Origin: Natrialba swarupiae
Lineage (GTDB): Archaea; Halobacteriota; Halobacteria; Halobacteriales; Natrialbaceae
Reading direction: 5' to 3'
DNA: 64,000 nt
Assembly (NCBI RefSeq): GCF_008245225.1
Contig: NZ_VTAW01000018.1
Location: 1 to 64,000, forward strand
How positions within the stretch are numbered: the stretch's first letter is position 1; each line of letters starts with the position of its first letter. Below the pieces are notes generated by a model. That model was not told where the DNA came from. It ran no database searches and saw only the letters and a program-made list of their open reading frames with translations. Made by a program: the position numbers and the translations under genes. Below, in pieces: positions 1 through 64,000 of this stretch.

Positions 1-1058
1 ATGACAACGGGCTCACGGCGCTTCTCGAGCGGTTCGGGCTCTCCGAGAAGGAGATCGACACGTATCTGGCGATCCTCGACCACGGCGAGTCGAAAGCGAG
101 TTCGATCGCCGACGCCGCAGACGTCTCGAAACGGTACGTCTACAGTATCAGCGAGGAACTCGAGGAGCGCGGGCTGGTCGCCGTCGACGACCACACGGTT
201 CCGACGGTGATCCGTCCCGTCGACCCCGAGACGGTCGTCGACCGGCTGACGCGTGACGTCCAGGAGATGGAGCCGGAGATTCGATCCCGGTACTCGACGC
301 CCGAACGCTCGAGCGAGCAGTTCGAGGTGATCAAATCCCGCCAGACGGTCGTAAAACGAATCGAAACGTTGCTCGCTGGCGCCGACGAGGAGGTGACGCT
401 CTCGCTTCCGGCGAACGTACTCCCGAGGATCCGATCGACGCTCGAGGAGACCGTCAAACGGGACGTGCTCGTTCTCCTGTTGCTGGGGGGGACGGAAGGC
501 GAGGGGCTGGACATCGCTTCGCTCGCGGGAACCGCGAGCACGGTCCGGACCTGGGACGCGCTCGTGCCGACGATGTTGACGGTCGACCAGCAACACGGAC
601 TGCTCGCGCCCAGCCAGATGCTCACCAACTCCGGAAGCGATACGCGCGCGATCTCGCTCACTCAGCCCCAACTTGCGCCCGTGCTCGCGGGGTCGTTCCT
701 GGCGAACTACTGGCCGACGGCCGAGGAACGCTACGTGACGACGCCGAGTGAGCTCCCCCGGACCGTCGAGGGCTTTCGAAACGCGGTCTTCCAGCTCGCG
801 TTACACCGGGCAACGGATACCCGGATCGAGGCCGAGGTCACCGGCTCGTCCGTCGGCGACCGCGAGTTGCCCGCGACGCTTACGGGCGAGGTCGTCGACG
901 TCCGCCAGAGCCTCGTCCGGCCCGCGACCTCGACGCTCCCGATCGAGAACGCGTTCGAACTGGCCGTCGACGGGGACCGCTACACCGTTGGCGGTACCGG
1001 TGCGTTCCTCGAGGACTTCGAGGCCGAGACTGTGACGATCCGTCGACTCGAGGAGTAG
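1..1058 (+). CDS. TrmB-family transcriptional regulator (5' end cut by window edge)
   Basis: A sugar-responsive DNA-binding regulator. The frame is open from base 3 and the start lies just outside; comparison with family N-termini suggests only a few codons are missing. The first ~75 residues are a winged helix-turn-helix (LLERFGLSEKEIDTYLAIL, then SKRYVYSISEELEERGLV). The remaining ~275 residues match the length of the TrmB C-terminal effector domain. A KDPG aldolase gene follows on the same strand after about 155 bp. Haloarchaeal TrmB proteins are known to control glycolytic and gluconeogenic genes, so regulation of the neighbouring Entner-Doudoroff gene is a reasonable inference but is not shown by the sequence. 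Confidence 0.88.
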   Translation, partial: DNGLTALLERFGLSEKEIDTYLAILDHGESKASSIADAADVSKRYVYSISEELEERGLVAVDDHTVPTVIRPVDPETVVDRLTRDVQEMEPEIRSRYSTPERSSEQFEVIKSRQTVVKRIETLLAGADEEVTLSLPANVLPRIRSTLEETVKRDVLVLLLLGGTEGEGLDIASLAGTASTVRTWDALVPTMLTVDQQHGLLAPSQMLTNSGSDTRAISLTQPQLAPVLAGSFLANYWPTAEERYVTTPSELPRTVEGFRNAVFQLALHRATDTRIEAEVTGSSVGDRELPATLTGEVVDVRQSLVRPATSTLPIENAFELAVDGDRYTVGGTGAFLEDFEAETVTIRRLEE

Positions 1059-1063
1059 CCCGA

Positions 1064-1068
1064 TTTTT
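1064..1068 (+). terminator. Oligo-T run after the TrmB-family gene
   Basis: Five consecutive T residues begin six bases after the TAG stop in otherwise GC-rich DNA. Archaeal termination commonly uses short T tracts without a hairpin. The call rests only on position and composition. Confidence 0.35.
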
Positions 1069-1212
1069 CCTCGCTCGTGAGTAACGGTTTTGACCTGGGG
1101 TAGCGAATCGACGAATCGTGATGAGACGATCAGTATCTGGGAACCGAGAGTCGGTTCCGAACGACCGGGTAGTGGCGAACGTGGGATCGCGGGCGGGAGC
1201 GGAGGGAGACGA

Positions 1213-1866
1213 ATGACCAGAGCGCGCGAGGTTTCGGAGCGGATCGTCGAGAGCGGCGTGCTCGCGGTACTTCGGGGAATCGACGAGGACCAGATCGTGC
1301 CGGTCGCGCGGGCGATCCACGACGCGGGCGTCGGCGCCCTCGAGGTGACGGCGGACGGCACCCGCGCGGCAGAGCAGATCGCCGCGGTCGACCGTGAACT
1401 GGCCGATACCGACGCCGTCGTGGGGGCGGGAACGGTGCTCGACGCACCGACCGCTGCGTCGGTGATCGACGCGGGCGCTGAGTTCGTCGTCGCGCCGGAT
1501 ACGAACGTCGAGGTCATCAGGACGTGCAACCGACACGGCGTTCTCTCCGCGCCCGGCGTCATGACGCCGACGGAGGCCGTCACGGCGATGGAAGCCGGTG
1601 CGGACATTCTCAAGATGTTTCCCGCGAAGACCGTCGGCCCGGCTCACATCGGCGCGCTCCAGGGTCCACTCGGCGACGTCGACGTCATCCCGACCGGCGG
1701 CGTCTCGCCCGATAACGTCGCGGACTACTTCGATGCGGGTGCGATCGCCGTCGGCGCGGGAAGCGCGATCGTCGACTACGACGCGATCACGGACGGCGAC
1801 ATGGATCTGGTGAGAGAGACTGCCGCCTCCTTCGTCGACGCCGTCGACGACGCCCGATCGGTGTAA
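1213..1866 (+). CDS. 2-keto-3-deoxy-6-phosphogluconate aldolase (EDA/KDPG type)
   Basis: Class I aldolase that splits 2-keto-3-deoxy-6-phosphogluconate into pyruvate and glyceraldehyde 3-phosphate in the semi-phosphorylative Entner-Doudoroff pathway. The 217 residues carry the family landmarks in order: GVLAVLRG near the N-terminus, GALEVT with the conserved Glu, VVGAGTVL, and LKMFPAKTVGP, whose first Lys is the expected Schiff-base lysine. GGVSPDN and GAGSAI close the TIM-barrel phosphate site. An upstream in-frame ATG would add 41 low-complexity residues with no family counterpart, so the ATG directly before TRAREV was chosen. Its neighbour is a TrmB-type regulator. Confidence 0.92.
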   Translation: MTRAREVSERIVESGVLAVLRGIDEDQIVPVARAIHDAGVGALEVTADGTRAAEQIAAVDRELADTDAVVGAGTVLDAPTAASVIDAGAEFVVAPDTNVEVIRTCNRHGVLSAPGVMTPTEAVTAMEAGADILKMFPAKTVGPAHIGALQGPLGDVDVIPTGGVSPDNVADYFDAGAIAVGAGSAIVDYDAITDGDMDLVRETAASFVDAVDDARSV

Positions 1867-2033
1867 CCTCGTCCGCGCCGGCCGCCATCTTCTCGTACCC
1901 GTTCTCCCGAGTGGCGAAATTCTCGGTCCTCGAGTTCCACGGCTGGCACACCGAAGCGAATCGGAAAATCACTGTACGATCGGCGGTGTCCCCTCTGAAT
2001 CGCACCGCCGGTCGCCGCTCGCGTTCGTGGGCG

Positions 2034-3323
2034 TTACGATCGATCCAGGCTCACACCGAGGCCCTCGAGCGCGTCGAAGAAGCCGGGGAAGGAGACGTCG
2101 ACGTGTTCGGCCCCTGCGATCGTCGTCTCGCCGTCCGCGACCAGGCCCGCAAGCGCGAGCGCCATGACGATCCGGTGATCGCCGCGGCCGTCGACGGACG
2201 CCCCCTCGAGGTCGGATTCGCTTCCGTGGACCGTCAGTGAATCGTGTTCTTCGGTCGTCTCGACGCCGAGTTTCCCGAGTTCGTCGGCCATCGCGCTCAC
2301 CCGGTCGGTCTCCTTGTAGCGGACGTGTTCGGCGTCGACGATTCGGGTGTCACCCTCCGCGACCGCACCCAGGGTGGCGATCGTCGGCAGCAGATCCGGC
2401 GTATCCTCGACGGAGACGGAGACGCCCTCGAGCGAGTCGGCGGAGACGTCGATCGTCCCCGCTTTGCGGTCCCAGTCGACGCTCGCACCCATCCGGTCGA
2501 CGATCTCGACGATCGCGCTGTCGCCCTGCGCGCTCGGGTGGGCACCCTCGATGCGGACGCCCCCCTCACCCGCGATCGCCCCCGCGGCGAGCGGGTAGGA
2601 GATCGACGAGAAGTCGCCGGGAACGGCGTACTCGCCGCCCGCGGGGTCGTAGCGCTGGCCGCCGTCGACGGCGAACCCGTCGTCGGTTCGGCGGACGTCG
2701 ACGCCGAACGCCGAGAGCAACTCGATTGTGATTTCGACGTATGGAGCGGACTTGAGTTCCGTCTCGAGGGAGATCTCGATCCCGTCGTCGGTGACGGCAC
2801 CCGCCATCAGCAGGGCCGTCACGTACTGTGAGGAGACGTCGCCGGGGATCGACACCGACGTTCCGGAGATGGGGCCGGTGACGACCAGCGGTGCCTGGCC
2901 GTTTCCACGGGTGCTCTCGGCCTCGCCACCGAGGTCGGCGATCGCCTCGAGAAGCGGCCCCTGGGGACGGGATCGAAGCGACTCGTCGCCGGTGAGCACC
3001 GAGGTGCCGTCGGCGAGGGCGGCCGTCGCCGTGACGAGTCGCATCGTCGTCCCGCTGTTCTCACAGTCGATGACGTCCGCCGGAACCGCTGGCGTGCCGT
3101 CGAATCCCTCGATCTCGAGCGTGCCCGCTTCGTCTCGGTTCACGTCGCCGCCGAACAGTTCCACGGCGCGGGCGGTCGCCCGGGTGTCCGCGCTCCAGAG
3201 TGCGTCGCTGATCGTCGCCCGGTCGGCGTAGCCGGCGGCGAGAATCGCCCGGTGGGTGTAACTCTTCGACGGCGGTGCCCGAACCGTTCCCTCGACGCTC
3301 GAGGGCAAGATCGTGACGTTCAT
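2034..3323 (-). CDS. aroA: 3-phosphoshikimate 1-carboxyvinyltransferase (EPSP synthase)
   Basis: Sixth enzyme of the shikimate pathway, transferring enolpyruvate from PEP to shikimate 3-phosphate. The 429 residues match the usual family length. [15 protein letters not shown] near the N-terminus is the Lys/Ser/Arg substrate motif, NSGTTMRLV is the second signature, and [16 protein letters not shown] and [19 protein letters not shown] belong to the C-terminal lobe. A longer in-frame reading would add a 39-residue arginine-rich stretch, so the ATG before NVTILPSS is preferred. It stands alone here, convergent with the KDPG aldolase gene across about 170 bp in which nothing is recognised. Confidence 0.95.
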
Positions 3324-3461
3324 GATCGGTCTGTGGGGTGGATTCCCTATACCGATACCGATCGTCCGTTCGAAAACACCGGCTCCGATTCGACTCGCCG
3401 TCCTGTGTCGTCGCGACCCCACCCGACCGACAGTCGACAACGTCGTATCCCTCGAGAACTG

Positions 3462-3845
3462 CTACGCGCTCCGTTCTCTCTCGAGTCGCCGACAGCCGAC
3501 CACCAGCGAGTCAGGGAGCTTGGTAGCCGAGTCGTACATCGCCTCGAAGATGGCCGCAGCCTCCTCGAAGCGCGGCCCACGAAATACGACGAACGGGTCG
3601 GACTCCCACTCGACGAACCCCATATCCGACAGCATCGGAAGATGCGTATGGCGCAACTCGCTTCGAAGACGGACCGGGTCAGCCGGACGGTTCGGGTTCG
3701 TTGCCGCCTCCGGTAACGACGCCGGCTCATCCTCGGGGTAGTCCATCACCGATACGACGATCTGCCGACGTGGTTCGGCCGAGACGGCCTTGAACACCTC
3801 GTCCCACCGTTCGACGGCTCGGATGCCGTCACCTGATCGTGTCAT
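3462..3845 (-). CDS. DUF7344-like winged-helix regulator
   Basis: Small (127 aa) soluble protein with the haloarchaeal DUF7344/ArsR-like winged-helix pattern: EVFKAVSAEPRRQIVVSVMD at the start and RHTHLPMLSDMGFVEWES, the LPxL(S/D)xxGxV helix-wing segment, in the middle. No membrane segment or ligand domain is visible, so it is probably a transcriptional regulator of unknown target. The ATG before TRSGDGIR was chosen because the upstream extension runs through an AT-rich promoter-like stretch (3846-3925). Confidence 0.75.
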   Translation of the reverse strand: MTRSGDGIRAVERWDEVFKAVSAEPRRQIVVSVMDYPEDEPASLPEAATNPNRPADPVRLRSELRHTHLPMLSDMGFVEWESDPFVVFRGPRFEEAAAIFEAMYDSATKLPDSLVVGCRRLERERSA

Positions 3846-3915
3846 GACTATACATACCAAACGTATCCGTGCCGATAAAACATTATCTATAGAAATACGA
3901 AATATCAATATATTA
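3846..3915 (-). promoter_or_regulatory. AT-rich intergenic promoter region
   Basis: About 70 bp, markedly AT-rich against the surrounding GC-rich DNA, between the stop of the lipoprotein gene and the start of the DUF7344-like gene. It holds several TATA-like stretches in the minus-strand direction and is the only candidate promoter for the regulator. No specific operator was recognised. Confidence 0.45.
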
Positions 3916-5064
3916 TCAAGGGCACCCGATCGAGGAAGCGATATCGAGCACCGCGACGTCGCCCGCCGGGCTCGAAACCTCGTAGTTCGTCCCGTTGCAG
4001 GCCCAGAAGACGCTCTCGATTCGACCGTCACGTCGGTAGGCCGTGTGCCCGTCGAACTCGATCTCCTCCAGGGCGTCCGGGTCGAAGCGCTGGTGGTCGC
4101 GACAGGCGACGTACAGCTCGCGAGTGCGTCCGTCGGTTGTGACGTACCAGAACGTCGTCGTCGTTCCCGCGTCGGCTCCCTTGTCGACCACCGTGATCCG
4201 ATCGAGGTCGTACGGCTCCGGGATCTCGGGGTCGGGAAGATCGTACGGCGTAACGGCGTCTGCTTCCGGGGGCGAGTCGAAGATGCCCTCCGGCTCGAGA
4301 CCGGTCGTGACGAGGTCGGCCTCGGCTGGCGGCGTGAACGTAAACGTCCCTGGCTCGAGACCCTCGTCGATCGTGAGATCCTCGTACGTGACCGTCAGGC
4401 GGTGAAACAGCGTCCCGTCGCCGTCGTGAACCGCGTCGCGTTCCCTGATGGGGTAACGGTGCTCGTCGTCGATCCAGATCGTCCGCGACACCGCCGCATC
4501 TTCGAGCTCGTCGTCGGTCGCCTCGAGAGGAATCGCGTACACCGTCTCGCCGACCAGGAGTTCGATCGATCGCCCGAGGTCCGCCGACGTGGGCGTCGCC
4601 TCGATCCGGTGGGCGTCCCGGCCATCGACCGTTTCCGATCCGTCGTAGGCGAGGTCGTACTCCGCGAGAAGCGCCTCGAGTGCGAGTCGCGTCCCGTCGG
4701 CGACGACGCGATTGGGGTGGTGGCGTTCGCGAACGTCGCCGACGGCAGGATCGTACGTCCAGGTCACCGCACGGCTCCTGACGATCGTCGTCCCCGGCGG
4801 GGTCGCGGGGTCGTCCGACTCGAGGACCTCCATCCGTCGCTCACCCGGTGGGCGACGCCGAATTCGTTCGACTCGAGTCGACGTGTCGTCCGGCGTTTCC
4901 GCGGTCAGCGTTCGACGCGCCGCCAGGTCGACCAGATCGGTTCGCGTCTCGACCGCGTCCTTGAGGAGATCCTCCCCGGAGGGGTCGTCGCCGGCACCGG
5001 GAACCGTGACGCAGCCGGCGAGCCCGATCCCCGCGGTTGCGGTCAGAAACCGTCGTCGACGCAT
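3916..5064 (-). CDS. Tat-exported lipoprotein, LolA-like
   Basis: Begins with a twin-arginine signal and lipobox, RRRRFLTATAGIGLAGC, so it is expected to be exported folded and lipid-anchored outside the membrane. The 382-residue protein has a long beta-rich region with motifs such as TWTYDPAVGDVRERHHPN and YPIRERDAV that resemble haloarchaeal LolA-like/DUF2092 proteins. Two Cys residues near the C-terminus (FWACNGT, SSIGCP) could form a disulfide. The function is unknown. The start was set at the ATG immediately before the arginines; an upstream ATG would put 16 residues before the signal. It is divergent from the M24 peptidase gene. Confidence 0.8.
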   Translation of the reverse strand: MRRRRFLTATAGIGLAGCVTVPGAGDDPSGEDLLKDAVETRTDLVDLAARRTLTAETPDDTSTRVERIRRRPPGERRMEVLESDDPATPPGTTIVRSRAVTWTYDPAVGDVRERHHPNRVVADGTRLALEALLAEYDLAYDGSETVDGRDAHRIEATPTSADLGRSIELLVGETVYAIPLEATDDELEDAAVSRTIWIDDEHRYPIRERDAVHDGDGTLFHRLTVTYEDLTIDEGLEPGTFTFTPPAEADLVTTGLEPEGIFDSPPEADAVTPYDLPDPEIPEPYDLDRITVVDKGADAGTTTTFWYVTTDGRTRELYVACRDHQRFDPDALEEIEFDGHTAYRRDGRIESVFWACNGTNYEVSSPAGDVAVLDIASSIGCP

Positions 5065-5219
5065 GCACGACAGTTCGGAAACGTTCGATAAACCGATTGT
5101 CTTTCGGACCACTCTCTCGGCTCGGAGGCGGCGCCGATTCCTGGCTCGTTCTGCCGTCGACTATCGCCTCGAGAGCCGACAGCGAACCGTATATGTGGCC
5201 GTCGACCGGAACACGGTGC

Positions 5220-6407
5220 ATGGACGTGGAAGCCGACCTCTCGGCACTCCAAGAGTATCTCGAGGTCGAGGGCATCGACGGCTACTGTATCGACGACGAC
5301 GCGACGGATTCGGACCAGCGGTACGTCTCCGGTTTTACCGCGCCCGATCCGTACCAGACGGTCGTCACCGGAGACGGCGTTCACCTGCTCGTTTCGGGAC
5401 TCGAGTACGGCCGGGCGGACGCGGACGCGAACGCCGACTCCGTCACCCGTCGCGCCGCCTACGACTACCAGAACTTGGCCGCCGAGTACGGACGGTACGG
5501 CGCGAAGATTCGAGCACTCGAGGCGTTTCTCGCCGACCACGACGTCGAGTCGGTCGCGGTCCCGCGAAACTTTCCGACGGGAACCGCCGACGGCCTCCGG
5601 GAGCGCGGGCTCACCGTGACGGTCGAACCGGACGGAATCGTCGAGGGGATTCGCGCGACGAAAACGGAGTGGGAGATCGACCGGATCGCGACGACCCAGC
5701 GGGCGAACGAGGCCGCGATGGCGACTGCGGAGGAGTTGATCGCCGAGGCCGACGTCGACGACGGCGTGCTCGTCCACGACGGCGACCCCCTCACGAGCGA
5801 GCGCGTCAAAGAGGAGATCGAGATCACCCTCCTCCGGCACGGCTGTGGGCTCGACGAGACCATCGTCGCCTGCGGTGCCGACGGGGCCGACCCCCACGAC
5901 CGGGGCAGCGGCCCGCTCCGTGCTGACGAACTGATCGTGATCGACATCTTCCCCCGCGACAAGGAGTCGGGCTACTTCGGCGACCTCACGCGGACGTTCG
6001 CCCGCGGCGATCCCGACGAGGAGGCCCAACGGCGCTACGAGGTGACCGAGCGAGCGTTCGAGGCCGCCCTCGAGACCGTCGAGGCGGGCGTCACGGGTGC
6101 GGCGGTCCACGACGCGGCCTGTGACGTCATCGAGGAAGCGGGCTACGAGACGCTACGGAGCGATCCGAGCACCGAAACCGGATTCATCCACAGCACGGGC
6201 CACGGCGTCGGACTCGACATCCACGAGGAGCCGAGCGTCTCCCCCGCCGGCGGCGAACTCGAGGCGGGCCACGTGATCACGATCGAACCCGGAATCTACG
6301 ACCCCGCCGTCGGCGGCGTCCGCATCGAGGATCTCGTGGTCGTCACCGCCGAGGGCTACGACAACCTGACCGACTACCCGGTGGCACTCGAGCCGGTTTC
6401 CGAATAG
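5220..6407 (+). CDS. M24-family metallopeptidase (Xaa-Pro dipeptidase-like)
   Basis: Cytoplasmic aminopeptidase P/prolidase-type enzyme that would cleave X-Pro bonds. Residues ~1-130 form the creatinase N-terminal domain and ~165-395 the pita-bread catalytic domain. All metal-ligand motifs are visible: ELIVIDIFPRDKESGYFGDL with two Asp, STGHGVGLDIHEEP with the His, HVITIEPGIY with Glu and GGVRIEDLVVV with the last Glu. At 395 residues it has normal length. The ATG before DVEADLSAL starts the homologous region. No operon partner is seen; the lipoprotein gene is divergent. Confidence 0.9.
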   Translation: MDVEADLSALQEYLEVEGIDGYCIDDDATDSDQRYVSGFTAPDPYQTVVTGDGVHLLVSGLEYGRADADANADSVTRRAAYDYQNLAAEYGRYGAKIRALEAFLADHDVESVAVPRNFPTGTADGLRERGLTVTVEPDGIVEGIRATKTEWEIDRIATTQRANEAAMATAEELIAEADVDDGVLVHDGDPLTSERVKEEIEITLLRHGCGLDETIVACGADGADPHDRGSGPLRADELIVIDIFPRDKESGYFGDLTRTFARGDPDEEAQRRYEVTERAFEAALETVEAGVTGAAVHDAACDVIEEAGYETLRSDPSTETGFIHSTGHGVGLDIHEEPSVSPAGGELEAGHVITIEPGIYDPAVGGVRIEDLVVVTAEGYDNLTDYPVALEPVSE

Positions 6408-6539
6408 AAACCTGTTGTGTGTCGCTGAAATATGCTGTGTGCTGTCGAGAGTAACTGACGTATCGTCCCTGTCCATCACCGGTGTAGCATTGTGACTTCC
6501 GTAGAAATGTTTACCAGGTTTCGATGATAACTATTCTGT

Positions 6540-6815
6540 ATGGCTACGGCTGTGAAAGTCGACGAAGACGCGAAATCTAGACTCGAGGAGTTACAGGCGG
6601 AGATCCGTCTCCAAACCGGATCGAAGGTTACTCAACAGGAACTTCTCACACGGCTCATCGACGACGCCTACGAGTCACGCGACGACGTCATCGACTCGTT
6701 TCGGGAATCAACGGTTCCGCTTTCGGAAGACGAGAAGAAGACGATGCGACGGGGCCGAATCAGTTCCGGCGTCGAAACCGACGAATCAGACATTGACGAC
6801 GTCCTGTACGGATGA
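6540..6815 (+). CDS. VapB-like antitoxin
   Basis: A 91-residue protein directly upstream of, and overlapping by four bases (ATGA), a PIN-domain gene. The N-terminus (ATAVKVDEDAKSRLEELQAE) looks like a ribbon-helix-helix DNA-binding arm. The acidic C-terminal tail (SDIDDVLYG) would be the toxin-neutralising segment. This layout is classical for type II toxin-antitoxin operons, in which the antitoxin represses its own promoter. Codon use is visibly less GC-biased than in the flanking housekeeping genes, which would fit horizontal acquisition. Confidence 0.82.
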   Translation: MATAVKVDEDAKSRLEELQAEIRLQTGSKVTQQELLTRLIDDAYESRDDVIDSFRESTVPLSEDEKKTMRRGRISSGVETDESDIDDVLYG

Positions 6816-7243
6816 CGGTACTCGTCGATACGGGCGTTCTTTACGCGGACCACGACACCGATGCAGCCCGCCACAATAGTGCCAGCGAGGCGCTTGATGC
6901 CGTCTACGATGGCCGGTTCGGCCTCCCGTACGTAAGCGACTACATCTACGACGAAGCGATTACGCTTACCCTGAAACGTGGTGGTTCGTTTGTGGCAGCC
7001 AAACGGCTCGGGGAACGACTCCGGGGTGCAGACCCGTACCCACAGACGTACGAACTGATCCACGTCTCGGCCGCAGCGTTTTCCGATTCGATCGATATTT
7101 TCGAACAGTACGACGATCAGTCGCTAAGTTTCACGGATGCGACGACTATCGCGTTGTCCAACCGCCACGATATCGATTACGTAATGAGTTTCGACGACGA
7201 CTTCGATGGAACCGTCCCTCGGCTGGATCCTGCAGACGTTTGA
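6812..7243 (+). CDS. VapC-like PIN-domain toxin
   Basis: A 143-residue PIN-domain ribonuclease, translationally coupled to the preceding antitoxin by an ATGA overlap. The acidic residues expected at the active site are visible: LVDTGVLYADHD at the N-terminus, YDEAITLTL in the middle, LSFTDATTIALS and MSFDDDFDG near the C-terminus. VapC toxins cleave tRNA or rRNA when freed from the antitoxin. The pair looks intact. Base composition is lower in GC than in the adjacent carB gene. Confidence 0.85.
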   Translation: MTVLVDTGVLYADHDTDAARHNSASEALDAVYDGRFGLPYVSDYIYDEAITLTLKRGGSFVAAKRLGERLRGADPYPQTYELIHVSAAAFSDSIDIFEQYDDQSLSFTDATTIALSNRHDIDYVMSFDDDFDGTVPRLDPADV

Positions 7244-7344
7244 GCTACCCACCCGTAAACGGATGTGAATAATTGCCGTACTTCTCTAGTGCTTGCAGCC
7301 GTCTGCCCGAGCACTATCCGGTTTCGAGGTGTCCCGAGAACCGT

Positions 7345-7458
7345 ATGCAATCGTCTCCGAGCGGTCGGGCGGTCCGATGTCGCGCCTGCGGAACCGAAAA
7401 CGAATCCTGCTACACCTACTGTCGTCACTGCCTCAAAACGTTACCGACGCACACGTGA
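7345..7458 (+). CDS. Very small zinc-ribbon protein
   Basis: A 37-residue reading frame whose core, CRACGTENESCYTYCRHCL, holds two CxxC knuckles separated by 10 residues. This is the pattern of small haloarchaeal zinc-ribbon proteins (DUF7577-like). The N-terminus is ambiguous: the ATG directly before QSSPSG is favoured because the upstream 24 residues show no conservation pattern. The role is unknown; such ribbons often bind nucleic acid or a protein partner. It lies between vapC and the convergent carB gene. Confidence 0.6.
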   Translation: MQSSPSGRAVRCRACGTENESCYTYCRHCLKTLPTHT

Positions 7459-7518
7459 TCGACTGGATCGAGAGCGGTACCCGTTCGACGCCCGCGCTCG
7501 CCGCGTCGGCGGAACCCG

Positions 7519-10500
7519 TTACTCGCCCCAGTTTTCGACGCGGTGGGGGCGATCCGTCACCGCGGCCACCTCGAGTTCACCGTCGAACGAATCGAGCGCT
7601 TCGACGTAGGCCTCGGCGCTGGCCACCGTCGAGAGGTAGGGGATCTCCTCTTCGACGGCCATCTCGAGGGAGTCGCGGTCGCGGCTGACGACGAAGTCGA
7701 CCTCGCCCTCGCGGATCGCTTGCGGGACATCATCGAACGCCTCGACGTCGAAGTGGTCCTCGAAGCCGTCGACGTCTAAGTCGACGACTGCGGTTCCCTC
7801 GCTGACGGCGTTGCCGGCGGCCTGCTGAGCCTTCCAGTAGGCGGTGCCGAACTCGCTTGCGGTGCCCATCACTTCACCGGTCGATTTCATCTCCGGGCCG
7901 AGACGCGGGTCCGATCCCGGCAGGCGGTCAAAGGGCAGGACGACCTCTTTGATCGAGGTGTGTTCGGGGATCTGCTCGGCGACCCCGAGGCTCTCGAGGG
8001 TCTCGCCGGCCATCACCTTCGCGGCGATCTTGGCGATCGGGACGCCCGTGGCCTTCGAGACGTACGGAACGGTACGCGACGAGCGGGGGTTCGCCTCCAA
8101 GACGTACACCTTGCTCTCCTCGTCCTCGCCGACGCCGGTGACGGCGAGTTGGACGTTCATCAGTCCCTTCGTCTTCAGCGCCTTGGCGATGTCCTCGGTG
8201 ACCTCGCGGACGCGCCCGAGGGTGTCCTCGTCGAGCGAGCCCGGCGGGATCATACACGCCGAGTCGCCGGAGTGGACGCCCGCGGTCTCGATGTGCTCCA
8301 TGATGCCGCCGATGAGCACCGAGCGGCCGTCGGCGACGGCGTCGACGTCGAGTTCGACCGCGTCCTCGAGGAAGTCGTCGACGAGGATCGGGTTGCCGGG
8401 GCTGACGCGGACGGCCTCCTCGATGTAGGTCTCGAGTTCCTCGTCGTCGTAGACGACGTCCATGGCGCGACCGCCGAGGACGTACGACGGCCGGACGAGC
8501 ACGGGGTAGCCGATCTCGTGGGCGAGTTCCAGCGCTTCTTCCTTCGAGACGGCCGTTCCGCCCTCGGGCTGGGCGATCTCGAGTTCGTCCATCAGGGCGT
8601 TAAAGCGGTCGCGGTCCTCCGCGAGATCGATCGCCTCGACGGCGGTGCCCATGACCTCACAGTCGAGGCCGCGACGCTCGATCTCGTCCTGGAGGGGTTC
8701 GGCGATGTTGACCGAGGTCTGGCCGCCGAACTGGACCATCACGCCGTCGGCGTCGGCCGCCTCCGCGACGTCGGCGACCTCCTCTGCCGTGATGGGCTCG
8801 AAGAACAGCCCGTCGGAGGTGTCGTAGTCCGTCGAGACCGTCTCGGGGTTGTTGTTGACGACGTGGGCGTCGATACCCTGTTCGCGCAGCGCCTGGACTG
8901 CGTGGACCGAACAGTAGTCGAACTCGACGCCCTGCCCGATGCGGATCGGGCCGCCGCCGACGACGATCACGCTCTCGACGTCGCGGTCGACCTCGAGTTC
9001 GCCGGCCGCGGCGTCGCCGATCAGGGGGCCGGACTCGAACTCGTTTTTGCGCGCGGAGTAGTAGTATGGCGTCTCGGCTTCGAACTCGCCGGCACAGGTG
9101 TCGACCTGTTTGTAGGTGCGCCCGGGGACCTCGCTCTCGACGGTGTCGATGTCGGCCCCGGCAGCCGAGGCGATCGTGGCGTTCGTGTGGCCGGCGATCG
9201 CGGCCTCGGTGAAGTCACCCTCCTGTGCGGCGAGCGTCGAGTCGGCGATGCGCTTGTAGCGCTCGGTGTACCACTCGAAGATGCCCGTCAGTTCGACGAC
9301 CTCCTCGGTGGTGTAGCCGCGCTCGAAGGCCTCGAACATCGCGTACGGACGATCCGGCGACGGACGCTCGAGGTAGCGCTCCTCGAGTTCCTCGTCGCTC
9401 ACGTCGTCCCAGTCGACGTCGGGTTCGTACTCCGACGATCGGAGGGCCTTGAGCAGGCTCTCCTCGAACGTGCGGCCGATGGCCATCGCCTCGCCGGTCG
9501 ACTTCATCGCCGTGGTGAGTTCGAAGTCGACGTCGTCGAACTTGTCCTTGGGCCAGCGCGGCACCTTGGTAACCACGTAGTCGATCGCGGGCTCGAAGGC
9601 GGCCGTGGTCTCGCCCGTAATCTCGTTCTCGATCTCGTGGAGGCGCTTGCCGAGGGCGACCTTCGCGGTGACGCGGGCGATCGGGTAGCCGGTCGCCTTG
9701 GAGGCGAGCGCGGAAGAACGAGAGACGCGGGGGTTGACCTCCACCACTCTGTATTCGCCGCCGGGGGTGCCGTCGTCGCGCCAGGCGAACTGGATGTTAC
9801 AGCCGCCCTGAATGCCGAGTTCACGGATGACGTCGAGTGCGGCGGTACGCATCTCCTGGTGGCCCTCGTCCGGGACGATCTGGGAGGGCGTGACGACCGT
9901 TGACTCCCCGGTGTGGATGCCCATCGGGTCGATGTTCTCCATGTTACAGATGATGATACAGGAGTCGTCGGCGTCGCGCATCACCTCGTACTCGTACTCG
10001 ACCCAGCCCGCGATGGACTCCGTAATGAGAACCTCGCTGTTACGGGAGAGGCGAAGCCCCTTACGGACGCGGGCGAGCAGTTCGTCGAAGTCGTCGACGA
10101 CGCCCGAACCCGATCCGCCGAGGGTGTAGGTGGTGCGGGCGATCACCGGCAGACCGCCGACCTCGTCGACGGCCGCTTGGACGCGCTCGTGGAGGTCCTC
10201 CTCGGTGAGCTCCGAGACTTCCTCGCCCTCCTCGAGTGAGATGGTCGTCGAGCCGGGGACCGGCTGGCCGATCTTCTCCATGCGCTGGCGGAACAGATCG
10301 CGGTCCTCGGTGGCGTAGATGGTGTCCAGCGGCGTTCCCATAATTTCGACGTCGTACTCCTCTAAGACGCCCTCCTCGGCGAGTTCGGCGGTGACGTTCA
10401 GCCCGGTCTGACCGCCGAGACCGGCGATGACGCCGTCGGGGTTTTCCTCGGCGATAATCTCGGCGATGGCGTCGGTCGTGATCGGCTCGATGTAGACTCG

Positions 10501-10704
10501 ATCTGCCATCTCCGGGTCGGTCATGATCGTCGCGGGATTCGAGTTCACGAGGACGACCTCCGCACCCTCCTCCTGCAGTGCGCGACAGGCCTGTGCCCCC
10601 GAGTAGTCGAACTCGGCTGCCTGCCCGATCTGGATCGGACCACTCCCGATTAGCAGTATCGTGCGCCCGTCCCCCGTCTCCGTTCCGTCGGTGTCCGTAC
10701 TCAT
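7519..10704 (-). CDS. carB: Carbamoyl-phosphate synthase large subunit
   Basis: Makes carbamoyl phosphate from bicarbonate, ammonia and two ATP, for arginine and pyrimidine synthesis. The 1061 residues contain two tandem ATP-grasp halves. The first opens with [20 protein letters not shown] and has the expected LGGSGSG motif; the second opens with [20 protein letters not shown] and has the matching VLGGRAM. The last ~120 residues form the MGS-like allosteric domain. The glutaminase subunit gene (carA) is not in this window, so the usual carAB pairing is broken here. It is transcribed divergently from a histidine kinase; a TATA-like CTTATTA (10735-10741, minus strand) lies about 30 bases before the start. 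Confidence 0.97.
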   Translation of the reverse strand: [1061 protein letters not shown]

Positions 10705-10734
10705 TGGTCTTGTTCGTCCGGAGTTCGTACATCG

Positions 10735-10741
10735 TAATAAG
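10735..10741 (-). promoter_or_regulatory. TATA-like box of carB
   Basis: On the minus strand this reads CTTATTA, 31-37 bases upstream of the carB ATG. The spacing predicts a very short leader or leaderless transcript, as is usual in haloarchaea. Confidence 0.5.
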
Positions 10742-10854
10742 CCCCACGAAACAATACGATTCTCGAAATCACTTTTCGAAATTCGAATTTTGTCGCGTTC
10801 GGTCGTGGTGCCGACCCGTTCTCCCGTTCTCGGCCGACTCGGGGGGCCGAACGT

Positions 10855-10862
10855 CTTATAAG
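10855..10862 (+). promoter_or_regulatory. TATA box of the hybrid histidine kinase gene
   Basis: The sequence CTTATAAG ends 30 bases before the ATG at 10893. With the normal archaeal TATA-to-start spacing of 25-30 bases, transcription would start at or next to the start codon, giving a leaderless mRNA. This supports the chosen start. Confidence 0.6.
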
Positions 10863-10892
10863 AAATCCGACCGTCTATCTACCAACGACGTG

Positions 10893-13607
10893 ATGGGTGG
10901 ATTCGGCACCGGTCGTTCACAGCGACAGTTTTCCGTTCTCGTCGTCGACCCTGACTCGAGCGAACGGTCCACGATCGAACGGAGACTCGAGGATCACGCG
11001 GCGATCGGGGCCGTCGACGCCGTTGCGACCGTCGACGACGCCCGCGACGCGATAGCCGACGCTCCCGGCACGGGATACGACTGCATCGTGACCGAGCACG
11101 GCGAAGGCGACACGCCGGCGATGCTCGAATGCGAACGGGACACGACGCCGGTCGTCGTCCACACCGACGGAGACGAACGAATCGCCGCCGACGTCATCGC
11201 GGCCGGCGCGGCCGGGTACGCGCCGAAAGACTGTACGAACCGACTCGAGGTCCTCGTCGACCAGATCGTCGCGGCCACGACGAACGACCACGAACGGGAC
11301 GCGCTCGAGGCCGTCCACGAGGTCTCCCTCGAGTTACTCTCGTGTGAGACCGTCGAGGAGGTCTACCGGCTCGCGACCGACGCGACAGAACGGCTTCTCG
11401 ACGCCGAGTTCGCCGCGCTGTTCGTCGACGCCGAGAACACGAGGTCCTCCGGTAACGACGACCTCGAGGTGGTGTCGACGAGCGACCCGGACGACTCCTG
11501 GCCCGTCGCACGCGAAACGCACGAACGACTCGCAGAACGCGTCTACGGCTCCGACGAGGCCGAGCGAATCGAGACGGTTTCGTTTCTCGAAGACCGACCC
11601 GACTCGGCGAACCGATCGATCGTCAGCGCCCCGGTCGGTTCCGTCGGCGCCGTCCAGGCCGTCTCGAGGGCCACCGTTCCGTTCACCGACGGCGACGTCG
11701 CGGTGCTCGACTGTCTCGGCACACACGTCGGGTCGGCGATCGATCGGATCCGCTCGCGACGGGCGCTCGAGGAAGAACGGGATCGGTTCCGCACCCTGTT
11801 CGATACCGTTCCGGACGCCGTCGTCCTCGTTGGATTCGAGTCGAACCGAATCCTCGACGTCAACCACACCTTCGAGAAGACGTTCGGCTACGACCGGTCG
11901 GCTCTCGTCGACGAATCGATCGACGATCTGCTCGTCCCCGCGGACGGCGAACCGATCGCGATCTACGACGACGTCGGCCTGGGAACCGTCGTCTCGGCCG
12001 AAGTCGAACGGATCGCCGCCGACGGTCACCGGGAGTTTCTCTTTCGAGGGTTCGCAATCGAGGTCGGCGACGACGTCCACGAGTGTGCCATCTACACCGA
12101 CATTACCGAGCGAAAGCGCCGAGAGCGAGAGCTCGAGCGCTACCGAACGCTGGTCGAGACGGTCGGCGATCCGATGTACGTCCTCGACGCCGAGGGTCGA
12201 ATCGAGATGATCAACGACGCGATGGCAGCCTCACTCGGCGACACTTGGGAAACGATCGTCGGCTCGCACGTCAGCGAGTACGTTCCCACCGAGGACGTCG
12301 AACGGGCGACAACCCTCCTTACGGAGCTGGTCGCGGACGACGACAGACAGTGGGATTCCGTCGAGATGGCGGTCGAACCGGCAAACGCCGACCCCTACCT
12401 CGCCGAGGACAACCTCGCCCCGTTGATCGACGAGGACGGATCGTTCGCCGGCAGCGTCGGCGTGATCAGGGACATCAGCGAACGGAAAGGCCGCGAACGA
12501 CGGATTCGGCAACTCCACGACGGAACGCGTCGACTGATGGCCGCGGCGGGCAGCGACGAGGTCGCGAAAGTCGCCATCGAGATCGCCGAGGACGCTCTCG
12601 GTCTCCGACTCACCGGGATTCATCTCTTCGACGAGGACGCCGGCGGACTCGCGCCGGTTGCAACGACCGAGGGAGTGGCCGAACTGCTGGGCTCGGTGCC
12701 GACGATCGAACCCGGTGGCGGGATCGCCTGGGACGCCTACGAGGCCGGCGAACCGATCGCCCACGGCGATGTCAAGCACGATCCGAACGTCCGAAACCCG
12801 GAGACGCCGATCCGGAGCGAGGTGTACGTTCCCCTCGGCGAACACGGCGTGTTCATCGTTAGCTCGACCGAACCCAACGAGTTCGACACCGAAGGGTTGG
12901 CGCTCGCGAAGATCCTCGCCGCAAACGTCGAGGCGGCCTTAGACCGCGCAAAGCGAGAGACCGAACTCGCGGAGCGAAGCCACGAACTCGAGCGCCAGAA
13001 CGAACGCCTCGAGCAGTTCGCCGAAACCGTCGCCCACGACCTTCGAAATCCGTTGACGCTGGCGTCCGGTCACCTCGAGGCGATCGACGGCGTTCCCGAC
13101 GAGAGCACACACGTAGACGAGATCGAGTGGGCGCTCGGTCGGATGGACGACCTCATCGAGAACGTCCTCCAACTCGCCAGAAGCGGGGCCCGACTCGCCG
13201 AGACGGAGGCGATCGACCTCGAGACCACTGTCCACCGCGCCCAGCGGTCGGTCGACGCGGACCTCGAGGTCGTTTGCGAAGAGCCGTTGCCGACGGTCGA
13301 CGCCGACGAGGACCGGCTCACCGTTCTCTTCGAGAACGCGTTTCGAAACGCACGCGAACACGTCGGCGAGGAGGTGACGATCACGGTCTCGGCGACCGAG
13401 AACGGCTTCGCAGTCGCCGACGACGGCCCCGGCATTCCAGCCGAGGAGCGCGACCTGGTGGTCGAATCCGGCTACAGCACGGTTCCCGACGGTACCGGGT
13501 TCGGGCTGGCGATCGTCGCGGAGGTCGTCGACGCTCACGGCTGGGAGATCGCCCTCGGCGAGAGCGACTCCGGCGGACTGCGACTGGACGTCTCGACCGG
13601 CGGCTGA
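10893..13607 (+). CDS. Hybrid sensor histidine kinase (pseudo-REC, GAF, PAS, PAS, GAF, HisKA, HATPase)
   Basis: A 904-residue soluble sensor kinase with no membrane segment. Approximate layout: receiver-like domain 10-130, GAF 140-285, PAS 295-410, PAS 412-530, GAF 540-690, HisKA 700-765 and HATPase 800-904. The phosphoacceptor His is in FAETVAHDLRNPLTLASGH. ATP-lid motifs are NAFRNAREHV, ADDGPGIP and GTGFGLAIV. In the receiver the usual phosphorylated Asp (normally SDY) is Glu in DCIVTEHGEGD, so this domain is probably not phosphorylated. The signal and the cognate regulator are unknown. The ATG at 10893 fits the TATA box; a longer upstream reading crosses the promoter. A stop-codon repeat element begins at its TGA. 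Confidence 0.88.
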   Translation: MGGFGTGRSQRQFSVLVVDPDSSERSTIERRLEDHAAIGAVDAVATVDDARDAIADAPGTGYDCIVTEHGEGDTPAMLECERDTTPVVVHTDGDERIAADVIAAGAAGYAPKDCTNRLEVLVDQIVAATTNDHERDALEAVHEVSLELLSCETVEEVYRLATDATERLLDAEFAALFVDAENTRSSGNDDLEVVSTSDPDDSWPVARETHERLAERVYGSDEAERIETVSFLEDRPDSANRSIVSAPVGSVGAVQAVSRATVPFTDGDVAVLDCLGTHVGSAIDRIRSRRALEEERDRFRTLFDTVPDAVVLVGFESNRILDVNHTFEKTFGYDRSALVDESIDDLLVPADGEPIAIYDDVGLGTVVSAEVERIAADGHREFLFRGFAIEVGDDVHECAIYTDITERKRRERELERYRTLVETVGDPMYVLDAEGRIEMINDAMAASLGDTWETIVGSHVSEYVPTEDVERATTLLTELVADDDRQWDSVEMAVEPANADPYLAEDNLAPLIDEDGSFAGSVGVIRDISERKGRERRIRQLHDGTRRLMAAAGSDEVAKVAIEIAEDALGLRLTGIHLFDEDAGGLAPVATTEGVAELLGSVPTIEPGGGIAWDAYEAGEPIAHGDVKHDPNVRNPETPIRSEVYVPLGEHGVFIVSSTEPNEFDTEGLALAKILAANVEAALDRAKRETELAERSHELERQNERLEQFAETVAHDLRNPLTLASGHLEAIDGVPDESTHVDEIEWALGRMDDLIENVLQLARSGARLAETEAIDLETTVHRAQRSVDADLEVVCEEPLPTVDADEDRLTVLFENAFRNAREHVGEEVTITVSATENGFAVADDGPGIPAEERDLVVESGYSTVPDGTGFGLAIVAEVVDAHGWEIALGESDSGGLRLDVSTGG

Positions 13608-13712
13608 GACGGATTGCTGTAACATGTACCGGCGTAGCGCGATCCGTGAGGCGGTTGCGCCGAAACTGACTGACAGTAAACCGTACGAATGAGACTCAGC
13701 AAACCGTATGAG
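13605..13712. repeat. Stop-codon-anchored inverted repeat, copy 1 (class A)
   Basis: The element starts with the TGA of the histidine kinase gene (TGAGACGGATTGCTGTAAC) and ends with the opposite arm (GACAGTAAACCGTACGA, ending 13688). A second copy of the right terminus follows at once (CTCAGCAAACCGTATGAG, 13695-13712). The inner stem pairs CGGCG with CGCCG. The downstream convergent gene stops about 40 bp further on. Confidence 0.8.
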
Positions 13713-13752
13713 ACGAACTTCCGGCGGCGCGTGTCTGCGTTAGGACGTACGC

Positions 13753-13956
13753 TCAGCGCACGTTAACGCCCCGCCGCGAGAGGAACTCGCTTGCGGCTTT
13801 GATCTCGACGGGGCTTCCGATGATCCGATAAAACTCCTCGTTCTCCCGAAAGACGGTGACGGTAAACTCGCTGTCGAGGTCGCACTCGAGACTTTCGAGG
13901 GTCTCGCGTCTGAGGACGATCTGGGTACTATCGCGGAGCCGCGTCGATTCAGGCAT
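13753..13956 (-). CDS. VNG_1110C-family small protein
   Basis: A 67-residue haloarchaeal protein of unknown role. The sequence LRDSTQIVLRRETLESLECD followed by FYRIIGSPVEIKAASEFLSR matches the conserved pattern of the VNG_1110C family as I recall it. The ATG before PESTRLRD is preferred over one four codons upstream. It converges with the histidine kinase gene and is divergent from the Drg GTPase gene. Confidence 0.72.
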   Translation of the reverse strand: MPESTRLRDSTQIVLRRETLESLECDLDSEFTVTVFRENEEFYRIIGSPVEIKAASEFLSRRGVNVR

Positions 13957-14105
13957 CCTACAAAACACGGTTCAGTCCCTCATGATTTATGGGTGTCGAA
14001 CCCCGTTTGCATTGGTAATGGTTCGGACGCCCCGACGGTCTCCGTGACGTTCGATCGCGGTCGCATGGAAAGTGTTTTTCCGCGCCGCCGGCTGGATACA
14101 GACAA

Positions 14106-15215
14106 ATGGGGCTCAAGGAGGAGATCGATGCAATCGAAGAAGAGATCGCCAACACGCCCTACAACAAGTCGACGGAGGCCCACATCGGTCGGCTGAAGTC
14201 GAAACTCGCGGAGAAAAAGGAGAAACTCGAGAACCAGAGCTCCGCCGGCGGCGGCACCGGCTACTCCGTCGAGAAACACGGCGACGCGACGGTCGCGCTG
14301 GTTGGCTTTCCGAGCGTCGGGAAGTCCTCGCTTTTGAACTCACTGACCAACGCCGAAAGCGAGACGGGGTCCTACGAGTTCACGACGCTCGACGTCAATC
14401 CCGGGATGCTCAAACACCGCGGCGCGAACATCCAGATGCTCGACGTTCCGGGGCTCATCGAGGGTGCCGCGTCGGGCCGAGGTGACGGCCAGCAGGTGCT
14501 CGCGGTCGTCCGAAACGCCGATCTCATCGTCTTCGTGCTCTCGGTGTTCGAGATCGACCAGTACGACCGCCTCCAAGAGGAGCTCTACGACATCAACATC
14601 CGCGTCGACAGAGAGCCCCCGCGGGTGACCGTCCGCCCGAAGATCAAAGACGGCATCAAGATCACCTCGAGCACCGAACAGGAGTTAGACGAGGGGACGA
14701 TCTCCGACGTCCTGCGCGACCAGGGATACGTCAACGCCGACCTGAACCTCCAGGAGAACGTCACAATCGACCGGCTGATCGACGGGCTGATGGACAACCG
14801 CGAGTACATCCCGTCGATCACCTGCGTCAACAAAGTCGACCTGATCGATCCCGAGTACAAGGAGACGGTCGACGAACAGCTCCGAGAGCGCGATCTCGAC
14901 CCCGAGGAGGTGACGTTCATCAGCGCCGAAGTCGAGCGAGGGCTCGATGCGCTCAAGGATCGTATCTGGGAGAACCTGGGGCTCATCCGCGTCTACATGA
15001 ACAAGCCGGGTCGCGGGATCGACTGGGACGAGCCGCTAGTCATCGAGCAGGGGTCCACCGTCGGCGAGGCGATCGAAAAACTCGGCGGCGAGATGGAAGA
15101 ACGGTTCCGATTCGCCCGCGTGACGGGGCCGAGTGCAACCCACGACGAACAGCAGGTCGGTACCGACCACGTTCTCGAGGACGAGGACGTCCTCAAGCTA
15201 ATTCTACGCCGGTAG
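14106..15215 (+). CDS. Drg-family (developmentally regulated) GTP-binding protein
   Basis: TRAFAC-class GTPase of the Obg/Drg group, conserved in archaea and eukaryotes and linked to translation. An N-terminal helical region (MGLKEEIDAIEEEIANTPYN) precedes the G domain: G1 GFPSVGKSSLL, G3 DVPGLIEGAASGRG and G4 CVNKVD. The last ~75 residues form a TGS domain (IRVYMNKPGRGIDWDEPLV onward). At 369 residues it has normal family length. No operon partner is seen. Confidence 0.95.
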   Translation: MGLKEEIDAIEEEIANTPYNKSTEAHIGRLKSKLAEKKEKLENQSSAGGGTGYSVEKHGDATVALVGFPSVGKSSLLNSLTNAESETGSYEFTTLDVNPGMLKHRGANIQMLDVPGLIEGAASGRGDGQQVLAVVRNADLIVFVLSVFEIDQYDRLQEELYDINIRVDREPPRVTVRPKIKDGIKITSSTEQELDEGTISDVLRDQGYVNADLNLQENVTIDRLIDGLMDNREYIPSITCVNKVDLIDPEYKETVDEQLRERDLDPEEVTFISAEVERGLDALKDRIWENLGLIRVYMNKPGRGIDWDEPLVIEQGSTVGEAIEKLGGEMEERFRFARVTGPSATHDEQQVGTDHVLEDEDVLKLILRR

Positions 15216-15319
15216 GGACTTTATCGAGCCGTACCGGTTCGGTCGGAGTCACGAGCGTTCCTCGCTTAGACGGTGAGCAGCCGGTTCGGCCTCCGCGACG
15301 GACGACCACGAGGCGTCCC

Positions 15320-15404
15320 TGATACGGTTTACTGTAAGTCGTTACCGCCGAAACCGCGACCCGTCTGCGGTTTCGCCGGTAAATTGTTACAGCAATCCGT
15401 ATGA
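15320..15404. repeat. Stop-codon-anchored inverted repeat, copy 2 (class A)
   Basis: Canonical full copy. The left arm is TGATACGGTTTACTGTAAG and the right arm TTACAGCAATCCGTATGA. The inner stem is CGAAACCGC / GCGGTTTCG around the loop GACCCGTCT. It ends four bases before the stop codon of the BsuPI-like gene (minus strand) and lies about 105 bp beyond the stop of the Drg gene (plus strand), so it sits in a convergent 3'-3' junction. Confidence 0.88.
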
Positions 15405-15405
15405 G

Positions 15406-16053
15406 TCACCGGATTTCGATCGTCGTCCGGTCCGTCAGTCCGCGGTCCGCCGCGTCGTCGCGGGTAACCCCCGCCTCGATGGTGTAGGTGCCGGGACCGA
15501 CCGTCTCCCACTCACCGTCGTCGATTTTGAGCCGCTGGGGCCACCGTCGGTGGAACCGCTTGCGCTCGCCGCGGGCGAACGAGAACGTCGAGGGGCGCTC
15601 GGGGACGCCTCGAGGGATCGTCGAGGCCGCGTCGTGGCCGTCGACCGCCCAGCGCCAGACGTTCGGCGAGTCGGTCCGCAGACGGATCGGAACCGGGAGC
15701 GGGTTGCGGAACTCGACGGCGATCTCGACTCCGTCGCCGGGCGCGTAGCGGTCGCGGTCGGTCGAGACAGTCACCGAAATTGCCCGCGTCCGCATCGCTG
15801 TCGGGACGAACGCGTGGCTGAACGCCGCCCAGTCGACCGTCCGCGACCCTGACTCGTCCGCAGCGTTGGGGACGAACGGGTCGTCTTCCGAGCGCTCGAG
15901 CGCACGAGAGTCGTAGATCCGGCGCACCGAAACGGCGGTTCGCAGGCCGGGCTGAAATGGCCTCCGGTCTCCCGTCTCGTGGGGTCTGCCGTCGGTCAGT
16001 TCCGGCGCACTCGCGGCCCGAACGGCGGGTGTGCCGGGAGGTCGGCACAGCAA
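15406..16053 (-). CDS. BsuPI-like intracellular proteinase-inhibitor domain protein (start uncertain)
   Basis: The C-terminal ~130 residues look like the BsuPI/DUF7974-type beta-sandwich: VTVSTDRDRYAPGDGVEIAV, RLRTDSPNVWRWAVDG and WPQRLKIDDGEWETVGPGTY. The function in haloarchaea is unknown. The start is unclear. The open frame reaches a TTG at 16053 that lies in the terminus of an inverted repeat element, a GTG occurs at 15927 and the first ATG only at 15795. Residues resembling the family (SVRRIYDSRALERSEDDPF) lie upstream of that ATG, so the true start is probably near 15927 or earlier. The repeat may have displaced the native start. It follows oppF in the same direction. Confidence 0.6.
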   Translation of the reverse strand: MLCRPPGTPAVRAASAPELTDGRPHETGDRRPFQPGLRTAVSVRRIYDSRALERSEDDPFVPNAADESGSRTVDWAAFSHAFVPTAMRTRAISVTVSTDRDRYAPGDGVEIAVEFRNPLPVPIRLRTDSPNVWRWAVDGHDAASTIPRGVPERPSTFSFARGERKRFHRRWPQRLKIDDGEWETVGPGTYTIEAGVTRDDAADRGLTDRTTIEIR

Positions 16054-16062
16054 TCCGCCTCA
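15974..16062. repeat. Stop-codon-anchored inverted repeat, copy 3 (class A, diverged)
   Basis: The right terminus CAGCAATCCGCCTCA includes the TCA that is the stop codon of the oppF-type gene on the minus strand. The inner stem pairs CCGGCGCACTCGC with GCGGGTGTGCCGG, and the left part GTCGGTCAGTTCCGG matches GTAGATCAGTTCCGG of copy 7. It overlaps the 5' part of the open frame of the BsuPI-like gene. Confidence 0.72.
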
Positions 16063-17382
16063 CTCGCGGGTGGCCCGATCGTAAAACCGGTGGCAGGCGA
16101 TTCGGTGGCGAGCGTCGCCGGAATCGTCGACCACCTGGGGATCCGGTCGGTCCGTTTCACACGGCGACTCGAACGTCCGACTGAGACGCGACCGCGCTCG
16201 CTCGGCGTCGCCAGCCGCGAGCGCCTCGAGTGCTTCAGTGAGCGCCGCCTCCGCGTCCTCGTCGGTCAGCGTCCGCGGAATCCCGTAGGCGTCTTTGATC
16301 GCGCCGGCCGTGAAGGTCGAGTCGGCGTCGATCGCCGTGGCGTTTGTCGCGCCAGCCGGCGGCCAGCGAAGCGCCTCGCGGGGATCGCCGCCGTCGGCGA
16401 CGGCATCCGCGAGGTCGAGGCGCAAGTCCATCACGCCGCGAAACACTTCGCACTCGAGGTCGTACGCCGAAGGCGGGATCACCTTCGGACAGCGGGTGTG
16501 GAACTGACAGCCCGACGGCGGATCGATCGCCGACGGCACGTCTCCTTCGAGGACGATCCGGTCGCCCTCCCAGCACGGGTCCGGTTCGGGGATCGCCGAC
16601 AACAACGCCTCGGTGTAGGGGTGGGAGTCGCCCTCGAACAGCTGTGTCGGTGAGCCACGCTCGACGATCCGACCGAGGTACATCACCGCGATGCGGTCGG
16701 CGACGTGTTCGACGACGGAGAGGTCGTGGCTGACGAACAGATACGAGAGGCCGAACTCCGCCTGGAGCTCCGAAAGCAGGTTGAGAATTCGCGCCTGGAC
16801 GGAGACGTCGAGCGCCGTGACGGGTTCGTCGCAGACGAGAACCTCCGGTTCGACGGCGAGTGCACGTGCGATGGCGATCCGCTGGCACTGGCCGCCCGAG
16901 AACTCACGTGGGTAGCGGTTCGCGGCCGAGGGCTCGAGGCCGACCGTCTCGAGCAGGTCGGCGATCCGATCGTCGCGTCGATCCGGCGGGACGATATCGT
17001 GAACCGCGAGCGGTTCGCCGACGATGTCGCCGACCGGAAGCTGTGGGTTGAGGCTCGCGAGCGGATTCTGAAAGACGTACTGGACGTTCGTCCGCAGCTC
17101 CCGTCGCTCGCGCCGATCGAGCGTCGCGAGGTCTCGACCCCGGTAGACGACCGAGCCCGCGGACGGCTCGTCGAGGCCGACGAGGAGCCGCCCGAGCGTC
17201 GTCTTCCCACAGCCACTCTCACCGACGAGTCCCAGCGTCTCGCCCTCCGCGATCTCGAGGTCGACGCCGTCGACCGCGCGGATCGTCTCGCCGCGTCCGA
17301 GCAGCCGCTCGAGGAGCCCGTCACTCGTCGTAAACCGTTTCTCGAGGCCCTCGGCCCGGAGCAGCGGGTCGTCACCGGTCAT
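16060..17382 (-). CDS. Oligopeptide/dipeptide ABC transporter ATP-binding protein (OppF/DppF type)
   Basis: One of two cytoplasmic ATPases powering peptide import. ABC motifs: Walker A GESGCGKTTLGRLLVGLDEP, the Q-loop near QYVFQNPLASLNPQ, signature SGGQCQRIAIARAL, Walker B VLVCDEPVTALD and switch His in LFVSHDL. The C-terminal oligopeptide extension with CQFHTRCPKV follows, then an unusually long tail of roughly 110 residues with an acidic helical region (EAALTEALEALAAGDAERAR). The start codon overlaps the end of the preceding ATPase gene by 11 bases, so the genes are translationally coupled. Longer upstream readings run inside that gene and are not used. Confidence 0.92.
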   Translation of the reverse strand: MTGDDPLLRAEGLEKRFTTSDGLLERLLGRGETIRAVDGVDLEIAEGETLGLVGESGCGKTTLGRLLVGLDEPSAGSVVYRGRDLATLDRRERRELRTNVQYVFQNPLASLNPQLPVGDIVGEPLAVHDIVPPDRRDDRIADLLETVGLEPSAANRYPREFSGGQCQRIAIARALAVEPEVLVCDEPVTALDVSVQARILNLLSELQAEFGLSYLFVSHDLSVVEHVADRIAVMYLGRIVERGSPTQLFEGDSHPYTEALLSAIPEPDPCWEGDRIVLEGDVPSAIDPPSGCQFHTRCPKVIPPSAYDLECEVFRGVMDLRLDLADAVADGGDPREALRWPPAGATNATAIDADSTFTAGAIKDAYGIPRTLTDEDAEAALTEALEALAAGDAERARSRLSRTFESPCETDRPDPQVVDDSGDARHRIACHRFYDRATRE

Positions 17383-18469
17383 CGTGGCCCCTCCCGGAAC
17401 TTCCGCCGGGTGACGTCCCGCGGGTAGCGTCCGGCGAATCGTCGACGACCCGAACCGCGTAGCCGAGTCCGTCCTCGAGATCGCCGGTGTGTTCGTGGCA
17501 GGCGGCGACGTGATCCTGGCGGGTCGCATCCGCAGCGGTTCCGGTCTCGGTCTCGACGAGATCCGGTTCGCTGGTCGCACACACCTCCTCGGCGTACGGA
17601 CAGCGCGGGTGAAACCGACAGCCGGTCGGCGGCTGAATCGGGTTGGGCGGGCCGCCGGGGAGCGACGGGAGCCGCTCTCGATCCGCCCCGATTCGTGGAA
17701 TCGAGGCCAACAGTCCGGCGGTGTATGGGTGGGCGGGATCGTAGAACAGCTCCTCGACCGGAGCGCGTTCGACCGCGCGGCCGCCGTACATCACCAACAC
17801 GCGGTCACAACACTCCGCGACGACCCCGAGGTCGTGGGTCACGAGCTGAATCGCCGTCTCGAACGACGATGCGAGTTCCTCGAGCAACTCGAGCAGTTGG
17901 GCCTGGATCGTCACGTCGAGTCCGGTCGTCGGCTCGTCGAGGATCAACAGGTCCGGCTCACACGACAGCCCGACGGCGACGAGGACGCGTTGGGCGATTC
18001 CGCCGGAGAGTTCGTGTGGGTAATCGCTGTATCGCGACTGGGCGTCGGCGATCCCGACGCGCTCTAAGAGGGCGATCGCCCGCTCGCGGGCCTCGCGCCC
18101 GGACGCGACCTCGTGGGCGCGCATCGTCTCCACGATCTGCTCGCCGACAGTGTAGACCGGATCGAGCGCCGCTTGGGAGTCCTGGAAGACGATCGCGACG
18201 TCGTTTCCACGGAGCCGTCGGAGTTCCTCGCGGGGGAGTTCGAGGACGTTTCGACCACGAAACCGGACCTCGCCGTCGACGATCTCGCCGGGGCGACCGA
18301 CGAGGTCCAGAAGCGAGAGGCTGGCGACGCTCTTTCCAGCGCCGCTCTCGCCGACGATGGCGAACGTCTCGCCGGCCTCGATCTCGTAGCTGAGACCGTC
18401 GACCGCACGAACGACGCCGTCTTCCGTGTAAAACTGAACCGTCAGGTTCTCGACCTCGAGCAGCGCCAT
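17372..18469 (-). CDS. Oligopeptide/dipeptide ABC transporter ATP-binding protein (OppD/DppD type)
   Basis: Partner ATPase of the peptide importer (365 aa). Walker A is GESGAGKSVASLSLLDLVGR, signature SGGIAQRVLVAVGL, Walker B LLILDEPTTGLD and switch His in QLVTHDLGVV. The cysteine-bearing CRFHPRCPYAEEVC of the oligopeptide-type C-terminal extension follows. The ATG at 18469 overlaps the permease stop by one base (TGATG) and begins the homologous region MALLEVENLTVQF. Confidence 0.94.
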   Translation of the reverse strand: MALLEVENLTVQFYTEDGVVRAVDGLSYEIEAGETFAIVGESGAGKSVASLSLLDLVGRPGEIVDGEVRFRGRNVLELPREELRRLRGNDVAIVFQDSQAALDPVYTVGEQIVETMRAHEVASGREARERAIALLERVGIADAQSRYSDYPHELSGGIAQRVLVAVGLSCEPDLLILDEPTTGLDVTIQAQLLELLEELASSFETAIQLVTHDLGVVAECCDRVLVMYGGRAVERAPVEELFYDPAHPYTAGLLASIPRIGADRERLPSLPGGPPNPIQPPTGCRFHPRCPYAEEVCATSEPDLVETETGTAADATRQDHVAACHEHTGDLEDGLGYAVRVVDDSPDATRGTSPGGSSGRGHDDR

Positions 18470-19608
18470 CACCGACCCCTCCGTTCGCGTCCGTCTCGCG
18501 AGCCGAGCGCGTCGGTGAGTCCGTCTCCGACGAGGTTGATCGCCAGCACGAACAGGAAGATCGCCGCGCCGGGGAAGACCGTGACGTGCCAGTTTCCACG
18601 GAGCAGCGCCGACCGGCCCTGGGCGAGCATCGCCCCCCACTCGGCGGTTCCCGGCTCGAGACCGAGACCGAGGAAGCCAAGCGCCGCGGCCGCGGTGACG
18701 ACCGAGCCGACGTTGAGCGTCGCCTGGACGATCACCGGCGCGACGGCGTTGGGGACGACGTGGCGCGCGAGTATCGTCCGATGGGGCGTGCCGAGCGCCC
18801 TCGAGGCGGCGACGTAGTCGGTCTCGACGATCGAGAGCACCTCGCCGCGAAGCAGCCGAGCGTAGGTGAGCCAGCCGGTGACGACGAGCGCGAAGACGAC
18901 GTTCCAGTACCCCTGCCCCACGATCGCGACGATGGCGATCGCGAGGACGAGAAACGGGAACGCGTACAGCATATCCACGATCCGCATGATCGCCTCGTCG
19001 AGCCAGCCGCCGACGTAGCCCGCGATCGCGCCGAGTGGGATGCCGACACACAGCGCGAGGGCGACGGCCAGCGCACCGATGCTCAGGCTGTACCGCCCGC
19101 CGACGAGGACCCGGGAGAACAGGTCCCGACCCGCCCAGTCGGTCCCGAAGGGATGGGCCAGCGAGGGGCCGGCGTTCGGCGGCCCGACGGACAGCTCGTT
19201 CGGATCGTACGGCGCGAGTGAGAACGGCTGGAGCGTGATCGTATACCCCATCGTGGAGAACTCGACGGGACGGGCGACGATCGCGACCGCCGACAGGACC
19301 GCGACGATCGCGAGCCCGAACAGCGCCGTCCGGTTCGACCGAAACCGACGCCAGCTCTCCTCGAGCCGGCTCCGACTGTGGACGGTTCGCGCGCTGGTAC
19401 CGTCTCGAGGCGTCAGCGTCGACCGACCGGTGGACGCCGAGGTGGCCGACGGCCTGGTGTTCGCCGCGGCCATCTGGCGATCGGACGCGTCCCGGTGGTC
19501 CCCGGGCCGGTCGGCGTCGGTCCGATCACCGTCTGCTCGGTCAGACGACAGGTGCTCCTCGAGGCCGTCGATTCTGATGCGCCCTCGTCGTGTCGTTTGC
19601 TCGTTCAT
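18469..19608 (-). CDS. Oligopeptide/dipeptide ABC transporter permease (OppC/DppC type)
   Basis: Second inner-membrane subunit of the peptide importer (379 aa). A long charged N-terminal cytoplasmic region of about 95 residues precedes the first membrane helix (FGLAIVAVLSAVAIVA). The binding-protein-dependent transport domain then has GGRYSLSIGALAVALALCVG, five further hydrophobic segments and the coupling loop YVAASRALGTPHRTILARHV. HPFGTDWAGRDLFSRVLVG is typical of the OppC class. The start overlaps the OppB stop by four bases. Confidence 0.93.
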   Translation of the reverse strand: MNEQTTRRGRIRIDGLEEHLSSDRADGDRTDADRPGDHRDASDRQMAAANTRPSATSASTGRSTLTPRDGTSARTVHSRSRLEESWRRFRSNRTALFGLAIVAVLSAVAIVARPVEFSTMGYTITLQPFSLAPYDPNELSVGPPNAGPSLAHPFGTDWAGRDLFSRVLVGGRYSLSIGALAVALALCVGIPLGAIAGYVGGWLDEAIMRIVDMLYAFPFLVLAIAIVAIVGQGYWNVVFALVVTGWLTYARLLRGEVLSIVETDYVAASRALGTPHRTILARHVVPNAVAPVIVQATLNVGSVVTAAAALGFLGLGLEPGTAEWGAMLAQGRSALLRGNWHVTVFPGAAIFLFVLAINLVGDGLTDALGSRDGRERRGR

Positions 19609-20558
19609 CGGTCGTGTCGAATTCGTGGGTCGATGATCGCGTAGGCGACGTCGACGAGCAGGTTCGCCGCGACCGTCGCGACCGCGATGAGCAACACGCT
19701 CGCCTGGACGACCGAAACGTCCCGCCGGCCGATCGATTCGACGAGCAACTGTCCCATCCCGGGCCAGGAGAAGACGTGCTCGACGACCACCGCGCCGTCG
19801 ACGAGAAACGCGATCTGGAGGCCCGCAACCGTCACGACCGCCGTCGAGGCGTTTCGGAGAACGTGTTTCAGGATCACCGTCCGCTCGCGAAGCCCCCTGG
19901 CTCGAGCGGCCCGGACGTACTCCCGGTCGAGTTCGCGACGCATCGACGAGCGCATCAGTCGGGTGACGATGGCGGCCAGTGCAGTCGCGAGCGTGACGGT
20001 CGGCAAGATCACGAACCACGCCATCTCGAGGCTCACGAGCGGTGCGTCGGGCGGGGTAACTCGAACCCAGCCGAGGTGGACCGCGAAGACGAACAGGAGG
20101 ACGAGTCCGAGCCAGAAGTTCGGCGTGGCGATACCGACGAGCGCGGCGATTCGACTGGCCTCGTCCGCCGGTTGCCCCTGTTTGATCGCGGCGAGGATCC
20201 CGAGTGGAACGCCGATCGCGAGCGACAGTGTCCACGAGGCGACGCCCAGTGCGACCGTGTGCGGGAGGCGACTCGCGACGGTCTCGCCGACGTCGCGGCC
20301 GGTGATCGGCGACTCGCCGAACTCGAAGGTGACGACGTCACCGAGCCACAGCAGGTACTGCTGCCAGAGCGGGCGATCGAGGTTGTACTCGGCCCGAAGT
20401 GCGGCCCGAGTTTCCGGATCGACGTGGTCGAAGCCGACGAGCACGTCGACCGGGTCCCCCGGCGTGAGATAGACGAACGAAAACGTGATCGCCGTCGCAC
20501 CGAGCAGTACCGGGACGGCCGTCAGCGCGCGTCTGAGTGTGTATCGGATGATCGACAT
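19605..20558 (-). CDS. Oligopeptide/dipeptide ABC transporter permease (OppB/DppB type)
   Basis: First membrane subunit of the importer (317 aa). It starts YTLRRALTAVPVLLGATAIT, the usual OppB signal-anchor helix, then FVYLTPGDPVD and the large extracytoplasmic loop. The coupling helix is EYVRAARARGLRERTVILKH, and the C-terminal part contains WPGMGQLLVESIGRRDV. The start at 20558 fits the family; the longer upstream frame is intergenic. About 250 bp separate it from the binding-protein gene, including a degenerate repeat element. Confidence 0.94.
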   Translation of the reverse strand: MSIIRYTLRRALTAVPVLLGATAITFSFVYLTPGDPVDVLVGFDHVDPETRAALRAEYNLDRPLWQQYLLWLGDVVTFEFGESPITGRDVGETVASRLPHTVALGVASWTLSLAIGVPLGILAAIKQGQPADEASRIAALVGIATPNFWLGLVLLFVFAVHLGWVRVTPPDAPLVSLEMAWFVILPTVTLATALAAIVTRLMRSSMRRELDREYVRAARARGLRERTVILKHVLRNASTAVVTVAGLQIAFLVDGAVVVEHVFSWPGMGQLLVESIGRRDVSVVQASVLLIAVATVAANLLVDVAYAIIDPRIRHDR

Positions 20559-20649
20559 AGCGCAGAGTTCGGAAGACGATCGCGTCGGCGTTGCGAGCTT
20601 CGGACCGGGACGACGGACCGCGACCTTCGCCGGCCCGAACCGATGCGGG

Positions 20650-20747
20650 CGGTCGTCCGGTCGTTGTGTCGAGTTTCGGGGCCAACCGCAGACTGTCGCG
20701 GTCGCGCCGAAACCCAGTACAGCGTTCCGTCTCGGTCCGATCAGCAA
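20650..20747. repeat. Possible degenerate inverted repeat, copy 4
   Basis: The right terminus GTACAGCGTTCCGTCTC resembles that of copy 6 (GGACAGCGTTCCGTATC). The inner region can pair GTTTCGG with CCGAAAC and ACCGC with GCGGT. It lies about 60 bp beyond the stop of the binding-protein gene. The left arm is poorly conserved, so the call is tentative. Confidence 0.4.
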
Positions 20748-20807
20748 CCAGTACGAAAGTCCATCACTTAACGGTACCTGAGAGGTCGTCCTCGGAAGCG
20801 ACGAGCG

Positions 20808-22427
20808 CTATCGATCGGGATCGAGGCTGTCGACGGCGAACTCCTCGAGAAGCGGCGGAATCGGCGTGTACGCGACGGCACCCACTCCAGCGTAGACGTC
20901 TTCGACAATCGTCTCGCGGGGAATCAACCGGTCGATGCCGCGGCGAACGTCGGCGTTCGTAAACGGCTCGAGGTATGCCGGGTAGACGAGAAAGTCGATC
21001 GCTCCGGCGGCGGATCGCTCGACGCAGTACGCCGATTGGGTCTCGAGGTCGGTGACGTCCGCCGCTGAAATCTGGGTCGCCAGATCGAGCTCTCCGGCCT
21101 CGATCGCGGCGCGTCTGGACGCCGGGTCGGGGACGATCCGCATGGTGATCGTCTCGACCGGTGGGCGCTCGGGGACGGATTCGTCGCCGTCGAACCAGTG
21201 GCCGTCGAACCGGCGGAGTCGCCAGTACTCGCCGTCAGCGTACTCGTCGAACCGGTACGGACCGGTTCCGGTGGGCTCCTCGCTCAGATCGAGCGCCCCC
21301 TCGCTCGCAGCCAGCGGAACGATCGGGACGCCGACGCTCACCTCGAACGGGCCGTACTCCCGTTCGAGGTGAATCTCGAGTTCCGTCTCGTCGATGACGA
21401 CAGTGTCCTCGTACCAGTCGTAGACGTCCGTTTCCCGGGGAGTCCCCGCGTAGCGCTCGAACGTCGCGCGGACGTGGTCGGCGGTGAGCGTTTCACCGTT
21501 GTGAAACGCGACGTCTCCTCTGAGTTCGAACCGATACGTCGTCGGATCGAGTTGCTCCCAGTCGGTCGCGAGCGAGGGCCGTACCGCCCCCTCGAAGTCC
21601 ACCGCGAGCAGCCCCTCGTAGATCGGCGTCGTCGCCATGTTCGAGGTCGTGTCGTTCATCCGTACCGGATCCGGGTTCGAGACCGTCGCGGGGAGGTCGA
21701 CGACGAGCTCCGCACCGTCCTCCGACTCGAGAAACTCTCGGCCGTACGGTGTGTACACCGCATCGTACTCGCTGCCGGGTAACGGGTACTGACGCCAGTC
21801 GTCGATGGCGTCACACCGGTAGATCGCCGTCTCCTCGCCGGATCGAACGATCGATATCGGCACCTGTCTCGCGAGTCGTTCCTGCAGTTCTCGGTAGATG
21901 TCGGCTCGTCGCTCCGGGTCGCTCTCGGCGAGGCCGGAATCGATCAGTTCGTCGGTCCGATCGTCGGTGTAGTGATTGAAGTTGAAGCCGTTTGGCGACC
22001 GGCGGTCCGAGTGAAAGAGCGAGTTGACGTACGTGTGAGGATCCCAGCCACCGCTGATGTCGAGGGTCACGAGCGCGTTCTCCGCGTTGTCTGCCATATT
22101 CAGACACAACTGCTCGTAGCTCCCCCACTCGAGTTGTTCGAAGTCGACGTCGAACAGCCCCGTCTCGTTCAGTTCGTGTTGGACGAGTTGCGCCCAGCGG
22201 CTCCGCTCGCCGTTCTCCGCGTTCGCGTAGATCGTCGTCTCGAACGGCGCGTCAACTCCTGTCGCCTCGAACCCGCGCTGGATCAGCTCTGTCGGGCCAC
22301 TCTCCGAAATCCGGTCGTCACGTTCGGCGGTGATACACCCCGACAGCCCGATCGTCCCCACCGCACCGAGTCCACGTAGAATCGTTCGTCGTCCAACCCG
22401 TTCGTCGAACCCCTTCCGACAGCCCAT
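20808..22427 (-). CDS. Peptide ABC transporter substrate-binding lipoprotein, circularly permuted family-5 SBP
   Basis: Surface lipoprotein that should capture peptides for the adjacent importer. The N-terminus has a twin-arginine signal and lipobox (GRRTILRGLGAVGTIGLSGC). The domain order is unusual. Residues ~45-205 contain what is normally the C-terminal part of OppA/DppA (WAQLVQHELNETGLFDVDFE, EWGSYEQLC, WDPHTYVNSLF, ELIDSGLAESDPERRADIYR). Residues ~212-539 then contain the normal N-terminal part (TPIYEGLLAVDF, PTTYRFELRGDVAFHNGETL) and the protein ends at NADVRRGIDRLIPRETIVED plus PIPPLLEEF, which normally lie in the middle. The frame is single and uninterrupted. Genes for both permeases and ATPases follow. 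Confidence 0.88.
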   Translation of the reverse strand: MGCRKGFDERVGRRTILRGLGAVGTIGLSGCITAERDDRISESGPTELIQRGFEATGVDAPFETTIYANAENGERSRWAQLVQHELNETGLFDVDFEQLEWGSYEQLCLNMADNAENALVTLDISGGWDPHTYVNSLFHSDRRSPNGFNFNHYTDDRTDELIDSGLAESDPERRADIYRELQERLARQVPISIVRSGEETAIYRCDAIDDWRQYPLPGSEYDAVYTPYGREFLESEDGAELVVDLPATVSNPDPVRMNDTTSNMATTPIYEGLLAVDFEGAVRPSLATDWEQLDPTTYRFELRGDVAFHNGETLTADHVRATFERYAGTPRETDVYDWYEDTVVIDETELEIHLEREYGPFEVSVGVPIVPLAASEGALDLSEEPTGTGPYRFDEYADGEYWRLRRFDGHWFDGDESVPERPPVETITMRIVPDPASRRAAIEAGELDLATQISAADVTDLETQSAYCVERSAAGAIDFLVYPAYLEPFTNADVRRGIDRLIPRETIVEDVYAGVGAVAYTPIPPLLEEFAVDSLDPDR

Positions 22428-22605
22428 ATCTCATCGGTTGAGACGCAGCGGGCATATGGGTTGTGACCCAACACCAATCACCCGGCCGCGCTGACATCCT
22501 TTCGAGGAGACGGTCGCCTCGAGACTCGTTCTCGCTGGCGATCGCATGCGGATTGGCCGTCGCCGGAGAGGGCTGTCTCCGACCGGCTGTGAGGAGATAT
22601 CGACG

Positions 22606-22714
22606 GAACTGGCACAGACCGTCTCAGACGGTTTACTGTACGTCGGTGCCGCCGCTCCCGGGACTCGTTCTCCGGAAGTGTCGGGACACAGGTGCAGCAA
22701 TCCGTTCCGTCTCA
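22606..22714. repeat. Stop-codon-anchored inverted repeat, copy 5 (class B)
   Basis: The main element runs from CAGACGGTTTACTGTACG at 22625 to GCAGCAATCCGTTCCGTCTCA at 22714; the final TCA is the stop of hpt on the minus strand. A separate right-terminus-like piece (GGCACAGACCGTCTCA, ending 22626) abuts it on the left, so a second element may once have been adjacent. The inner sequence resembles copy 7 rather than the class A stems. Confidence 0.78.
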
Positions 22715-23281
22715 GCTGTCGCCGTCCTCGTCGACGATCACGACCTCGCCGTCGACGACGTCGACGTTGATCAGCGTCTTGACGTTGTAGCCCGCGTCGT
22801 CGACTTTGTTCTCGCCACCGACTTTCTTGATGACTGCCACCGTGTCGACGACTTCGGCACCGATCTCCTCGAGGGCCTCGAGCACCGACGCGAGCGTGCC
22901 ACCGGTCGAGAGCACGTCGTCGAGAACGAGCACGCGCTCGCCCTCGCGGACGTCGTTGATGTACATCTCGTTCTCCGAGTAGCCCGTCTGCTGGGCGATG
23001 GCGACCTCTCCCTCGAGGCCGTACTCGCGTTTGCGGATGACCGTAAGCGGGATGTCGGTCATCAGCGAGACCGCAGTCGAGATGTGGATCCCCATCGCCG
23101 CCGGCGTGACGATCCGGTCGACCTCCTCGAGTCTCGCCTTGCGGATGATCCGGATGACGATCTCGCGCAACAGCGTCGGATCCAGCTTCGGGACGCCGTC
23201 GCTGATCGGGTGGACGAAGTAGTGGTAACCGTTTTTCTCGATGATTGGGGCCTCGAGAAGCGATCGCTTCAACTGATCCAT
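22712..23281 (-). CDS. hpt: Hypoxanthine/guanine phosphoribosyltransferase, archaeal type
   Basis: Purine salvage enzyme joining PRPP to hypoxanthine or guanine. The 189 residues have the archaeal HGPRTase/APRT-like fold. The PRPP loop is [20 protein letters not shown], and [20 protein letters not shown] is the first substrate motif. ATG at 23281 ([19 protein letters not shown]) matches the family start; an upstream extension has no support. The stop codon lies in the terminus of a repeat element. Confidence 0.9.
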
Positions 23282-23433
23282 GTCGTGGGTCGGTGGGTAT
23301 CGGAGTAAAATGTGACGATCCGATCGCACCGCGGGCGCGATCGGTCCATGCTGGTCGGAGCTGGTGTACGGAGCGACCGGCGAAATCACAGGTTTCCCGT
23401 GATTTCACCGACAACGAGTCACGACGGCCTCGA

Positions 23434-24066
23434 TCACTCGTCGCTACCGAAGCTGAGTTCCGGCGGCTGGTCGCCGTGGCCCAGGCGCATGTTCCGTTCG
23501 TGATAGAGGTGTGCGGCCGCCGTCGCGGTGATCGTGATCGAGATGATCGCTGTCCACGTCAGATCGGACAGCACCGTCAGCGGATAGATCTCGAGCCAGA
23601 GCGCGGCGACCAGCGCACACCCGATCGCACCGAGTGAGAGATACAACTCCCGCCAGGCGAACTCGTGGCCGGGGACGATCTCGAGGTAGATGCTGATGTC
23701 ACCGGTCCGGTCGGTTCCCGCGATGATCCCCTCGTCGGAGTCGAACGTCAGAATGCCGGCCTCGTCCATCTTCGGGAGATGCGTCTGCTGGAGCGTCGTG
23801 TACACCCGCTTTCGCTGTTCGGGCGTGACGCCCTCGAGTGTCGTCTCGTACTCCCAGGCGGCAACCTGCTGGGCGAGGTCGCCGAGTTCGACCGGACGGT
23901 CGTCCTGTTTCAGGTAGTGGAGCACGTACCGCCGACGCTGGTTGCGCAGGACCTCGAAAACCTCGCCTTTCGATAAGTCCTCGGGTTCCTCGATTCCGGT
24001 GTCGCGGTCGTCATCGTCGGCGGCTTCGGCCGTGTTACGGGCCTCATTGTGGTGTTGTTGGGCCAC
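23434..24066 (-). CDS. DUF7344 winged-helix protein with two membrane segments
   Basis: 210 residues. The N-terminal part (EVFEVLRNQRRRYVLHYLKQ and QQTHLPKMDEAGILTFDSDE) is the DUF7344 winged-helix domain. Two hydrophobic segments follow (LSLGAIGCALVAALWLEI and WTAIISITITATAAAHLY), so a membrane-tethered regulator is likely. It starts with GTG at 24066 preceded by a strong Shine-Dalgarno sequence, unusual among the mostly leaderless genes here. Its target is unknown. Confidence 0.8.
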   Translation of the reverse strand: MAQQHHNEARNTAEAADDDDRDTGIEEPEDLSKGEVFEVLRNQRRRYVLHYLKQDDRPVELGDLAQQVAAWEYETTLEGVTPEQRKRVYTTLQQTHLPKMDEAGILTFDSDEGIIAGTDRTGDISIYLEIVPGHEFAWRELYLSLGAIGCALVAALWLEIYPLTVLSDLTWTAIISITITATAAAHLYHERNMRLGHGDQPPELSFGSDE

Positions 24067-24071
24067 TACAG

Positions 24072-24080
24072 CTCACCTCC
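24072..24080 (-). promoter_or_regulatory. Strong Shine-Dalgarno sequence fixing a GTG start
   Basis: On the minus strand GGAGGTGAG lies about six bases before the GTG at 24066. It decides the start of the DUF7344 membrane protein and implies a leadered mRNA. Confidence 0.7.
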
Positions 24081-24148
24081 CTCGGACGTCCCACACTCGA
24101 TTCCATATCCGTTCGTACACCCATTATTTCCTGGCAGGAACGCCACCT

Positions 24149-24157
24149 ATATAATTC
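24149..24157 (-). promoter_or_regulatory. TATA box for the DUF7344 membrane protein gene
   Basis: The minus strand reads AATTATATA. Normal spacing puts the transcript start near 24122, giving a leader of about 55 bases that would contain the Shine-Dalgarno sequence at 24072-24080. Confidence 0.55.
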
Positions 24158-24238
24158 TCCTGACCCCTCTGAAACAGCGGGAACGACGCGTCGTCGATGC
24201 ACAGCTGTTGACTATCTTATATGTGACTGGTCCGGCGG

Positions 24239-25393
24239 CTACGCGAGCATGACGGCGATCGAGTCGGCGATCTCTTCGCCCAGCCCGGCTTTCGTTCCCT
24301 CGTACCGGGCGGCGTCATTTTCGTGAACCAGCAGCGCCCGCGTCTCCGCTTTGCCCATCACGCTGGCGTCGTTGGCCACGACGAACGCGAGGTCCGTCCG
24401 GTCGATCGCCTCCCGCGCCCGCTCGATCATCGCCGCCTCGTCCCCGGACGTCTCGGTCTTGAAGCCGACGATCGGCAACGTCGGCCGCTCCTCGCGAACC
24501 GCATCGATCAGCTTCGGCGTCGGCTCGAGTTCGAGCGTGAGCTCCTGTCCCGAGCGGATCTTCTCGTTGCTCGCCTCGACGGTGTAGTCGCCGATCGCCG
24601 CCGCGGAGACGAGGACGTCGGCGCTCGAAGCGGCCTCCCGCGTCGCCGCGAGCATCTCGGCGGCGCTCTCGACCGGACGAACGTCGGCGTAGGGGACCGC
24701 TTCGCCGTCGTGGACGAGGGTGACGTCCGCGCCGCGAACGTAACACGAACGGGTGACGGCCCGTCCCATCTTCCCGGACGAGCGGTTTGTCAGCACCCGG
24801 ACCGGATCGATCGACTCGCTCGTCGCGCCGCTGGTGACGACGACCTGTGTCCCCTCGAGCGGTCGCTCACCCGCCGCTCGAGCCGTCTCGCAGACGATCG
24901 CCTCCTCGGTCGCGATCTTGGCTTTCCCTTCCTCGATTCGCGGCTCCACGAAGTCGACGCCCCATCCCTCGACGGTCTCGATGGCCTCGAGGACGCCGGG
25001 GTGGTCGTACATCGGCTCGTGCATCGCGGGGGCGATCACGACCGGCGTCCCCGCGCCGAGGGCAGTCGTCGCACAGGTCGTGACGGGCGTGTCGTCGACC
25101 GCGGCGGCGATCTTTCCGACAGTGTTTGCCGTCGCCGGGGCGATCACGAAGACGTCAGCCCAGCCGTCGTACCCACAGAGTGAAACGTGTTCGACGCCGC
25201 CCGTAATCTCCGTGACGACGTCGGCGTCCGTCGCGAACTCGAGCGCCCACGGGTGGACGATCCCTCGTGCGCTGTCGGTCATCACCGCACGAACGTCGGC
25301 ACCGCGTCGGCGCAGTTCGTGGGCCAGTTCGACCGTCTTGACGGCGGCGATCGAGCCCGTCACCCCGAGCGCGACGTTGACTCCCTCGAGCAT
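24239..25393 (-). CDS. coaBC: Bifunctional phosphopantothenoylcysteine decarboxylase / phosphopantothenate-cysteine ligase
   Basis: Two consecutive steps of coenzyme A synthesis in one 384-residue protein. Residues ~1-180 are the FMN-dependent decarboxylase (LGVTGSIAAVKTVELAHELR, IAPATANTVGKIA, and PAMHEPMY in the position of the PxMNxxMW motif). Residues ~185-384 are the ligase (VVVTSGATSESIDPVRVLTN, NRSSGKMGRAV, VSAAAIGDYTVEASNEKIRS). The His in PAMHEPMY replaces the bacterial Asn, which is usual in archaea. The start at 25393 matches the family N-terminus. Confidence 0.94.
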   Translation of the reverse strand: MLEGVNVALGVTGSIAAVKTVELAHELRRRGADVRAVMTDSARGIVHPWALEFATDADVVTEITGGVEHVSLCGYDGWADVFVIAPATANTVGKIAAAVDDTPVTTCATTALGAGTPVVIAPAMHEPMYDHPGVLEAIETVEGWGVDFVEPRIEEGKAKIATEEAIVCETARAAGERPLEGTQVVVTSGATSESIDPVRVLTNRSSGKMGRAVTRSCYVRGADVTLVHDGEAVPYADVRPVESAAEMLAATREAASSADVLVSAAAIGDYTVEASNEKIRSGQELTLELEPTPKLIDAVREERPTLPIVGFKTETSGDEAAMIERAREAIDRTDLAFVVANDASVMGKAETRALLVHENDAARYEGTKAGLGEEIADSIAVMLA

Positions 25394-25467
25394 TCGTTCG
25401 CCCTTCTCACGGCGGCGTGTTAAGCGTAGCGAGGCACCGACGTCTGATTCGTTCACCGTCGATGCGA

Positions 25468-26205
25468 TCAGTCCCGGTCGACGCTCGGGTGCATCGTCGG
25501 CCGCTCCTCGAGTGGCTCGGCGAACGCCTCGAGGATCGTCTCCCGGGCCCGCTCGTCACGCTCGCGCCGTTCGTCGTCGTCGATCTCCTCACAGCCAGGC
25601 GGCACGTCGCGGCCCCGGCCCGTAAAGTATCCCTCGGGGACGACCCAGTCGTGATAGAAGTTGGCGTCGGAGTCGTGGATGGCCGCGAGCCCGACTTTCG
25701 CGCCGTGGCCGGCGGCGACGATCGCCTGGTGGGGCTCGCCTGCGATTCTCCCCGCCGCGTAGACGCCGTCGACGGCCGTCCGTCCGCCGTCGTCGACGCT
25801 CACGAAGTGCTTGCTCCCCCGCTGGATGCGGCCGACGTCGAGGGGCACCAGGTACTCGCTGTCCGACCACGACGCCGCGATGACGCGGCGGGTGGAGAGC
25901 GGATCGCCACCCTCGGTCTCGAGGACGAACCCCGCCTCGAGGTCGTCCTCGTCTCTCAGTTCGACGCTCGTCACCCGCCCCAGTTCGAACGCGACACCGG
26001 CGTTTCGAGCCTGTTCGCGGGCGAGTTCGAGATGTCGACGGGCGTCGACGCCGTCCGGGAAGCCGGGGTAGTTTTCGAGGCTGGCGTTCCGAGCGAGGAT
26101 CGACTCTCCGCCGTCTACGATCAGCGTGTCCAGTCCCGCTCGAGCGGTGTAAATCGACGCGGCGAGGCCGGAAACGCCTCCGCCGACGATGCAAACGTCT
26201 CTCAT
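25468..26205 (-). CDS. NAD(P)/FAD-dependent oxidoreductase, thioredoxin-reductase-like without the redox Cys pair
   Basis: 245-residue flavoprotein. The N-terminal FAD fold is VCIVGGGVSGLAASIYTARA and the C-terminal FAD-binding motif is AVDGVYAAGRIAGEPHQAIV. The CxxC active-site pair of thioredoxin reductases is absent and the protein is shorter than the ~310 residues of that family, so it is a reduced member of the group with unknown substrate. The ATG before RDVCIVGG is clear; the long upstream open frame belongs partly to a broken neighbouring gene. Confidence 0.85.
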   Translation of the reverse strand: MRDVCIVGGGVSGLAASIYTARAGLDTLIVDGGESILARNASLENYPGFPDGVDARRHLELAREQARNAGVAFELGRVTSVELRDEDDLEAGFVLETEGGDPLSTRRVIAASWSDSEYLVPLDVGRIQRGSKHFVSVDDGGRTAVDGVYAAGRIAGEPHQAIVAAGHGAKVGLAAIHDSDANFYHDWVVPEGYFTGRGRDVPPGCEEIDDDERRERDERARETILEAFAEPLEERPTMHPSVDRD

Positions 26206-26356
26206 CGGCCGACGTTTCGTCTCCGAGACTAAAACATTCACTTCTCGACACTGCCGTCCGACGTTCGTGCCGTCTGGCACGGGCAGGCGATTCTGGCATC
26301 CACCGTCGCGAGTGGAACTCCTCGTGACGGACGAGAGCCAGACGAGACTGCATCGT

Positions 26357-26580
26357 TCAGACGATTGTGAAGAGTTCCCAGACCACAACGAGCAACACCA
26401 GCCCGTACGGCAGATCGAGCCAAAAAACCGGCCGAGGAGTGCCAGCCGCGAGAGCGCCGCAAGCGGCATTCCGAGGTATCGCAGCGGCGACGTCGCGGTC
26501 TTCGAGCCGTCCCACACGAGCGTCGCCGCCGAGGCCTCGGGAAACGAGTGGACGGCGACCGAGAGTCCGAGCCACCCCAC
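26357..26580 (-). pseudogene. Frameshifted, 5'-truncated small membrane protein gene
   Basis: Two overlapping frames together read as one plausible membrane protein: GWLGLSVAVHSFPEASAATL and RYLGMPLAALSRLALLGRFF in the first frame, then WLDLPYGLVLLVVVWELFTI in the next. The switch lies at a run of six T (minus strand, about 26422-26427), where one more T would restore the frame. An in-frame TGA stands just before the GTG at 26580, so an N-terminal part is also missing. It follows the PLDc_N gene by 17 bp. I cannot name the family. A sequencing error in the homopolymer is a real alternative. Confidence 0.5.
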
Positions 26581-26597
26581 TCACTCTCGAGGTGTGC

Positions 26598-26813
26598 CTA
26601 CAGACGATCCCGTCCGATCAGGACGTACAACACGACCCCGAGGAAGGGCGCGAAGAAGACGACTAGCGCCCAGAGAAACGCGGGGTGGCTGCTGTTCTCC
26701 TGGGCGTCGACGAACGTCCAGACGATCAGGGCGAGCGTGACGAGCACCATCACGAGACCGAACAGCACGACGAATCCCGCGCCGCCGGACTGTAACACGA
26801 TGCTGGAGGGCAT
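26598..26813 (-). CDS. PLDc_N-domain small membrane protein
   Basis: A 71-residue protein with two hydrophobic helices (FVVLFGLVMVLVTLALIVWT and FLWALVVFFAPFLGVVLYVL), ending IGRDRL. This is the phospholipase D N-terminal (PLDc_N) pattern, found alone in many haloarchaeal proteins, where its role is unknown. The ATG before PSSIVLQS is chosen; the upstream extension lacks similarity. Confidence 0.7.
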   Translation of the reverse strand: MPSSIVLQSGGAGFVVLFGLVMVLVTLALIVWTFVDAQENSSHPAFLWALVVFFAPFLGVVLYVLIGRDRL

Positions 26814-26906
26814 GTGCGGTGGGAACGTATCACCGAACCAAATACTTTGTGAACGTCCCGCTGGAGGCTGCGTTCGGAAGGGGGACACTCGAGAGACTGC
26901 GGACGC

Positions 26907-29825
26907 TCAGTCCGACTCGTCGGTTCCCGACGGGCGTCTCCCGACCGAACACGCTCCGTCCCCGTCGTCGGCCGACTCCGTGAGGTGGTCACCCCCGTCG
27001 TCGGCCGGCTTCTTACCGTGGTCGCCCTCGTCATTGGCCGACTCGAGAACGTCGACGCCGGTGACGTCGAACCGGGCGCCGCCGTCGTTTCCGTCGACGA
27101 CGTCGATCGACCAGTCGTGGTCGTCGACGACGTCCTCGACGATCCGCAGTCCGAGGCCGGTCCCGTCCGGTTCGGTCGTATACCCCGGTTCGAACACCCG
27201 GTCGCGCTCCTCGGGAGGGATTCCCGGACCGTCGTCCTCGACGGCGAATCCGCCGTCGACGTCGGCGATGGTCACGGTTACGCCCTCGCCACCGTGGTCG
27301 ATCGCGTCTGCAGAACTATCAGGTTCTGCATGGCTCGTGGAGCCGTGTTCGACGGCGTCCTCGGGAGTTTGTGACCGAGGGCTCGTCGAACCGTGTTCGA
27401 CGGCGTTGCGGACCAGATTCTCGAGTAACTGCTGGAGACGCGTCCTGTCGGCGCTGATGGTCCGGTCGGTCTCGACGTGCAACGCCGCGTTCCCCGTCTC
27501 GACGCTCCGCCAGCAATCGTCGACGAGATCTGGAAGCGACACCGGTTCCGGCTCGACCGCGCTGTCGCCCTGTCGAGCCAGCGTGAGGAGATCGTCGACC
27601 AGCGTCTCGATTCGGTCGAGGGCCGCGTCGGCCTCTTCGAGGTGGTCGCTGTCCTGATTCGTCCGGGCCAACTCGAGGTGTCCGCTGGCGACGTTCAACG
27701 GGTTCCGGAGATCGTGAGAGACGACGCTGGCGAACGACTCGAGTCGTTCGTTCGTTCGCTCGAGACGTTCGTTCGCCCGCTCGAGTTCCGCAGTCGTCCG
27801 GTGGCGCTCGAGTTCGTAGCTCACCCACCTGTTCATCAGCCGAACGATCATGCGGTCGCCGGTCGAGAACTCCTCCTCGCGGGGTTCGTCGGCGGCGAAG
27901 CAAAGCGTCCCGTACAGTTCGTCCTCGACCCGGACCTGGCCGCCGACGTAACAGCCGAGTTCGAACTGCTCGTAGGCCTCCTCGGTGTAGCGGTCGTCTG
28001 CGGCCGCATCGGCAGTCGCGAGCAGATCGTCGGAGTCGATCGTCTCTCGGCAGTACGTCCGCGAGAGCGGGCCGGATTCGCCCGGCTGGAGCCGGTCGTG
28101 CGTGCCGTGGGCCTGGACGATCGTCTGTGTACCGCCCGGCTCGTCGGCCTCGCGGCGTTCGATACGCGAGAGGAAGCCGTACGGGAGGTCGAGTCGCTCA
28201 CAGCCCAACTCGAGCAGCCGGGAGATCTTCCCCTCGAGCGAGCGATCGACGTCGGTCGTTAGGTCGTAGAGCCACTGGAGGAACTCGATCAACGCCTTTC
28301 GCTCTCGCTCCTGTCGCTTGCGTTCGGTGATGTCCCGACTGTTGACGACGATGCCGTCGACGGCGGGGTTGGCGAGCTGGTTGGTGCCGTGGACCTCGAG
28401 CCAGCGCCACTCGCCGTCGGCGGTTCGAAACCGGGCCTCGGCGCGTTCGGACGCACCCGACACCCCCAGTAGATCGCCGAACGCTTCGACCAGTTCGCCG
28501 CTGTCGTCCGGGTGAGCCAGTTCGAACGCGTTCGTTCCGGTGACGTCGGTCGAATCGTACCCCAGTATCTCGTCGACCGACGGGCTGTGGTACTCGATCG
28601 TCCCGGCCGCGTCGACGACGGTGACGATGTCGGTCGACTCCTCGAGAAACGCTTCGTGGCGCTGGAGTTCGTGTTCGGCCCGCTTCTTTTCGGTGATGTC
28701 CATCAGCGCACCGGGAAACCTGATCGCGGTCCCGTCTTCGTCACACTCGACGTGTCCTCTCGCGAGCACCCACCGGAGTTCGCCCGCGGCGTTGTGAACG
28801 CGGTACTCCTGTTCGTAGGAATCACAGGCGTCGATCGCAGCCTGGATAGCCGATTCGACCCGGTCGCGGTCGTTCGCGTGAATCGAGGAGACGAACCGCT
28901 CGAGTGAGACGCCCTCCTGGGCAGCCGCGGGGTCGACGCCGAACGTCTCGGCGAACGCTGGCCCGGCGACGAACCGATCCTCGCGTACGTCCCACTCCCA
29001 GGTGCCGACCGTACCGGCGTCGATCGCAGCCTCCAACTGGAGTTTCGCGTCCCGTAGTTCGCGCTCCTGGCGCTTTTGGTCCGTGATCTCGGTGGCGAGC
29101 CCGGCGACACGGACGACCTCGTTCCCCTCGACGATCGGTTCACCCCAGATCCTGACCCACCGACCGTACGCCTCGTCTTCGTTGACGCGACACTCGAGAT
29201 CGACGGGATCGCCGCTGGAGAGTGCAGCCATGGCCTCCTCGACGCGCTCGCGGTCGTCTGGGTGGACGCCGTTGACGAAGTCGGTCGGGTCGTCGTGCAA
29301 TCGCTCGAGCGAGCGTCCCCAGATATCGGCGTACGCGGAGTTGACGAACTGCAGTTCGGTCCAGTCGGCGTCGAAGATGGAGAGGATCTTGTCGGTGTGT
29401 TCGGTGAGTTCACCCAGTCGCCGCTCGGCACGTTTCGCGCGGTACCGTTCGACGGCGTTCAATACGCGGTTCGCGAGGAGGTCGAACTGTCCGGTGCCCG
29501 AACGCTTCTGGAGGTAATCGGTCGCCCCGCGGGAGATCGATTCGGCGGCGACCGTCTCGGGGTCCTGTTCGGCAACGACGATAAACGGACGGTCCGGGTC
29601 CCGATCCCGGACGGCCTCGAGAAAATCGAAAGCGTCGTTCGTCCCGGTCACACAATCGGCGACGACACAGTCGAACGTGCCCTGCTCGAGTTGTGTCACT
29701 CCCTTCGCCGCGGTGGTCGCCGTTTCGACGGTGATCCGATCGTACCTCCGCTCGACGTACCCGGCAGCTTCGGCCGCAAATTCGACATCGGCGTCGACGA
29801 GGAGGACAGAGACAGAGTCACTCAT
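26907..29825 (-). CDS. Hybrid sensor histidine kinase (REC, three PAS, GAF, HisKA, HATPase)
   Basis: A 972-residue soluble kinase. The receiver at 5-120 keeps its phosphoacceptor Asp (DCVVADCVTG). PAS domains lie at roughly 140-265, 270-390 and 395-520, a GAF domain at 525-700, HisKA with SFASVVSHDLRNPLNVASGH at ~725-790 and HATPase with NLVRNAVEHGSTS, EDDGPGIPPEE and GTGLGLRIVE after it. Between the N-box and the next strand, the HATPase domain carries an insertion repeating EDAVEHGSTS-like units. The tail after ~940 is acidic and repetitive. An alternative ATG ten codons upstream (29855) is possible; longer frames overlap the SRPBCC gene and are rejected. Confidence 0.88.
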   Translation of the reverse strand: MSDSVSVLLVDADVEFAAEAAGYVERRYDRITVETATTAAKGVTQLEQGTFDCVVADCVTGTNDAFDFLEAVRDRDPDRPFIVVAEQDPETVAAESISRGATDYLQKRSGTGQFDLLANRVLNAVERYRAKRAERRLGELTEHTDKILSIFDADWTELQFVNSAYADIWGRSLERLHDDPTDFVNGVHPDDRERVEEAMAALSSGDPVDLECRVNEDEAYGRWVRIWGEPIVEGNEVVRVAGLATEITDQKRQERELRDAKLQLEAAIDAGTVGTWEWDVREDRFVAGPAFAETFGVDPAAAQEGVSLERFVSSIHANDRDRVESAIQAAIDACDSYEQEYRVHNAAGELRWVLARGHVECDEDGTAIRFPGALMDITEKKRAEHELQRHEAFLEESTDIVTVVDAAGTIEYHSPSVDEILGYDSTDVTGTNAFELAHPDDSGELVEAFGDLLGVSGASERAEARFRTADGEWRWLEVHGTNQLANPAVDGIVVNSRDITERKRQERERKALIEFLQWLYDLTTDVDRSLEGKISRLLELGCERLDLPYGFLSRIERREADEPGGTQTIVQAHGTHDRLQPGESGPLSRTYCRETIDSDDLLATADAAADDRYTEEAYEQFELGCYVGGQVRVEDELYGTLCFAADEPREEEFSTGDRMIVRLMNRWVSYELERHRTTAELERANERLERTNERLESFASVVSHDLRNPLNVASGHLELARTNQDSDHLEEADAALDRIETLVDDLLTLARQGDSAVEPEPVSLPDLVDDCWRSVETGNAALHVETDRTISADRTRLQQLLENLVRNAVEHGSTSPRSQTPEDAVEHGSTSHAEPDSSADAIDHGGEGVTVTIADVDGGFAVEDDGPGIPPEERDRVFEPGYTTEPDGTGLGLRIVEDVVDDHDWSIDVVDGNDGGARFDVTGVDVLESANDEGDHGKKPADDGGDHLTESADDGDGACSVGRRPSGTDESD

Positions 29826-30065
29826 GTCCGGTGATATCGATACTGTATCAGCCATTGGGAATCGACACGTATAGATTGCATCGGTTGCCGACTCGTCCAC
29901 CGAAGGCGTGGTTGTGACCAGTAACGACCGTTCGCTGCCAGTCGGTGACGGTAACGACTGCAACGGGTTCGACACCCATCGGCGATCGGGCTGGTGATCT
30001 GGTGGGTACTGACGAGCAGCGGCTACGATAGCAATCCTTACCCTCACGGCATTCCTATCGCGAGC

Positions 30066-30587
30066 GTGGACAGAATTCTCCTCAGCACCGTCGCCTACCG
30101 TCCCCCCGAGGAGGTTTTCCCGTACGTTCGCTCGTTTACGGAGTATCCGCGGTACACGGAACACCTCAAGGGCGTCCGCGTCGACGGGAACGGCGACGCC
30201 GGGTCGGTGTACGACCTCCAACTCGCCTGGTGGAAGCTTACCTACACCGCCAGTTCGAAAGTGACCGCGATCAGCCCGCCGGAGTCCCTCGAGTGGCGAC
30301 TGGTCGAGGACGTCGACGCTCGCGGCGAGTGGCGCGTCGAGCCCGAACCCGAGGCCGCACCGGCCGACGCGGAGACGGCGAGCCGGATCTTCTTCGAGGC
30401 GCTGTACGACCCCCACTCGGCCGACGAGAGTGCGATTTCGTTGCCACGGTTCGTCTCGATCGACCGAATCGTCGATCGGGTTCGACCGCGGCTGGTAGAG
30501 GAGGCCGAGACGGTCGTCGAGCGACTCGTCGAGGACATCGAAGGGGATCGGCGCGACGTGGAGTTGACGATTCACGAGATTCCCTGA
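30066..30587 (+). CDS. SRPBCC (START/polyketide-cyclase-like) family protein
   Basis: 173 residues with the helix-grip pattern of ligand-binding SRPBCC proteins: VAYRPPEEVFPYVRSFTEYP at the start and a long C-terminal helix (RLVEEAETVVERLVEDIEGD). The ligand is unknown. GTG at 30066 is chosen because the homologous segment begins there. Its TGA is the first base triplet of a repeat element that ends at the stop of the convergent HTH_10 gene. Confidence 0.75.
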   Translation: MDRILLSTVAYRPPEEVFPYVRSFTEYPRYTEHLKGVRVDGNGDAGSVYDLQLAWWKLTYTASSKVTAISPPESLEWRLVEDVDARGEWRVEPEPEAAPADAETASRIFFEALYDPHSADESAISLPRFVSIDRIVDRVRPRLVEEAETVVERLVEDIEGDRRDVELTIHEIP

Positions 30588-30684
30588 GACGGTTTACTGT
30601 CGTCCGGACTGCTGTCGGTCATCGACGGTGAAACCGCGAGCAGTCCTGCGATTGCACCAATCCACCGGACAGCGTTCCGTATCA
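30585..30684. repeat. Stop-codon-anchored inverted repeat, copy 6, spanning stop to stop
   Basis: Exactly 100 bp, beginning with the TGA of the plus-strand SRPBCC gene (TGAGACGGTTTACTGTCG) and ending with the TCA that is the stop of the minus-strand HTH_10 gene (GGACAGCGTTCCGTATCA). The inner region GGTGAAACCGC / GCGATTGCACC can pair imperfectly. No base of this intergenic region is left over. Confidence 0.85.
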
Positions 30685-31398
30685 GAGTTCCTCGCGGCCC
30701 ACCATCCCGTCGAGTGCCGACAGCGCACCTTTCAGGATCTTGCGTTCGCTGCGCCGAAGGTTCATCGAGACGGCCGTCTTCGAGATCTCGAAGTGATCCG
30801 CGAGTTCGTCGAGAGTCGTCTCTCTCGGCGTCTCGTAGTAGCCGTTCCGGGAGGCGACCTCGAACGTCTCCCGTTCGGTCTCGGTCAGCGACCGACACCC
30901 CTCGAGTAACTCCATAGCGCTGTCGGAGTTCTCGAGGAGGTCGAAAAGCGGTGTGGGGCCGAACTGGTCGCGGTCCTCGACGTGGTAGTCGTTGTGGCGC
31001 TCGAGTTCGGCGAGTGCGTGATCCTCGGCGTCGTCGTCGTCGAACCCGACGTGCCAGCGCTCCCGACCGTGCTCGATCTGGAACGGGCCGGTGATGTAGC
31101 CGCCGTTTTGCTGGATCGTCTCCATCGCGTTCGTCTGCTCGATCGTCGTCCCGATCTGGGCGACGTTCTCTCGCTTCGAGAGGATGTAACACTCCCGCAT
31201 GTTCGGATGCGCTCGAAGCGCCCGGAGTCCGTCCTCGAGGGCTCCCCTCGACTCGCCTCTCGCGATGAGTCGCGTCTCGAGTTGGTCGTCGCTCGTATCG
31301 AGTTGCCACTGGACGGCGGAGAAGGCGATATCGACGTCGTCGGTCGTGTCGATAAACGGGCAATCGTACTGCCGCATGTCGATATCGAGATCGATCAT
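30682..31398 (-). CDS. Bacterio-opsin activator-like HTH_10 regulator
   Basis: 238 residues. The C-terminal ~55 residues are the HTH_10 domain (TLDELADHFEISKTAVSMNL) found in haloarchaeal Bat-type regulators. The preceding ~150 residues form a Bat-associated sensor region with no recognised ligand motif. A second regulator of the same class lies 0.5 kb upstream on the same strand. ATG at 31398 is used; a second ATG seven codons later is also possible. Confidence 0.85.
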   Translation of the reverse strand: MIDLDIDMRQYDCPFIDTTDDVDIAFSAVQWQLDTSDDQLETRLIARGESRGALEDGLRALRAHPNMRECYILSKRENVAQIGTTIEQTNAMETIQQNGGYITGPFQIEHGRERWHVGFDDDDAEDHALAELERHNDYHVEDRDQFGPTPLFDLLENSDSAMELLEGCRSLTETERETFEVASRNGYYETPRETTLDELADHFEISKTAVSMNLRRSERKILKGALSALDGMVGREEL

Positions 31399-31506
31399 TG
31401 GTAACTATTGGCTAACACGTTACGGAACTTCATACATCATCATTAAATTTCCGGAACTAGTCCTTCGACAGCGTCGACTCGGACCACACCACCGCATTCG
31501 ACCCTG

Positions 31507-31593
31507 CAGTGCAGGCTTGCCAAAGCACTAGTGGCGTTCCAAGCCTGCACTGATAGGTGAAACCGGTCACCCACACACGGTTTCACCCATCAG
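31507..31593. repeat. Two adjacent strong hairpins
   Basis: The first hairpin pairs CAGTGCAGGCTTG (31507-31519) with CAAGCCTGCACTG (31540-31552), 13 of 13 bases. The second pairs CTGATAGGTGAAACCG (31550-31565) with CGGTTTCACCCATCAG (31578-31593), 15 of 16. They share three bases at the junction. ACTAGTG occurs within and just after this stretch. They lie just downstream of a transposase 3' fragment and could be the end of an insertion sequence. Confidence 0.6.
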
Positions 31594-31620
31594 TTGACGC
31601 TTGGGACGGTACTAGTGAAT

Positions 31621-31715
31621 CTAGTTACACAGTTCTTCGGACGGGGTTCGGTTATCGAGCGCTTGGTTGGGTCGATCGTGGTGATCGTGGTGGTGAAAAC
31701 GTCGTAACCAGCGGC
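31621..31715 (-). pseudogene. Transposase C-terminal remnant
   Basis: About 30 codons of the minus strand end RRFHHHDHHDRPNQAL then DNRTPSEELCN and a TAG stop. The DRPxQALxxRTPxE pattern is characteristic of the C-terminus of rve-type (IS3/IS481-like) transposases. Nothing upstream continues the protein, since an inverted repeat element begins at 31727. The exact insertion-sequence family cannot be told from this fragment. Confidence 0.6.
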
Positions 31716-31726
31716 AAGCGCTGGAT

Positions 31727-31812
31727 TGATACGATCTACTGTCCGTCAGTACCGCCACATCTGGGACCCGTTCCCCGGATACGGCGGGACACAGGGACAG
31801 CAATCCGTCTGA
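31727..31812. repeat. Stop-codon-type inverted repeat, copy 7 (class B)
   Basis: Runs from TGATACGATCTACTGTCC to GGACAGCAATCCGTCTGA. The inner sequence (GTACCGCCACATCTGGGACC and following) is close to that of copy 5 and, in reverse, copies 9 and 10. It lies between the transposase remnant and the stop of the REC-GAF-HTH_10 gene, about 110 bp from the latter, so it is one of the few copies not touching a stop codon. Confidence 0.8.
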
Positions 31813-31923
31813 CTCCTCCGGCGAGAAGAAACGCAGAGTCATCCACACGTTTGACCCGGGCAATTCTATCGATGGAGCCAGCCCGAACATAACGAAAACA
31901 GCTGCTCGCATCGCAACCGATAG

Positions 31924-33648
31924 TTACCCTTCGAACACCGAATCGAAGAACTTCCGCTCGGCGGTTCGGAGATGCTGGTTGAACGTCGCCGGCGCAATTC
32001 CGAGTCGGTCGGCGATCTCCTCGCCCGTGCTCTGGCGTGGCCAGTCGAAGTAGCCGGCGAAGTACGCCGTCTCGAGTGCGGCACGTTGTTTTTCGGTGAG
32101 ATCGTTCTCGAGTACCCCTGGCGTACCCATGTCGGTTCGGTCGCTCCGTTCGGTGGTCCGCTGTGCGAGATAGGTGGCGTCGGGGCGGTTTTCCCTGATG
32201 ACCTCGATCATCTGTCGGGTATCCCGTCCCCGTGGCAGTTCGACGACGAACCGAAACTCCCCGTCTTCGATCGTCGCAGAATCGACGCGGCCGCCGTGTG
32301 TGGCGATCGACTCGAGCAACGAGATCGCGACTGGTGCGACGAGTTCGAACTCGAACTCCCCACGTCTGACCGTCAGGAACCGAACCTCGTCGATGCCGTC
32401 AGTGGATTCGACCGAATCTCGAAATCGGTCCTGGGACACCTCGTACGCAGAGCCGTACGCCAGCAACGTCTCGTCGCCACGGATCAGCTGTTCGATCTCC
32501 ACGCGACAGGACTCTTCCCGTGAGAGCGCGACCAGTGGTTCGGCGAGCTCGTCGACCCGGAACTCGAGTTCGACGACAGCGTCGCTGACCAGTGCGTCCC
32601 GTCGCTCGATCGCGGTAATCGCGTGAGCGATGATGTCGCCGATGCGGGCGAGAATCGTCGTCTCGGGGCCGGTAAACGCCCGTGGCGACGACGAGTAGAC
32701 GTTCAACACGCCGTAGACGAGATCCTCGTGGATAATGGGGATCGCGACCGACGACTGGTATCCCTGCTCTTTCGCCTCTTCGCGCCACGGTTCGTACTGC
32801 GGGTCGGTGTGGACGTCGCTCATGACCTGGACCGATCCGGTCCGGATCGCCGTTCCCGAGGGTCCCTGGCCGGTTGGATCGTCCTCGTCGACCGTGATTT
32901 CGACGTTCTCGAGGTATCCTCCTTCGACACCAGCAGCGGCTTTCGGAACGACGCGGTCGCTGCCGGGATTGACGCCACCGATCCACGCGAAACGGTAGGC
33001 GTCGGATTCCGCGAGGCGGTCACAAACCCGCTGCTCGAGTTCGGCCCGCGTCTCGGTCGTGATCACGGCGTGTGTGATGTCGTTTCCGATCCGATTTAAC
33101 CGGTTTAGCGCCTCCAGCTGCTGGCGTTGTCGGCGACGCTGGCGTTTCTGTCGAGCCCGCTCGATCGCGTGGTGGATCGTCCGGACCAGCAACTCGCTCG
33201 TCACCTCGTCTTTGACGAGGAAGTCCTCTGCACCCCGCTGAATCGCTCGAACGCCGACTTGCTGATCTCTGAGCCCGGTCAACACGACGATCGGCGTTTC
33301 GTCACCCTGCTCGGAGACCGTCTCGAGGGTCCGTAATCCCTCGCTGTCCGGGAGGTTGAGATCCAGCAACACCAGGTCGATCGGATCGGACTGTACCCGC
33401 TCGAGTCCATCCTCGAGGTGTGTCTCACGGATCATCTCCGGCAGTTGATCGACAGATTCGTCGGTTCTGACTCGCTGAGTGAGCTCTTCGGTGTTTTTGA
33501 GCATCTCCTCGATCAGGCGAGCGTCGCCCGGATTGTCCTCGATTAGCAGGATCTGGAGGGGGTTCGCTCGCTGATCGGCATGGGTTCTCTGGTCGTCGAC
33601 CACGTCGATTCGATCGGCCGTCTCGGTTCGTGGATCGGATTCGTTCAC
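31924..33648 (-). CDS. REC-GAF-bacterio-opsin activator HTH_10 regulator
   Basis: 574-residue transcriptional regulator. The receiver at ~30-150 has its phosphoacceptor in [14 protein letters not shown], so it can accept phosphate. A GAF domain spans ~180-340, a Bat-type region ~345-500 and the C-terminal HTH_10 is at ~520-574 ([20 protein letters not shown]). It starts with GTG, overlapping the stop of the upstream single-domain receiver gene by four bases (GTGA). The two are co-translated and probably act in one relay, perhaps with one of the nearby kinases. Confidence 0.9.
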
Positions 33649-34109
33649 GATCGGTCCACCTCCGAGGGCAGCCTGACGACGGAGAACCAGAACTTCTCGA
33701 ACGCCCGGACGGCATCGATAAACTCGTCGGGATCGACCGGTTTCGTGAGATACGCGTTGGCGTGTAGTTCGTAGGACTTGACGATGTCTTCTTCTGCACG
33801 GGAACTCGTCAGGACGATCACCGGGATCGATCGGAGGTTCGGATCGTCCTTGAGTTGCTCGAGGACCTCCTCCCCGTCGGTCCGTGGCAGGTTGAGATCG
33901 AGCAAGATGAGATCAGGACGGGGGGCGTCCTCGTATCGTCCGTCCCTGGCGAGAAATTCGAGTGCTCGATTTCCGTCGGTGACGACGTGGAGATCGTTCT
34001 CGATCCGTCCCTGTTTGAACGCCTCCTTCGTTAGCCGGACGTCTCCCGGATTGTCCTCGACTAGCAGGATCTGTGCTCGCTCGGGGGGAGTGTCTCCGGA
34101 TGTGCTCAT
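33645..34109 (-). CDS. Single-domain response regulator (Rcp1-like)
   Basis: 154 residues forming one receiver domain: [20 protein letters not shown], phosphoacceptor in [20 protein letters not shown], the conserved Thr/Ser in VIVLTSS and the Lys in AYLTKPVD. No output domain is present, so it should act through partners, most simply the co-translated REC-GAF-HTH_10 regulator downstream. Confidence 0.92.
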
Positions 34110-34347
34110 GGGTCTCGTGTATCGATTCCGGTCGCCGACGCCGGCATCGTATCGTGAAACCGGAACACCCGTCCGTGTCGTCTCTCTGCTCGCGTGTCGA
34201 AGACGTCCATGAATCGATTGCCATTCAACAATCGATTGCGGGATATAAATGTGGTGTCGGATATCGGATTTGCTGACGCTCTCTCGCTTGAAACTATCAG
34301 TGGCGAACGTCCTGCCCGATCTCCGCTGAGAGACGACAGCTCACTCG

Positions 34348-34433
34348 TGATACGGTTTACTGTAGATCAGTTCCGGTGAGACCGCGACCCGGACGGCGGT
34401 CTCACCGGTATATCGCTACAGCAATCCGTATGA
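34348..34433. repeat. Stop-codon-anchored inverted repeat, copy 8 (class A), overlapping the polymerase gene
   Basis: Full canonical copy: TGATACGGTTTACTGTAG on the left, CTACAGCAATCCGTATGA on the right and a perfect 12-bp inner stem CCGGTGAGACCG / CGGTCTCACCGG. The stop codon of the polymerase gene (34367-34369) lies inside the element, so about 21 C-terminal residues of the polymerase are encoded by the repeat. Confidence 0.88.
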
Positions 34434-36673
34434 AACGTCGTCAGTGACACGGTTTGTCCGTCCTGTCGGGTGGAACGAATTCGACGCCGATCCCACCCGA
34501 ACGGGGAGACGACGCTCTCGCAGGCGCGAACCACTGCTGTCGCATACCACTCCCTGTCGTAGGCGGTCGGCTCCTCGAACGGGAGTCGAACCCGCTCGGC
34601 CCCGGTGGTATCGTCGTCGACGACGACGTATCGGACCGACTGACCCGGCGACCGCTCGAGTCCCTTCGACTCGTAGCGCTCGAGCGCCGCGGCCGATCGC
34701 GTCCGCCGGTCGTACGCCTCAAGTGGCTTCGAAACCCGGTTCGTGACGACGAGGTCCCGGGGATCGACCGAGCCGGTCCGAAGCTCGCCGAGCCGACGGT
34801 CGAGTGCGTCGCAGACGGCGGCCGGCTCCCGTTCCCGGTCGAGGACCTCGACGAACTCGCGTTGACTCTCCGCGACGAAGGCCGACGTGTTCCGCTGGCG
34901 ACACTCGAGTCCCCGGATCTTGTACCCGCCATCCACCCGCTTTCCGAAGTACTTCGTGAGCGCGCCAGCGGGCGCGGACTCCGCTGTCGTACTCCCTGAG
35001 GAACTCTTTCCCGTCCCCTCTGGGGCGCTCATCCTCGCGGCCGAATCGCGACGGGGAACGAAACAGACCCACTCGTAGTGGCCGTCGCGTTCGAGCTCGA
35101 TCCCGACGGCGTCGCTGACCTCGGCCGCGACTTCACCGATCGGCGTCGGCTCGTCCACTCGGGGAGTCACCCAGAGGCTGTCGACGATCCCGTGAACGAT
35201 CCGCCAGCCGGCGTCCTCGAGCCGTCGTTTCGCCTCGAGGGCGATCTCACGGGCGTAGGCGTTGATCGCTTCGTGGCACTCGATTCGCCCGAACGTGGCG
35301 TTTCGGTACCCCTGGTAGCCGAAACAGGCGACGAGCACCCACTTGATCGCGCCCGACTCGCCGCGCAGGCGGGCGGCTTCCTCCTCGGACGGATCGGCGG
35401 CCAGTCGCCGCTTGCGCGCCGCCCGGTCCTCGAGCAGGGGCTCGAGAACGTCGGGGAGAAAGCCGTCGTCGCCACAAATTCGATATCCGAGCTCCGGAAC
35501 GCGACGCCCGTCTCCGCCGAGTGCGTCGGTCGCCTCGCCAGTATCGACACTGGATTCGTCTCGACACCCGCAGTCGACTGTCTCCGGGCTCACGTTGTGC
35601 TCGCAGATGATCCGCGGGTACAACGACGCGAAGTCGATCTCGTGGACGTCCTCGTGGAAGCCGACCTCGGGCGCGAACGTGAACCCGCCGCGGTCGGCCG
35701 CGTGAAGCGTTCGGACGTCGGTAAACCGCTCGGGCACCCACTTGTTCCAGGGCGCGAGGACCTCCCGGTCGCGAGCCAGCCGAATCTGTCTCGAGGTCAA
35801 CAGCGTTCCGATGCTTCCCCACGCCGCTTCCTGCAGGGGGCGGCCCGTCTTCTCGATCATGTACTCGAGTCCGGCCAGCCCCGACTGGTGCCAGAGGAAG
35901 CTGTTCGACTCGTCGACGATCGCCCGACCCGGAACGCGATAGCGCGCCGAGGAGTGGCCCACGCGCCCGTAGCTCTCGTAGCTGTTCTCCCCAGCCAGCC
36001 GCGTCAACCCCGGGAGACGCCCGAGACAAAACCTCTCGAGTCCGCGTTCGGTCGCCCGCTCGTCGAGCAGCGGGATCAGATCCGCGTGGCTCACCACCAG
36101 GATGTCCGGGTCGTCGCGCTCGAGGCGATCCTCGAGCGTTCGAAGGACGTCGACAGCGTCCGTCTCGGCGCTGCCGATCGGTTCGCCCTCGACTCTCACT
36201 GCGGAGACGTCGCCGTCTCCCAGCGCCGGTTCCGAGAGTTCGATCGACAGCGTTCGAAGATCGCGACCCGGAGTCGGATCGATCCCGCGGTCGAGACAGT
36301 ACCGAAATCCCGGCGACAGATCGACGTCGAACAGCCGGAACGTCCCCGGCGCGTACGCCTCGCGCTCGTAGACGCCGCGGATCTCGCGGGCCAGCGTCCG
36401 TGCCTCGCCGACGCGCTCGAGGTCGGCGCGGAGTACCCGACTTCGGTCGCCGGCGTGGGCCTCGTGGAGATCTGTCGCCAGGCGCTCGTACCTCGTCGCG
36501 ACGAGTTTGGGATCGGACTCGAGACGCACTCGCAGATCCGAGAGCGCGTCGTCGGGACCCGACACGTACAGCGACGGCTGATAGTCCGTGACGAGTCGGG
36601 ACTCGGCTCCGGTGTCGGTCAGCGTCCACTCGCGGACGGTGTCGCCCTCGAACTCGAACGTGTACGGACTCAT
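34367..36673 (-). CDS. B-family DNA polymerase, degenerate PolB2-like
   Basis: 768 residues. Polymerase motif A is intact (EIDFASLYPRIICEHN). Motif B is altered (IKWVLVACFGYQGY lacks the usual Asn). Motif C reads HGIVDSLWV, keeping the second, catalytic Asp of the usual DTD but not the first. The N-terminal exonuclease region has lost its DxE (RTLSIELSEP), so proofreading is unlikely. Such an enzyme could be error-prone or non-replicative. It is the last gene of a three-gene operon with a RecA-like protein and a small protein, and its ATG overlaps the preceding stop (ATGA). The last ~21 residues come from a repeat element. Confidence 0.9.
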   Translation of the reverse strand: MSPYTFEFEGDTVREWTLTDTGAESRLVTDYQPSLYVSGPDDALSDLRVRLESDPKLVATRYERLATDLHEAHAGDRSRVLRADLERVGEARTLAREIRGVYEREAYAPGTFRLFDVDLSPGFRYCLDRGIDPTPGRDLRTLSIELSEPALGDGDVSAVRVEGEPIGSAETDAVDVLRTLEDRLERDDPDILVVSHADLIPLLDERATERGLERFCLGRLPGLTRLAGENSYESYGRVGHSSARYRVPGRAIVDESNSFLWHQSGLAGLEYMIEKTGRPLQEAAWGSIGTLLTSRQIRLARDREVLAPWNKWVPERFTDVRTLHAADRGGFTFAPEVGFHEDVHEIDFASLYPRIICEHNVSPETVDCGCRDESSVDTGEATDALGGDGRRVPELGYRICGDDGFLPDVLEPLLEDRAARKRRLAADPSEEEAARLRGESGAIKWVLVACFGYQGYRNATFGRIECHEAINAYAREIALEAKRRLEDAGWRIVHGIVDSLWVTPRVDEPTPIGEVAAEVSDAVGIELERDGHYEWVCFVPRRDSAARMSAPEGTGKSSSGSTTAESAPAGALTKYFGKRVDGGYKIRGLECRQRNTSAFVAESQREFVEVLDREREPAAVCDALDRRLGELRTGSVDPRDLVVTNRVSKPLEAYDRRTRSAAALERYESKGLERSPGQSVRYVVVDDDTTGAERVRLPFEEPTAYDREWYATAVVRACESVVSPFGWDRRRIRSTRQDGQTVSLTTFHTDCCSDIPVRPPSGSRSHRN

Positions 36674-36969
36674 TCGCTCTCGTCACCTCGCGTTCGGTCG
36701 CCGTCCGTCGGGTCCGAGCCGCATCGACACGTACACTCCTCGCGAAGCCGGCGCAACTCGGCCTCGTGGGCGAGCAACAGCGACAACACGAGCGCCCGTT
36801 CCGGCTCCGGCGGATTCGCGTACCCGGCCGCGTCGGCGAAGCCGCGGGCGCGGTCGAACAGTCGGTCGAAGTCCGACTGGTGCTCCCGGCGTAGCGCCCG
36901 CCGCATCGGCTGCCACTCGGACTCTATCGCCCGAATCGCGTTCCGATAGGTGGGGTTCGTCCGCCCCAT
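36670..36969 (-). CDS. Small DUF8156-like protein of the polymerase operon
   Basis: 99 residues starting GRTNPTYRNAIRAIESEW and ending in an acidic tail. The middle is helical (FDRLFDRARGFADAAGYANP, LVLSLLLAHEAELRRLREEC), with CTCRC cysteines near the end. I recall this as a haloarchaeal DUF found beside such polymerases, but the name is uncertain. It is coupled on both sides: its ATG overlaps the RecA-like stop by one base and its stop overlaps the polymerase start. Confidence 0.75.
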   Translation of the reverse strand: MGRTNPTYRNAIRAIESEWQPMRRALRREHQSDFDRLFDRARGFADAAGYANPPEPERALVLSLLLAHEAELRRLREECTCRCGSDPTDGDRTRGDESE

Positions 36970-37649
36970 CAGTGAGTCACCTCGAGCAGCCCGCGGTCGT
37001 AAGCGGCGACGACGGGGTCCAGCCGGTCGACGGTCCCACAGACCTCGGCCCAGTAAGGGATCGTCGTCTGCCACCACTCTCCCTGCCAGTAGCCCTCGGT
37101 TGCGGCGTTCCCGTCCGGTCCAACCAGACGAAGTCCTTCGCGCGTGTGCACGCACTGGATCGTCGTCCGTGCGTACTCGCTGACTGCCGACGCCCGCTCG
37201 TCGTCGGCGCTCGTGACGAGAACGGGACAGCCGAGAACCTCTCCCAGTTCCGACAGCGTCTCGAGCGTCGAGGCGAACAGCTCCTCGCGTTCGTACGCAG
37301 GCACGTCGGAATCGTGGTAGAGCGAGGCGACGTTCGGTGCGACGACGAGTTCCGTTCGTGGGTCGGCCCGTCGGACGACCTCCCTGACCAGCGTGTGGTG
37401 TTGGTAAGCGGTAAACGCCCGCGCGACCTGGAGTCCAGAGAGCGCGCGGGCGCTCGAGGCGCAGTCGTACAGGACGTGCGTCGAGACTGCGTTGCGCGCG
37501 TCGATCCAGTAGGCCGTCCGACCGGGTGTGTCGGCCAACCGGTGCGTGACGAGTCGATGAACGACGGTCGAGTGCGGTTCGGACACCTCGAGCAGTACCA
37601 GTCCGGATTCGTCACCGAGCGGTTCCCCGTGAACTGTGGAGTCGGACAT
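36969..37649 (-). CDS. RecA/RadA-like protein lacking the Walker A motif (ImuA-like position)
   Basis: 226 residues with RecA-core landmarks but no nucleotide-binding P-loop: GLVLLEVSEPHSTVVHRLVT stands where Walker A would be. YWIDARN, LSGLQVARAFTAYQHHTLVR and TELVVAPNVASLYHD (Walker B-like) resemble RadA/RadB sequences. It is the first gene of the operon with a degenerate B-family polymerase. In bacteria an ImuA RecA-like protein precedes a mutagenic polymerase in the same way; the comparison is mine. The ATG at 37649 matches a TATA box 25 bases upstream. Confidence 0.75.
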   Translation of the reverse strand: MSDSTVHGEPLGDESGLVLLEVSEPHSTVVHRLVTHRLADTPGRTAYWIDARNAVSTHVLYDCASSARALSGLQVARAFTAYQHHTLVREVVRRADPRTELVVAPNVASLYHDSDVPAYEREELFASTLETLSELGEVLGCPVLVTSADDERASAVSEYARTTIQCVHTREGLRLVGPDGNAATEGYWQGEWWQTTIPYWAEVCGTVDRLDPVVAAYDRGLLEVTH

Positions 37650-37673
37650 AGACTGGAGGTCGTCAGAACGGCA

Positions 37674-37710
37674 CATAAGCGACGGCGTGCAGTTTCCGAT
37701 TTTCCGAAAC
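37674..37710 (-). promoter_or_regulatory. Promoter of the RecA-like/polymerase operon with paired TCGGAA sites
   Basis: On the minus strand a TATA-like CTTATG (37674-37679) lies about 25 bases before the start codon, predicting a leaderless mRNA. Upstream, TTTCGGAAAATCGGAAAC (37693-37710) holds two TCGGAA units 8 bp apart. A similar pair stands at almost the same distance from the TATA box of the orc1/cdc6 gene. A third pair, TTCCGAAATTCCGAAA, is at about 37774-37789. Confidence 0.5.
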
Positions 37711-37986
37711 GGATCGGATCGGATCGGCCGATTTCGACCGCCCGAACCACTTTCTTTCGGGTATGCGCTCACTTTCCGAAATTCCGAAAGGTGACGTTCG
37801 TCGTCAAGTAGCTTTCGCCGAGATGTTCACTGGCCAACTCGTCACGGTGTCATATCGTCCTCGCGCGCCTCATTCCGAGCGAACCACGATGGATCGAACA
37901 CGCGGACCCGCTCGCTTGCCCGGACCCGATCGCTTCGTCGATCTCGCCACGGACGAAATGCTCACCCCGTCTGTCTCCACCGACCG

Positions 37987-38907
37987 ATGAACGCCGAACT
38001 CGCTCTCGCTCGCCGGCAGTTCCTGGCGACGACGGCAGTCGGTACCACGGCGGAGACCGCCGGCTGTACCGGCCCGGCCGGCCGCGAATCGGTTGACGAA
38101 GTCGACGACGCGTGGCCCGCTCCGCGGGAGGGGAAGCGACGCGTCATGCTCTTCGGATCGACGCACCTCCAGCACACGGCAGACGGCGACGGCGGAAACG
38201 TCTTCGCGGTCGATCCGGGGGACGTCCTCGAGGACGACCGACAGCGGGAACTCGCCGACCTCGTCGACCGACTCGCGACGTGGGACCCCGACCGGGTCGC
38301 CGTCGAGTGGCCGTCCGCCGAGCAGGAGATCATCGACGAGGCGTACACAGACTACCGAGACGGCGGGATCGAGGCGCTTCCGGAGCGCCTGGACCCGACC
38401 AACGAGATCGTCCAGATCGGGTTTCGGCTGGCTGACCGTCTCGATCACGAGCCGCCGGCGGCAGTCGATTATCCACAGAACCTGACCGCGTTGCTCGAGT
38501 CCGAGGAGACGCCGCCGTCGTTCGAGTCGTTGCTCCCGGACCCCGCCGACGTCGCGTATCCCCTTCCCGCACTCGAGGAAACGATCGCCGAGGATCAGCG
38601 ACTACTCGACGAGGGAACGTTGCTCGAGTATCACCGTCACCTCAACGACCCCGACCGGGCGCGGTGGAACGACGAACTGCTCTTCGCCGCGGCGCTCGAG
38701 GGAAGTGACCTCGGCGAGTACCCCGCGACGAGTCTGTTGACGGCCTGGTACCAGCGGAACATCCGGATCGCGGCGAACCTCTGGAACGGCGTCGACGGCG
38801 AGCGGGTACTGCTGGTGATCGGCGCCTCTCACGTTCCGGGCCTCCGGCACCTGTTGACGGTCGCGCCGATGTTCGTGCCGGTGTCACCACTGCCGTCTCT
38901 CGAGTAA
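37987..38907 (+). CDS. Tat lipoprotein with TraB/EreA-like fold (DUF5694-like)
   Basis: 306 residues. The N-terminus LARRQFLATTAVGTTAETAGC is cut as ARRQFLATTAVGTTAETAGC, a twin-arginine signal with a Cys in lipobox position. The mature part has VMLFGSTHLQHTADG, DLVDRLATWDPDRVAVEWPS and RVLLVIGASHVPGLRHLL, the His-containing motifs of the TraB/EreA/DUF5694 superfamily. It would act outside the membrane; the substrate is unknown. It is divergent from the polymerase operon and convergent with orc1/cdc6. Confidence 0.78.
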   Translation: MNAELALARRQFLATTAVGTTAETAGCTGPAGRESVDEVDDAWPAPREGKRRVMLFGSTHLQHTADGDGGNVFAVDPGDVLEDDRQRELADLVDRLATWDPDRVAVEWPSAEQEIIDEAYTDYRDGGIEALPERLDPTNEIVQIGFRLADRLDHEPPAAVDYPQNLTALLESEETPPSFESLLPDPADVAYPLPALEETIAEDQRLLDEGTLLEYHRHLNDPDRARWNDELLFAAALEGSDLGEYPATSLLTAWYQRNIRIAANLWNGVDGERVLLVIGASHVPGLRHLLTVAPMFVPVSPLPSLE

Positions 38908-38933
38908 CTGCTTCGGTCTTATCGACGCGCTGA

Positions 38934-39078
38934 CGTTCGACCGCAGCGGTGTTCGCCGCGACGACGCTCGACCGTAGCGGTGTTCGCCACGACGACGCTC
39001 GATCGCAGCAGTGTTCGCCACGACGACGCTCGATCGCAGCAGTGTTCGACCAGGACGCTGGACCGTAGCGGTTCGAGA
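38934..39078. repeat. 31-bp tandem repeat array
   Basis: About 4.5 direct copies of a 31-bp unit beginning CGCTCGACCGTAGCGGTGTT, with exact 31-bp starts at 38965, 38996 and 39027 and diverged units at both ends. It fills the gap between the convergent TraB-like and orc1/cdc6 genes. There are no spacers, so it is not a CRISPR. Confidence 0.85.
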
Positions 39079-39092
39079 CTGGCGAGACGTGC

Positions 39093-40112
39093 TTAGCTCT
39101 CCCCGACCTCCTCGTCGACCACCCGGTAGGTCCGACCGCGGCGCTTGCCGACGGCCTCGATCAGATCGTAGTGGACCATCTTGGTGAGGTAGTTCCGGAG
39201 CGTCCGCCTGGTTTTCGGCTCCTCGACACGGCGTTCGTACGTGGCGTAGAGCTCACCCGGCTCGATCTCACTGGCGTCGGCGATCACGTCGTACAGCACT
39301 CGCTGGTGTTCGATCAACCCCTCGAGCGTTCGCCGCCGTACGGCCGTCCGTCCGGAGGGAATCGCCTCCTCGAGTACACTGTCCGTGACCGAGGCGATCC
39401 CCTGGCGTTCGGCTCCGAGGGCGGCCGATCGGAGAATGCCAATTCCGACGCGAGCATCGCCCGACGCCGCGTCGGCTATCGTTCGTAACTGCTCGTCTCC
39501 GATCGCGTTCGGCTCGAGGGCCTTCTCGGCTCGTTTCTCGAGGATCGCCGCCAGTTCGTCCGTGCCGTACCTGTCGAATCGAACCCTCGAGCCGGCACGA
39601 AGCCGCGAGCGCACGCGGTCGTCGAAGCCGGCAAAGAGTTCGTCCTCGCGGTTGGCGATCATCACGAGCGAGACGTGAGCGAGTCGATGGAGGTCGTACA
39701 GGGCACCCGTCTCCTCGAGCTGGTCGACTTCGTCGAGAATCACGACGACGGGACGGTCGTCCGTCGCCGACAGCCGACCGAACAGTTCGTCTTTCGGCGT
39801 CGACCGGTGGACGCCCGTCGTCCGTCCGACCGACTCGAGGATACTGTACAGGACCCGAAAGCGGGTGTACTCCTGCCAGCAGTTGACGTAGGCGACCCGG
39901 ACGTCCGGCTCCTGTTTACACAGCTGCGTCAGCGCGTATCTGGCGATACAGGTCTTTCCAACGCCCGTCGGCCCGAACAGGAAGGCGGGATCGGGTCGCC
40001 GGCCGTACACCAGCGGCTCGAGGGCCTCCGAGAGGCGATTCACCTCGTCGTGGCGGTGAACCACCTCACTCGGCACGAAATCCTCGCGTAGCACGCGGTC
40101 GTCGACGATCAC
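39093..40112 (-). CDS. Orc1/Cdc6-family replication initiator
   Basis: 339-residue AAA+ protein. Walker A is FLFGPTGVGKTCIARYAL, Walker B VVVILDEVDQL, sensor 1 VSLVMIANRED and sensor 2 GDARVGIGILRSAALGA. A C-terminal winged helix (RRTLRNYLTKMVHYDLIEAV) follows. It starts with GTG (VIVDDRVLREDFVPSEVVHR); a TATA-like CTTAAG at the right distance supports this and a leaderless transcript, while the long upstream open frame does not resemble the family. No convincing origin-recognition boxes were seen beside it. It is somewhat shorter than typical origin-linked paralogues. Confidence 0.92.
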   Translation of the reverse strand: MIVDDRVLREDFVPSEVVHRHDEVNRLSEALEPLVYGRRPDPAFLFGPTGVGKTCIARYALTQLCKQEPDVRVAYVNCWQEYTRFRVLYSILESVGRTTGVHRSTPKDELFGRLSATDDRPVVVILDEVDQLEETGALYDLHRLAHVSLVMIANREDELFAGFDDRVRSRLRAGSRVRFDRYGTDELAAILEKRAEKALEPNAIGDEQLRTIADAASGDARVGIGILRSAALGAERQGIASVTDSVLEEAIPSGRTAVRRRTLEGLIEHQRVLYDVIADASEIEPGELYATYERRVEEPKTRRTLRNYLTKMVHYDLIEAVGKRRGRTYRVVDEEVGES

Positions 40113-40137
40113 GGCTCGTGGATTTCTCGGCGACCCC

Positions 40138-40175
40138 CTTAAGCCTCGCCGGGCCGTTTCCGAAACTTCCGATAG
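40138..40175 (-). promoter_or_regulatory. Promoter of orc1/cdc6 with paired TCGGAA sites
   Basis: On the minus strand CTTAAG (40138-40143) is the TATA box, 26 bases before the GTG start. CTATCGGAAGTTTCGGAAAC (40156-40175) lies 13 bases further upstream and contains two TCGGAA units 9 bp apart. This mirrors the promoter of the RecA-like/polymerase operon. Confidence 0.5.
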
Positions 40176-40627
40176 ATTTGCTATCGTCGCATATGATTTA
40201 TCAACGAACTCGAGTCGGGTTCCGAGCTTTTCTCCTCGACGACCCACTACGCTGGCGCTGTAGAAGACAACGGGGTGTCGTGGCGTCGACCGTGGCCCGA
40301 CGAACACGCGGTCCAGTCGCGGCGACTGGAAGCCACCCTCGAGTCCGATACCAGACGTAGTGAACTCGGTCGTGGGCATTCCGGAGGTCCACGAAACTCG
40401 TCGCTCCGGCGATATCACCGATCGGTTCGCCCAATTCACGGAGAGTGCGTTCATCGGGCCTCGAGGCAGCATCGACTCGGTCGAAACGGCGTTCGACGCT
40501 GGAGTTACCATCGAATCTGGTCGACCGCCTTCGAACCCCCGCCTCGAGGCTCTCGGTTTGCCGTTCGCGCGTCTTCAGTCTGCTATTGGCCGGAATCTTG
40601 TTGTTGAACGCTTCTCTTGGTGGGTTC
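40176..40627. other. Intergenic stretch between orc1/cdc6 and the chemotaxis transducer
   Basis: About 450 bp with no gene I can support. One short plus-strand frame (from 40360, NSVVGIPEVHETRRSGDITD) reads like protein but has no recognisable family and runs out of frame into the transducer gene. Upstream of the transducer ATG, its frame stays open to 40445 and includes a hydrophobic stretch (VFSLLLAGILLLNASLGGF) that could be a decayed membrane segment. Confidence 0.4.
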
Positions 40628-41845
40628 ATGCCACAAGAGGGGGAACTTGGACAGGCAGTCGAGCATATCGAAACGATCAGCGAACATGTAGATGGGACAC
40701 TCGAAGTCACAGAGACGCAGGTCGACGAGGTCGCCAACGTTCGTGAGGAGCTCGACGAACTGAGCGCCTCGATGGAGGAGGTCGCTGCTAGTTCCGAAGA
40801 GGTCGCAGCCGCTGCCGAACAGGCCCAGACGTCAGCCGAACGCGGTCAAGAGACGACCCGGACTGCACTGGAGACGATGAACGGGGTGGTCGATATCACC
40901 GACGAACTGACAACGACAGTTAATGAACTCAGCGACCGCATGGAGGCGATCGAAGAGGTCGTCGACGTGATCGCCGATATTGCAGACCAGACGAATCTCT
41001 TGGCGTTGAACGCAAACATCGAGGCGGCCAAAGCCGACGACTCCGGTGCTGGATTCGCCGTCGTCGCTAACGAAGTCAAGGGGCTCGCCAACGAAACCAT
41101 CGCCCACGCTGACGAAATCTCTACCCAGATCGAACAGTTTGAACACCAGACCAAACAGACGGTCGAACAAACGACAGAGACGAACCAACAGGTTACCGAA
41201 GCCAATGACAAAGTCGAGAGTGTCCTCGTCGCACTCGGGGAGATTACGTCGGCCGCTGACGAGGCCGCTTCCGGGATCGGTGAAGTCGCAGATGTCAACG
41301 ACAGTCAGGCTCGCACCATCGAAACCATCTCCGAGTCGACCGACGTGATCGACAGCCGTTCCGACCGGATCCTCTCGGACATGGCCACGGCCAGTGCTCT
41401 CACCGATGAACACGAGGTGATCGTCTCTCACCTTACCTCGTACATCAACAACTTACCCGGAATGGCCTACCGGGTGAAAAACGAGGAGGGGTGGCCGGTT
41501 ATGTTCGCCTCTGGCGGAACGAAGGGTCTCACAGGATACGACAGCGAACGACTGGTAGACGGGACCGTTACCTTGGGCGGTGATATCATCCACGACGGTG
41601 ACGCCGACGACGTCTGGAACGCCGTTCAAGACGCGATGGATCGTGGTGAGGATTTCGACATCCGGTATCGAATTCGGACGGCTGACGGCGATGTCTTGCG
41701 GGTCCGAGAGCAGGGTCGTGGCCGGTACAACGACGGTGGCGATGTCGTTGCGGTCGAGGGGTACATCTGGGATCCGGATCCATCAGGCGCAGAGACGCTT
41801 TGGCCCGAGACGGCCGACTCGAAAGCAACGACACCTCTGGATTGA
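40628..41845 (+). CDS. Soluble methyl-accepting transducer with C-terminal PAS domain
   Basis: 405 residues. Residues ~1-265 form the long antiparallel coiled coil of chemotaxis transducers, with the hairpin tip VIADIADQTNLLALNANIEA followed by FAVVANEVKGLANET, which contacts CheA/CheW. Residues ~275-385 form a PAS domain (YINNLPGMAYRVKNEEGWPV, FDIRYRIRTADGDVLRVREQ). The sensor is thus behind the signalling domain rather than before it, and no membrane helices are present from this start. Third-position GC is lower than in neighbours. An open extension to 40445 is possible but poorly supported. Confidence 0.8.
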   Translation: MPQEGELGQAVEHIETISEHVDGTLEVTETQVDEVANVREELDELSASMEEVAASSEEVAAAAEQAQTSAERGQETTRTALETMNGVVDITDELTTTVNELSDRMEAIEEVVDVIADIADQTNLLALNANIEAAKADDSGAGFAVVANEVKGLANETIAHADEISTQIEQFEHQTKQTVEQTTETNQQVTEANDKVESVLVALGEITSAADEAASGIGEVADVNDSQARTIETISESTDVIDSRSDRILSDMATASALTDEHEVIVSHLTSYINNLPGMAYRVKNEEGWPVMFASGGTKGLTGYDSERLVDGTVTLGGDIIHDGDADDVWNAVQDAMDRGEDFDIRYRIRTADGDVLRVREQGRGRYNDGGDVVAVEGYIWDPDPSGAETLWPETADSKATTPLD

Positions 41846-42520
41846 CGTTTCCCCTCCGCAAGCGAGATTGTCTCGGAATCTATACTGATCGTTGAAAGCC
41901 ATTGCACTCCCGCTCGAGTGCGAGCGGTGTCTGAATCGTTTCAACGATTACTATCGGATAGCGCCACCGACACTGTCTGTCGTCGAGATCAAACCACGAT
42001 CTCAAATATCGTCTTATACGGTCTCGAGCTCGGTTCGTCCCGCTCATCCCGACCGGTTTGCACGTGGCAGACGACGACCTGCGGTCGAGCGTCGTTCGGG
42101 CCACTTCTCTCGCGGATACGTCTGGAAACGGCCAGTGTGGCGCTCTGTCTGTCGGTTTCTCGTGGGCTGATATAGGATCTGTTGCTTTTGGCGCTCTCCG
42201 TGGCTGTCGAGTACGTTTCTCTGTCTCTGCGTTGGATGTGACCATCCCGGCAATAAATCGCATAGTGCGATATAGAAGTTGTCCGGCACGAGACGCGATC
42301 GATCCCTGGAACAGCGGGATCGACGACGCTGTCGTCGACGCCTGGCGCGCCGCTGGCGACGGGTTCGTCGCCTCGGTGACCTCACGCGACGACTATAGTT
42401 GCCGTCCCGCTCTCCGGGCGCACTCGCCCCACGACTGTGCCGGCATGACGGACGGAAACCGTATACCCCGCGTCGGGTGCGGTCCGTACCTTCTTGCCAG
42501 TCGCCGATATACCACGTTGC
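41846..42520. other. Gene-free stretch
   Basis: About 675 bp of lower GC content than the surroundings without a coding region I can support; open frames here show no family pattern. It contains TATA-like sequences (GATATAG near 42270) and one copy of the inverted repeat family at its right side. It may be decayed mobile or accessory DNA, since it follows a gene of atypical composition. Confidence 0.4.
42395..42475. repeat. Inverted repeat family, copy 9 (class B, diverged)
   Basis: The right end ATGACGGACGGAAACCGTATAC matches the terminus of copy 10 when trimmed to GACGGACGGAAACCGTATAC. The left part CCGTCCCGCTCTCCGGGCGC matches CTGTCCCGATCTCCGGGTAC of copy 10. It lies in the gene-free stretch 45 bp before a small unknown gene and does not touch a stop codon. 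Confidence 0.6.
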
Positions 42521-42907
42521 ATGGACGAACTCTCACTCGGCGTTCCCGAACCGATCCTCGATCGATTGCCACCGGAGGACGAGACCGCCGCCGCGGACAT
42601 GCAGGAGGCGGTCGCAGGGTGGGAGCGACGACTCAACGAGGCGATCGACGACGCAGAAAACGACCGGAAGGCAGCCACCCAGGTGCTCGAGGCGATCGAC
42701 CGATTCGAGGAACGCTACCAGACGTACGACGAACTGGTACCAGAGCTACGCGCGTGGGGGCAGTCCCCGATCTACGCGCTGGCGTGGCGGACGCTGTACG
42801 CGGACGTCGTCGCTCAACTGTACGACCACGACGATCTCGGCGAACACCTCGAGCGAGAACGGAACGCGCGGCTGGTCCAAGACGGCATCAGACTACGTGA
42901 TCTGTAG
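42521..42907 (+). CDS. Uncharacterised acidic helical protein
   Basis: 128 residues, strongly acidic and predicted helical throughout (VAGWERRLNEAIDDAENDRK, VLEAIDRFEERYQTYDELVP). No signal, cysteine cluster or membrane segment. I do not recognise the family. ATG at 42521 (MDELSLGVPEPILDRLPPED) begins the acidic globular pattern, with a TATA-like GATATA shortly upstream. Confidence 0.65.
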   Translation: MDELSLGVPEPILDRLPPEDETAAADMQEAVAGWERRLNEAIDDAENDRKAATQVLEAIDRFEERYQTYDELVPELRAWGQSPIYALAWRTLYADVVAQLYDHDDLGEHLERERNARLVQDGIRLRDL

Positions 42908-43074
42908 TTCCCAACCGAGATAATCCGTCGTCGTCGACCGGGATCGAGGCCGTCGCGTACGTTCGTGGCCGCCTTCCTCCGTCGGTTCGAGACCGTGCCG
43001 GGCAATCGCTCGAGCGACTGGCCCCCTCCGAGTGAAGGCACCAACTGAAAACCCCTGGTCGGTGAAACCGGTCT

Positions 43075-43464
43075 ATGGCCTCGATCCCCGAGGAGGTTCA
43101 CGACCTGTTCGAGAAACGTACGTTCGCACACGTTGCGACGCTGACCGACGACCGCGATCCACACGTCACGCCGGTGTGGATCGACTACGACGCCGACGAC
43201 AACCGGTTGCTGTTCAACACCGAACGCCACCGCCGCAAGCTTCGCAACCTCGAGGCGAATCCCTCCGTCGGTCTCAGCATGATCGATCCGGTCGACCCAT
43301 ACCGCCACCTCACCGTCATCGGTGACATCGAGGAGATCACGACCGACGGCGCTCGAGAACATATCGACGAACTTTCCCGGCGCTATCTGGACCAGGACTA
43401 CCCGCAGCCGATCGAAAGCGAGCGCGTGATCGTTCGCATCCGTCCGAACGAAGTTATCGTCTGA
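43075..43464 (+). CDS. PPOX-class F420-dependent oxidoreductase
   Basis: 129-residue split beta-barrel flavin/F420-binding protein. Motifs: LFEKRTFAHVATLTDDRDPH, VTPVWIDYD, then LLFNTERHRRKLRNLEANPS and VGLSMIDPVDPYRHLTVIGD. The family reduces diverse substrates with coenzyme F420H2; the substrate here is unknown. It stands alone, with no clear operon partner. Confidence 0.88.
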   Translation: MASIPEEVHDLFEKRTFAHVATLTDDRDPHVTPVWIDYDADDNRLLFNTERHRRKLRNLEANPSVGLSMIDPVDPYRHLTVIGDIEEITTDGAREHIDELSRRYLDQDYPQPIESERVIVRIRPNEVIV

Positions 43465-43511
43465 ACACCGTCAGACGCACGTCAGCCACGTGTCGGAAAA
43501 GAATCCTGGGG

Positions 43512-43519
43512 CTTTTTAA
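43512..43519 (+). promoter_or_regulatory. TATA box of the HalOD1 gene
   Basis: CTTTTTAA lies 23-30 bases before the ATG at 43542, giving the spacing of a leaderless haloarchaeal gene. Confidence 0.5.
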
Positions 43520-43541
43520 CCCGGTCCGTTGGACGGCCGGT

Positions 43542-43802
43542 ATGGGGCCCGGGGAATCAACGAGCGTCAAGATCGCCAAGAAAGTCGCCGCACGCGACGG
43601 AACCAGTCCGAGTGACCTCCAGCCACCGTTGTACGCGGCGGTCGATACGGACGCACTGGACGCCCTGTTTCGTCCGTCGACGACACGCGAAACCGACCTC
43701 CGTCTCGAGTTCACCTACCGAGGATACACGATTTCGGTCACGCCACCTCAGGAAATCGAAATCGAACCGAGGTGTTCGTCCGCCGAACCATCGGTCGACT
43801 GA
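43542..43802 (+). CDS. HalOD1 output-domain protein
   Basis: 86 residues. The HalOD1 pattern is clear: VKIAKKVAARDGTSPSDLQP, LYAAVDTDALDALF and LRLEFTYRGYTISVTPPQEI. This small domain is attached to, or encoded near, haloarchaeal two-component systems and is presumed to be a signal output module. No kinase is adjacent here. Confidence 0.85.
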   Translation: MGPGESTSVKIAKKVAARDGTSPSDLQPPLYAAVDTDALDALFRPSTTRETDLRLEFTYRGYTISVTPPQEIEIEPRCSSAEPSVD

Positions 43803-43904
43803 GACGAATTGTTGTCTCACAGCACTGTCCTCGATCACGAGGGGTACTGAGGACAAATCTCACACTGGCAGGTTGCCACGGATCCATCGTCAGCAGATAG
43901 AAAT

Positions 43905-43924
43905 GGCCGGCGCAGATTACGAAC
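43905..43924 (-). repeat. Partial copy of the tRNA-Pro 3' end (possible att scar)
   Basis: GGCCGGCGCAGATTACGAAC repeats the last ~20 bases of the adjacent tRNA gene (GGCCGGCGCAGATTCGAAC at 44044) with one inserted A. Direct repeats of a tRNA 3' end are the usual trace of integrase-mediated insertion. Only about 120 bp lie between the copies. Confidence 0.5.
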
Positions 43925-43990
43925 CACGTCTAGACGTGCTCGCTTCGCTGTGCGCGACTGCTCTACTTCGAATCTGCTTGGTTCCATTTG

Positions 43991-44041
43991 CCCGCATCGC
44001 AAACTCGCCGCTTCGCTCCCCGTTTTGCGATGCGGGAAAAG
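43991..44041 (-). terminator. T run and hairpin downstream of tRNA-Pro
   Basis: Reading in the tRNA direction, CTTTTC follows the tRNA within a few bases, then a hairpin pairs CCCGCATCGCAAA (43991-44003) with TTTGCGATGCGGG (44024-44036), a perfect 13-bp stem. The T run alone may end transcription; the hairpin could also belong to the scar of an integrated element. Confidence 0.5.
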
Positions 44042-44114
44042 TGGGCCGGCGCAGATTCGAACTGCGGTTACGGCCACCCGAAGGCCGAAGGATACCAAGC
44101 TACCCCACCGGCCC
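44042..44114 (-). tRNA. tRNA-Pro (anticodon CGG)
   Basis: 73-nt cloverleaf read by eye on the minus strand. The acceptor GGGCCGG pairs with CCGGCCC plus discriminator A, and the T arm is CGCAG-TTCGAAT-CTGCG. The anticodon arm CGGCC-TTCGGGT-GGCCG places CGG at positions 34-36, the proline anticodon for CCG codons. The CCA end is not encoded. Confidence 0.9.
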
Positions 44115-44236
44115 GCATTTCGAAAGTGATCATCCGAGCGTTTAACGGTTCCGAAACCGTTCATCCGCTGAGAAAAAAGGACCAAAATACGCCCGACGTG
44201 ACCCGGTCGGTTCGCCGTTAGCAACCGGGGAATCGG

Positions 44237-44833
44237 CTACCAGCGCTCGTAGCCGTTCGTATCCAGAAAGTGATGAGCGATCGTGATCGCTTGATCGGCG
44301 TGTACCAGCTCCGGACCGAGTCGAAGCCGCCGGTCGGCGGCGGCCTCGAGCGTCCGGCGCTCGTCGTCGGTGAAATCCCGGTGATCCGAGAGGACGAACG
44401 TCGGATCCGCGAGGTCGCCGGCGTCGACTACTGGATCGCCGTCCTCGTGTAGTTCGATGATCGGCCCGTCCTCACCGACGAACTCGAGCGTCTCTTCGAA
44501 TCCGCGGCGGTAGAGTTCGACGCCAGGGCTCGGTTCGGCGGGGAGCGCACCGATCGCCTCGTCCCGATGCTCGAGTGCGTTCCGGACGAGTGCGGCGGTA
44601 CTCCGTTCGTCCGGATTGAGACGACGAAGCTCGCGACCGTCGAACGAGATCGTGAGTTCGTCCTGGGCCACGAGGTGGACGCGGACGTCCGAACGGATGC
44701 CGTGGGAGGTGACGAACGAGGCGGTGATCGATCGGCAAAGCGCGTCGAGGCGGCCGGCGCCGCCGGCGAGGTCGTCGAGCGAGAAATCGGGATCGGTGGG
44801 AACCTCGTGGCCGACGAGTACGAACTGGCGCAT
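44237..44833 (-). CDS. trmY: tRNA pseudouridine(54) N1-methyltransferase TrmY
   Basis: SPOUT-class methyltransferase that converts pseudouridine 54 of archaeal tRNAs to N1-methylpseudouridine with S-adenosylmethionine. 198 residues starting RQFVLVGHEVPTDPDFSLDD, a family hallmark. The C-terminal knot region has FVLSDHRDFTDDERR, which with the GEDG segment forms the cofactor site. The ATG directly before RQFVLVGHE is chosen over longer readings. The gene lies next to a tRNA gene, though functional coupling is not implied. Confidence 0.93.
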   Translation of the reverse strand: MRQFVLVGHEVPTDPDFSLDDLAGGAGRLDALCRSITASFVTSHGIRSDVRVHLVAQDELTISFDGRELRRLNPDERSTAALVRNALEHRDEAIGALPAEPSPGVELYRRGFEETLEFVGEDGPIIELHEDGDPVVDAGDLADPTFVLSDHRDFTDDERRTLEAAADRRLRLGPELVHADQAITIAHHFLDTNGYERW

Positions 44834-44916
44834 ACTCGAACTACGGACGGCTGAGGGATAGCCGCCACGATTCCGTGCGGTACGCTCGGCCGGGAGACGG
44901 TCTGGCACGATTTCGG

Positions 44917-45483
44917 CTACTCGTCTCGAGACGGAACACGTCTGCCGCGTTCGAACAGTACACGTACGTACCCCAGTCCGGGTGCTCCGTCACGGTACCA
45001 GACGACCGCCGCGAGGACGAACAGTCCGAACTGGAACAGTTCGTAGGGCCCCATCGCATAGTAGGTAAGAATCGCGTCCAGCACTCCGTCGACGGGATCT
45101 TCCGGCGGCTGTTCGACCAGCGGCCAGAGGAGGAACTCGGTTCCGGAGAGGTCGCCAGTGAGCACCGAGGGTGGGACGTCGGCCAGGAGATGAGAGAGGT
45201 GACCGACGACGAACGCGACGCCGACGTCACGAGCGTCGAAGCGGATCGCCAGGGCGTAGACGGCCGGAACCAACACCGCGGCGAACAGAAGCGAGTGACC
45301 AAGCGTGCGACCGCCCGGGAGGATGTCGAACGTCCACGCGAGCGGTTTGTCGATCAGGTCGGGGAGCTGTGAGCCGATCGCGAGTGCGATCGCCGGAAGC
45401 GAAAGCGGCGGACGATCGTACTGGTAGTGAGTGTAGGCAGTATACAGGAGGTAGGCGACGGCGAGGTGTCCCCAGGGCCACAT
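44917..45483 (-). CDS. YdjM-like membrane-bound metal-dependent hydrolase family protein
   Basis: 188 residues with four or five hydrophobic segments and conserved His/Asp: WPWGHLAVAYLLYTAYTHYQ, LAIGSQLPDLIDKPLAW, GGRTLGHSLLF and FVVGHLSHLLADVPPS. This is the DUF457/YdjM pattern of predicted membrane hydrolases. The substrate is unknown. ATG at 45483 precedes the first motif directly. Confidence 0.82.
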   Translation of the reverse strand: MWPWGHLAVAYLLYTAYTHYQYDRPPLSLPAIALAIGSQLPDLIDKPLAWTFDILPGGRTLGHSLLFAAVLVPAVYALAIRFDARDVGVAFVVGHLSHLLADVPPSVLTGDLSGTEFLLWPLVEQPPEDPVDGVLDAILTYYAMGPYELFQFGLFVLAAVVWYRDGAPGLGYVRVLFERGRRVPSRDE

Positions 45484-45529
45484 CGCTCTCCGATTCCGTG
45501 TGCAAGCGCATAAACGGATCGCCCTGTTT

Positions 45530-45592
45530 CGGTGCCAGCGGATCCTCACAGCCCGCCAGTCGGTGCCGGCGGATCCTCGCAACCCGCCAGAG
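45530..45592. repeat. Two-copy 31-bp tandem duplication
   Basis: The unit TCGGTGCCAGCGGATCCTCA and its continuation ACAGCCCGCCAG is followed at once by a second copy with three substitutions. It lies in the short intergenic region between two divergent genes. Confidence 0.65.
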
Positions 45593-45668
45593 TGCTCGAT
45601 ACCGGAATAGAGATGGGATGGCACAGGCAGGGTCAACCGTTACCCCTCCCCCAGCCGGGTGTGGTGAT

Positions 45669-45851
45669 ATGGCGAAATCACAGCAGTCACAGACCGACCG
45701 ACAGGGACGTCAGCTACTCTCGATTCTGGAGGGGCGGACCTGCCCGGCCTGTCCAGACGGCGAACTCGAGCGAGCGACGTACAAGGACAACCGAGCCGTC
45801 GTCTGTGACAGTTGCGGCACGCCGCAGGCACAGGTCTGGACCTCCTCGTGA
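45669..45851 (+). CDS. Small zinc-finger protein (HVO_A0556-like)
   Basis: 60 residues with two CxxC pairs: RTCPACPDGELERATYKDNR and VVCDSCGTPQAQVW. The pattern matches a haloarchaeal zinc-finger family that I recall as HVO_A0556-like. A single zinc ion would be bound. Function unknown. Confidence 0.7.
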   Translation: MAKSQQSQTDRQGRQLLSILEGRTCPACPDGELERATYKDNRAVVCDSCGTPQAQVWTSS

Positions 45852-45914
45852 CCGGTTCCTGCGGGTCGCTATCCGATCCGTCGGCTGCCGAATCGAGGCT
45901 CGCCGGAGCGATCG

Positions 45915-46030
45915 TCAACCCAACTGCGCGTCGGTGATCCGCAATCGGCCTCGAGACCCGTCCCACTGGCGCTCGTACTCGAGGTCGATCCGTCGGTCCA
46001 TGTGCGGGCCGTCGACCACCAGGGTCTCAG
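45915..46030 (-). pseudogene. Duplicated 3' end of dph6
   Basis: About 112 bp repeat the last ~35 codons and stop of the dph6 gene that lies 100 bp upstream on the same strand, ending RLRITDAQLG and TGA. Compared codon by codon, I count 11 synonymous and 2 amino-acid-changing differences, the pattern of a gene once under selection rather than a fresh copy decaying freely. No start or upstream part is present. Confidence 0.75.
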
Positions 46031-46132
46031 AACCACCTTTTTTCCGCTCGGGTCGACTTCGTCGACCGCTCGCGCAAAAAATCTGGACCAAAAAAGCCGC
46101 TCGTTCGCTTCGCTCACTCACGGTCGAACCAA

Positions 46133-46858
46133 TCACTCCAGTTGCGCGTCAGTGATCCGCAACCGACCCCGGGACCCGTCCCACTCACGCTCGTACTCGA
46201 GGTCGATCCGCCGGTCCATGTGCGGCCCGTCGACCACCAATGTCTCGAACTCGCCGCCCTCTCCCAGAATGTGAACGCCGTACTCGTCGTGTAGTTCCTC
46301 GAGTTCGGCGAGCGTCTCGCAGTCGAGTGTTCGTCCGAGCCAGGAATCGTCTAACCCGTAGGCGGCGACCTGGACGATCAGGATCTCGAAGCCAGCCTCG
46401 AGCATCGAGTCGGCGAGTTCTCGTGGATCTTCCTGCCACAGCGGCGCGAACAGCTCACACCCCAGACGCTCGCACATGGCTTCGATCCGGTTGGTCTGGT
46501 ACTCGCTCTCGACGGCACCGGCCGTCACGCCCGCGATCCCACCCTCGAGGTCTCGGTCGAGCGTCTCGAGGGCGGCTTCGAGCGGCTCGAGTTCGTCGTC
46601 GCCCTGCTCGCTCGAGTCGTCGGCCAGCCCCGCCTCGAGGTCGCCCGGATCGACGTCGACGAGTTCGATACCGACGCTCTCGGCGGCGAGTTCGGCGAGT
46701 TCCGTCGCGGGAACGTGGTACATGTACGAGTCGTCGCTCGGGTGGACGGTGACCAATCGCCGAACGTCGAGGCCGTCCTCGAGAGCGCGGTACAACGCCC
46801 ACGAGGAGTCCTTCCCGCCCGAAAAGAGGCTCACCCAGGCCCCGTCTGCGTCGCTCAT
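46133..46858 (-). CDS. dph6: Diphthine-ammonia ligase
   Basis: Last step of diphthamide synthesis on elongation factor 2: ATP-dependent amidation. 241 residues with the N-type ATP pyrophosphatase loop SLFSGGKDSSWALYRALE at the start, then EYQTNRIEAMCERLGCELFA and PLWQEDPRELADSMLEAGFE, and the C-terminal HILGEGGEFETLVVDGPHMD. The normal family length is slightly shorter; an acidic insertion (DSSEQGDDELEPLEAALETL) explains the difference. A partial copy of its 3' end lies downstream. Confidence 0.93.
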   Translation of the reverse strand: MSDADGAWVSLFSGGKDSSWALYRALEDGLDVRRLVTVHPSDDSYMYHVPATELAELAAESVGIELVDVDPGDLEAGLADDSSEQGDDELEPLEAALETLDRDLEGGIAGVTAGAVESEYQTNRIEAMCERLGCELFAPLWQEDPRELADSMLEAGFEILIVQVAAYGLDDSWLGRTLDCETLAELEELHDEYGVHILGEGGEFETLVVDGPHMDRRIDLEYEREWDGSRGRLRITDAQLE

Positions 46859-46983
46859 GGTTGTGCGTGCATCTACGGGGGTAAATGGGTGACGAGTTAC
46901 GCGTCCGACTGAAACGTTCGCCCGACTCGCTGGTGAACGCGAACCCGTCCGGTACGTACCGACGGATCGGTACCCGACCGTCT

Positions 46984-47066
46984 CGTACGGGTTTCTGTCC
47001 CGATCTCCGGGTACACCCGCCCCACGGTCGCAGTGCGTCGGCACTGACGGACAGGAAACCGTATCA
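46984..47066. repeat. Stop-codon-anchored inverted repeat, copy 10 (class B)
   Basis: The left end is CGTACGGGTTTCTGTCCCG and the right end TGACGGACAGGAAACCGTATCA; the trimmed terminus CGGACAGGAAACCGTATCA contains the TCA stop of the DUF373 gene (minus strand). The inner part (CGATCTCCGGG) is shared with copies 9 and 12. Confidence 0.8.
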
Positions 47067-48377
47067 CTCGCCCTCGTCGGACTCCGGTTCGGCGCTCGAG
47101 TCGCCACCGACGCCGGTGGCAGCCGTCGAACCCGATCGTGAGTTCGTCCGGTCGTCGACGATTTCGACGCCCGTCTCGTCGTTTCCGGCGCCCGTCGACC
47201 CCGTCGGTGGCGGTCCGCCGTCCGTCAGGCCGGACGTGGCGCTGGCTCCGTCGTCGAGTTCCGTTTCGTCTCGGCCACCGAGCGACGCTGCCAGTCGAGC
47301 ACCGACGAGACTGACCGCGATCGCGGCGACGACGTACACCGCCAGCCGCTCGCTCGCGGTGACGAAGACGGTTTCGACCGGAAGGATTCCGTGGCTGGCG
47401 ATCTCGACCGGATCGATGAGCCCCTGTTGCTCGAGGAAGTACGCCGAGAAGCCACGGATCACGAGCCCGACCGAGAGCACGACGAACGGCAGGTTGAGAT
47501 AGGAACGCCGGATCGGTTCCTCGCCGATCAGCTCGTCGAGGACTCGACCGGCACTCGCGGTGAGCGCGGCGACCGCAAGCCACGGGATGCTATCGTACGT
47601 AAACTGCATCGTCGGAATCACGATACCTGACTGATCCTCGAGATTCGAGACACCGAGCCCTCCTGCGAAGAGGCCAACGAGAGTCAGTCCGGCGGCGGCG
47701 ACGTAGGTGACGACCGACACCTGGCCGGAGTACAGCGACTCCCGGACCTGGTGGGCGGCGCCGGTGATGATCTCGTCGATGCTAAAGCCCTTGTAGAGCA
47801 AGAAGAGGCCGATGACGCTGGTGATTGCGGCGGCACCTTCCGCGGGTCCGACGACGGTCGCGAGCATCGGGAACACGAGAAGCGTCAGGCCGATCGGGAC
47901 GAGTACGGTCTGGCGAAGTTCTTCGTCCGCGAGAAACTGCTTGAGCAGGTAGTACGTCGACTCGATGTCCCGGGCCTGCCGAACGACGACCCGGTCGACC
48001 GAGTCGACCTGGACCCGACTCTCGACGACCGGGACGAGCCGCTCGTCCTCTGCGCTGTCGATGACGACGACCGCGGACTCCGGCTCGTACTCGGCGATGA
48101 GTTCGTCGAGTTGGCGAGCGACTGCTCTGTCTGCCGAGACCATCGACTCTCGGTCCCCCGAGACGACCGCCACGACCGCCTCCTCGTTCTCGTCGCGGAG
48201 ATTCTGGGCGACGCGAAGCGTCTCGAGCAGGGAGTTGACCCCCGAATCCTCCGGATCCGCGAGGCCGATGTCGGTCACGAGCGCGCGGACTGCCTCCCAG
48301 CCGACGATCGGCGAGCGGAGACCGGCTTTCCGGCCGACGTCGTCGGTCCGGTCGAGACAGACGACCAGCGTTGTCAC
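47064..48377 (-). CDS. DUF373-family membrane protein
   Basis: 437 residues. A cytosolic N-terminal domain (TTLVVCLDRTDDVGRKAG, AVVAVVSGDRESMVSADRAV) is followed by six or seven membrane helices (VPIGLTLLVFPMLATVVG onward) and an acidic Ser/Thr/Gly-rich tail. This is the archaeal DUF373 layout; function unknown. The GTG at 48377 begins the conserved N-terminus; the long upstream frame covers intergenic DNA and a repeat element. Confidence 0.88.
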   Translation of the reverse strand: MTTLVVCLDRTDDVGRKAGLRSPIVGWEAVRALVTDIGLADPEDSGVNSLLETLRVAQNLRDENEEAVVAVVSGDRESMVSADRAVARQLDELIAEYEPESAVVVIDSAEDERLVPVVESRVQVDSVDRVVVRQARDIESTYYLLKQFLADEELRQTVLVPIGLTLLVFPMLATVVGPAEGAAAITSVIGLFLLYKGFSIDEIITGAAHQVRESLYSGQVSVVTYVAAAGLTLVGLFAGGLGVSNLEDQSGIVIPTMQFTYDSIPWLAVAALTASAGRVLDELIGEEPIRRSYLNLPFVVLSVGLVIRGFSAYFLEQQGLIDPVEIASHGILPVETVFVTASERLAVYVVAAIAVSLVGARLAASLGGRDETELDDGASATSGLTDGGPPPTGSTGAGNDETGVEIVDDRTNSRSGSTAATGVGGDSSAEPESDEGE

Positions 48378-48445
48378 GGTACCTGTTCCTTTCTGTGTGA
48401 CGATAAAACCACGTACTCGTTCGCCAAGCTCGTCGAGCGACCACC

Positions 48446-48525
48446 CCAAACCGCCCCGGCAACGGCGGTTTCGTTCACGTACCGGTTCTCTCGATTTCCA
48501 GAACTGACGACAGCAAACCGTCTCA
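48446..48525. repeat. Stop-codon-anchored inverted repeat, copy 11 (diverged)
   Basis: The right terminus GACGACAGCAAACCGTCTCA ends with the TCA stop of sppA (minus strand). To its left AAACCGCC and GGCGGTTT form a perfect 8-bp stem. The left terminus is not recognisable. Confidence 0.55.
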
Positions 48526-49518
48526 GGATCGCAGCCGAAACTCCCTCGGCTCGGCCAGTCCGGCGATGCCGGCCCCGAAGGCGTAGGCGACCGATCGAGC
48601 GCCGGCACCCATACGAGCGACCAGCGGCCGCTCGGGTTCGAACTCTTCGACGGTCACCTCGTCCGTCTCGAGGCGCTCTGCGAGCACCGCCTCGACGTCC
48701 CGTCGGGTGCCGAGTTCGTCAACCAGGTCCAGTTCGTGAGCCGACTCGCCGAGGTAGATTCGGGCCTCGGTGTCGCGGACGAACTCCGGCTCGAGATCCC
48801 GGCCGTCGCTGACGCGCTCGACGAACGTCTCGTAGTAGTCGTCGATCACCCCCTGCAGGTACTCGCGTTCGTCGTCGTCCATCTCCTTCAGCGGCGTTCC
48901 GGCGTCTTTGTACTCGCCGGCCGCCAGCCGTTCATACGAGAGACCGACCTTCTCGGCGAGTTCGCTCGCGTTCACCCGCGAGCCGATGACGCCGATCGAG
49001 CCGACGATCGACCCTTCGCGGGCCCAGAGTTCGTCACAGCCGCTTGCGATCCAGTAGCCCCCGCTCGCACAGACGTCCGTCGCGTAGGCGATCGTCGGCC
49101 CCTCGAAACGCTCGGCCGCGAGCCTGATGTCGTCGCTCGGGACGACCTCCCCACCAGGCGTGTTCAGCTTCACCAGCAGAGCCTGTACGTTGTCGTCGTC
49201 GTTCGCCCGATCGATCTGTTCGACGATGTCGTCCGCCGGCGTCGCTCGTGGGCTCGAGGGAAGCGCTCCACCCCCACCGTCACGCGTAATCGGCCCCTCG
49301 ACTGCGACCTCGGCGACGTCGTAGCCGGGAAACAGCGAGCCCGCGACGCTTCCGGCGATCTTGACGCCAACGAGTAACACGCCGAGTGTGAGGACGACGC
49401 CGAGTAGCTCCGCCACCGTCTCCGGATAGACGACGAACAGTCCGACGCCGAGGGCGGCAAACAGCACCGTTCCTGACAGCACGATCGCGAGCCGACCGAC
49501 TCCAGCCTTACTGACCAT
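48523..49518 (-). CDS. sppA: Signal peptide peptidase SppA (S49 family)
   Basis: Membrane serine protease that degrades cleaved signal peptides. 331 residues: two N-terminal hydrophobic segments (LAIVLSGTVLFAALGVGLFV, VAELLGVVLTLGVLLVGVKI), then the S49 domain. CASGGYWIASGCDEL carries the nucleophilic Ser and ERLAAGEYKDAGTPLKEMDD the general-base Lys; VGSIGVIGSRVNASELAEKV matches the family core. The stop lies in a repeat terminus. Confidence 0.93.
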   Translation of the reverse strand: MVSKAGVGRLAIVLSGTVLFAALGVGLFVVYPETVAELLGVVLTLGVLLVGVKIAGSVAGSLFPGYDVAEVAVEGPITRDGGGGALPSSPRATPADDIVEQIDRANDDDNVQALLVKLNTPGGEVVPSDDIRLAAERFEGPTIAYATDVCASGGYWIASGCDELWAREGSIVGSIGVIGSRVNASELAEKVGLSYERLAAGEYKDAGTPLKEMDDDEREYLQGVIDDYYETFVERVSDGRDLEPEFVRDTEARIYLGESAHELDLVDELGTRRDVEAVLAERLETDEVTVEEFEPERPLVARMGAGARSVAYAFGAGIAGLAEPREFRLRS

Positions 49519-49655
49519 CGATCACACCTCGAGTCATATCACCGTCTGCGTGTGCTGACCTGTTAAAAGAGTCGTCTGCCGCATCCACCGACGGCATCGC
49601 TCGGTGTCGAACCGTCGAAAATCGAACGGAAGACGAATCGAAGCGACGACCGCGG

Positions 49656-50537
49656 TTACAGGAGCCCGGTCTTCTGGAGCTTCATCAGGTCCTCGGTATC
49701 GAGGGTCTCGCCTTCCTTGAACTTCTGATAGATCTCCTCGGCTTCCTCTTTGGCCTCCTCTTTTTTCTTGTCGCGTTCGGACTTGCGCTCCTTTTCTTCT
49801 TTCTTGTCCAGTTCGCGCAGACGCTTCTGGACGCGCACGAAGTCCTCGTGGTGCTGGTCGGCGGCCTCCTGGGCCTCGACGAACGAGTCGTGCATGTCGT
49901 CGGCGTCGTCACGGATATCGTCGGCCTCGCGGTAGGCCTCGATCATCTGGTTGTGGTGTTCCTGGGCCTTGTCCGCGAGTTCAGTGACCTTCTGGTGGTG
50001 TTTGGAGGCCTCGGAGCGAACCTCCTCGGCTTCCTCGACGAGCCCTTCGAGGTCCTCGTTCTGGTCGAGTTTCTGCTTTCGCTCCTCGTACTCCTCGCGT
50101 TTGGACTCGATCTTCTCGATGAGCTCCTTTTCTTCCTCACTCGAGAGGACCTCCGTCTGCTGTTTGAACTCGAGTTGCTCGATCTCGTCCTCGAGCTGTT
50201 CGAGATCCTTGCCCTCGTCGAGTTCCATGTCGGATTTGAGCTTCTCGACCTTGTCGAACAGCTCGTTGGCCTCCGCGTTGAGTTCGTTACGTTTGTCCTT
50301 GTGTTCTTGGACCTGCTCGTTTAACTCGTCACGCTGTTCGCGGTGTTCCTGGGCCTCGTCGACCTTCTCGCGTGTCTTCGCGTTGAGGTCGTCGCGTTTC
50401 GAGGCTCGCTCGGAGGCCATCTGGTTGAGATCGTTTCGCCGATCTCGCAGTTGGCCCGCCATCTTGATGAGCTGTCCTTTCGATTTGTTTTCAAGGTCGT
50501 CTTCCGTCAGTTCGATGTTTTTCGATTCGTCTACCAT
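49656..50537 (-). CDS. Long coiled-coil protein (DUF7121-like)
   Basis: 293 residues, almost wholly helical and rich in Glu, Lys, Asp and Gln (KRDDLNAKTREKVDEAQEHR, ELNEQVQEHKDKRNELNAEA, KHHQKVTELADKAQEHHNQM). The C-terminal ~30 residues, YQKFKEGETLDTEDLMKLQK, are a conserved short helical end seen in archaeal coiled-coil proteins of this type. No enzymatic motif. The Lys-rich composition stands out in a proteome otherwise low in lysine. Role unknown, possibly structural. Confidence 0.85.
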   Translation of the reverse strand: MVDESKNIELTEDDLENKSKGQLIKMAGQLRDRRNDLNQMASERASKRDDLNAKTREKVDEAQEHREQRDELNEQVQEHKDKRNELNAEANELFDKVEKLKSDMELDEGKDLEQLEDEIEQLEFKQQTEVLSSEEEKELIEKIESKREEYEERKQKLDQNEDLEGLVEEAEEVRSEASKHHQKVTELADKAQEHHNQMIEAYREADDIRDDADDMHDSFVEAQEAADQHHEDFVRVQKRLRELDKKEEKERKSERDKKKEEAKEEAEEIYQKFKEGETLDTEDLMKLQKTGLL

Positions 50538-51134
50538 GTGTTATTCAAACCTCTGTGCCATACCCGCACCGGAGTGGTCGGACCGACCACCGACGCATTT
50601 GTCGCTGGTGACGTACGTCGGTATCGGCCGAAGAGAGCGACCGCTCGGAATCTGCGAAATCTCGGTGAGTAAGATTTCCTGTCATCGATCGTCGAGCGAT
50701 ACGCGCCCCGGTGGCGTTCTGGTACCCATGGATACTGTCGCCTGTAATTTAAAAGTACCGATCGAAAAAACCGTGAAAACCGTTAGCAGACGCCCCGTCG
50801 TCCGTGTTGGACAGTAACATGCCGACCCACACGACATATAAACGGGTGGGCGAATTCGACTCAGAGGGATTATCGTCGCCAACCGATCGTTTCGCCGTTT
50901 GTCTGTCGAGTCGCCAACCGACCGTTTCGCCGCTTGTCTGTCGACACCGTGTCTCGACCGACGGGCGGGTAATCGATGGACGTCTACGATAATCCCTATC
51001 AGTTTCTCCACTCGAGGCGACGACCGACCGACGCCGTCGCCGCGTCGCACCTCGTGTGATTGGGAGTGGCGTGGCTATTTCCCGGCGTGACGCAGACGGA
51101 TCGCCGCCCCGTACTGCGGGGTCGCGATCTGTCT
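50538..51134. other. Gene-free stretch upstream of the coiled-coil gene
   Basis: About 600 bp in which I see no supportable gene. It contains an AT-rich patch (CTGTAATTTAAAAGTACC near 50747) that could be a distant promoter for the coiled-coil gene, a TATA-like CATATAAA on the plus strand near 50836, and a two-copy 35-bp duplication. Confidence 0.45.
50876..50945. repeat. Two-copy 35-bp tandem duplication
   Basis: The unit starting TCGCCAACCGATCGTTTCGC occurs at 50876-50910 and again at 50911-50945 with three substitutions. It lies in non-coding DNA. Confidence 0.7.
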
Positions 51135-51218
51135 TATACGGATTGCTGTACCGATGTACCGGCGAACTCGCGACCTGTCTGCGGGTTCGGCGGTAGCGAT
51201 TGACAGTATACCGTATCA
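51135..51218. repeat. Stop-codon-anchored inverted repeat, copy 12 (class A)
   Basis: TATACGGATTGCTGTACCG on the left and GACAGTATACCGTATCA on the right; the final TCA is the stop codon of the cetZ gene (minus strand). The inner stem is CCGGCGAACTCGC / GCGGGTTCGGCGG around GACCTGTCT. Confidence 0.85.
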
Positions 51219-52298
51219 GAATAGGTTCTCGAGGCGGTCGTCGGTGAGCTGGTCGACGTTCTCGTCGGGATCACGCGCCTCAGTCTCGTTTGCCGTCTTC
51301 GCACGCTCCATGAACTCGTCGAGTCGGGCCGAGCGTTCGGCCCCGCCGAGCAGGACCAACGCGCCCAGTCGTTCGCTCTCGATGGGAAAGTCACCGCCAC
51401 GGACCTGCATGCTGTCGGTTTCGTCTTCGACCCACCGGCGGGCCCGCTCGACGCCCTTGCGGGGGATGCGCTCGGGCTCGCCCGCGATGACGACGAGCGC
51501 CGAGTCGGCCGCCGTCGCGGCGGGCATGCTCGTTCCGGTCAACAGTGCTTGTCTCGTGACCGTCATCGTCACCTGGATGTTCTCGGCGCTGTCCTCGCTT
51601 GCAACCTCGCTTGCGTACCCCAGCACGGAGACGCCGCCGGAGCGAAGCGTGTTGATGACCTCACTCGAGTCGACGACGCTCTCGCCGACGCCCTCGGTCG
51701 CCTCACCCGAGGCGAACAGCAGGCCGACACGTCGGGCGATCTTCTCGTTGATCGTCTCGAAGGCACCCTCGACGCTCTCTCCCTGTTCGTGCCAGGAGTC
51801 GTTGTCGATCAGGAGCGTCGAGTCGGCCTCCCTGAGCAGCGTCTTCAGCGAGCGGCCGGCGTTGGCCTGGTACAGCGCACCCTCGTTTCGGCCCGGGAGG
51901 ACGCCGAGTGCGTAGACGGGGACGTCGTACACCCGCTTCAAGTGGTGAACGAGAACGGGTGCGCCGCCGCTTCCCGTCCCGCCACCGAGGCCGGCGATCA
52001 CGAAGATTGCCTCGGCGCGGGAAGTGACGCGGCCGTCCAGGTTGCCGAGGACCTGCTGAATGTCCGATTGCATGATCTCGGTACCGAGTTCGTTGTCGCC
52101 GCCGACGCCGTGACCGTTGACGCGGTCGGCGCCGATCAGCTGCGTGTCGACGAATTCGAGGGAGTGGAGGTCGGGTTCTGCGGAGTTGACGGCCAGGGCA
52201 CCTTGAACGGCGTCGAAGCCCATGTTCGCGTCGAACCGGGCGAGCCGTTCGGTGACTTTCCCACCAGCCTGACCGATCCCGATCAGGGCGACTTTCAT
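51216..52298 (-). CDS. CetZ tubulin/FtsZ-superfamily protein (CetZ2-like)
   Basis: 360-residue GTPase of the haloarchaeal CetZ family, which acts in cell shape and motility rather than division. The N-terminal MKVALIGIGQAGGKVTERLA is the first nucleotide loop, the tubulin signature is AGLGGGTGSGGAPVL, and the synergy region has GRSLKTLLREADSTLLIDND. Compared with my memory of CetZ1 and CetZ2, NANMGFDAVQGALAVNS-like residues (DANMGFDAVQGALAVNSAE) fit CetZ2 better. The start at 52298 matches the family; a longer frame upstream is antisense to the DUF5791 gene. Confidence 0.9.
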   Translation of the reverse strand: MKVALIGIGQAGGKVTERLARFDANMGFDAVQGALAVNSAEPDLHSLEFVDTQLIGADRVNGHGVGGDNELGTEIMQSDIQQVLGNLDGRVTSRAEAIFVIAGLGGGTGSGGAPVLVHHLKRVYDVPVYALGVLPGRNEGALYQANAGRSLKTLLREADSTLLIDNDSWHEQGESVEGAFETINEKIARRVGLLFASGEATEGVGESVVDSSEVINTLRSGGVSVLGYASEVASEDSAENIQVTMTVTRQALLTGTSMPAATAADSALVVIAGEPERIPRKGVERARRWVEDETDSMQVRGGDFPIESERLGALVLLGGAERSARLDEFMERAKTANETEARDPDENVDQLTDDRLENLF

Positions 52299-52459
52299 AC
52301 AATTCGTCATACGCATGAGGGAAGTTGAACGTTCCGATGGAATACACGTGCTATCACTGGACGTGGACTGTCCCGATCGATCGATCACCAGCCCAACCAT
52401 CGATCGATCGCGATTGTTGAATGGTAACCCACTTGTGGCCGAGCGCTGTCGGTTTTGGT

Positions 52460-52885
52460 ATGTTCTACGAACAGCGGATGGCCGTTCCCGGTTCGCCCGC
52501 CGAACTGCGAGCGGAGTACGAGGGCGACCTCGAGGTGGTCGTCGAGACCCACGGTCCGGATACCGTCGCCACGGAAACCGGGCTCGATCGGGACGTCGTC
52601 GACGCACTCGTCGCGGGCGACGCTCCCGACCTCTCACTCGAGGACGCAGCCGAAATCCAGTCGCTCGCGGAGGGCGCGCCCGATCCGGAGACCATCGTGA
52701 CGATGGCCTGTGAACACCTGCTGCTGGGCATGTCCACGGCTGTCCTCGACGTCGACGCCGTCGAGAGTGACCTCGAGATCGACCTGGCCGCAAAGGAGAT
52801 CCAACAGAAGATCGAACGCCGCGCGCCGATGTCCCTCGAGGAGTTCGTCCACGTCCAGTACGTGATCGTCGACAACGCGCCGTGA
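52460..52885 (+). CDS. DUF5791-family protein
   Basis: 141-residue haloarchaeal protein of unknown function. FYEQRMAVPGSPAELRAEYE and TGLDRDVVDALVAGDAPDLS match the DUF5791 pattern; the second segment reads like a small helix-turn-helix. The rest is helical and acidic. It is divergent from cetZ. The ATG at 52460 is at the family start. Confidence 0.82.
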   Translation: MFYEQRMAVPGSPAELRAEYEGDLEVVVETHGPDTVATETGLDRDVVDALVAGDAPDLSLEDAAEIQSLAEGAPDPETIVTMACEHLLLGMSTAVLDVDAVESDLEIDLAAKEIQQKIERRAPMSLEEFVHVQYVIVDNAP

Positions 52886-52889
52886 CCGG

Positions 52890-53012
52890 TGACGTCGTCG
52901 AGCCGTCGACCGTCGTCGAGCGTCTCTTCGATCACCTCGCTGAAACTTCGATCCCCTTCTCACGCTTTAGTTCCCGGTAGACGTCGTCCGAAATCGCGAT
53001 GTTCTTGCTCAT
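52890..53012 (-). pseudogene. Frameshifted VapB-type antitoxin remnant
   Basis: From the ATG at 53012 the frame reads SKNIAISDDVYRELKREKG and then stops after seven unrelated codons. Adding one G to the run of four G (plus-strand CCCC at 52952-52955) restores DRSFSEVIEETLDDGRRLDD, the usual continuation of this haloarchaeal antitoxin family. No PIN toxin gene follows; the sequence runs into the opposing DUF5791 gene. A TATA-like TATAAG lies 17-22 bases before the ATG, so the promoter may still work. Confidence 0.68.
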
Positions 53013-53110
53013 GGATTGTGTATGGATACTTATACGTAAAAGACGTTGTCGCTCGCGGTCGAAACGATCTCGAGCGACGGCCCTATTGTCGTCGGCTCCC
53101 GAGTCGGCGT

Positions 53111-53998
53111 ATGAACGTCGCGATACTTGGCTGTGGATACGTCGGCCTCGAGCTGGGCCGACAGCTTGAGTCGCACGGTCACGACGCGGTCGGCGTCCGA
53201 CGCTCCGCGGAGGGCGTTCGCCGGATCGAGGACGCCGGTCTCGAGGCCGTCCGGGCCGATATCACCGACCCCGACGCGCTGGCGGACGTTCCGGACGCAG
53301 ACGCGATCGTCTTTATCGCGAGCAGCGGCGGCCGCGGGGCCGAGACAGCCCGCGAGATCTACGTCGACGGTCTCCGGACGGTGGTCGAAGCCTTCGGCGA
53401 ACGCGAAAACCCACCTGATCGGCTGGTCTACACCTCCTCGACGGGCGTCCACGGCGACCACGACGGCGACTGGGTCGACGAACAGACGCCGCTCGAGCCG
53501 ACGACGGAGAAAACCGCGGTGCTCGCCGAGGCCGAACGGATCGCCCTCGAGTATCCGATCGAGTACGGGTACGACGGCACAGTCGCACGCTATGCGGGGC
53601 TGTACGGACCGGGGCGGTACCGTCTCGAGCGCTACCTCGAGGGGCCGGTCACCGAAGGCTACCTGAACATGGTCCACCGCGACGACGCCGCGGGGACGGT
53701 CCGCTACCTGCTCGAGGAAGAGCGCGCGCGCGGTGACGTCGTTCAAGTCGTCGACGACGAGCCCGCCGAGAAGTGGGCGTTCGCCGACTGGCTGGCCGAC
53801 GAGTGCGGCGTCGACCGACCGCCGAAGCGGACGAAAGCCGAACGCCTCGAGGACGGCGATCTCTCCGATGCCGCCCGTCGCAGAACCCTGACCAGCAAGC
53901 GGTGTTCGAACGAGAGGCTCCGTGCACTCGGCTACGAGTTCGCCTACCCGACGTTTCGCGAGGGGTATCGCGATGCGGTCGACGCGTACACGGGATGA
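53111..53998 (+). CDS. NAD(P)-dependent epimerase/dehydratase (atypical SDR)
   Basis: 295 residues with a Rossmann fold: NVAILGCGYVGLELGRQLES gives the dinucleotide motif, RLVYTSSTGVHGDHDGDWVD the SDR active-site region, and YAGLYGPGRYRLERYL the substrate side. The usual YxxxK is not clear, which is common in atypical extended SDRs. Substrate unknown, possibly a sugar nucleotide or a small ketone. ATG at 53111 begins the fold. Confidence 0.85.
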   Translation: MNVAILGCGYVGLELGRQLESHGHDAVGVRRSAEGVRRIEDAGLEAVRADITDPDALADVPDADAIVFIASSGGRGAETAREIYVDGLRTVVEAFGERENPPDRLVYTSSTGVHGDHDGDWVDEQTPLEPTTEKTAVLAEAERIALEYPIEYGYDGTVARYAGLYGPGRYRLERYLEGPVTEGYLNMVHRDDAAGTVRYLLEEERARGDVVQVVDDEPAEKWAFADWLADECGVDRPPKRTKAERLEDGDLSDAARRRTLTSKRCSNERLRALGYEFAYPTFREGYRDAVDAYTG

Positions 53999-54140
53999 GA
54001 GTAGACGGGTGGGCTTTCGCTCGCTACGTGCCATCTGGGGGTCCGGTGAGGGTCGTTGAGGTGTTCTCTCCGGGCCGGTCGGCGCTATCGATCGGCCAAA
54101 ACAGGGGAAAATTCTTGGTAATTCAATATAAGTGTCCGGT

Positions 54141-55337
54141 ATGTACGATCCCGGGCCCTCGAGGACCGTCGTGTTCGCCGACGTGGACGTTTCGTCCTTC
54201 GAGGGTGTCGTGGAGGGAGTTACCTCGCTCGAGCCGCTGGTTCTGTCGCTTCTGATCCTCGGCGTCGCCGCCTTGGTGCTCGGCGCCTGGTGGCTGGTTC
54301 GCTGGTTCCGTCGCCCGCCGGGCGCTCGCCTTCGACGAGTGCTCGCCGGCTACGACGATGTCTCCGTGTTGATGCATCCAAACCCCGACCCCGATGCGAT
54401 GGCGTGTGCGATGGGCGTCGCCACCATCGCCGACTCGGTCGACACTAACGCGACGCTGCAGTACCCTGGTGAGATCCGCCACCAGGAGAATCGGGCGTTT
54501 CGCACGGTCCTCGGCCTCGACCTCGAGAGCGTCGAGTCGAGTTCCAATCTCGCCGCCGACGCGGTCGTGCTCGTCGATCACAACACCCCACGGGGGTTCA
54601 CCGGCGCACAGACCGTCGAGCCGATCGCCGTGGTCGATCACCATCCCGGAAACGGGACCGGGACGAAGTTCACCGACGTCCGGACGGAGTACGGTGCGGC
54701 GTCGACGATCGTCACCGAGTACGTCCGAGAACTCGGTGCAACCACGGAGGACGAGGAGAACGATGACGGCGGAACACTCACTCTCACGCCGGAGCTCGCA
54801 ACCGGTCTCCTGTACGGCATCCAGGCCGACACGAACCACCTCACCAACGGCTGCTCGAGTGCGGAGTTCGACGCCGCTTCCTATCTGTTCGACGCGATCG
54901 ACGAGGACTTGCTCGAGCGAATCGCCAACCCGCAGGTCAGCGACGACGTGTTACAGATCAAAGCGACCGCGATCACCGAGAAACGCGTCGAGGGTCCGTT
55001 TGCGGTCTGTGACGTCGGCACTATTTCGAACGTCGATGCGATCCCGCAGGCAGCGGACGAACTCATGCATCTGGAAGGGGTGACGGCGGTCGTCGTCTAC
55101 GGCGAAAGCGACGGGACGATCCACCTCTCGGGCCGGTCGCGTGACGACCGCGTCCACATGGGCGAGACACTCCGACACGCAGTCAGCGACATTCCGATGG
55201 CGAACGCGGGCGGGCACGCGCGGATGGGCGGCGGACAGCTCTCGGTCGATCACATGCGAGGGATCGGCCCGTCGGACGGCATCGACAAAGCCGAGTTCGA
55301 AGAACGGCTCTTCTCGGCGCTGTCCGGCGAGCGGTGA
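54141..55337 (+). CDS. DHH/DHHA1-family phosphoesterase with N-terminal membrane segment
   Basis: About 398 residues. One N-terminal membrane helix (SLLILGVAALVLGAWWLVRW) is followed by a DHH domain: VSVLMHPNPDPDAMACAMGV, AVVLVDHNTPRGF and IAVVDHHPGN supply the metal-binding Asp/His. The C-terminal DHHA1 has GGHARMGGGQLSVDH. Such proteins hydrolyse oligonucleotides or cyclic dinucleotides; the substrate here is unknown. A TATA-like AATATAAG at 54124-54131 lies unusually close to the ATG, so the true start may be further downstream (for example GTG at 54171). Confidence 0.87.
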   Translation: MYDPGPSRTVVFADVDVSSFEGVVEGVTSLEPLVLSLLILGVAALVLGAWWLVRWFRRPPGARLRRVLAGYDDVSVLMHPNPDPDAMACAMGVATIADSVDTNATLQYPGEIRHQENRAFRTVLGLDLESVESSSNLAADAVVLVDHNTPRGFTGAQTVEPIAVVDHHPGNGTGTKFTDVRTEYGAASTIVTEYVRELGATTEDEENDDGGTLTLTPELATGLLYGIQADTNHLTNGCSSAEFDAASYLFDAIDEDLLERIANPQVSDDVLQIKATAITEKRVEGPFAVCDVGTISNVDAIPQAADELMHLEGVTAVVVYGESDGTIHLSGRSRDDRVHMGETLRHAVSDIPMANAGGHARMGGGQLSVDHMRGIGPSDGIDKAEFEERLFSALSGER

Positions 55338-55472
55338 GAGGGGTTCTCGAGAGAGCCACTTTGCGATGAAAAACGTGATCCCGACGCGCTGTCGCAGCCG
55401 CGGGTAGTCCGCGGGCCGTGTCGATGTGGTCGCTGTCGATTCCGAGTTCGACAACCTCGGCGGATCGACTCG

Positions 55473-55643
55473 TTATCTGATCTCCTTCCACTCCTCGTTG
55501 CAGTCCGGACAGATCCGGACGGTCTTGATCTCGTCCGGATCGTTTTCGGTCTTCAGGGGCTTTTCACACTCGCTACAGACGAGACGATCGTACGTATCCT
55601 TCTCGAGGTCGCCTTTGCGTAGCGCCTTTCGGACTGATTTCAT
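55473..55643 (-). CDS. HVO_0758-family zinc-finger protein
   Basis: 56 residues: MKSVRKALRKGDLEKDTYDR, then LVCSECEKPL and VRICPDCNEEWKEI, giving two CxxC pairs for one zinc. This matches the haloarchaeal HVO_0758 family. Function unknown. The frame ends TAA at 55473. Confidence 0.85.
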   Translation of the reverse strand: MKSVRKALRKGDLEKDTYDRLVCSECEKPLKTENDPDEIKTVRICPDCNEEWKEIR

Positions 55644-55781
55644 GTTCACTCTGTAGGAAGGTAGGGGAGAAAAAGACCGGGGCTTTCTGCCATTTCGTAT
55701 AGAGTACCCGATAGCTTCGGTCCTCCCGTCTCGTTCGCCGGAGTCGTGGCCGTTTTATCGGTGGGGCCGAACACACCACCG

Positions 55782-56954
55782 ATGGAGTACGTCCAGGAGC
55801 GAATCGCGACGCTCCACGACCTGAATGAGGGCCGACGCTCCCCCGACGCGTCCGGCGACCTCGAGCGGGCGGTCGACGAGACGGTCGTCGTCGTTCCGAT
55901 GACCGGCCGGGAGTGTGAGAGTCCTGCGGCCGATCGCGTGCTCTCGGAACTCGAGTCGCTCGACCCGGCTGCCGTTTTCGTTCCCGTGCGCGCGCCATCG
56001 GAGCGCATCGGGACGTTTCGCCAGTGGCTCGAGTCGTTCTCGGTGCCAATACAGTTACTCTGGTGTAACTCGCCCGCCGTCGAAACGCTCCTCGCGGAGG
56101 CCGGGCTGTCGGGCGCGTTCGGCAAGGGACTCGACGTCTGGCTCGCACTGGGGCCGGCGGCCGACCGCGGCGAGTTCGTCGTCGTTCACGACGCCGACGC
56201 GCGGAGCTACGAGGCAGATCACGTGCGACGGCTCCTCGCGCCGCTGTCGTTCGGATTCGAGTTCTCGAAGGGGTACTACGCCCGCGTCGAGGACGGTCAG
56301 CTGTACGGGCGTCTCTTTCGGCTGTTCTACGAACCGCTGATCGCCGCCGTTGGAGCCGAACACGACGACCCGATCGTCGACTATCTCGGCGCGTTCCGGT
56401 ACGCGTTGGCCGGAGAGTTCGCCGCCAGCGCGTCGCTGGCTCGCCACCTCCGCGCGCCACGAGCCTGGGGGCTCGAGGTCGGCACGCTCGGCGATGCGTT
56501 CGATCACGCTGGCTTTTCGGGGACCGCGCAGGTCGACCTCGGCCGGCACGTTCACGACCACCGCGCGGTCGACGGCGAGACGGGACTCGAGGGAATGAGC
56601 CGCGAGGTCGCCGCCGAACTGCTGCGAGTCCTCGAGGAACGCGGTGTCGGCCTGGAGTACGAGACCCTGGCCGAGCGATGTCGCCTCGCGGGCGAGCGGC
56701 TGATCGACGGATATCGGGCGGATGCGGCGTTCAACGGCCTCGAGTACGACGTTGCGGACGAACGCGATCAACTCGCTCGCTACACCGAGTCGATCGACGA
56801 ACCGGGCCCCGATCGGCGGCTCCCCCGGTGGGTGGACGCGCCACTGGAACCGGAGGCGGTGCTCGCGGCTTCGCGGCCGTGGCTCGAGGGGCGGGTCGGA
56901 TCGTCGGCCGGGGATTCATCGCGACGACCGACACAGAAGAGCGACTCGCGGTAA
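55782..56954 (+). CDS. Glucosyl-3-phosphoglycerate synthase-like glycosyltransferase
   Basis: 390 residues. The GT fold carries a DxD-type motif in VVHDADARSYEADHVRRLLA, typical of glucosyl/mannosyl-3-phosphoglycerate synthases, and FGFEFSKGYYARVEDGQLYG is the following conserved region. Members use NDP-sugars and 3-phosphoglycerate to make osmolyte precursors; the activity here is inferred only from motifs. Start at the ATG before EYVQERIATL. Confidence 0.65.
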   Translation: MEYVQERIATLHDLNEGRRSPDASGDLERAVDETVVVVPMTGRECESPAADRVLSELESLDPAAVFVPVRAPSERIGTFRQWLESFSVPIQLLWCNSPAVETLLAEAGLSGAFGKGLDVWLALGPAADRGEFVVVHDADARSYEADHVRRLLAPLSFGFEFSKGYYARVEDGQLYGRLFRLFYEPLIAAVGAEHDDPIVDYLGAFRYALAGEFAASASLARHLRAPRAWGLEVGTLGDAFDHAGFSGTAQVDLGRHVHDHRAVDGETGLEGMSREVAAELLRVLEERGVGLEYETLAERCRLAGERLIDGYRADAAFNGLEYDVADERDQLARYTESIDEPGPDRRLPRWVDAPLEPEAVLAASRPWLEGRVGSSAGDSSRRPTQKSDSR

Positions 56955-57008
56955 CGGGTGTGCCCGACGCTATCAATCTTTATCAGCGCACCACTCGTTG
57001 GGAGCGGT

Positions 57009-57482
57009 ATGAACGCGACCGCCGACGAACTGGCCGGCGTGGTCGATCTCTTCGGCGGACTCACTCGAGCGGAACTCGAGCGTGCGCTCTCGGAAGCGGC
57101 CTACCGTGCGGACGGCCGATCGGTCGACGACGCCGCGCTCTCGGCGGCGATCACCGATGCACTCGACTCGTTCGCGCTCGTTCGCTACGAGCGCTCGGAC
57201 GATCCGTCGCCGCTTCTCGTCGCCGGCCCGACCGCGTTCCCGTCGGTTCCCGACCACGCCGAGGACGTTCCACACATCCTCGGGATCGATCGGCGCGACC
57301 TCGACCGAAAGGCACTCGGCGAATCGACGTCCGAGCGGTTCGTCGAGGCAGTCGACGACGCGATCGAACGCGGCGACCAGGATCGACTCGAGGAGCTGAT
57401 CGACGTCAGTTACGACCTCGAGGCGTGGGCGCCCGTGGACCTGGCGACGGAGCGAAACCGACTGACGGAGGCACTCGACTGA
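57009..57482 (+). CDS. DUF7109-like acidic protein
   Basis: 157 residues, acidic and helical (ADELAGVVDLFGGLTRAELE, SVDDAALSAAITDALDSFAL). It is followed after a single base by the Nudix gene, so they are probably co-transcribed. I recall it as a haloarchaeal DUF (7109), but no function is known. Confidence 0.75.
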   Translation: MNATADELAGVVDLFGGLTRAELERALSEAAYRADGRSVDDAALSAAITDALDSFALVRYERSDDPSPLLVAGPTAFPSVPDHAEDVPHILGIDRRDLDRKALGESTSERFVEAVDDAIERGDQDRLEELIDVSYDLEAWAPVDLATERNRLTEALD

Positions 57483-57483
57483 G

Positions 57484-58071
57484 ATGAGCCGTTTCGATCT
57501 CGACCCTGTCGCGGCGCACACCCCCGTCGAGATAGACGATCAGCCGTACGACGCGGCCGTTCTCGCGCCGGTCGTCGATCGAAACGACGAGGACCACCTC
57601 CTATTTACGCGCCGGGCCGATCATCTCGGCGAACATCCGGGACAGATGAGCTTTCCGGGTGGCGGCGCGGAGCCGATCGACGACTCCCTCCTCGAGACGG
57701 CGCTCAGGGAGTCCGCCGAAGAGATCGGCCTCGGGTCCGAGGAGGCCGACATGATCGGCCAGCTCGACGACATTCGGACGATCACGGAGTACGCCGTCAC
57801 GCCGTTCGTCGGACGGATCCCCGACCGGGAGTATCAACGCGACGGCAACGAAGTCGCCGAGATCGTCGTTCTTCCCCTTGCGGGGTTTCTCGACTCAGCG
57901 AACTACGAGTACGAACGGCGCGACCATCCCTACTACGGCGAAATGGTCGTTCACTACTTCCACGTCGACGGCTACACCGTCTGGGGTGCGACCGGCCGCA
58001 TCCTCGTCCAGTTGCTCGAGCTCGCAACGGGGTTCGAAGCGCCCGAGCGCGTGGATCGTTCGCAGGTCTGA
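57484..58071 (+). CDS. Nudix hydrolase, CoA pyrophosphatase-like
   Basis: 195 residues. The Nudix box is GGGAEPIDDSLLETALRESA followed by EEIGL, and the upstream HPGQMSFPGG is the CoA-pyrophosphatase (NudL/NUDT7) signature. It would hydrolyse CoA or related diphosphates to 4'-phosphopantetheine and 3',5'-ADP. It follows the DUF7109-like gene with a one-base gap. Confidence 0.88.
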   Translation: MSRFDLDPVAAHTPVEIDDQPYDAAVLAPVVDRNDEDHLLFTRRADHLGEHPGQMSFPGGGAEPIDDSLLETALRESAEEIGLGSEEADMIGQLDDIRTITEYAVTPFVGRIPDREYQRDGNEVAEIVVLPLAGFLDSANYEYERRDHPYYGEMVVHYFHVDGYTVWGATGRILVQLLELATGFEAPERVDRSQV

Positions 58072-58249
58072 TGGGGTGGTTCGGCAAGTCTGAGCCGGCA
58101 CGTCCGGCCGGTGGCTGCTGGAACGGACCACCCAGAAGTAAGTATGATCCGAACGCAGATGGCACTATGATATCGACACGAAGTCGCGTAACGAACTCCC
58201 GAAGTATCCGAACGCGACGGCTATCTGGCGTCTCGTCGCCTGGTCTACG

Positions 58250-59437
58250 ATGACCGAAAGCGAGGACCTCGAGGCGGAACTCGCGGTCGGCACCGACGCG
58301 TTCACCGACCGCGGTGCGGGCTCGAGCGTTGCGGTCGTGGGTGCAGGCGCAGTCGGCGCGACAGCCGCGTACGAACTGGCACGCGAGGGAGCGGATGTGA
58401 CCCTGTACGATCGAGGAACGGTCGCGAGCGGAGCGAGCGGCCGGGCCGCGGGAATCTGCTACGACGCGTTCGCCGACCCACTCGACGCCGATCTCGCCGG
58501 TGAATCGATCGAGCGATTCAGAGCCCTCTCGGGCGAGGACACGTTCCCGTTCGTCGAGTGTCCGTACGTCTGGCTCGCACGCGAGGGCGACGACGAGCGC
58601 GTCGATGCCGTTCGAGCGGGCGTCGAGCGGATGCAAGAACACGGTATCGTCGCGCTCCAGGCGGATGGCGACGCGCTCGCCGACCGATTTCCGTCGCTTC
58701 GGACCGACGACATCGCGGTCGCAGGAATCGCCGGCGCAGCCGGCTACACCGATCCGGCCAGATACACAGCGTGTCTCGCGGCGGCTGCCAGCGGCGCAGG
58801 GGCAACCATCGAGACGGAGACGCCGGTCGCGATTCGATCGGACCCCGCACGGATCGTCGTCGACGGCGAGGAACGCGAGTTCGACGCCGTACTCGTTGCA
58901 GCGGGTGGCCACACGAAACGCGTGCTCGCGGACGCGGGGATTTCGATCGCGATGAAGCCGTACCGAGTGCAGGCACTCGTCGCCGACGCCGACCTCGCGG
59001 AGCCGATGTGTTACGACGCCACCGGCGACTTCTACGTTCGCCCCCACGCGGAGGGGATCCTCGCCGGCAACGGGACCGAGGAACGCGAGGCCGATCCGGA
59101 CGGCTACGACCGCGACGCGGACTCGACGTTTTCGACCGACCTGATAGAGCGGGTCTCCCACCGGTTTCCCGCCGGCTCGTTCGACCTCGAGCGAGCCTGG
59201 GCCGGACTCTGTACGGCGACGCCGGACCGGGATCCGCTGGTCGGTAAACTCGAGTCGAACCTGTACGTCGCGACCGGGTTCCAGGGGGAGGGAATCATGC
59301 GCGCACCGGCGATCGGCGCGCGGATCGCCGAAGAGCTACTCGGCGGGGACGGGATCGACGCCTACGACCCGACCCGGTTCGACGGCGACGAGGCGTTCGA
59401 CGTCACGGAGGGGATGACGTTTACGTTCGAGGAGTGA
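58250..59437 (+). CDS. FAD-dependent amino-acid/sarcosine oxidase-like (DAO family)
   Basis: 395 residues. The FAD-binding N-terminus is SVAVVGAGAVGATAAYELAR followed by LYDRGTVASGASGRAAG. AVLVAAGGHTKRVLADAGIS and the C-terminal GLCTATPDRDPLVGKLESNL, ATGFQGEGIMRAPAIG complete the DAO fold. The substrate is probably a small amine or 2-hydroxy acid; the sequence does not show which. Start at ATG 58250. Confidence 0.88.
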   Translation: MTESEDLEAELAVGTDAFTDRGAGSSVAVVGAGAVGATAAYELAREGADVTLYDRGTVASGASGRAAGICYDAFADPLDADLAGESIERFRALSGEDTFPFVECPYVWLAREGDDERVDAVRAGVERMQEHGIVALQADGDALADRFPSLRTDDIAVAGIAGAAGYTDPARYTACLAAAASGAGATIETETPVAIRSDPARIVVDGEEREFDAVLVAAGGHTKRVLADAGISIAMKPYRVQALVADADLAEPMCYDATGDFYVRPHAEGILAGNGTEEREADPDGYDRDADSTFSTDLIERVSHRFPAGSFDLERAWAGLCTATPDRDPLVGKLESNLYVATGFQGEGIMRAPAIGARIAEELLGGDGIDAYDPTRFDGDEAFDVTEGMTFTFEE

Positions 59438-59447
59438 CGAGCGTCCA

Positions 59448-59550
59448 CACGGTTGGAGCGCTGTCCCGATTTTCCGGGAGGTCAGAATGGAGCGCGGTCG
59501 TCCAGGATGGGGCGCGGTTTACCGGAACTGACTGACAGTAAACCGTCTCA
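59448..59550. repeat. Stop-codon-anchored inverted repeat, copy 13 (class B)
   Basis: The right end GACTGACAGTAAACCGTCTCA carries the TCA stop of the Hsp20 gene; trimmed terminus TGACAGTAAACCGTCTCA. The left part CTGTCCCGATTTTCCGGG matches copies 9 and 10. It fills the convergent junction between the DAO-family and Hsp20 genes. Confidence 0.75.
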
Positions 59551-60036
59551 GTCGTCGACGGCGACGCCGTCGCCGGCGGAACCGGACGACTCCGCAGCTT
59601 CGGGGGCGTTCGGTCCGTCGACGCTACCGGATTCGTCAGTTTCGCCGGACTCGACACGGGGGGCACCTTTCGGAATTTCGATGCGGATCGTGCCGTTCTC
59701 CGAGAGGGTCGCGGTTCCGGCGTCCGGCTCGACGACCGCATCCGACGGCAGTTCGGCTTCTCCGTCTAACGTCATCCCGCGACCGGGAAACCGCATACGA
59801 TACCCCTCGCGGAACTCGCGAAATCGGTCGATACGAACTCTGACGTTTCCGTCGTGGTATCGCACCTGTACGTCGTCGGGTTCGGTATCGGGGGCATCGA
59901 AGACGACGAGATACGACGAGTCGGCCTCGAGAACGTCGACGGGGAGCGAGCGATAGTTCTGGACGTGGCCGTTCGCACGTCCGATCTGTCGATACAGACT
60001 GTCGCCGACCGCAGAACCGAACTCCTCGAGGGTCAT
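59548..60036 (-). CDS. Hsp20/alpha-crystallin-family small heat shock protein
   Basis: 162-residue ATP-independent chaperone. The alpha-crystallin domain spans ~30-120 (LPVDVLEADSSYLVVFDAPD, GYRMRFPGRGMTLDGEAELP, ATLSENGTIRIEIPKG). The C-terminal tail is long, acidic and Ser/Gly-rich, and the usual IxI anchor is represented only by the IRIEI segment. The stop lies in a repeat terminus. Confidence 0.9.
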   Translation of the reverse strand: MTLEEFGSAVGDSLYRQIGRANGHVQNYRSLPVDVLEADSSYLVVFDAPDTEPDDVQVRYHDGNVRVRIDRFREFREGYRMRFPGRGMTLDGEAELPSDAVVEPDAGTATLSENGTIRIEIPKGAPRVESGETDESGSVDGPNAPEAAESSGSAGDGVAVDD

Positions 60037-60218
60037 ACACGCTCACCTCGAGAGCGGGCGGCGGTCGTCGCTGTGGCGTCGGGAGCGAGGATGTGGGCGG
60101 AGCCGGGGGACATACTCGAGAATCCCTCTACGGTCTGTAGCTTCATATTGGTTTTGATGTGGGGAAATTAACGTCTGACGAACCGGCGGGTCGGCTGGCT
60201 CCAACCCGCAACATCGTG

Positions 60219-60377
60219 TTACAGTTTGACCGGTTCTAGAGAATCGGTTTCACCACAGACCGGACACGAAAGCGCCGCAACCTCGAAGTCGTCGGGAACG
60301 TCGTAGGTGTAGTGGTTTTCGAACAGGTCCAAAAAACAGTCGTCGTCCGTACAGCGGATCTCCTCGGTCGGTGGCAT
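60219..60377 (-). CDS. Small zinc-ribbon-like protein (DUF7559-like)
   Basis: 52 residues: PPTEEIRCTDDDCFLDLFEN, HYTYDVPDD and LSCPVCGETDSLEPV. Cysteines occur as CxxxxxC and CxxC, so one zinc could be bound. I recall this as a haloarchaeal DUF, with an uncertain number. It is divergent from the radical SAM gene. Confidence 0.7.
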   Translation of the reverse strand: MPPTEEIRCTDDDCFLDLFENHYTYDVPDDFEVAALSCPVCGETDSLEPVKL

Positions 60378-60487
60378 ACCCGCTTCGAGGGCCTCCGGCT
60401 ATATCAACGCTGGGAGAGCAGCGACGCATCCCCCGTCCGTTCCCCGATGTAGTCACCGTTTTACCGCTCGAGGCGCTACCTCGAGCC

Positions 60488-62251
60488 ATGACTGACCCCG
60501 AAACGCTGTCGGTGACGATCGTCGACGGCTACGTCGACGAGCCCGCCCACTTCGGGGTGCCGCCGTACGTTTCGACGTACCCACGATACGCGGCGGGAGC
60601 GCTCGTGGACGCGGGCGTCCCACGTGAACAGATCACCTATCATACGATCGACGGCCTGCGGGACGAACAGCACCGGTGGCGCGACGTCGACGAGGCCGAC
60701 CTGCTGGTCTATCTCGGCGGCATGACCGTTCCCGGCAACTACGTCGGGGGAACGCCGGCCGAACCGGACGAGGTTCGAAAACTCGCCTGGACGGCAAGCG
60801 GAACGAGCCTGATGGGTGGTCCAATCAAGTTCGGCGTCGGCGACGCCAACGAGGGGGCGACCGAGACCGAACGCCAGGATCTCGATTTCGACTTCGTCGC
60901 GAAAGGCGACGTCGAGGCCGCCGTCTACGATCTCGTCGAGAGCGGTCTCGAGGGGTTCAACAACCGAATGCGCGATATCGACGAGGTCTCGCGGTGGGCC
61001 CGGGAGGGCGCGTTCGTCGTCGAACAACACCCGAATCACCCCGACTACCTCATCGCCGAACTCGAGACCTCGCGGGGCTGTGCCTACCGGTGTTCGTTCT
61101 GTACCGAGCCGCTGTACGGCAACCCCGAGTTTCGGCCACCGCCGACGGTCGTCGGCGAGGTCGACGCGCTCTCGGATTTCGGCGTTCGACACTTCCGGAT
61201 CGGCCGCCAGGCCGACATTCTGGCCTACGGCGGCGACGGCGAAGCGCCGAACCCCGACGCGCTCAGACAACTCTACAGCGGCATCCGCGAGGTCGCGCCG
61301 GATCTCGAGACGTTACACCTCGACAACGTGAACCCGATCACGGTCGTCGAGTGGCCCGAGAAGAGCCGCGAAGGGCTCCGGATCATCGCCGAACACAACA
61401 CGCCCGGCGATACGGCCGCGTTCGGTCTCGAGTCGGCCGATCCGGTGGTCCAGGAGGAGAACAACCTGAACGTCAGCGCCGAGGAGTGTTTCGAGGCCGT
61501 TCGGATCGTCAACGAAGAGGCGGGGTGGCGCCCGGGGGGGCCGAGGGACTCGAGGCCCGCCGACGGCGCGAGCGCGGCCCCCGAGGACGCGCCCGCCTTT
61601 GGCGACGAAGCGCCCCGCCGGCTCCCCAAGTTGCTTCCCGGAATCAACCTCCTGCACGGCCTCAAAGGCGAACGCGAGGAAACCTACGAGCGCAACCTCG
61701 CGTTTCTGCGGCGAGTCTACGACGAGGGGTACATGCTCAGACGCGTCAACATCCGGCAGGTGATGTCGTTCGACGGGACCGAAATGTCCGAGACGGGTGC
61801 CGAGATCGCAAACGAACACAAGAAGCTGTTCAAACGCTACAAGCGCCAGGTTCGTGAGGAGATCGACAACCCCATGCTCGAGCGCGTCGCCCCGGCAGGG
61901 ACCGTCCTCCCGGACGTTCACCTCGAGTACCATCAAGACGGGACGACGTTCGGCCGTCAACTGGGAACGTACCCGTTGCTCGTCGGCATTCCGGGCGAGT
62001 ACGATCTCGGGCGAACGATCGACGTCGCTGTCGTCGATCACGGCTACCGATCCGTCACCGGCGTCCCCCATCCGCTCGATCTCAACGACGCCTCGATCGA
62101 CGAACTCACGGCGATCCCCGGTATCGGCGACCGGACGGCCGGCGACGTCGTCATCAACCGCCCCTACGAGTCGGTCACGGACGCCGATCTCGACCTCGAA
62201 GTCGATCTCTCGCGGTTCGCGACGGCTCGCGGGTCCGGGCGTGCCGACTGA
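60488..62251 (+). CDS. Archaeal radical SAM protein with C-terminal helix-hairpin-helix
   Basis: 587 residues. An N-terminal ~180-residue Rossmann-like domain precedes the radical SAM core, whose CxxxCxxC cluster is in SRGCAYRCSFCTEPLYGNPE. PGINLLHGLKGEREETYERN belongs to the barrel. Near the C-terminus LNDASIDELTAIPGIGDRTA is a helix-hairpin-helix that may bind nucleic acid. The family is conserved in archaea without an assigned reaction. A Pro/Ala/Asp-rich linker (~360-380) is unusual. The TGA begins a partial repeat terminus. Confidence 0.88.
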   Translation: MTDPETLSVTIVDGYVDEPAHFGVPPYVSTYPRYAAGALVDAGVPREQITYHTIDGLRDEQHRWRDVDEADLLVYLGGMTVPGNYVGGTPAEPDEVRKLAWTASGTSLMGGPIKFGVGDANEGATETERQDLDFDFVAKGDVEAAVYDLVESGLEGFNNRMRDIDEVSRWAREGAFVVEQHPNHPDYLIAELETSRGCAYRCSFCTEPLYGNPEFRPPPTVVGEVDALSDFGVRHFRIGRQADILAYGGDGEAPNPDALRQLYSGIREVAPDLETLHLDNVNPITVVEWPEKSREGLRIIAEHNTPGDTAAFGLESADPVVQEENNLNVSAEECFEAVRIVNEEAGWRPGGPRDSRPADGASAAPEDAPAFGDEAPRRLPKLLPGINLLHGLKGEREETYERNLAFLRRVYDEGYMLRRVNIRQVMSFDGTEMSETGAEIANEHKKLFKRYKRQVREEIDNPMLERVAPAGTVLPDVHLEYHQDGTTFGRQLGTYPLLVGIPGEYDLGRTIDVAVVDHGYRSVTGVPHPLDLNDASIDELTAIPGIGDRTAGDVVINRPYESVTDADLDLEVDLSRFATARGSGRAD

Positions 62252-62270
62252 ACCGAACTGCTGTAATTTC
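62249..62270. repeat. Partial inverted repeat terminus, copy 14
   Basis: TGAACCGAACTGCTGTAATT starts with the stop codon of the radical SAM gene and resembles the left terminus TGATACGGATTGCTGTAA. The rest of the element is not recognisable. Confidence 0.4.
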
Positions 62271-62396
62271 GCTGTCAGTGGCCGATCACAGCCCGAACGA
62301 CATCCCCATGGAACACCGGGTTCTCGGTTGCCGGCGCTCGAGCGGTCGGTAGTTCTATTATGGAGGGGGAACTGAGAAGCTACTGAGGGTCTACCT

Positions 62397-62804
62397 GTGG
62401 AAATATCTGAAAAACTCCTGTGTCTGTTCAGTACGGAGGTCACGGCCGAGGAGGATCGGTACGTTATCGAGGTACCACGTCAGGAAGTCGAAACTGGCGA
62501 CATCGATCCGGGAGATGTCTACCGCGTTGCGCTCATCTCTCGAGCGGCGGACGGTGCCGACGAGGACTCGACGGCAACGAGCCCACCGAGTGCGCCGTCG
62601 GAGCCACAACCGCCGGTCGACATCGGGGAGACACGGTACGTCGAGATCGAAGACATCGGCAAGCAGGGGGACGGAATCGCCCGCGTCGAACGGGGATACG
62701 TCATCATCGTCCCCGGTGCCGAAGTCGGTGAGCGTGTCAAGATCGAAGTCACCGAAGTCAAATCGAACTTCGCCGTGGGCGAGATCATCGAAGAGACGTT
62801 TTAA
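62397..62804 (+). CDS. TRAM-domain protein
   Basis: 135 residues. The C-terminal ~60 residues form a TRAM domain (YVEIEDIGKQGDGIARVERG, YVIIVPGAEVGERVKIEVTE), an OB-fold RNA-binding module that in archaea acts as an RNA chaperone. The N-terminal half is acidic with a Ser/Pro linker. It starts with GTG (62397). It may be expressed with the radical SAM gene 145 bp upstream. Confidence 0.88.
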   Translation: MEISEKLLCLFSTEVTAEEDRYVIEVPRQEVETGDIDPGDVYRVALISRAADGADEDSTATSPPSAPSEPQPPVDIGETRYVEIEDIGKQGDGIARVERGYVIIVPGAEVGERVKIEVTEVKSNFAVGEIIEETF

Positions 62805-62914
62805 CACGATTTCGCGACGTTGTCACCAACGCCGACCGCGTGGCGACAACGTCGCCATTGTAGACGGGTGCGGGCTAGGGCCCCTCCCCACTCGTGTAAC
62901 AACCCCGACCGATC

Positions 62915-63682
62915 CTACCGGCTCGGAATCGTCTCGCGGAACGTCTCGGGATCGTCGTGGAAACAGTCGCCGACGACGATCGCGTCCGCGCCGGCCTCGA
63001 GGATCTCGGTCGCCTTCTTGGCGCTGTCGATCCCACCGCCGTACAGAAGCGTCGTCTCCTCGAGGTATCGTGAGGCCGCCTCGACGTCCGCCGGTCCGCC
63101 GTAGGTTCCGGAGTACTCCACGTAGAAGATCGGAAAGCGGTAGAACGTCTCCGTCGCGAGTGCCGTGCCCGCAACCTGATCGGGGGTCCACGTCGACTCG
63201 ACGCCGGCGCGATCGGCCGCCGCGGACTCGAGGTTCTGGACGACGTACCCCTCGCCGAACAGCTTCGCGGCGAGTTCGGAGACCACGTCGACGCCTTTCG
63301 ACGCGATGAGGTCGCCCACGACTGGCACACTCGAGCCGACGGTTTTCTCCGGTTTCCGGCCGATCTCCGTGAACAGATCGACGTGTTTGCCGACGAAGTG
63401 ATCTCGATCGCCGTTGTAGACGGCGGGAACCGCGAGCGCGTCGACGGCGTCGATCGTCTCTCGGGAGACGTGTGAAGAACCGTTGGGCTCCTGGCAGACC
63501 GGTACCGACGGCAGGTGTTCGTCGATCGCCCGGATCGCCTCGAGCGTGTTCGTCTCGGTGACCCCGTCGGAACCGCCGACGAGTATTAGGTCGGTTCCCT
63601 CGAGCACTTCGAGGTCGGACGGAAGCTCCTTGGCGGGATCGACCTTCGTGACGTGTGTGATCGGATCCCAGTCGATAGTCAT
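62915..63682 (-). CDS. Geranylgeranylglyceryl phosphate synthase (PcrB family)
   Basis: First ether-bond-forming step of archaeal membrane lipids: joins geranylgeranyl diphosphate to sn-glycerol-1-phosphate. 255 residues in a TIM barrel: HVTKVDPAKELPSDL, LVGGSDGVT, VPVCQEPNGSS, then YVEYSGTYGGPADVEAASRY and LYGGGIDSAKKATEILEAGA with the phosphate-binding GADAIVVGDCFHDD. Length is normal. ATG at 63682. Confidence 0.93.
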   Translation of the reverse strand: MTIDWDPITHVTKVDPAKELPSDLEVLEGTDLILVGGSDGVTETNTLEAIRAIDEHLPSVPVCQEPNGSSHVSRETIDAVDALAVPAVYNGDRDHFVGKHVDLFTEIGRKPEKTVGSSVPVVGDLIASKGVDVVSELAAKLFGEGYVVQNLESAAADRAGVESTWTPDQVAGTALATETFYRFPIFYVEYSGTYGGPADVEAASRYLEETTLLYGGGIDSAKKATEILEAGADAIVVGDCFHDDPETFRETIPSR

Positions 63683-63770
63683 GGTCGACGTTCGAAGAGC
63701 CGACTCAATTTCCTATCGGTCCGACGCCGGTGGTCGGTTCTGTTCGCGGATCCAGTCGGGGTCGACGACT

Positions 63771-63855
63771 CATACGGTTTACTGTAAGTCATTTCCGGCG
63801 CAACCGCGACCCGTCCGGCGGTTGCGCCGGTAAATCGTTACAGTAATCCGTATCA
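63771..63855. repeat. Stop-codon-anchored inverted repeat, copy 15 (class A)
   Basis: Full canonical copy: CATACGGTTTACTGTAAG on the left, TTACAGTAATCCGTATCA on the right and a perfect 12-bp inner stem CCGGCGCAACCG / CGGTTGCGCCGG around CGACCCGTC. The final TCA is the stop of the gene that runs off the right edge. Confidence 0.9.
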
Positions 63856-64000
63856 CCGCTCAAGGGGCGTTCCGTCGAGCCGTTTCGCCCCCTCGGAGTC
63901 GTGGACGACGATCTCGCCCGGGCTGGGATCGGCGGGTTCGTAGGCGTCCCGGACGGCGATCGCCTCCTCGCGTTCGCGGACCGCCCGCTCTTTCAATGCG
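63853..64000 (-). CDS. 3' end of an unidentified gene (cut by window edge)
   Basis: The last ~48 codons of a minus-strand gene whose start lies beyond the window. It reads ALKERAVREREEAIAVRDAY, then PADPSPGEIVVHDSEGAKRL and DGTPLER with a TGA provided by the repeat terminus. The GEIVVHDSEG piece faintly resembles DUF2188-type small proteins, but this is too little to name it. Confidence 0.55.
   Translation of the reverse strand, partial: ALKERAVREREEAIAVRDAYEPADPSPGEIVVHDSEGAKRLDGTPLER

Follow-up and report, generated by a model that had tools for sequence, protein, structure and literature searches.

The 64,000-nucleotide stretch of Natrialba swarupiae DNA analyzed here (contig NZ_VTAW01000018.1, hereafter the window) carries, at the head of an operon, a gene for a substrate-binding protein of 539 amino acids. 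Based on Pfam matches, the operon also encodes two permeases and two oligo_HPY ATPases and is of the dppBCDF type (table 1). A sequence-only reading had described the gene as one uninterrupted frame leading an importer operon; both points held, the first by the 539-aa open reading frame and the second by Pfam analysis of the neighboring genes and synteny. Downstream of the importer ATPase, a gene without any Pfam match (window 15406–16056, minus strand) is kept in the relatives of this operon.

Table 1. Features of the binding protein gene and its neighbors in the window
Feature	Position	Strand	Evidence
Circularly permuted family-5 substrate-binding protein, 539 aa (very likely)	20808..22427, stop included	-	phmmer, Pfam, AlphaFold
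Residues 1–31: twin-arginine signal and lipobox (GRRTIL ... LSGC)	22335..22427	-	sequence; alignment
Residues 42–205: normally last segment (DppA 325–485), first here	21813..22304	-	phmmer, structural alignment
Residues 206–238: new internal junction, old C-terminus to old N-terminus	21714..21812	-	comparison with L130 termini
Residues 239–539: normally first segment (DppA 1–325), last here, ending just past TPIPPLLEEF	20811..21713	-	phmmer, structural alignment, L130
DppB/OppB-type permease	19605..20558	-	Pfam BPD_transp_1
DppC/OppC-type permease (start codon not settled)	18469..19551	-	Pfam BPD_transp_1, OppC_N
DppD-type ATPase (start not settled)	17372..18460	-	Pfam ABC_tran, oligo_HPY
DppF-type ATPase (start not settled)	16060..17379	-	Pfam ABC_tran, oligo_HPY
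Phosphoribosyltransferase, conserved upstream neighbor	22712..23389	-	Pfam Pribosyltran

The order of segments in this protein is swapped: residues 237–539 correspond to the part that comes first in known proteins (~325 residues), and the remainder of those proteins is matched by residues 42–205. Using phmmer, we found that residues 236–525 match residues 41–331 of the 5u4o chain and residues 57–187 match residues 358–482, both significantly and in swapped order. The same picture was observed with 3m8u and 1uqw, although the second stretch was weak in 1uqw. The Pfam SBP_bac_5 profile (PF00496) scored 192.6 bits in two stretches against the native sequence, and when the halves were reordered to the canonical arrangement (for analysis only) it gave 193.3 bits in one continuous match covering profile positions 2–365 of 368. 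By this near-whole match the protein belongs to SBP_bac_5, but it lacks the canonical segment order with the N-lobe first. No full-length match in normal order was found for it, either by phmmer against PDB chains or with SBP_bac_5. Sequence and structure comparisons both rank family-5 Cluster C proteins as its best matches; the sequence family speaks against a Type I/Cluster B fold, though missing Cluster B rows would not by themselves rule that fold out.

R13, R14, G30, and C31 are invariant in a 39-row alignment, and Cys31 would be the start of the mature lipoprotein, as inferred from sequence alone. The mature protein begins at an AxxLLxxG helix, which places the cut inside the C-lobe, after the PIPP strand and before this helix, rather than between the two lobes. 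The sequence-only reading, which had the normally last block first and the N-lobe segment last, was thus supported by phmmer and by the two swapped SBP_bac_5 segments, and the lipoprotein signal it saw in front and the end just after PIPPLLEEF held by sequence. Its break point, between the PIPP segment and the C-terminal lobe, had to be corrected to a position inside the C-lobe, just before the first peripheral helix of that lobe.

An AlphaFold model of the whole chain, built with 39 aligned sequences, predicted a compact single fold (pLDDT 88.9, pTM 0.85), in which low pLDDT was confined to residues 1–41 (signal and tether). When the front segment was modeled alone, confidence fell to pLDDT 73 and pTM 0.59; residues 198–240 were mostly above 90 in the whole chain and mostly below 50 with the front part alone. 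VIA-align placed residues 239–539 of the full model on residues 1–325 of DppA (1dpp; Z about 24) and the front fragment model on 1dpp 325–485 (Z about 11). These ranges complement each other and share a boundary at residue 325 of DppA, within the C-lobe; this, together with the poor model of the front part alone, suggests one fold closed by both parts rather than the two incomplete domains that would have refuted the permutation. The prediction is therefore an ordinary two-lobed Cluster C fold, and the protein is predicted to capture its ligand between the lobes and to dock on both permeases as DppA does, although no protein has been made or assayed.

Among the proteins sampled, the closest normal-order relative of both halves is L130, from a different haloarchaeal family (genome G186), which is 51% identical to the window protein over 297 residues and 38% over 183, well ahead of every other sampled normal-order protein for both halves. 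Its segments stand in normal order, in contrast to those of the window protein, and its gene precedes orthologous dppBCDF genes with a shared DppB-C-D-F-downstream gene order. Across the cut, L130 reads unbroken (...ISPLLGDYSSESFQAEMREEHQGYDPEQARELLASGFDALG... / ...PISPLLGDYSSESFQAEMREEHQGYDPEQARELLASGFDALG...); the C-terminal end of the window protein and of its relatives lies inside the first part of this sequence, and their mature start coincides with the second. The termini of L130 that were compared at the new junction are ...FRTYPLDTGEFTAIYAPWADTYTTMGGG (C-terminal) and GPELVATLGADV (N-terminal).

The same permuted protein was detected in about 43 of 125 Natrialbaceae genomes, in the same order over ~520 residues and with 43–72% identity. 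Most of the 20 loci that were read have the order CoaBC, DUF7344, phosphoribosyltransferase, binding protein, DppB, DppC, DppD, DppF, and a small gene, and the upstream phosphoribosyltransferase is 80–92% identical in 18 loci. The dN/dS values between orthologs of the window type (designated type B) are 0.06–0.29, indicating that the permuted protein is maintained by purifying selection. The swapped order, its conservation, the purifying selection, and the operon are thus shown. It is very likely that the gene encodes a working, lipid-anchored family-5 (SBP_bac_5) binding protein with a circularly permuted chain in a Dpp/Opp-type ABC importer; this last reading comes without a protein having been made or assayed. 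In one genome the type B ortholog (G076:C5:155008-156550, L059) occupies two ORFs, covering residues 9–205 and 220–533 and separated near the new junction, probably owing to a frameshift.

The locus of the window is held in other genera by a ~650-aa family, whose members are in normal order in G021, G096, and G119 and permuted in G107, G020, and G103. G021 and G020 are members of a single genus, and in G096 the neighbors are kept while the transporter genes are inverted. Three states are therefore present at one chromosomal locus: the window's form, a normal form, and an independently permuted form. Relative to the window protein, members of the ~650-aa family (L153, L163, and L162) have extra residues in the N-lobe segment.

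To call segment order for each ORF, separate HMMs were built for the two segments from normal-order paralogs. The survey of haloarchaeal homologs revealed that the permutation is neither unique nor single but recurs in the family. Three more permuted paralogs (contigs C42, C37, and C91) are present in the same genome as the window; in these, designated type A, the cut falls after the helix, whereas in type B it falls before it, and all cuts fall within about 30 residues. A profile of permuted proteins spans its full length only in permuted proteins. At E <= 1e-75 it matched 280 of 391 haloarchaeal genomes (roughly 70%) and 74 of 86 genera, a count which is approximate, as a few normal proteins near type B, such as L130, also pass this threshold. 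Annotation or structure comparison that assumes domain order would miss or split such proteins, though they are present in most haloarchaeal genomes.

Full-span permuted proteins were also found in family f15 of the same archaeal phylum and on alphaproteobacterial plasmids, several of them with complete importer operons; the bacterial survey covered plasmids only. Six alphaproteobacterial replicons carry seven genes matched nearly whole, and matches were otherwise partial. In genus g10, a second permuted binding protein, of type A (L074:30-1808), is located ~6 kb away from the type B importer, and full-span matches similar to it occur in G023, G024, G026, G027, and G028. The permuted binding protein of an f15 genome (L122:4733-6496, minus strand) has the C-terminal end TPGFGVIAVIAGVMAATYLLRRRR, which resembles a PGF-CTERM-type anchor and is preceded by a threonine/proline/glutamate-rich stretch. 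The alphaproteobacterial permuted importers L105, L143, and L144 lie beside genes for hydantoinase/oxoprolinase, M20 and M28 peptidases, or gamma-glutamylcyclotransferase, which hints at 5-oxoproline or gamma-glutamyl compounds as possible substrates.

To estimate the number of origins, the two segments were aligned separately and joined in canonical order before trees were built. Type B groups with normal-order proteins in a clade of strong support. A careful tree was built for this clade; in it, the ~650-aa family comprises 7 normal and 13 permuted members, and the permuted ones are nested among normal rows with the normal protein L187 as sister (support 93/96). A single origin of type B was not rejected by the AU test (P = 0.16). 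Monophyly was rejected for type B plus the ~650-aa permutants (P = 1e-4), for all permuted rows taken together (P = 2e-5, 43-row set), for main type A plus type B in a larger set (P = 2e-8), and for main type A plus the f15 forms (P = 0.005). These groups were named only after the trees had been seen, and the larger-set test relied on a quick tree. The rejections imply at least three permutation events, probably four. It is likely, then, that permutation is recurrent in family-5 proteins, having arisen independently three times or more (probably four) in haloarchaea and in another archaeal lineage, with the chain opened each time in the same short C-lobe stretch and with one of the haloarchaeal events shared by alphaproteobacteria, and that normal, window-type, and independently permuted states coexist at one orthologous Natrialbaceae operon.

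In the mechanism we propose, the old termini, both on the N-lobe side of the fold, are connected through a short linker, and the C-lobe has been opened to give new termini, after the PIPP segment and ahead of the next helix. Each permutation most likely arose by in-place gene duplication followed by trimming, an inference from the usual route to permutation; fission–fusion is also a recognized model (PMC3320104). No duplicated intermediate, with the C-segment on both sides of the N-segment, was detected in 179 ORFs, and a search for relics of removed halves in the flanking intergenic DNA revealed nothing above chance, so the duplication route is not shown. As a result of the permutation, the N-terminal lipid anchor would have shifted from the N-lobe to the C-lobe. 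By inference from the family, the ligand would be bound between the lobes and passed to the two permeases in the manner of a Venus flytrap (PMC12136057). In our reading, the permutation is tolerated and near-neutral rather than selected, again without any protein made or assayed.

Several other explanations may be considered. Two half-genes from different binding proteins might have been fused in reverse order by fission and fusion, producing a chimera rather than a permutation of one ancestor. The standing of fission–fusion as a model, the absence of a duplicated intermediate from the ORFs examined, and the fission-like split of the G076 ortholog near the junction are consistent with this idea. 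However, both halves are nearest to the same normal protein, L130, albeit by identity only, and the G076 split at the new junction looks like a frameshift; we consider a chimera very unlikely. A single ancient permutation behind all permuted proteins, with the normal relatives inside the trees as reversions, would fit the narrow range of the cuts, and change counts cannot separate gain from loss. It is nevertheless hardly tenable, because the AU test rejects one clade both for all permuted rows and for main type A with type B, the normal rows of the ~650-aa family surround its permuted ones with L187 as sister, and the cuts differ in lying before the helix in the window type and after it in the others. 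That the permuted gene is decaying or misassembled is suggested only by the broken ortholog in G076. This possibility is all but excluded by intact genes in about 43 independent genomes, the low dN/dS, and conserved synteny; assembly artifact and pseudogene were both rejected on the number of genomes with the permuted gene and dN/dS.

The permutation could also be an adaptation which places the lipid anchor on the C-lobe, in line with the general suggestion of Brautigam and colleagues for Treponema MglB-2. The twin-arginine lipoprotein signal in at least 50 of 66 sampled permuted rows and the repeated origin at one spot agree with this view. On the other hand, the normal-order sisters L130, L153, and L163 are already N-terminally anchored lipoproteins, so that anchoring is not new, and a lipobox is absent from all six alphaproteobacterial permutants, so that anchoring is not required. 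Tethering thus neither requires nor explains the permutation, and an adaptive role for the anchor appears unlikely. Our data do not favor the proposed role of binding-protein permutation in membrane tethering, and we retain the near-neutral reading.

The window protein shares with the family-5/Cluster C proteins (DppA, OppA, NikA, GsiB, and AppA; PF00496) the sequence family, the predicted two-lobed fold, and an operon with two permeases and two ATPases. It differs from them in being rotated, with the cut at about mature residue 325 of DppA; the PDB searches listed no family-5 chain with this order. In DppA, R383 and D436 form salt bridges with the dipeptide (PMC12136057). The window protein has no equivalents of these residues, both of which align to gaps (P0001). 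The name "oligopeptide-binding" given in the sequence-only reading is therefore unproven, "oligopeptide" being only a family name here. Saposin/swaposin, DNA methyltransferases, and other natural permutants (PMC3320104) were likewise permuted in nature, for which duplication is the standard model, but they are different proteins, and none of the 179 ORFs examined here was a duplicated intermediate.

No account of permutation in a family-5 binding protein turned up in the open-access literature searched, and the one precedent belongs to another fold class. Tp0684/MglB-2 of Treponema pallidum is a permuted Type I/Cluster B glucose-binding protein ("Type Ic/Cluster Bc") which binds glucose and closes on it; its authors offered adaptation to tethering as one possibility (PMC4990184). 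Both it and the window protein are lipoproteins and natural permutations of an ABC-importer binding protein, and MglB-2 stays functional. MglB-2, however, is of Type I/Cluster B, judged from sequence family another fold class than that of the window protein, and is permuted in the N-lobe. It retains only 13% identity in the permuted part, which is possibly of foreign origin, whereas both halves of the window protein align clearly to one normal relative. It is rare for a natural permutant to have close unpermuted relatives in the same operon, and independent events at one locus offer a natural experiment on how permutation arises, whether ligand binding or docking is altered by it, and why the chain is preferentially cut in one segment. 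In contrast to MglB-2, several independent events are seen for family-5 proteins.
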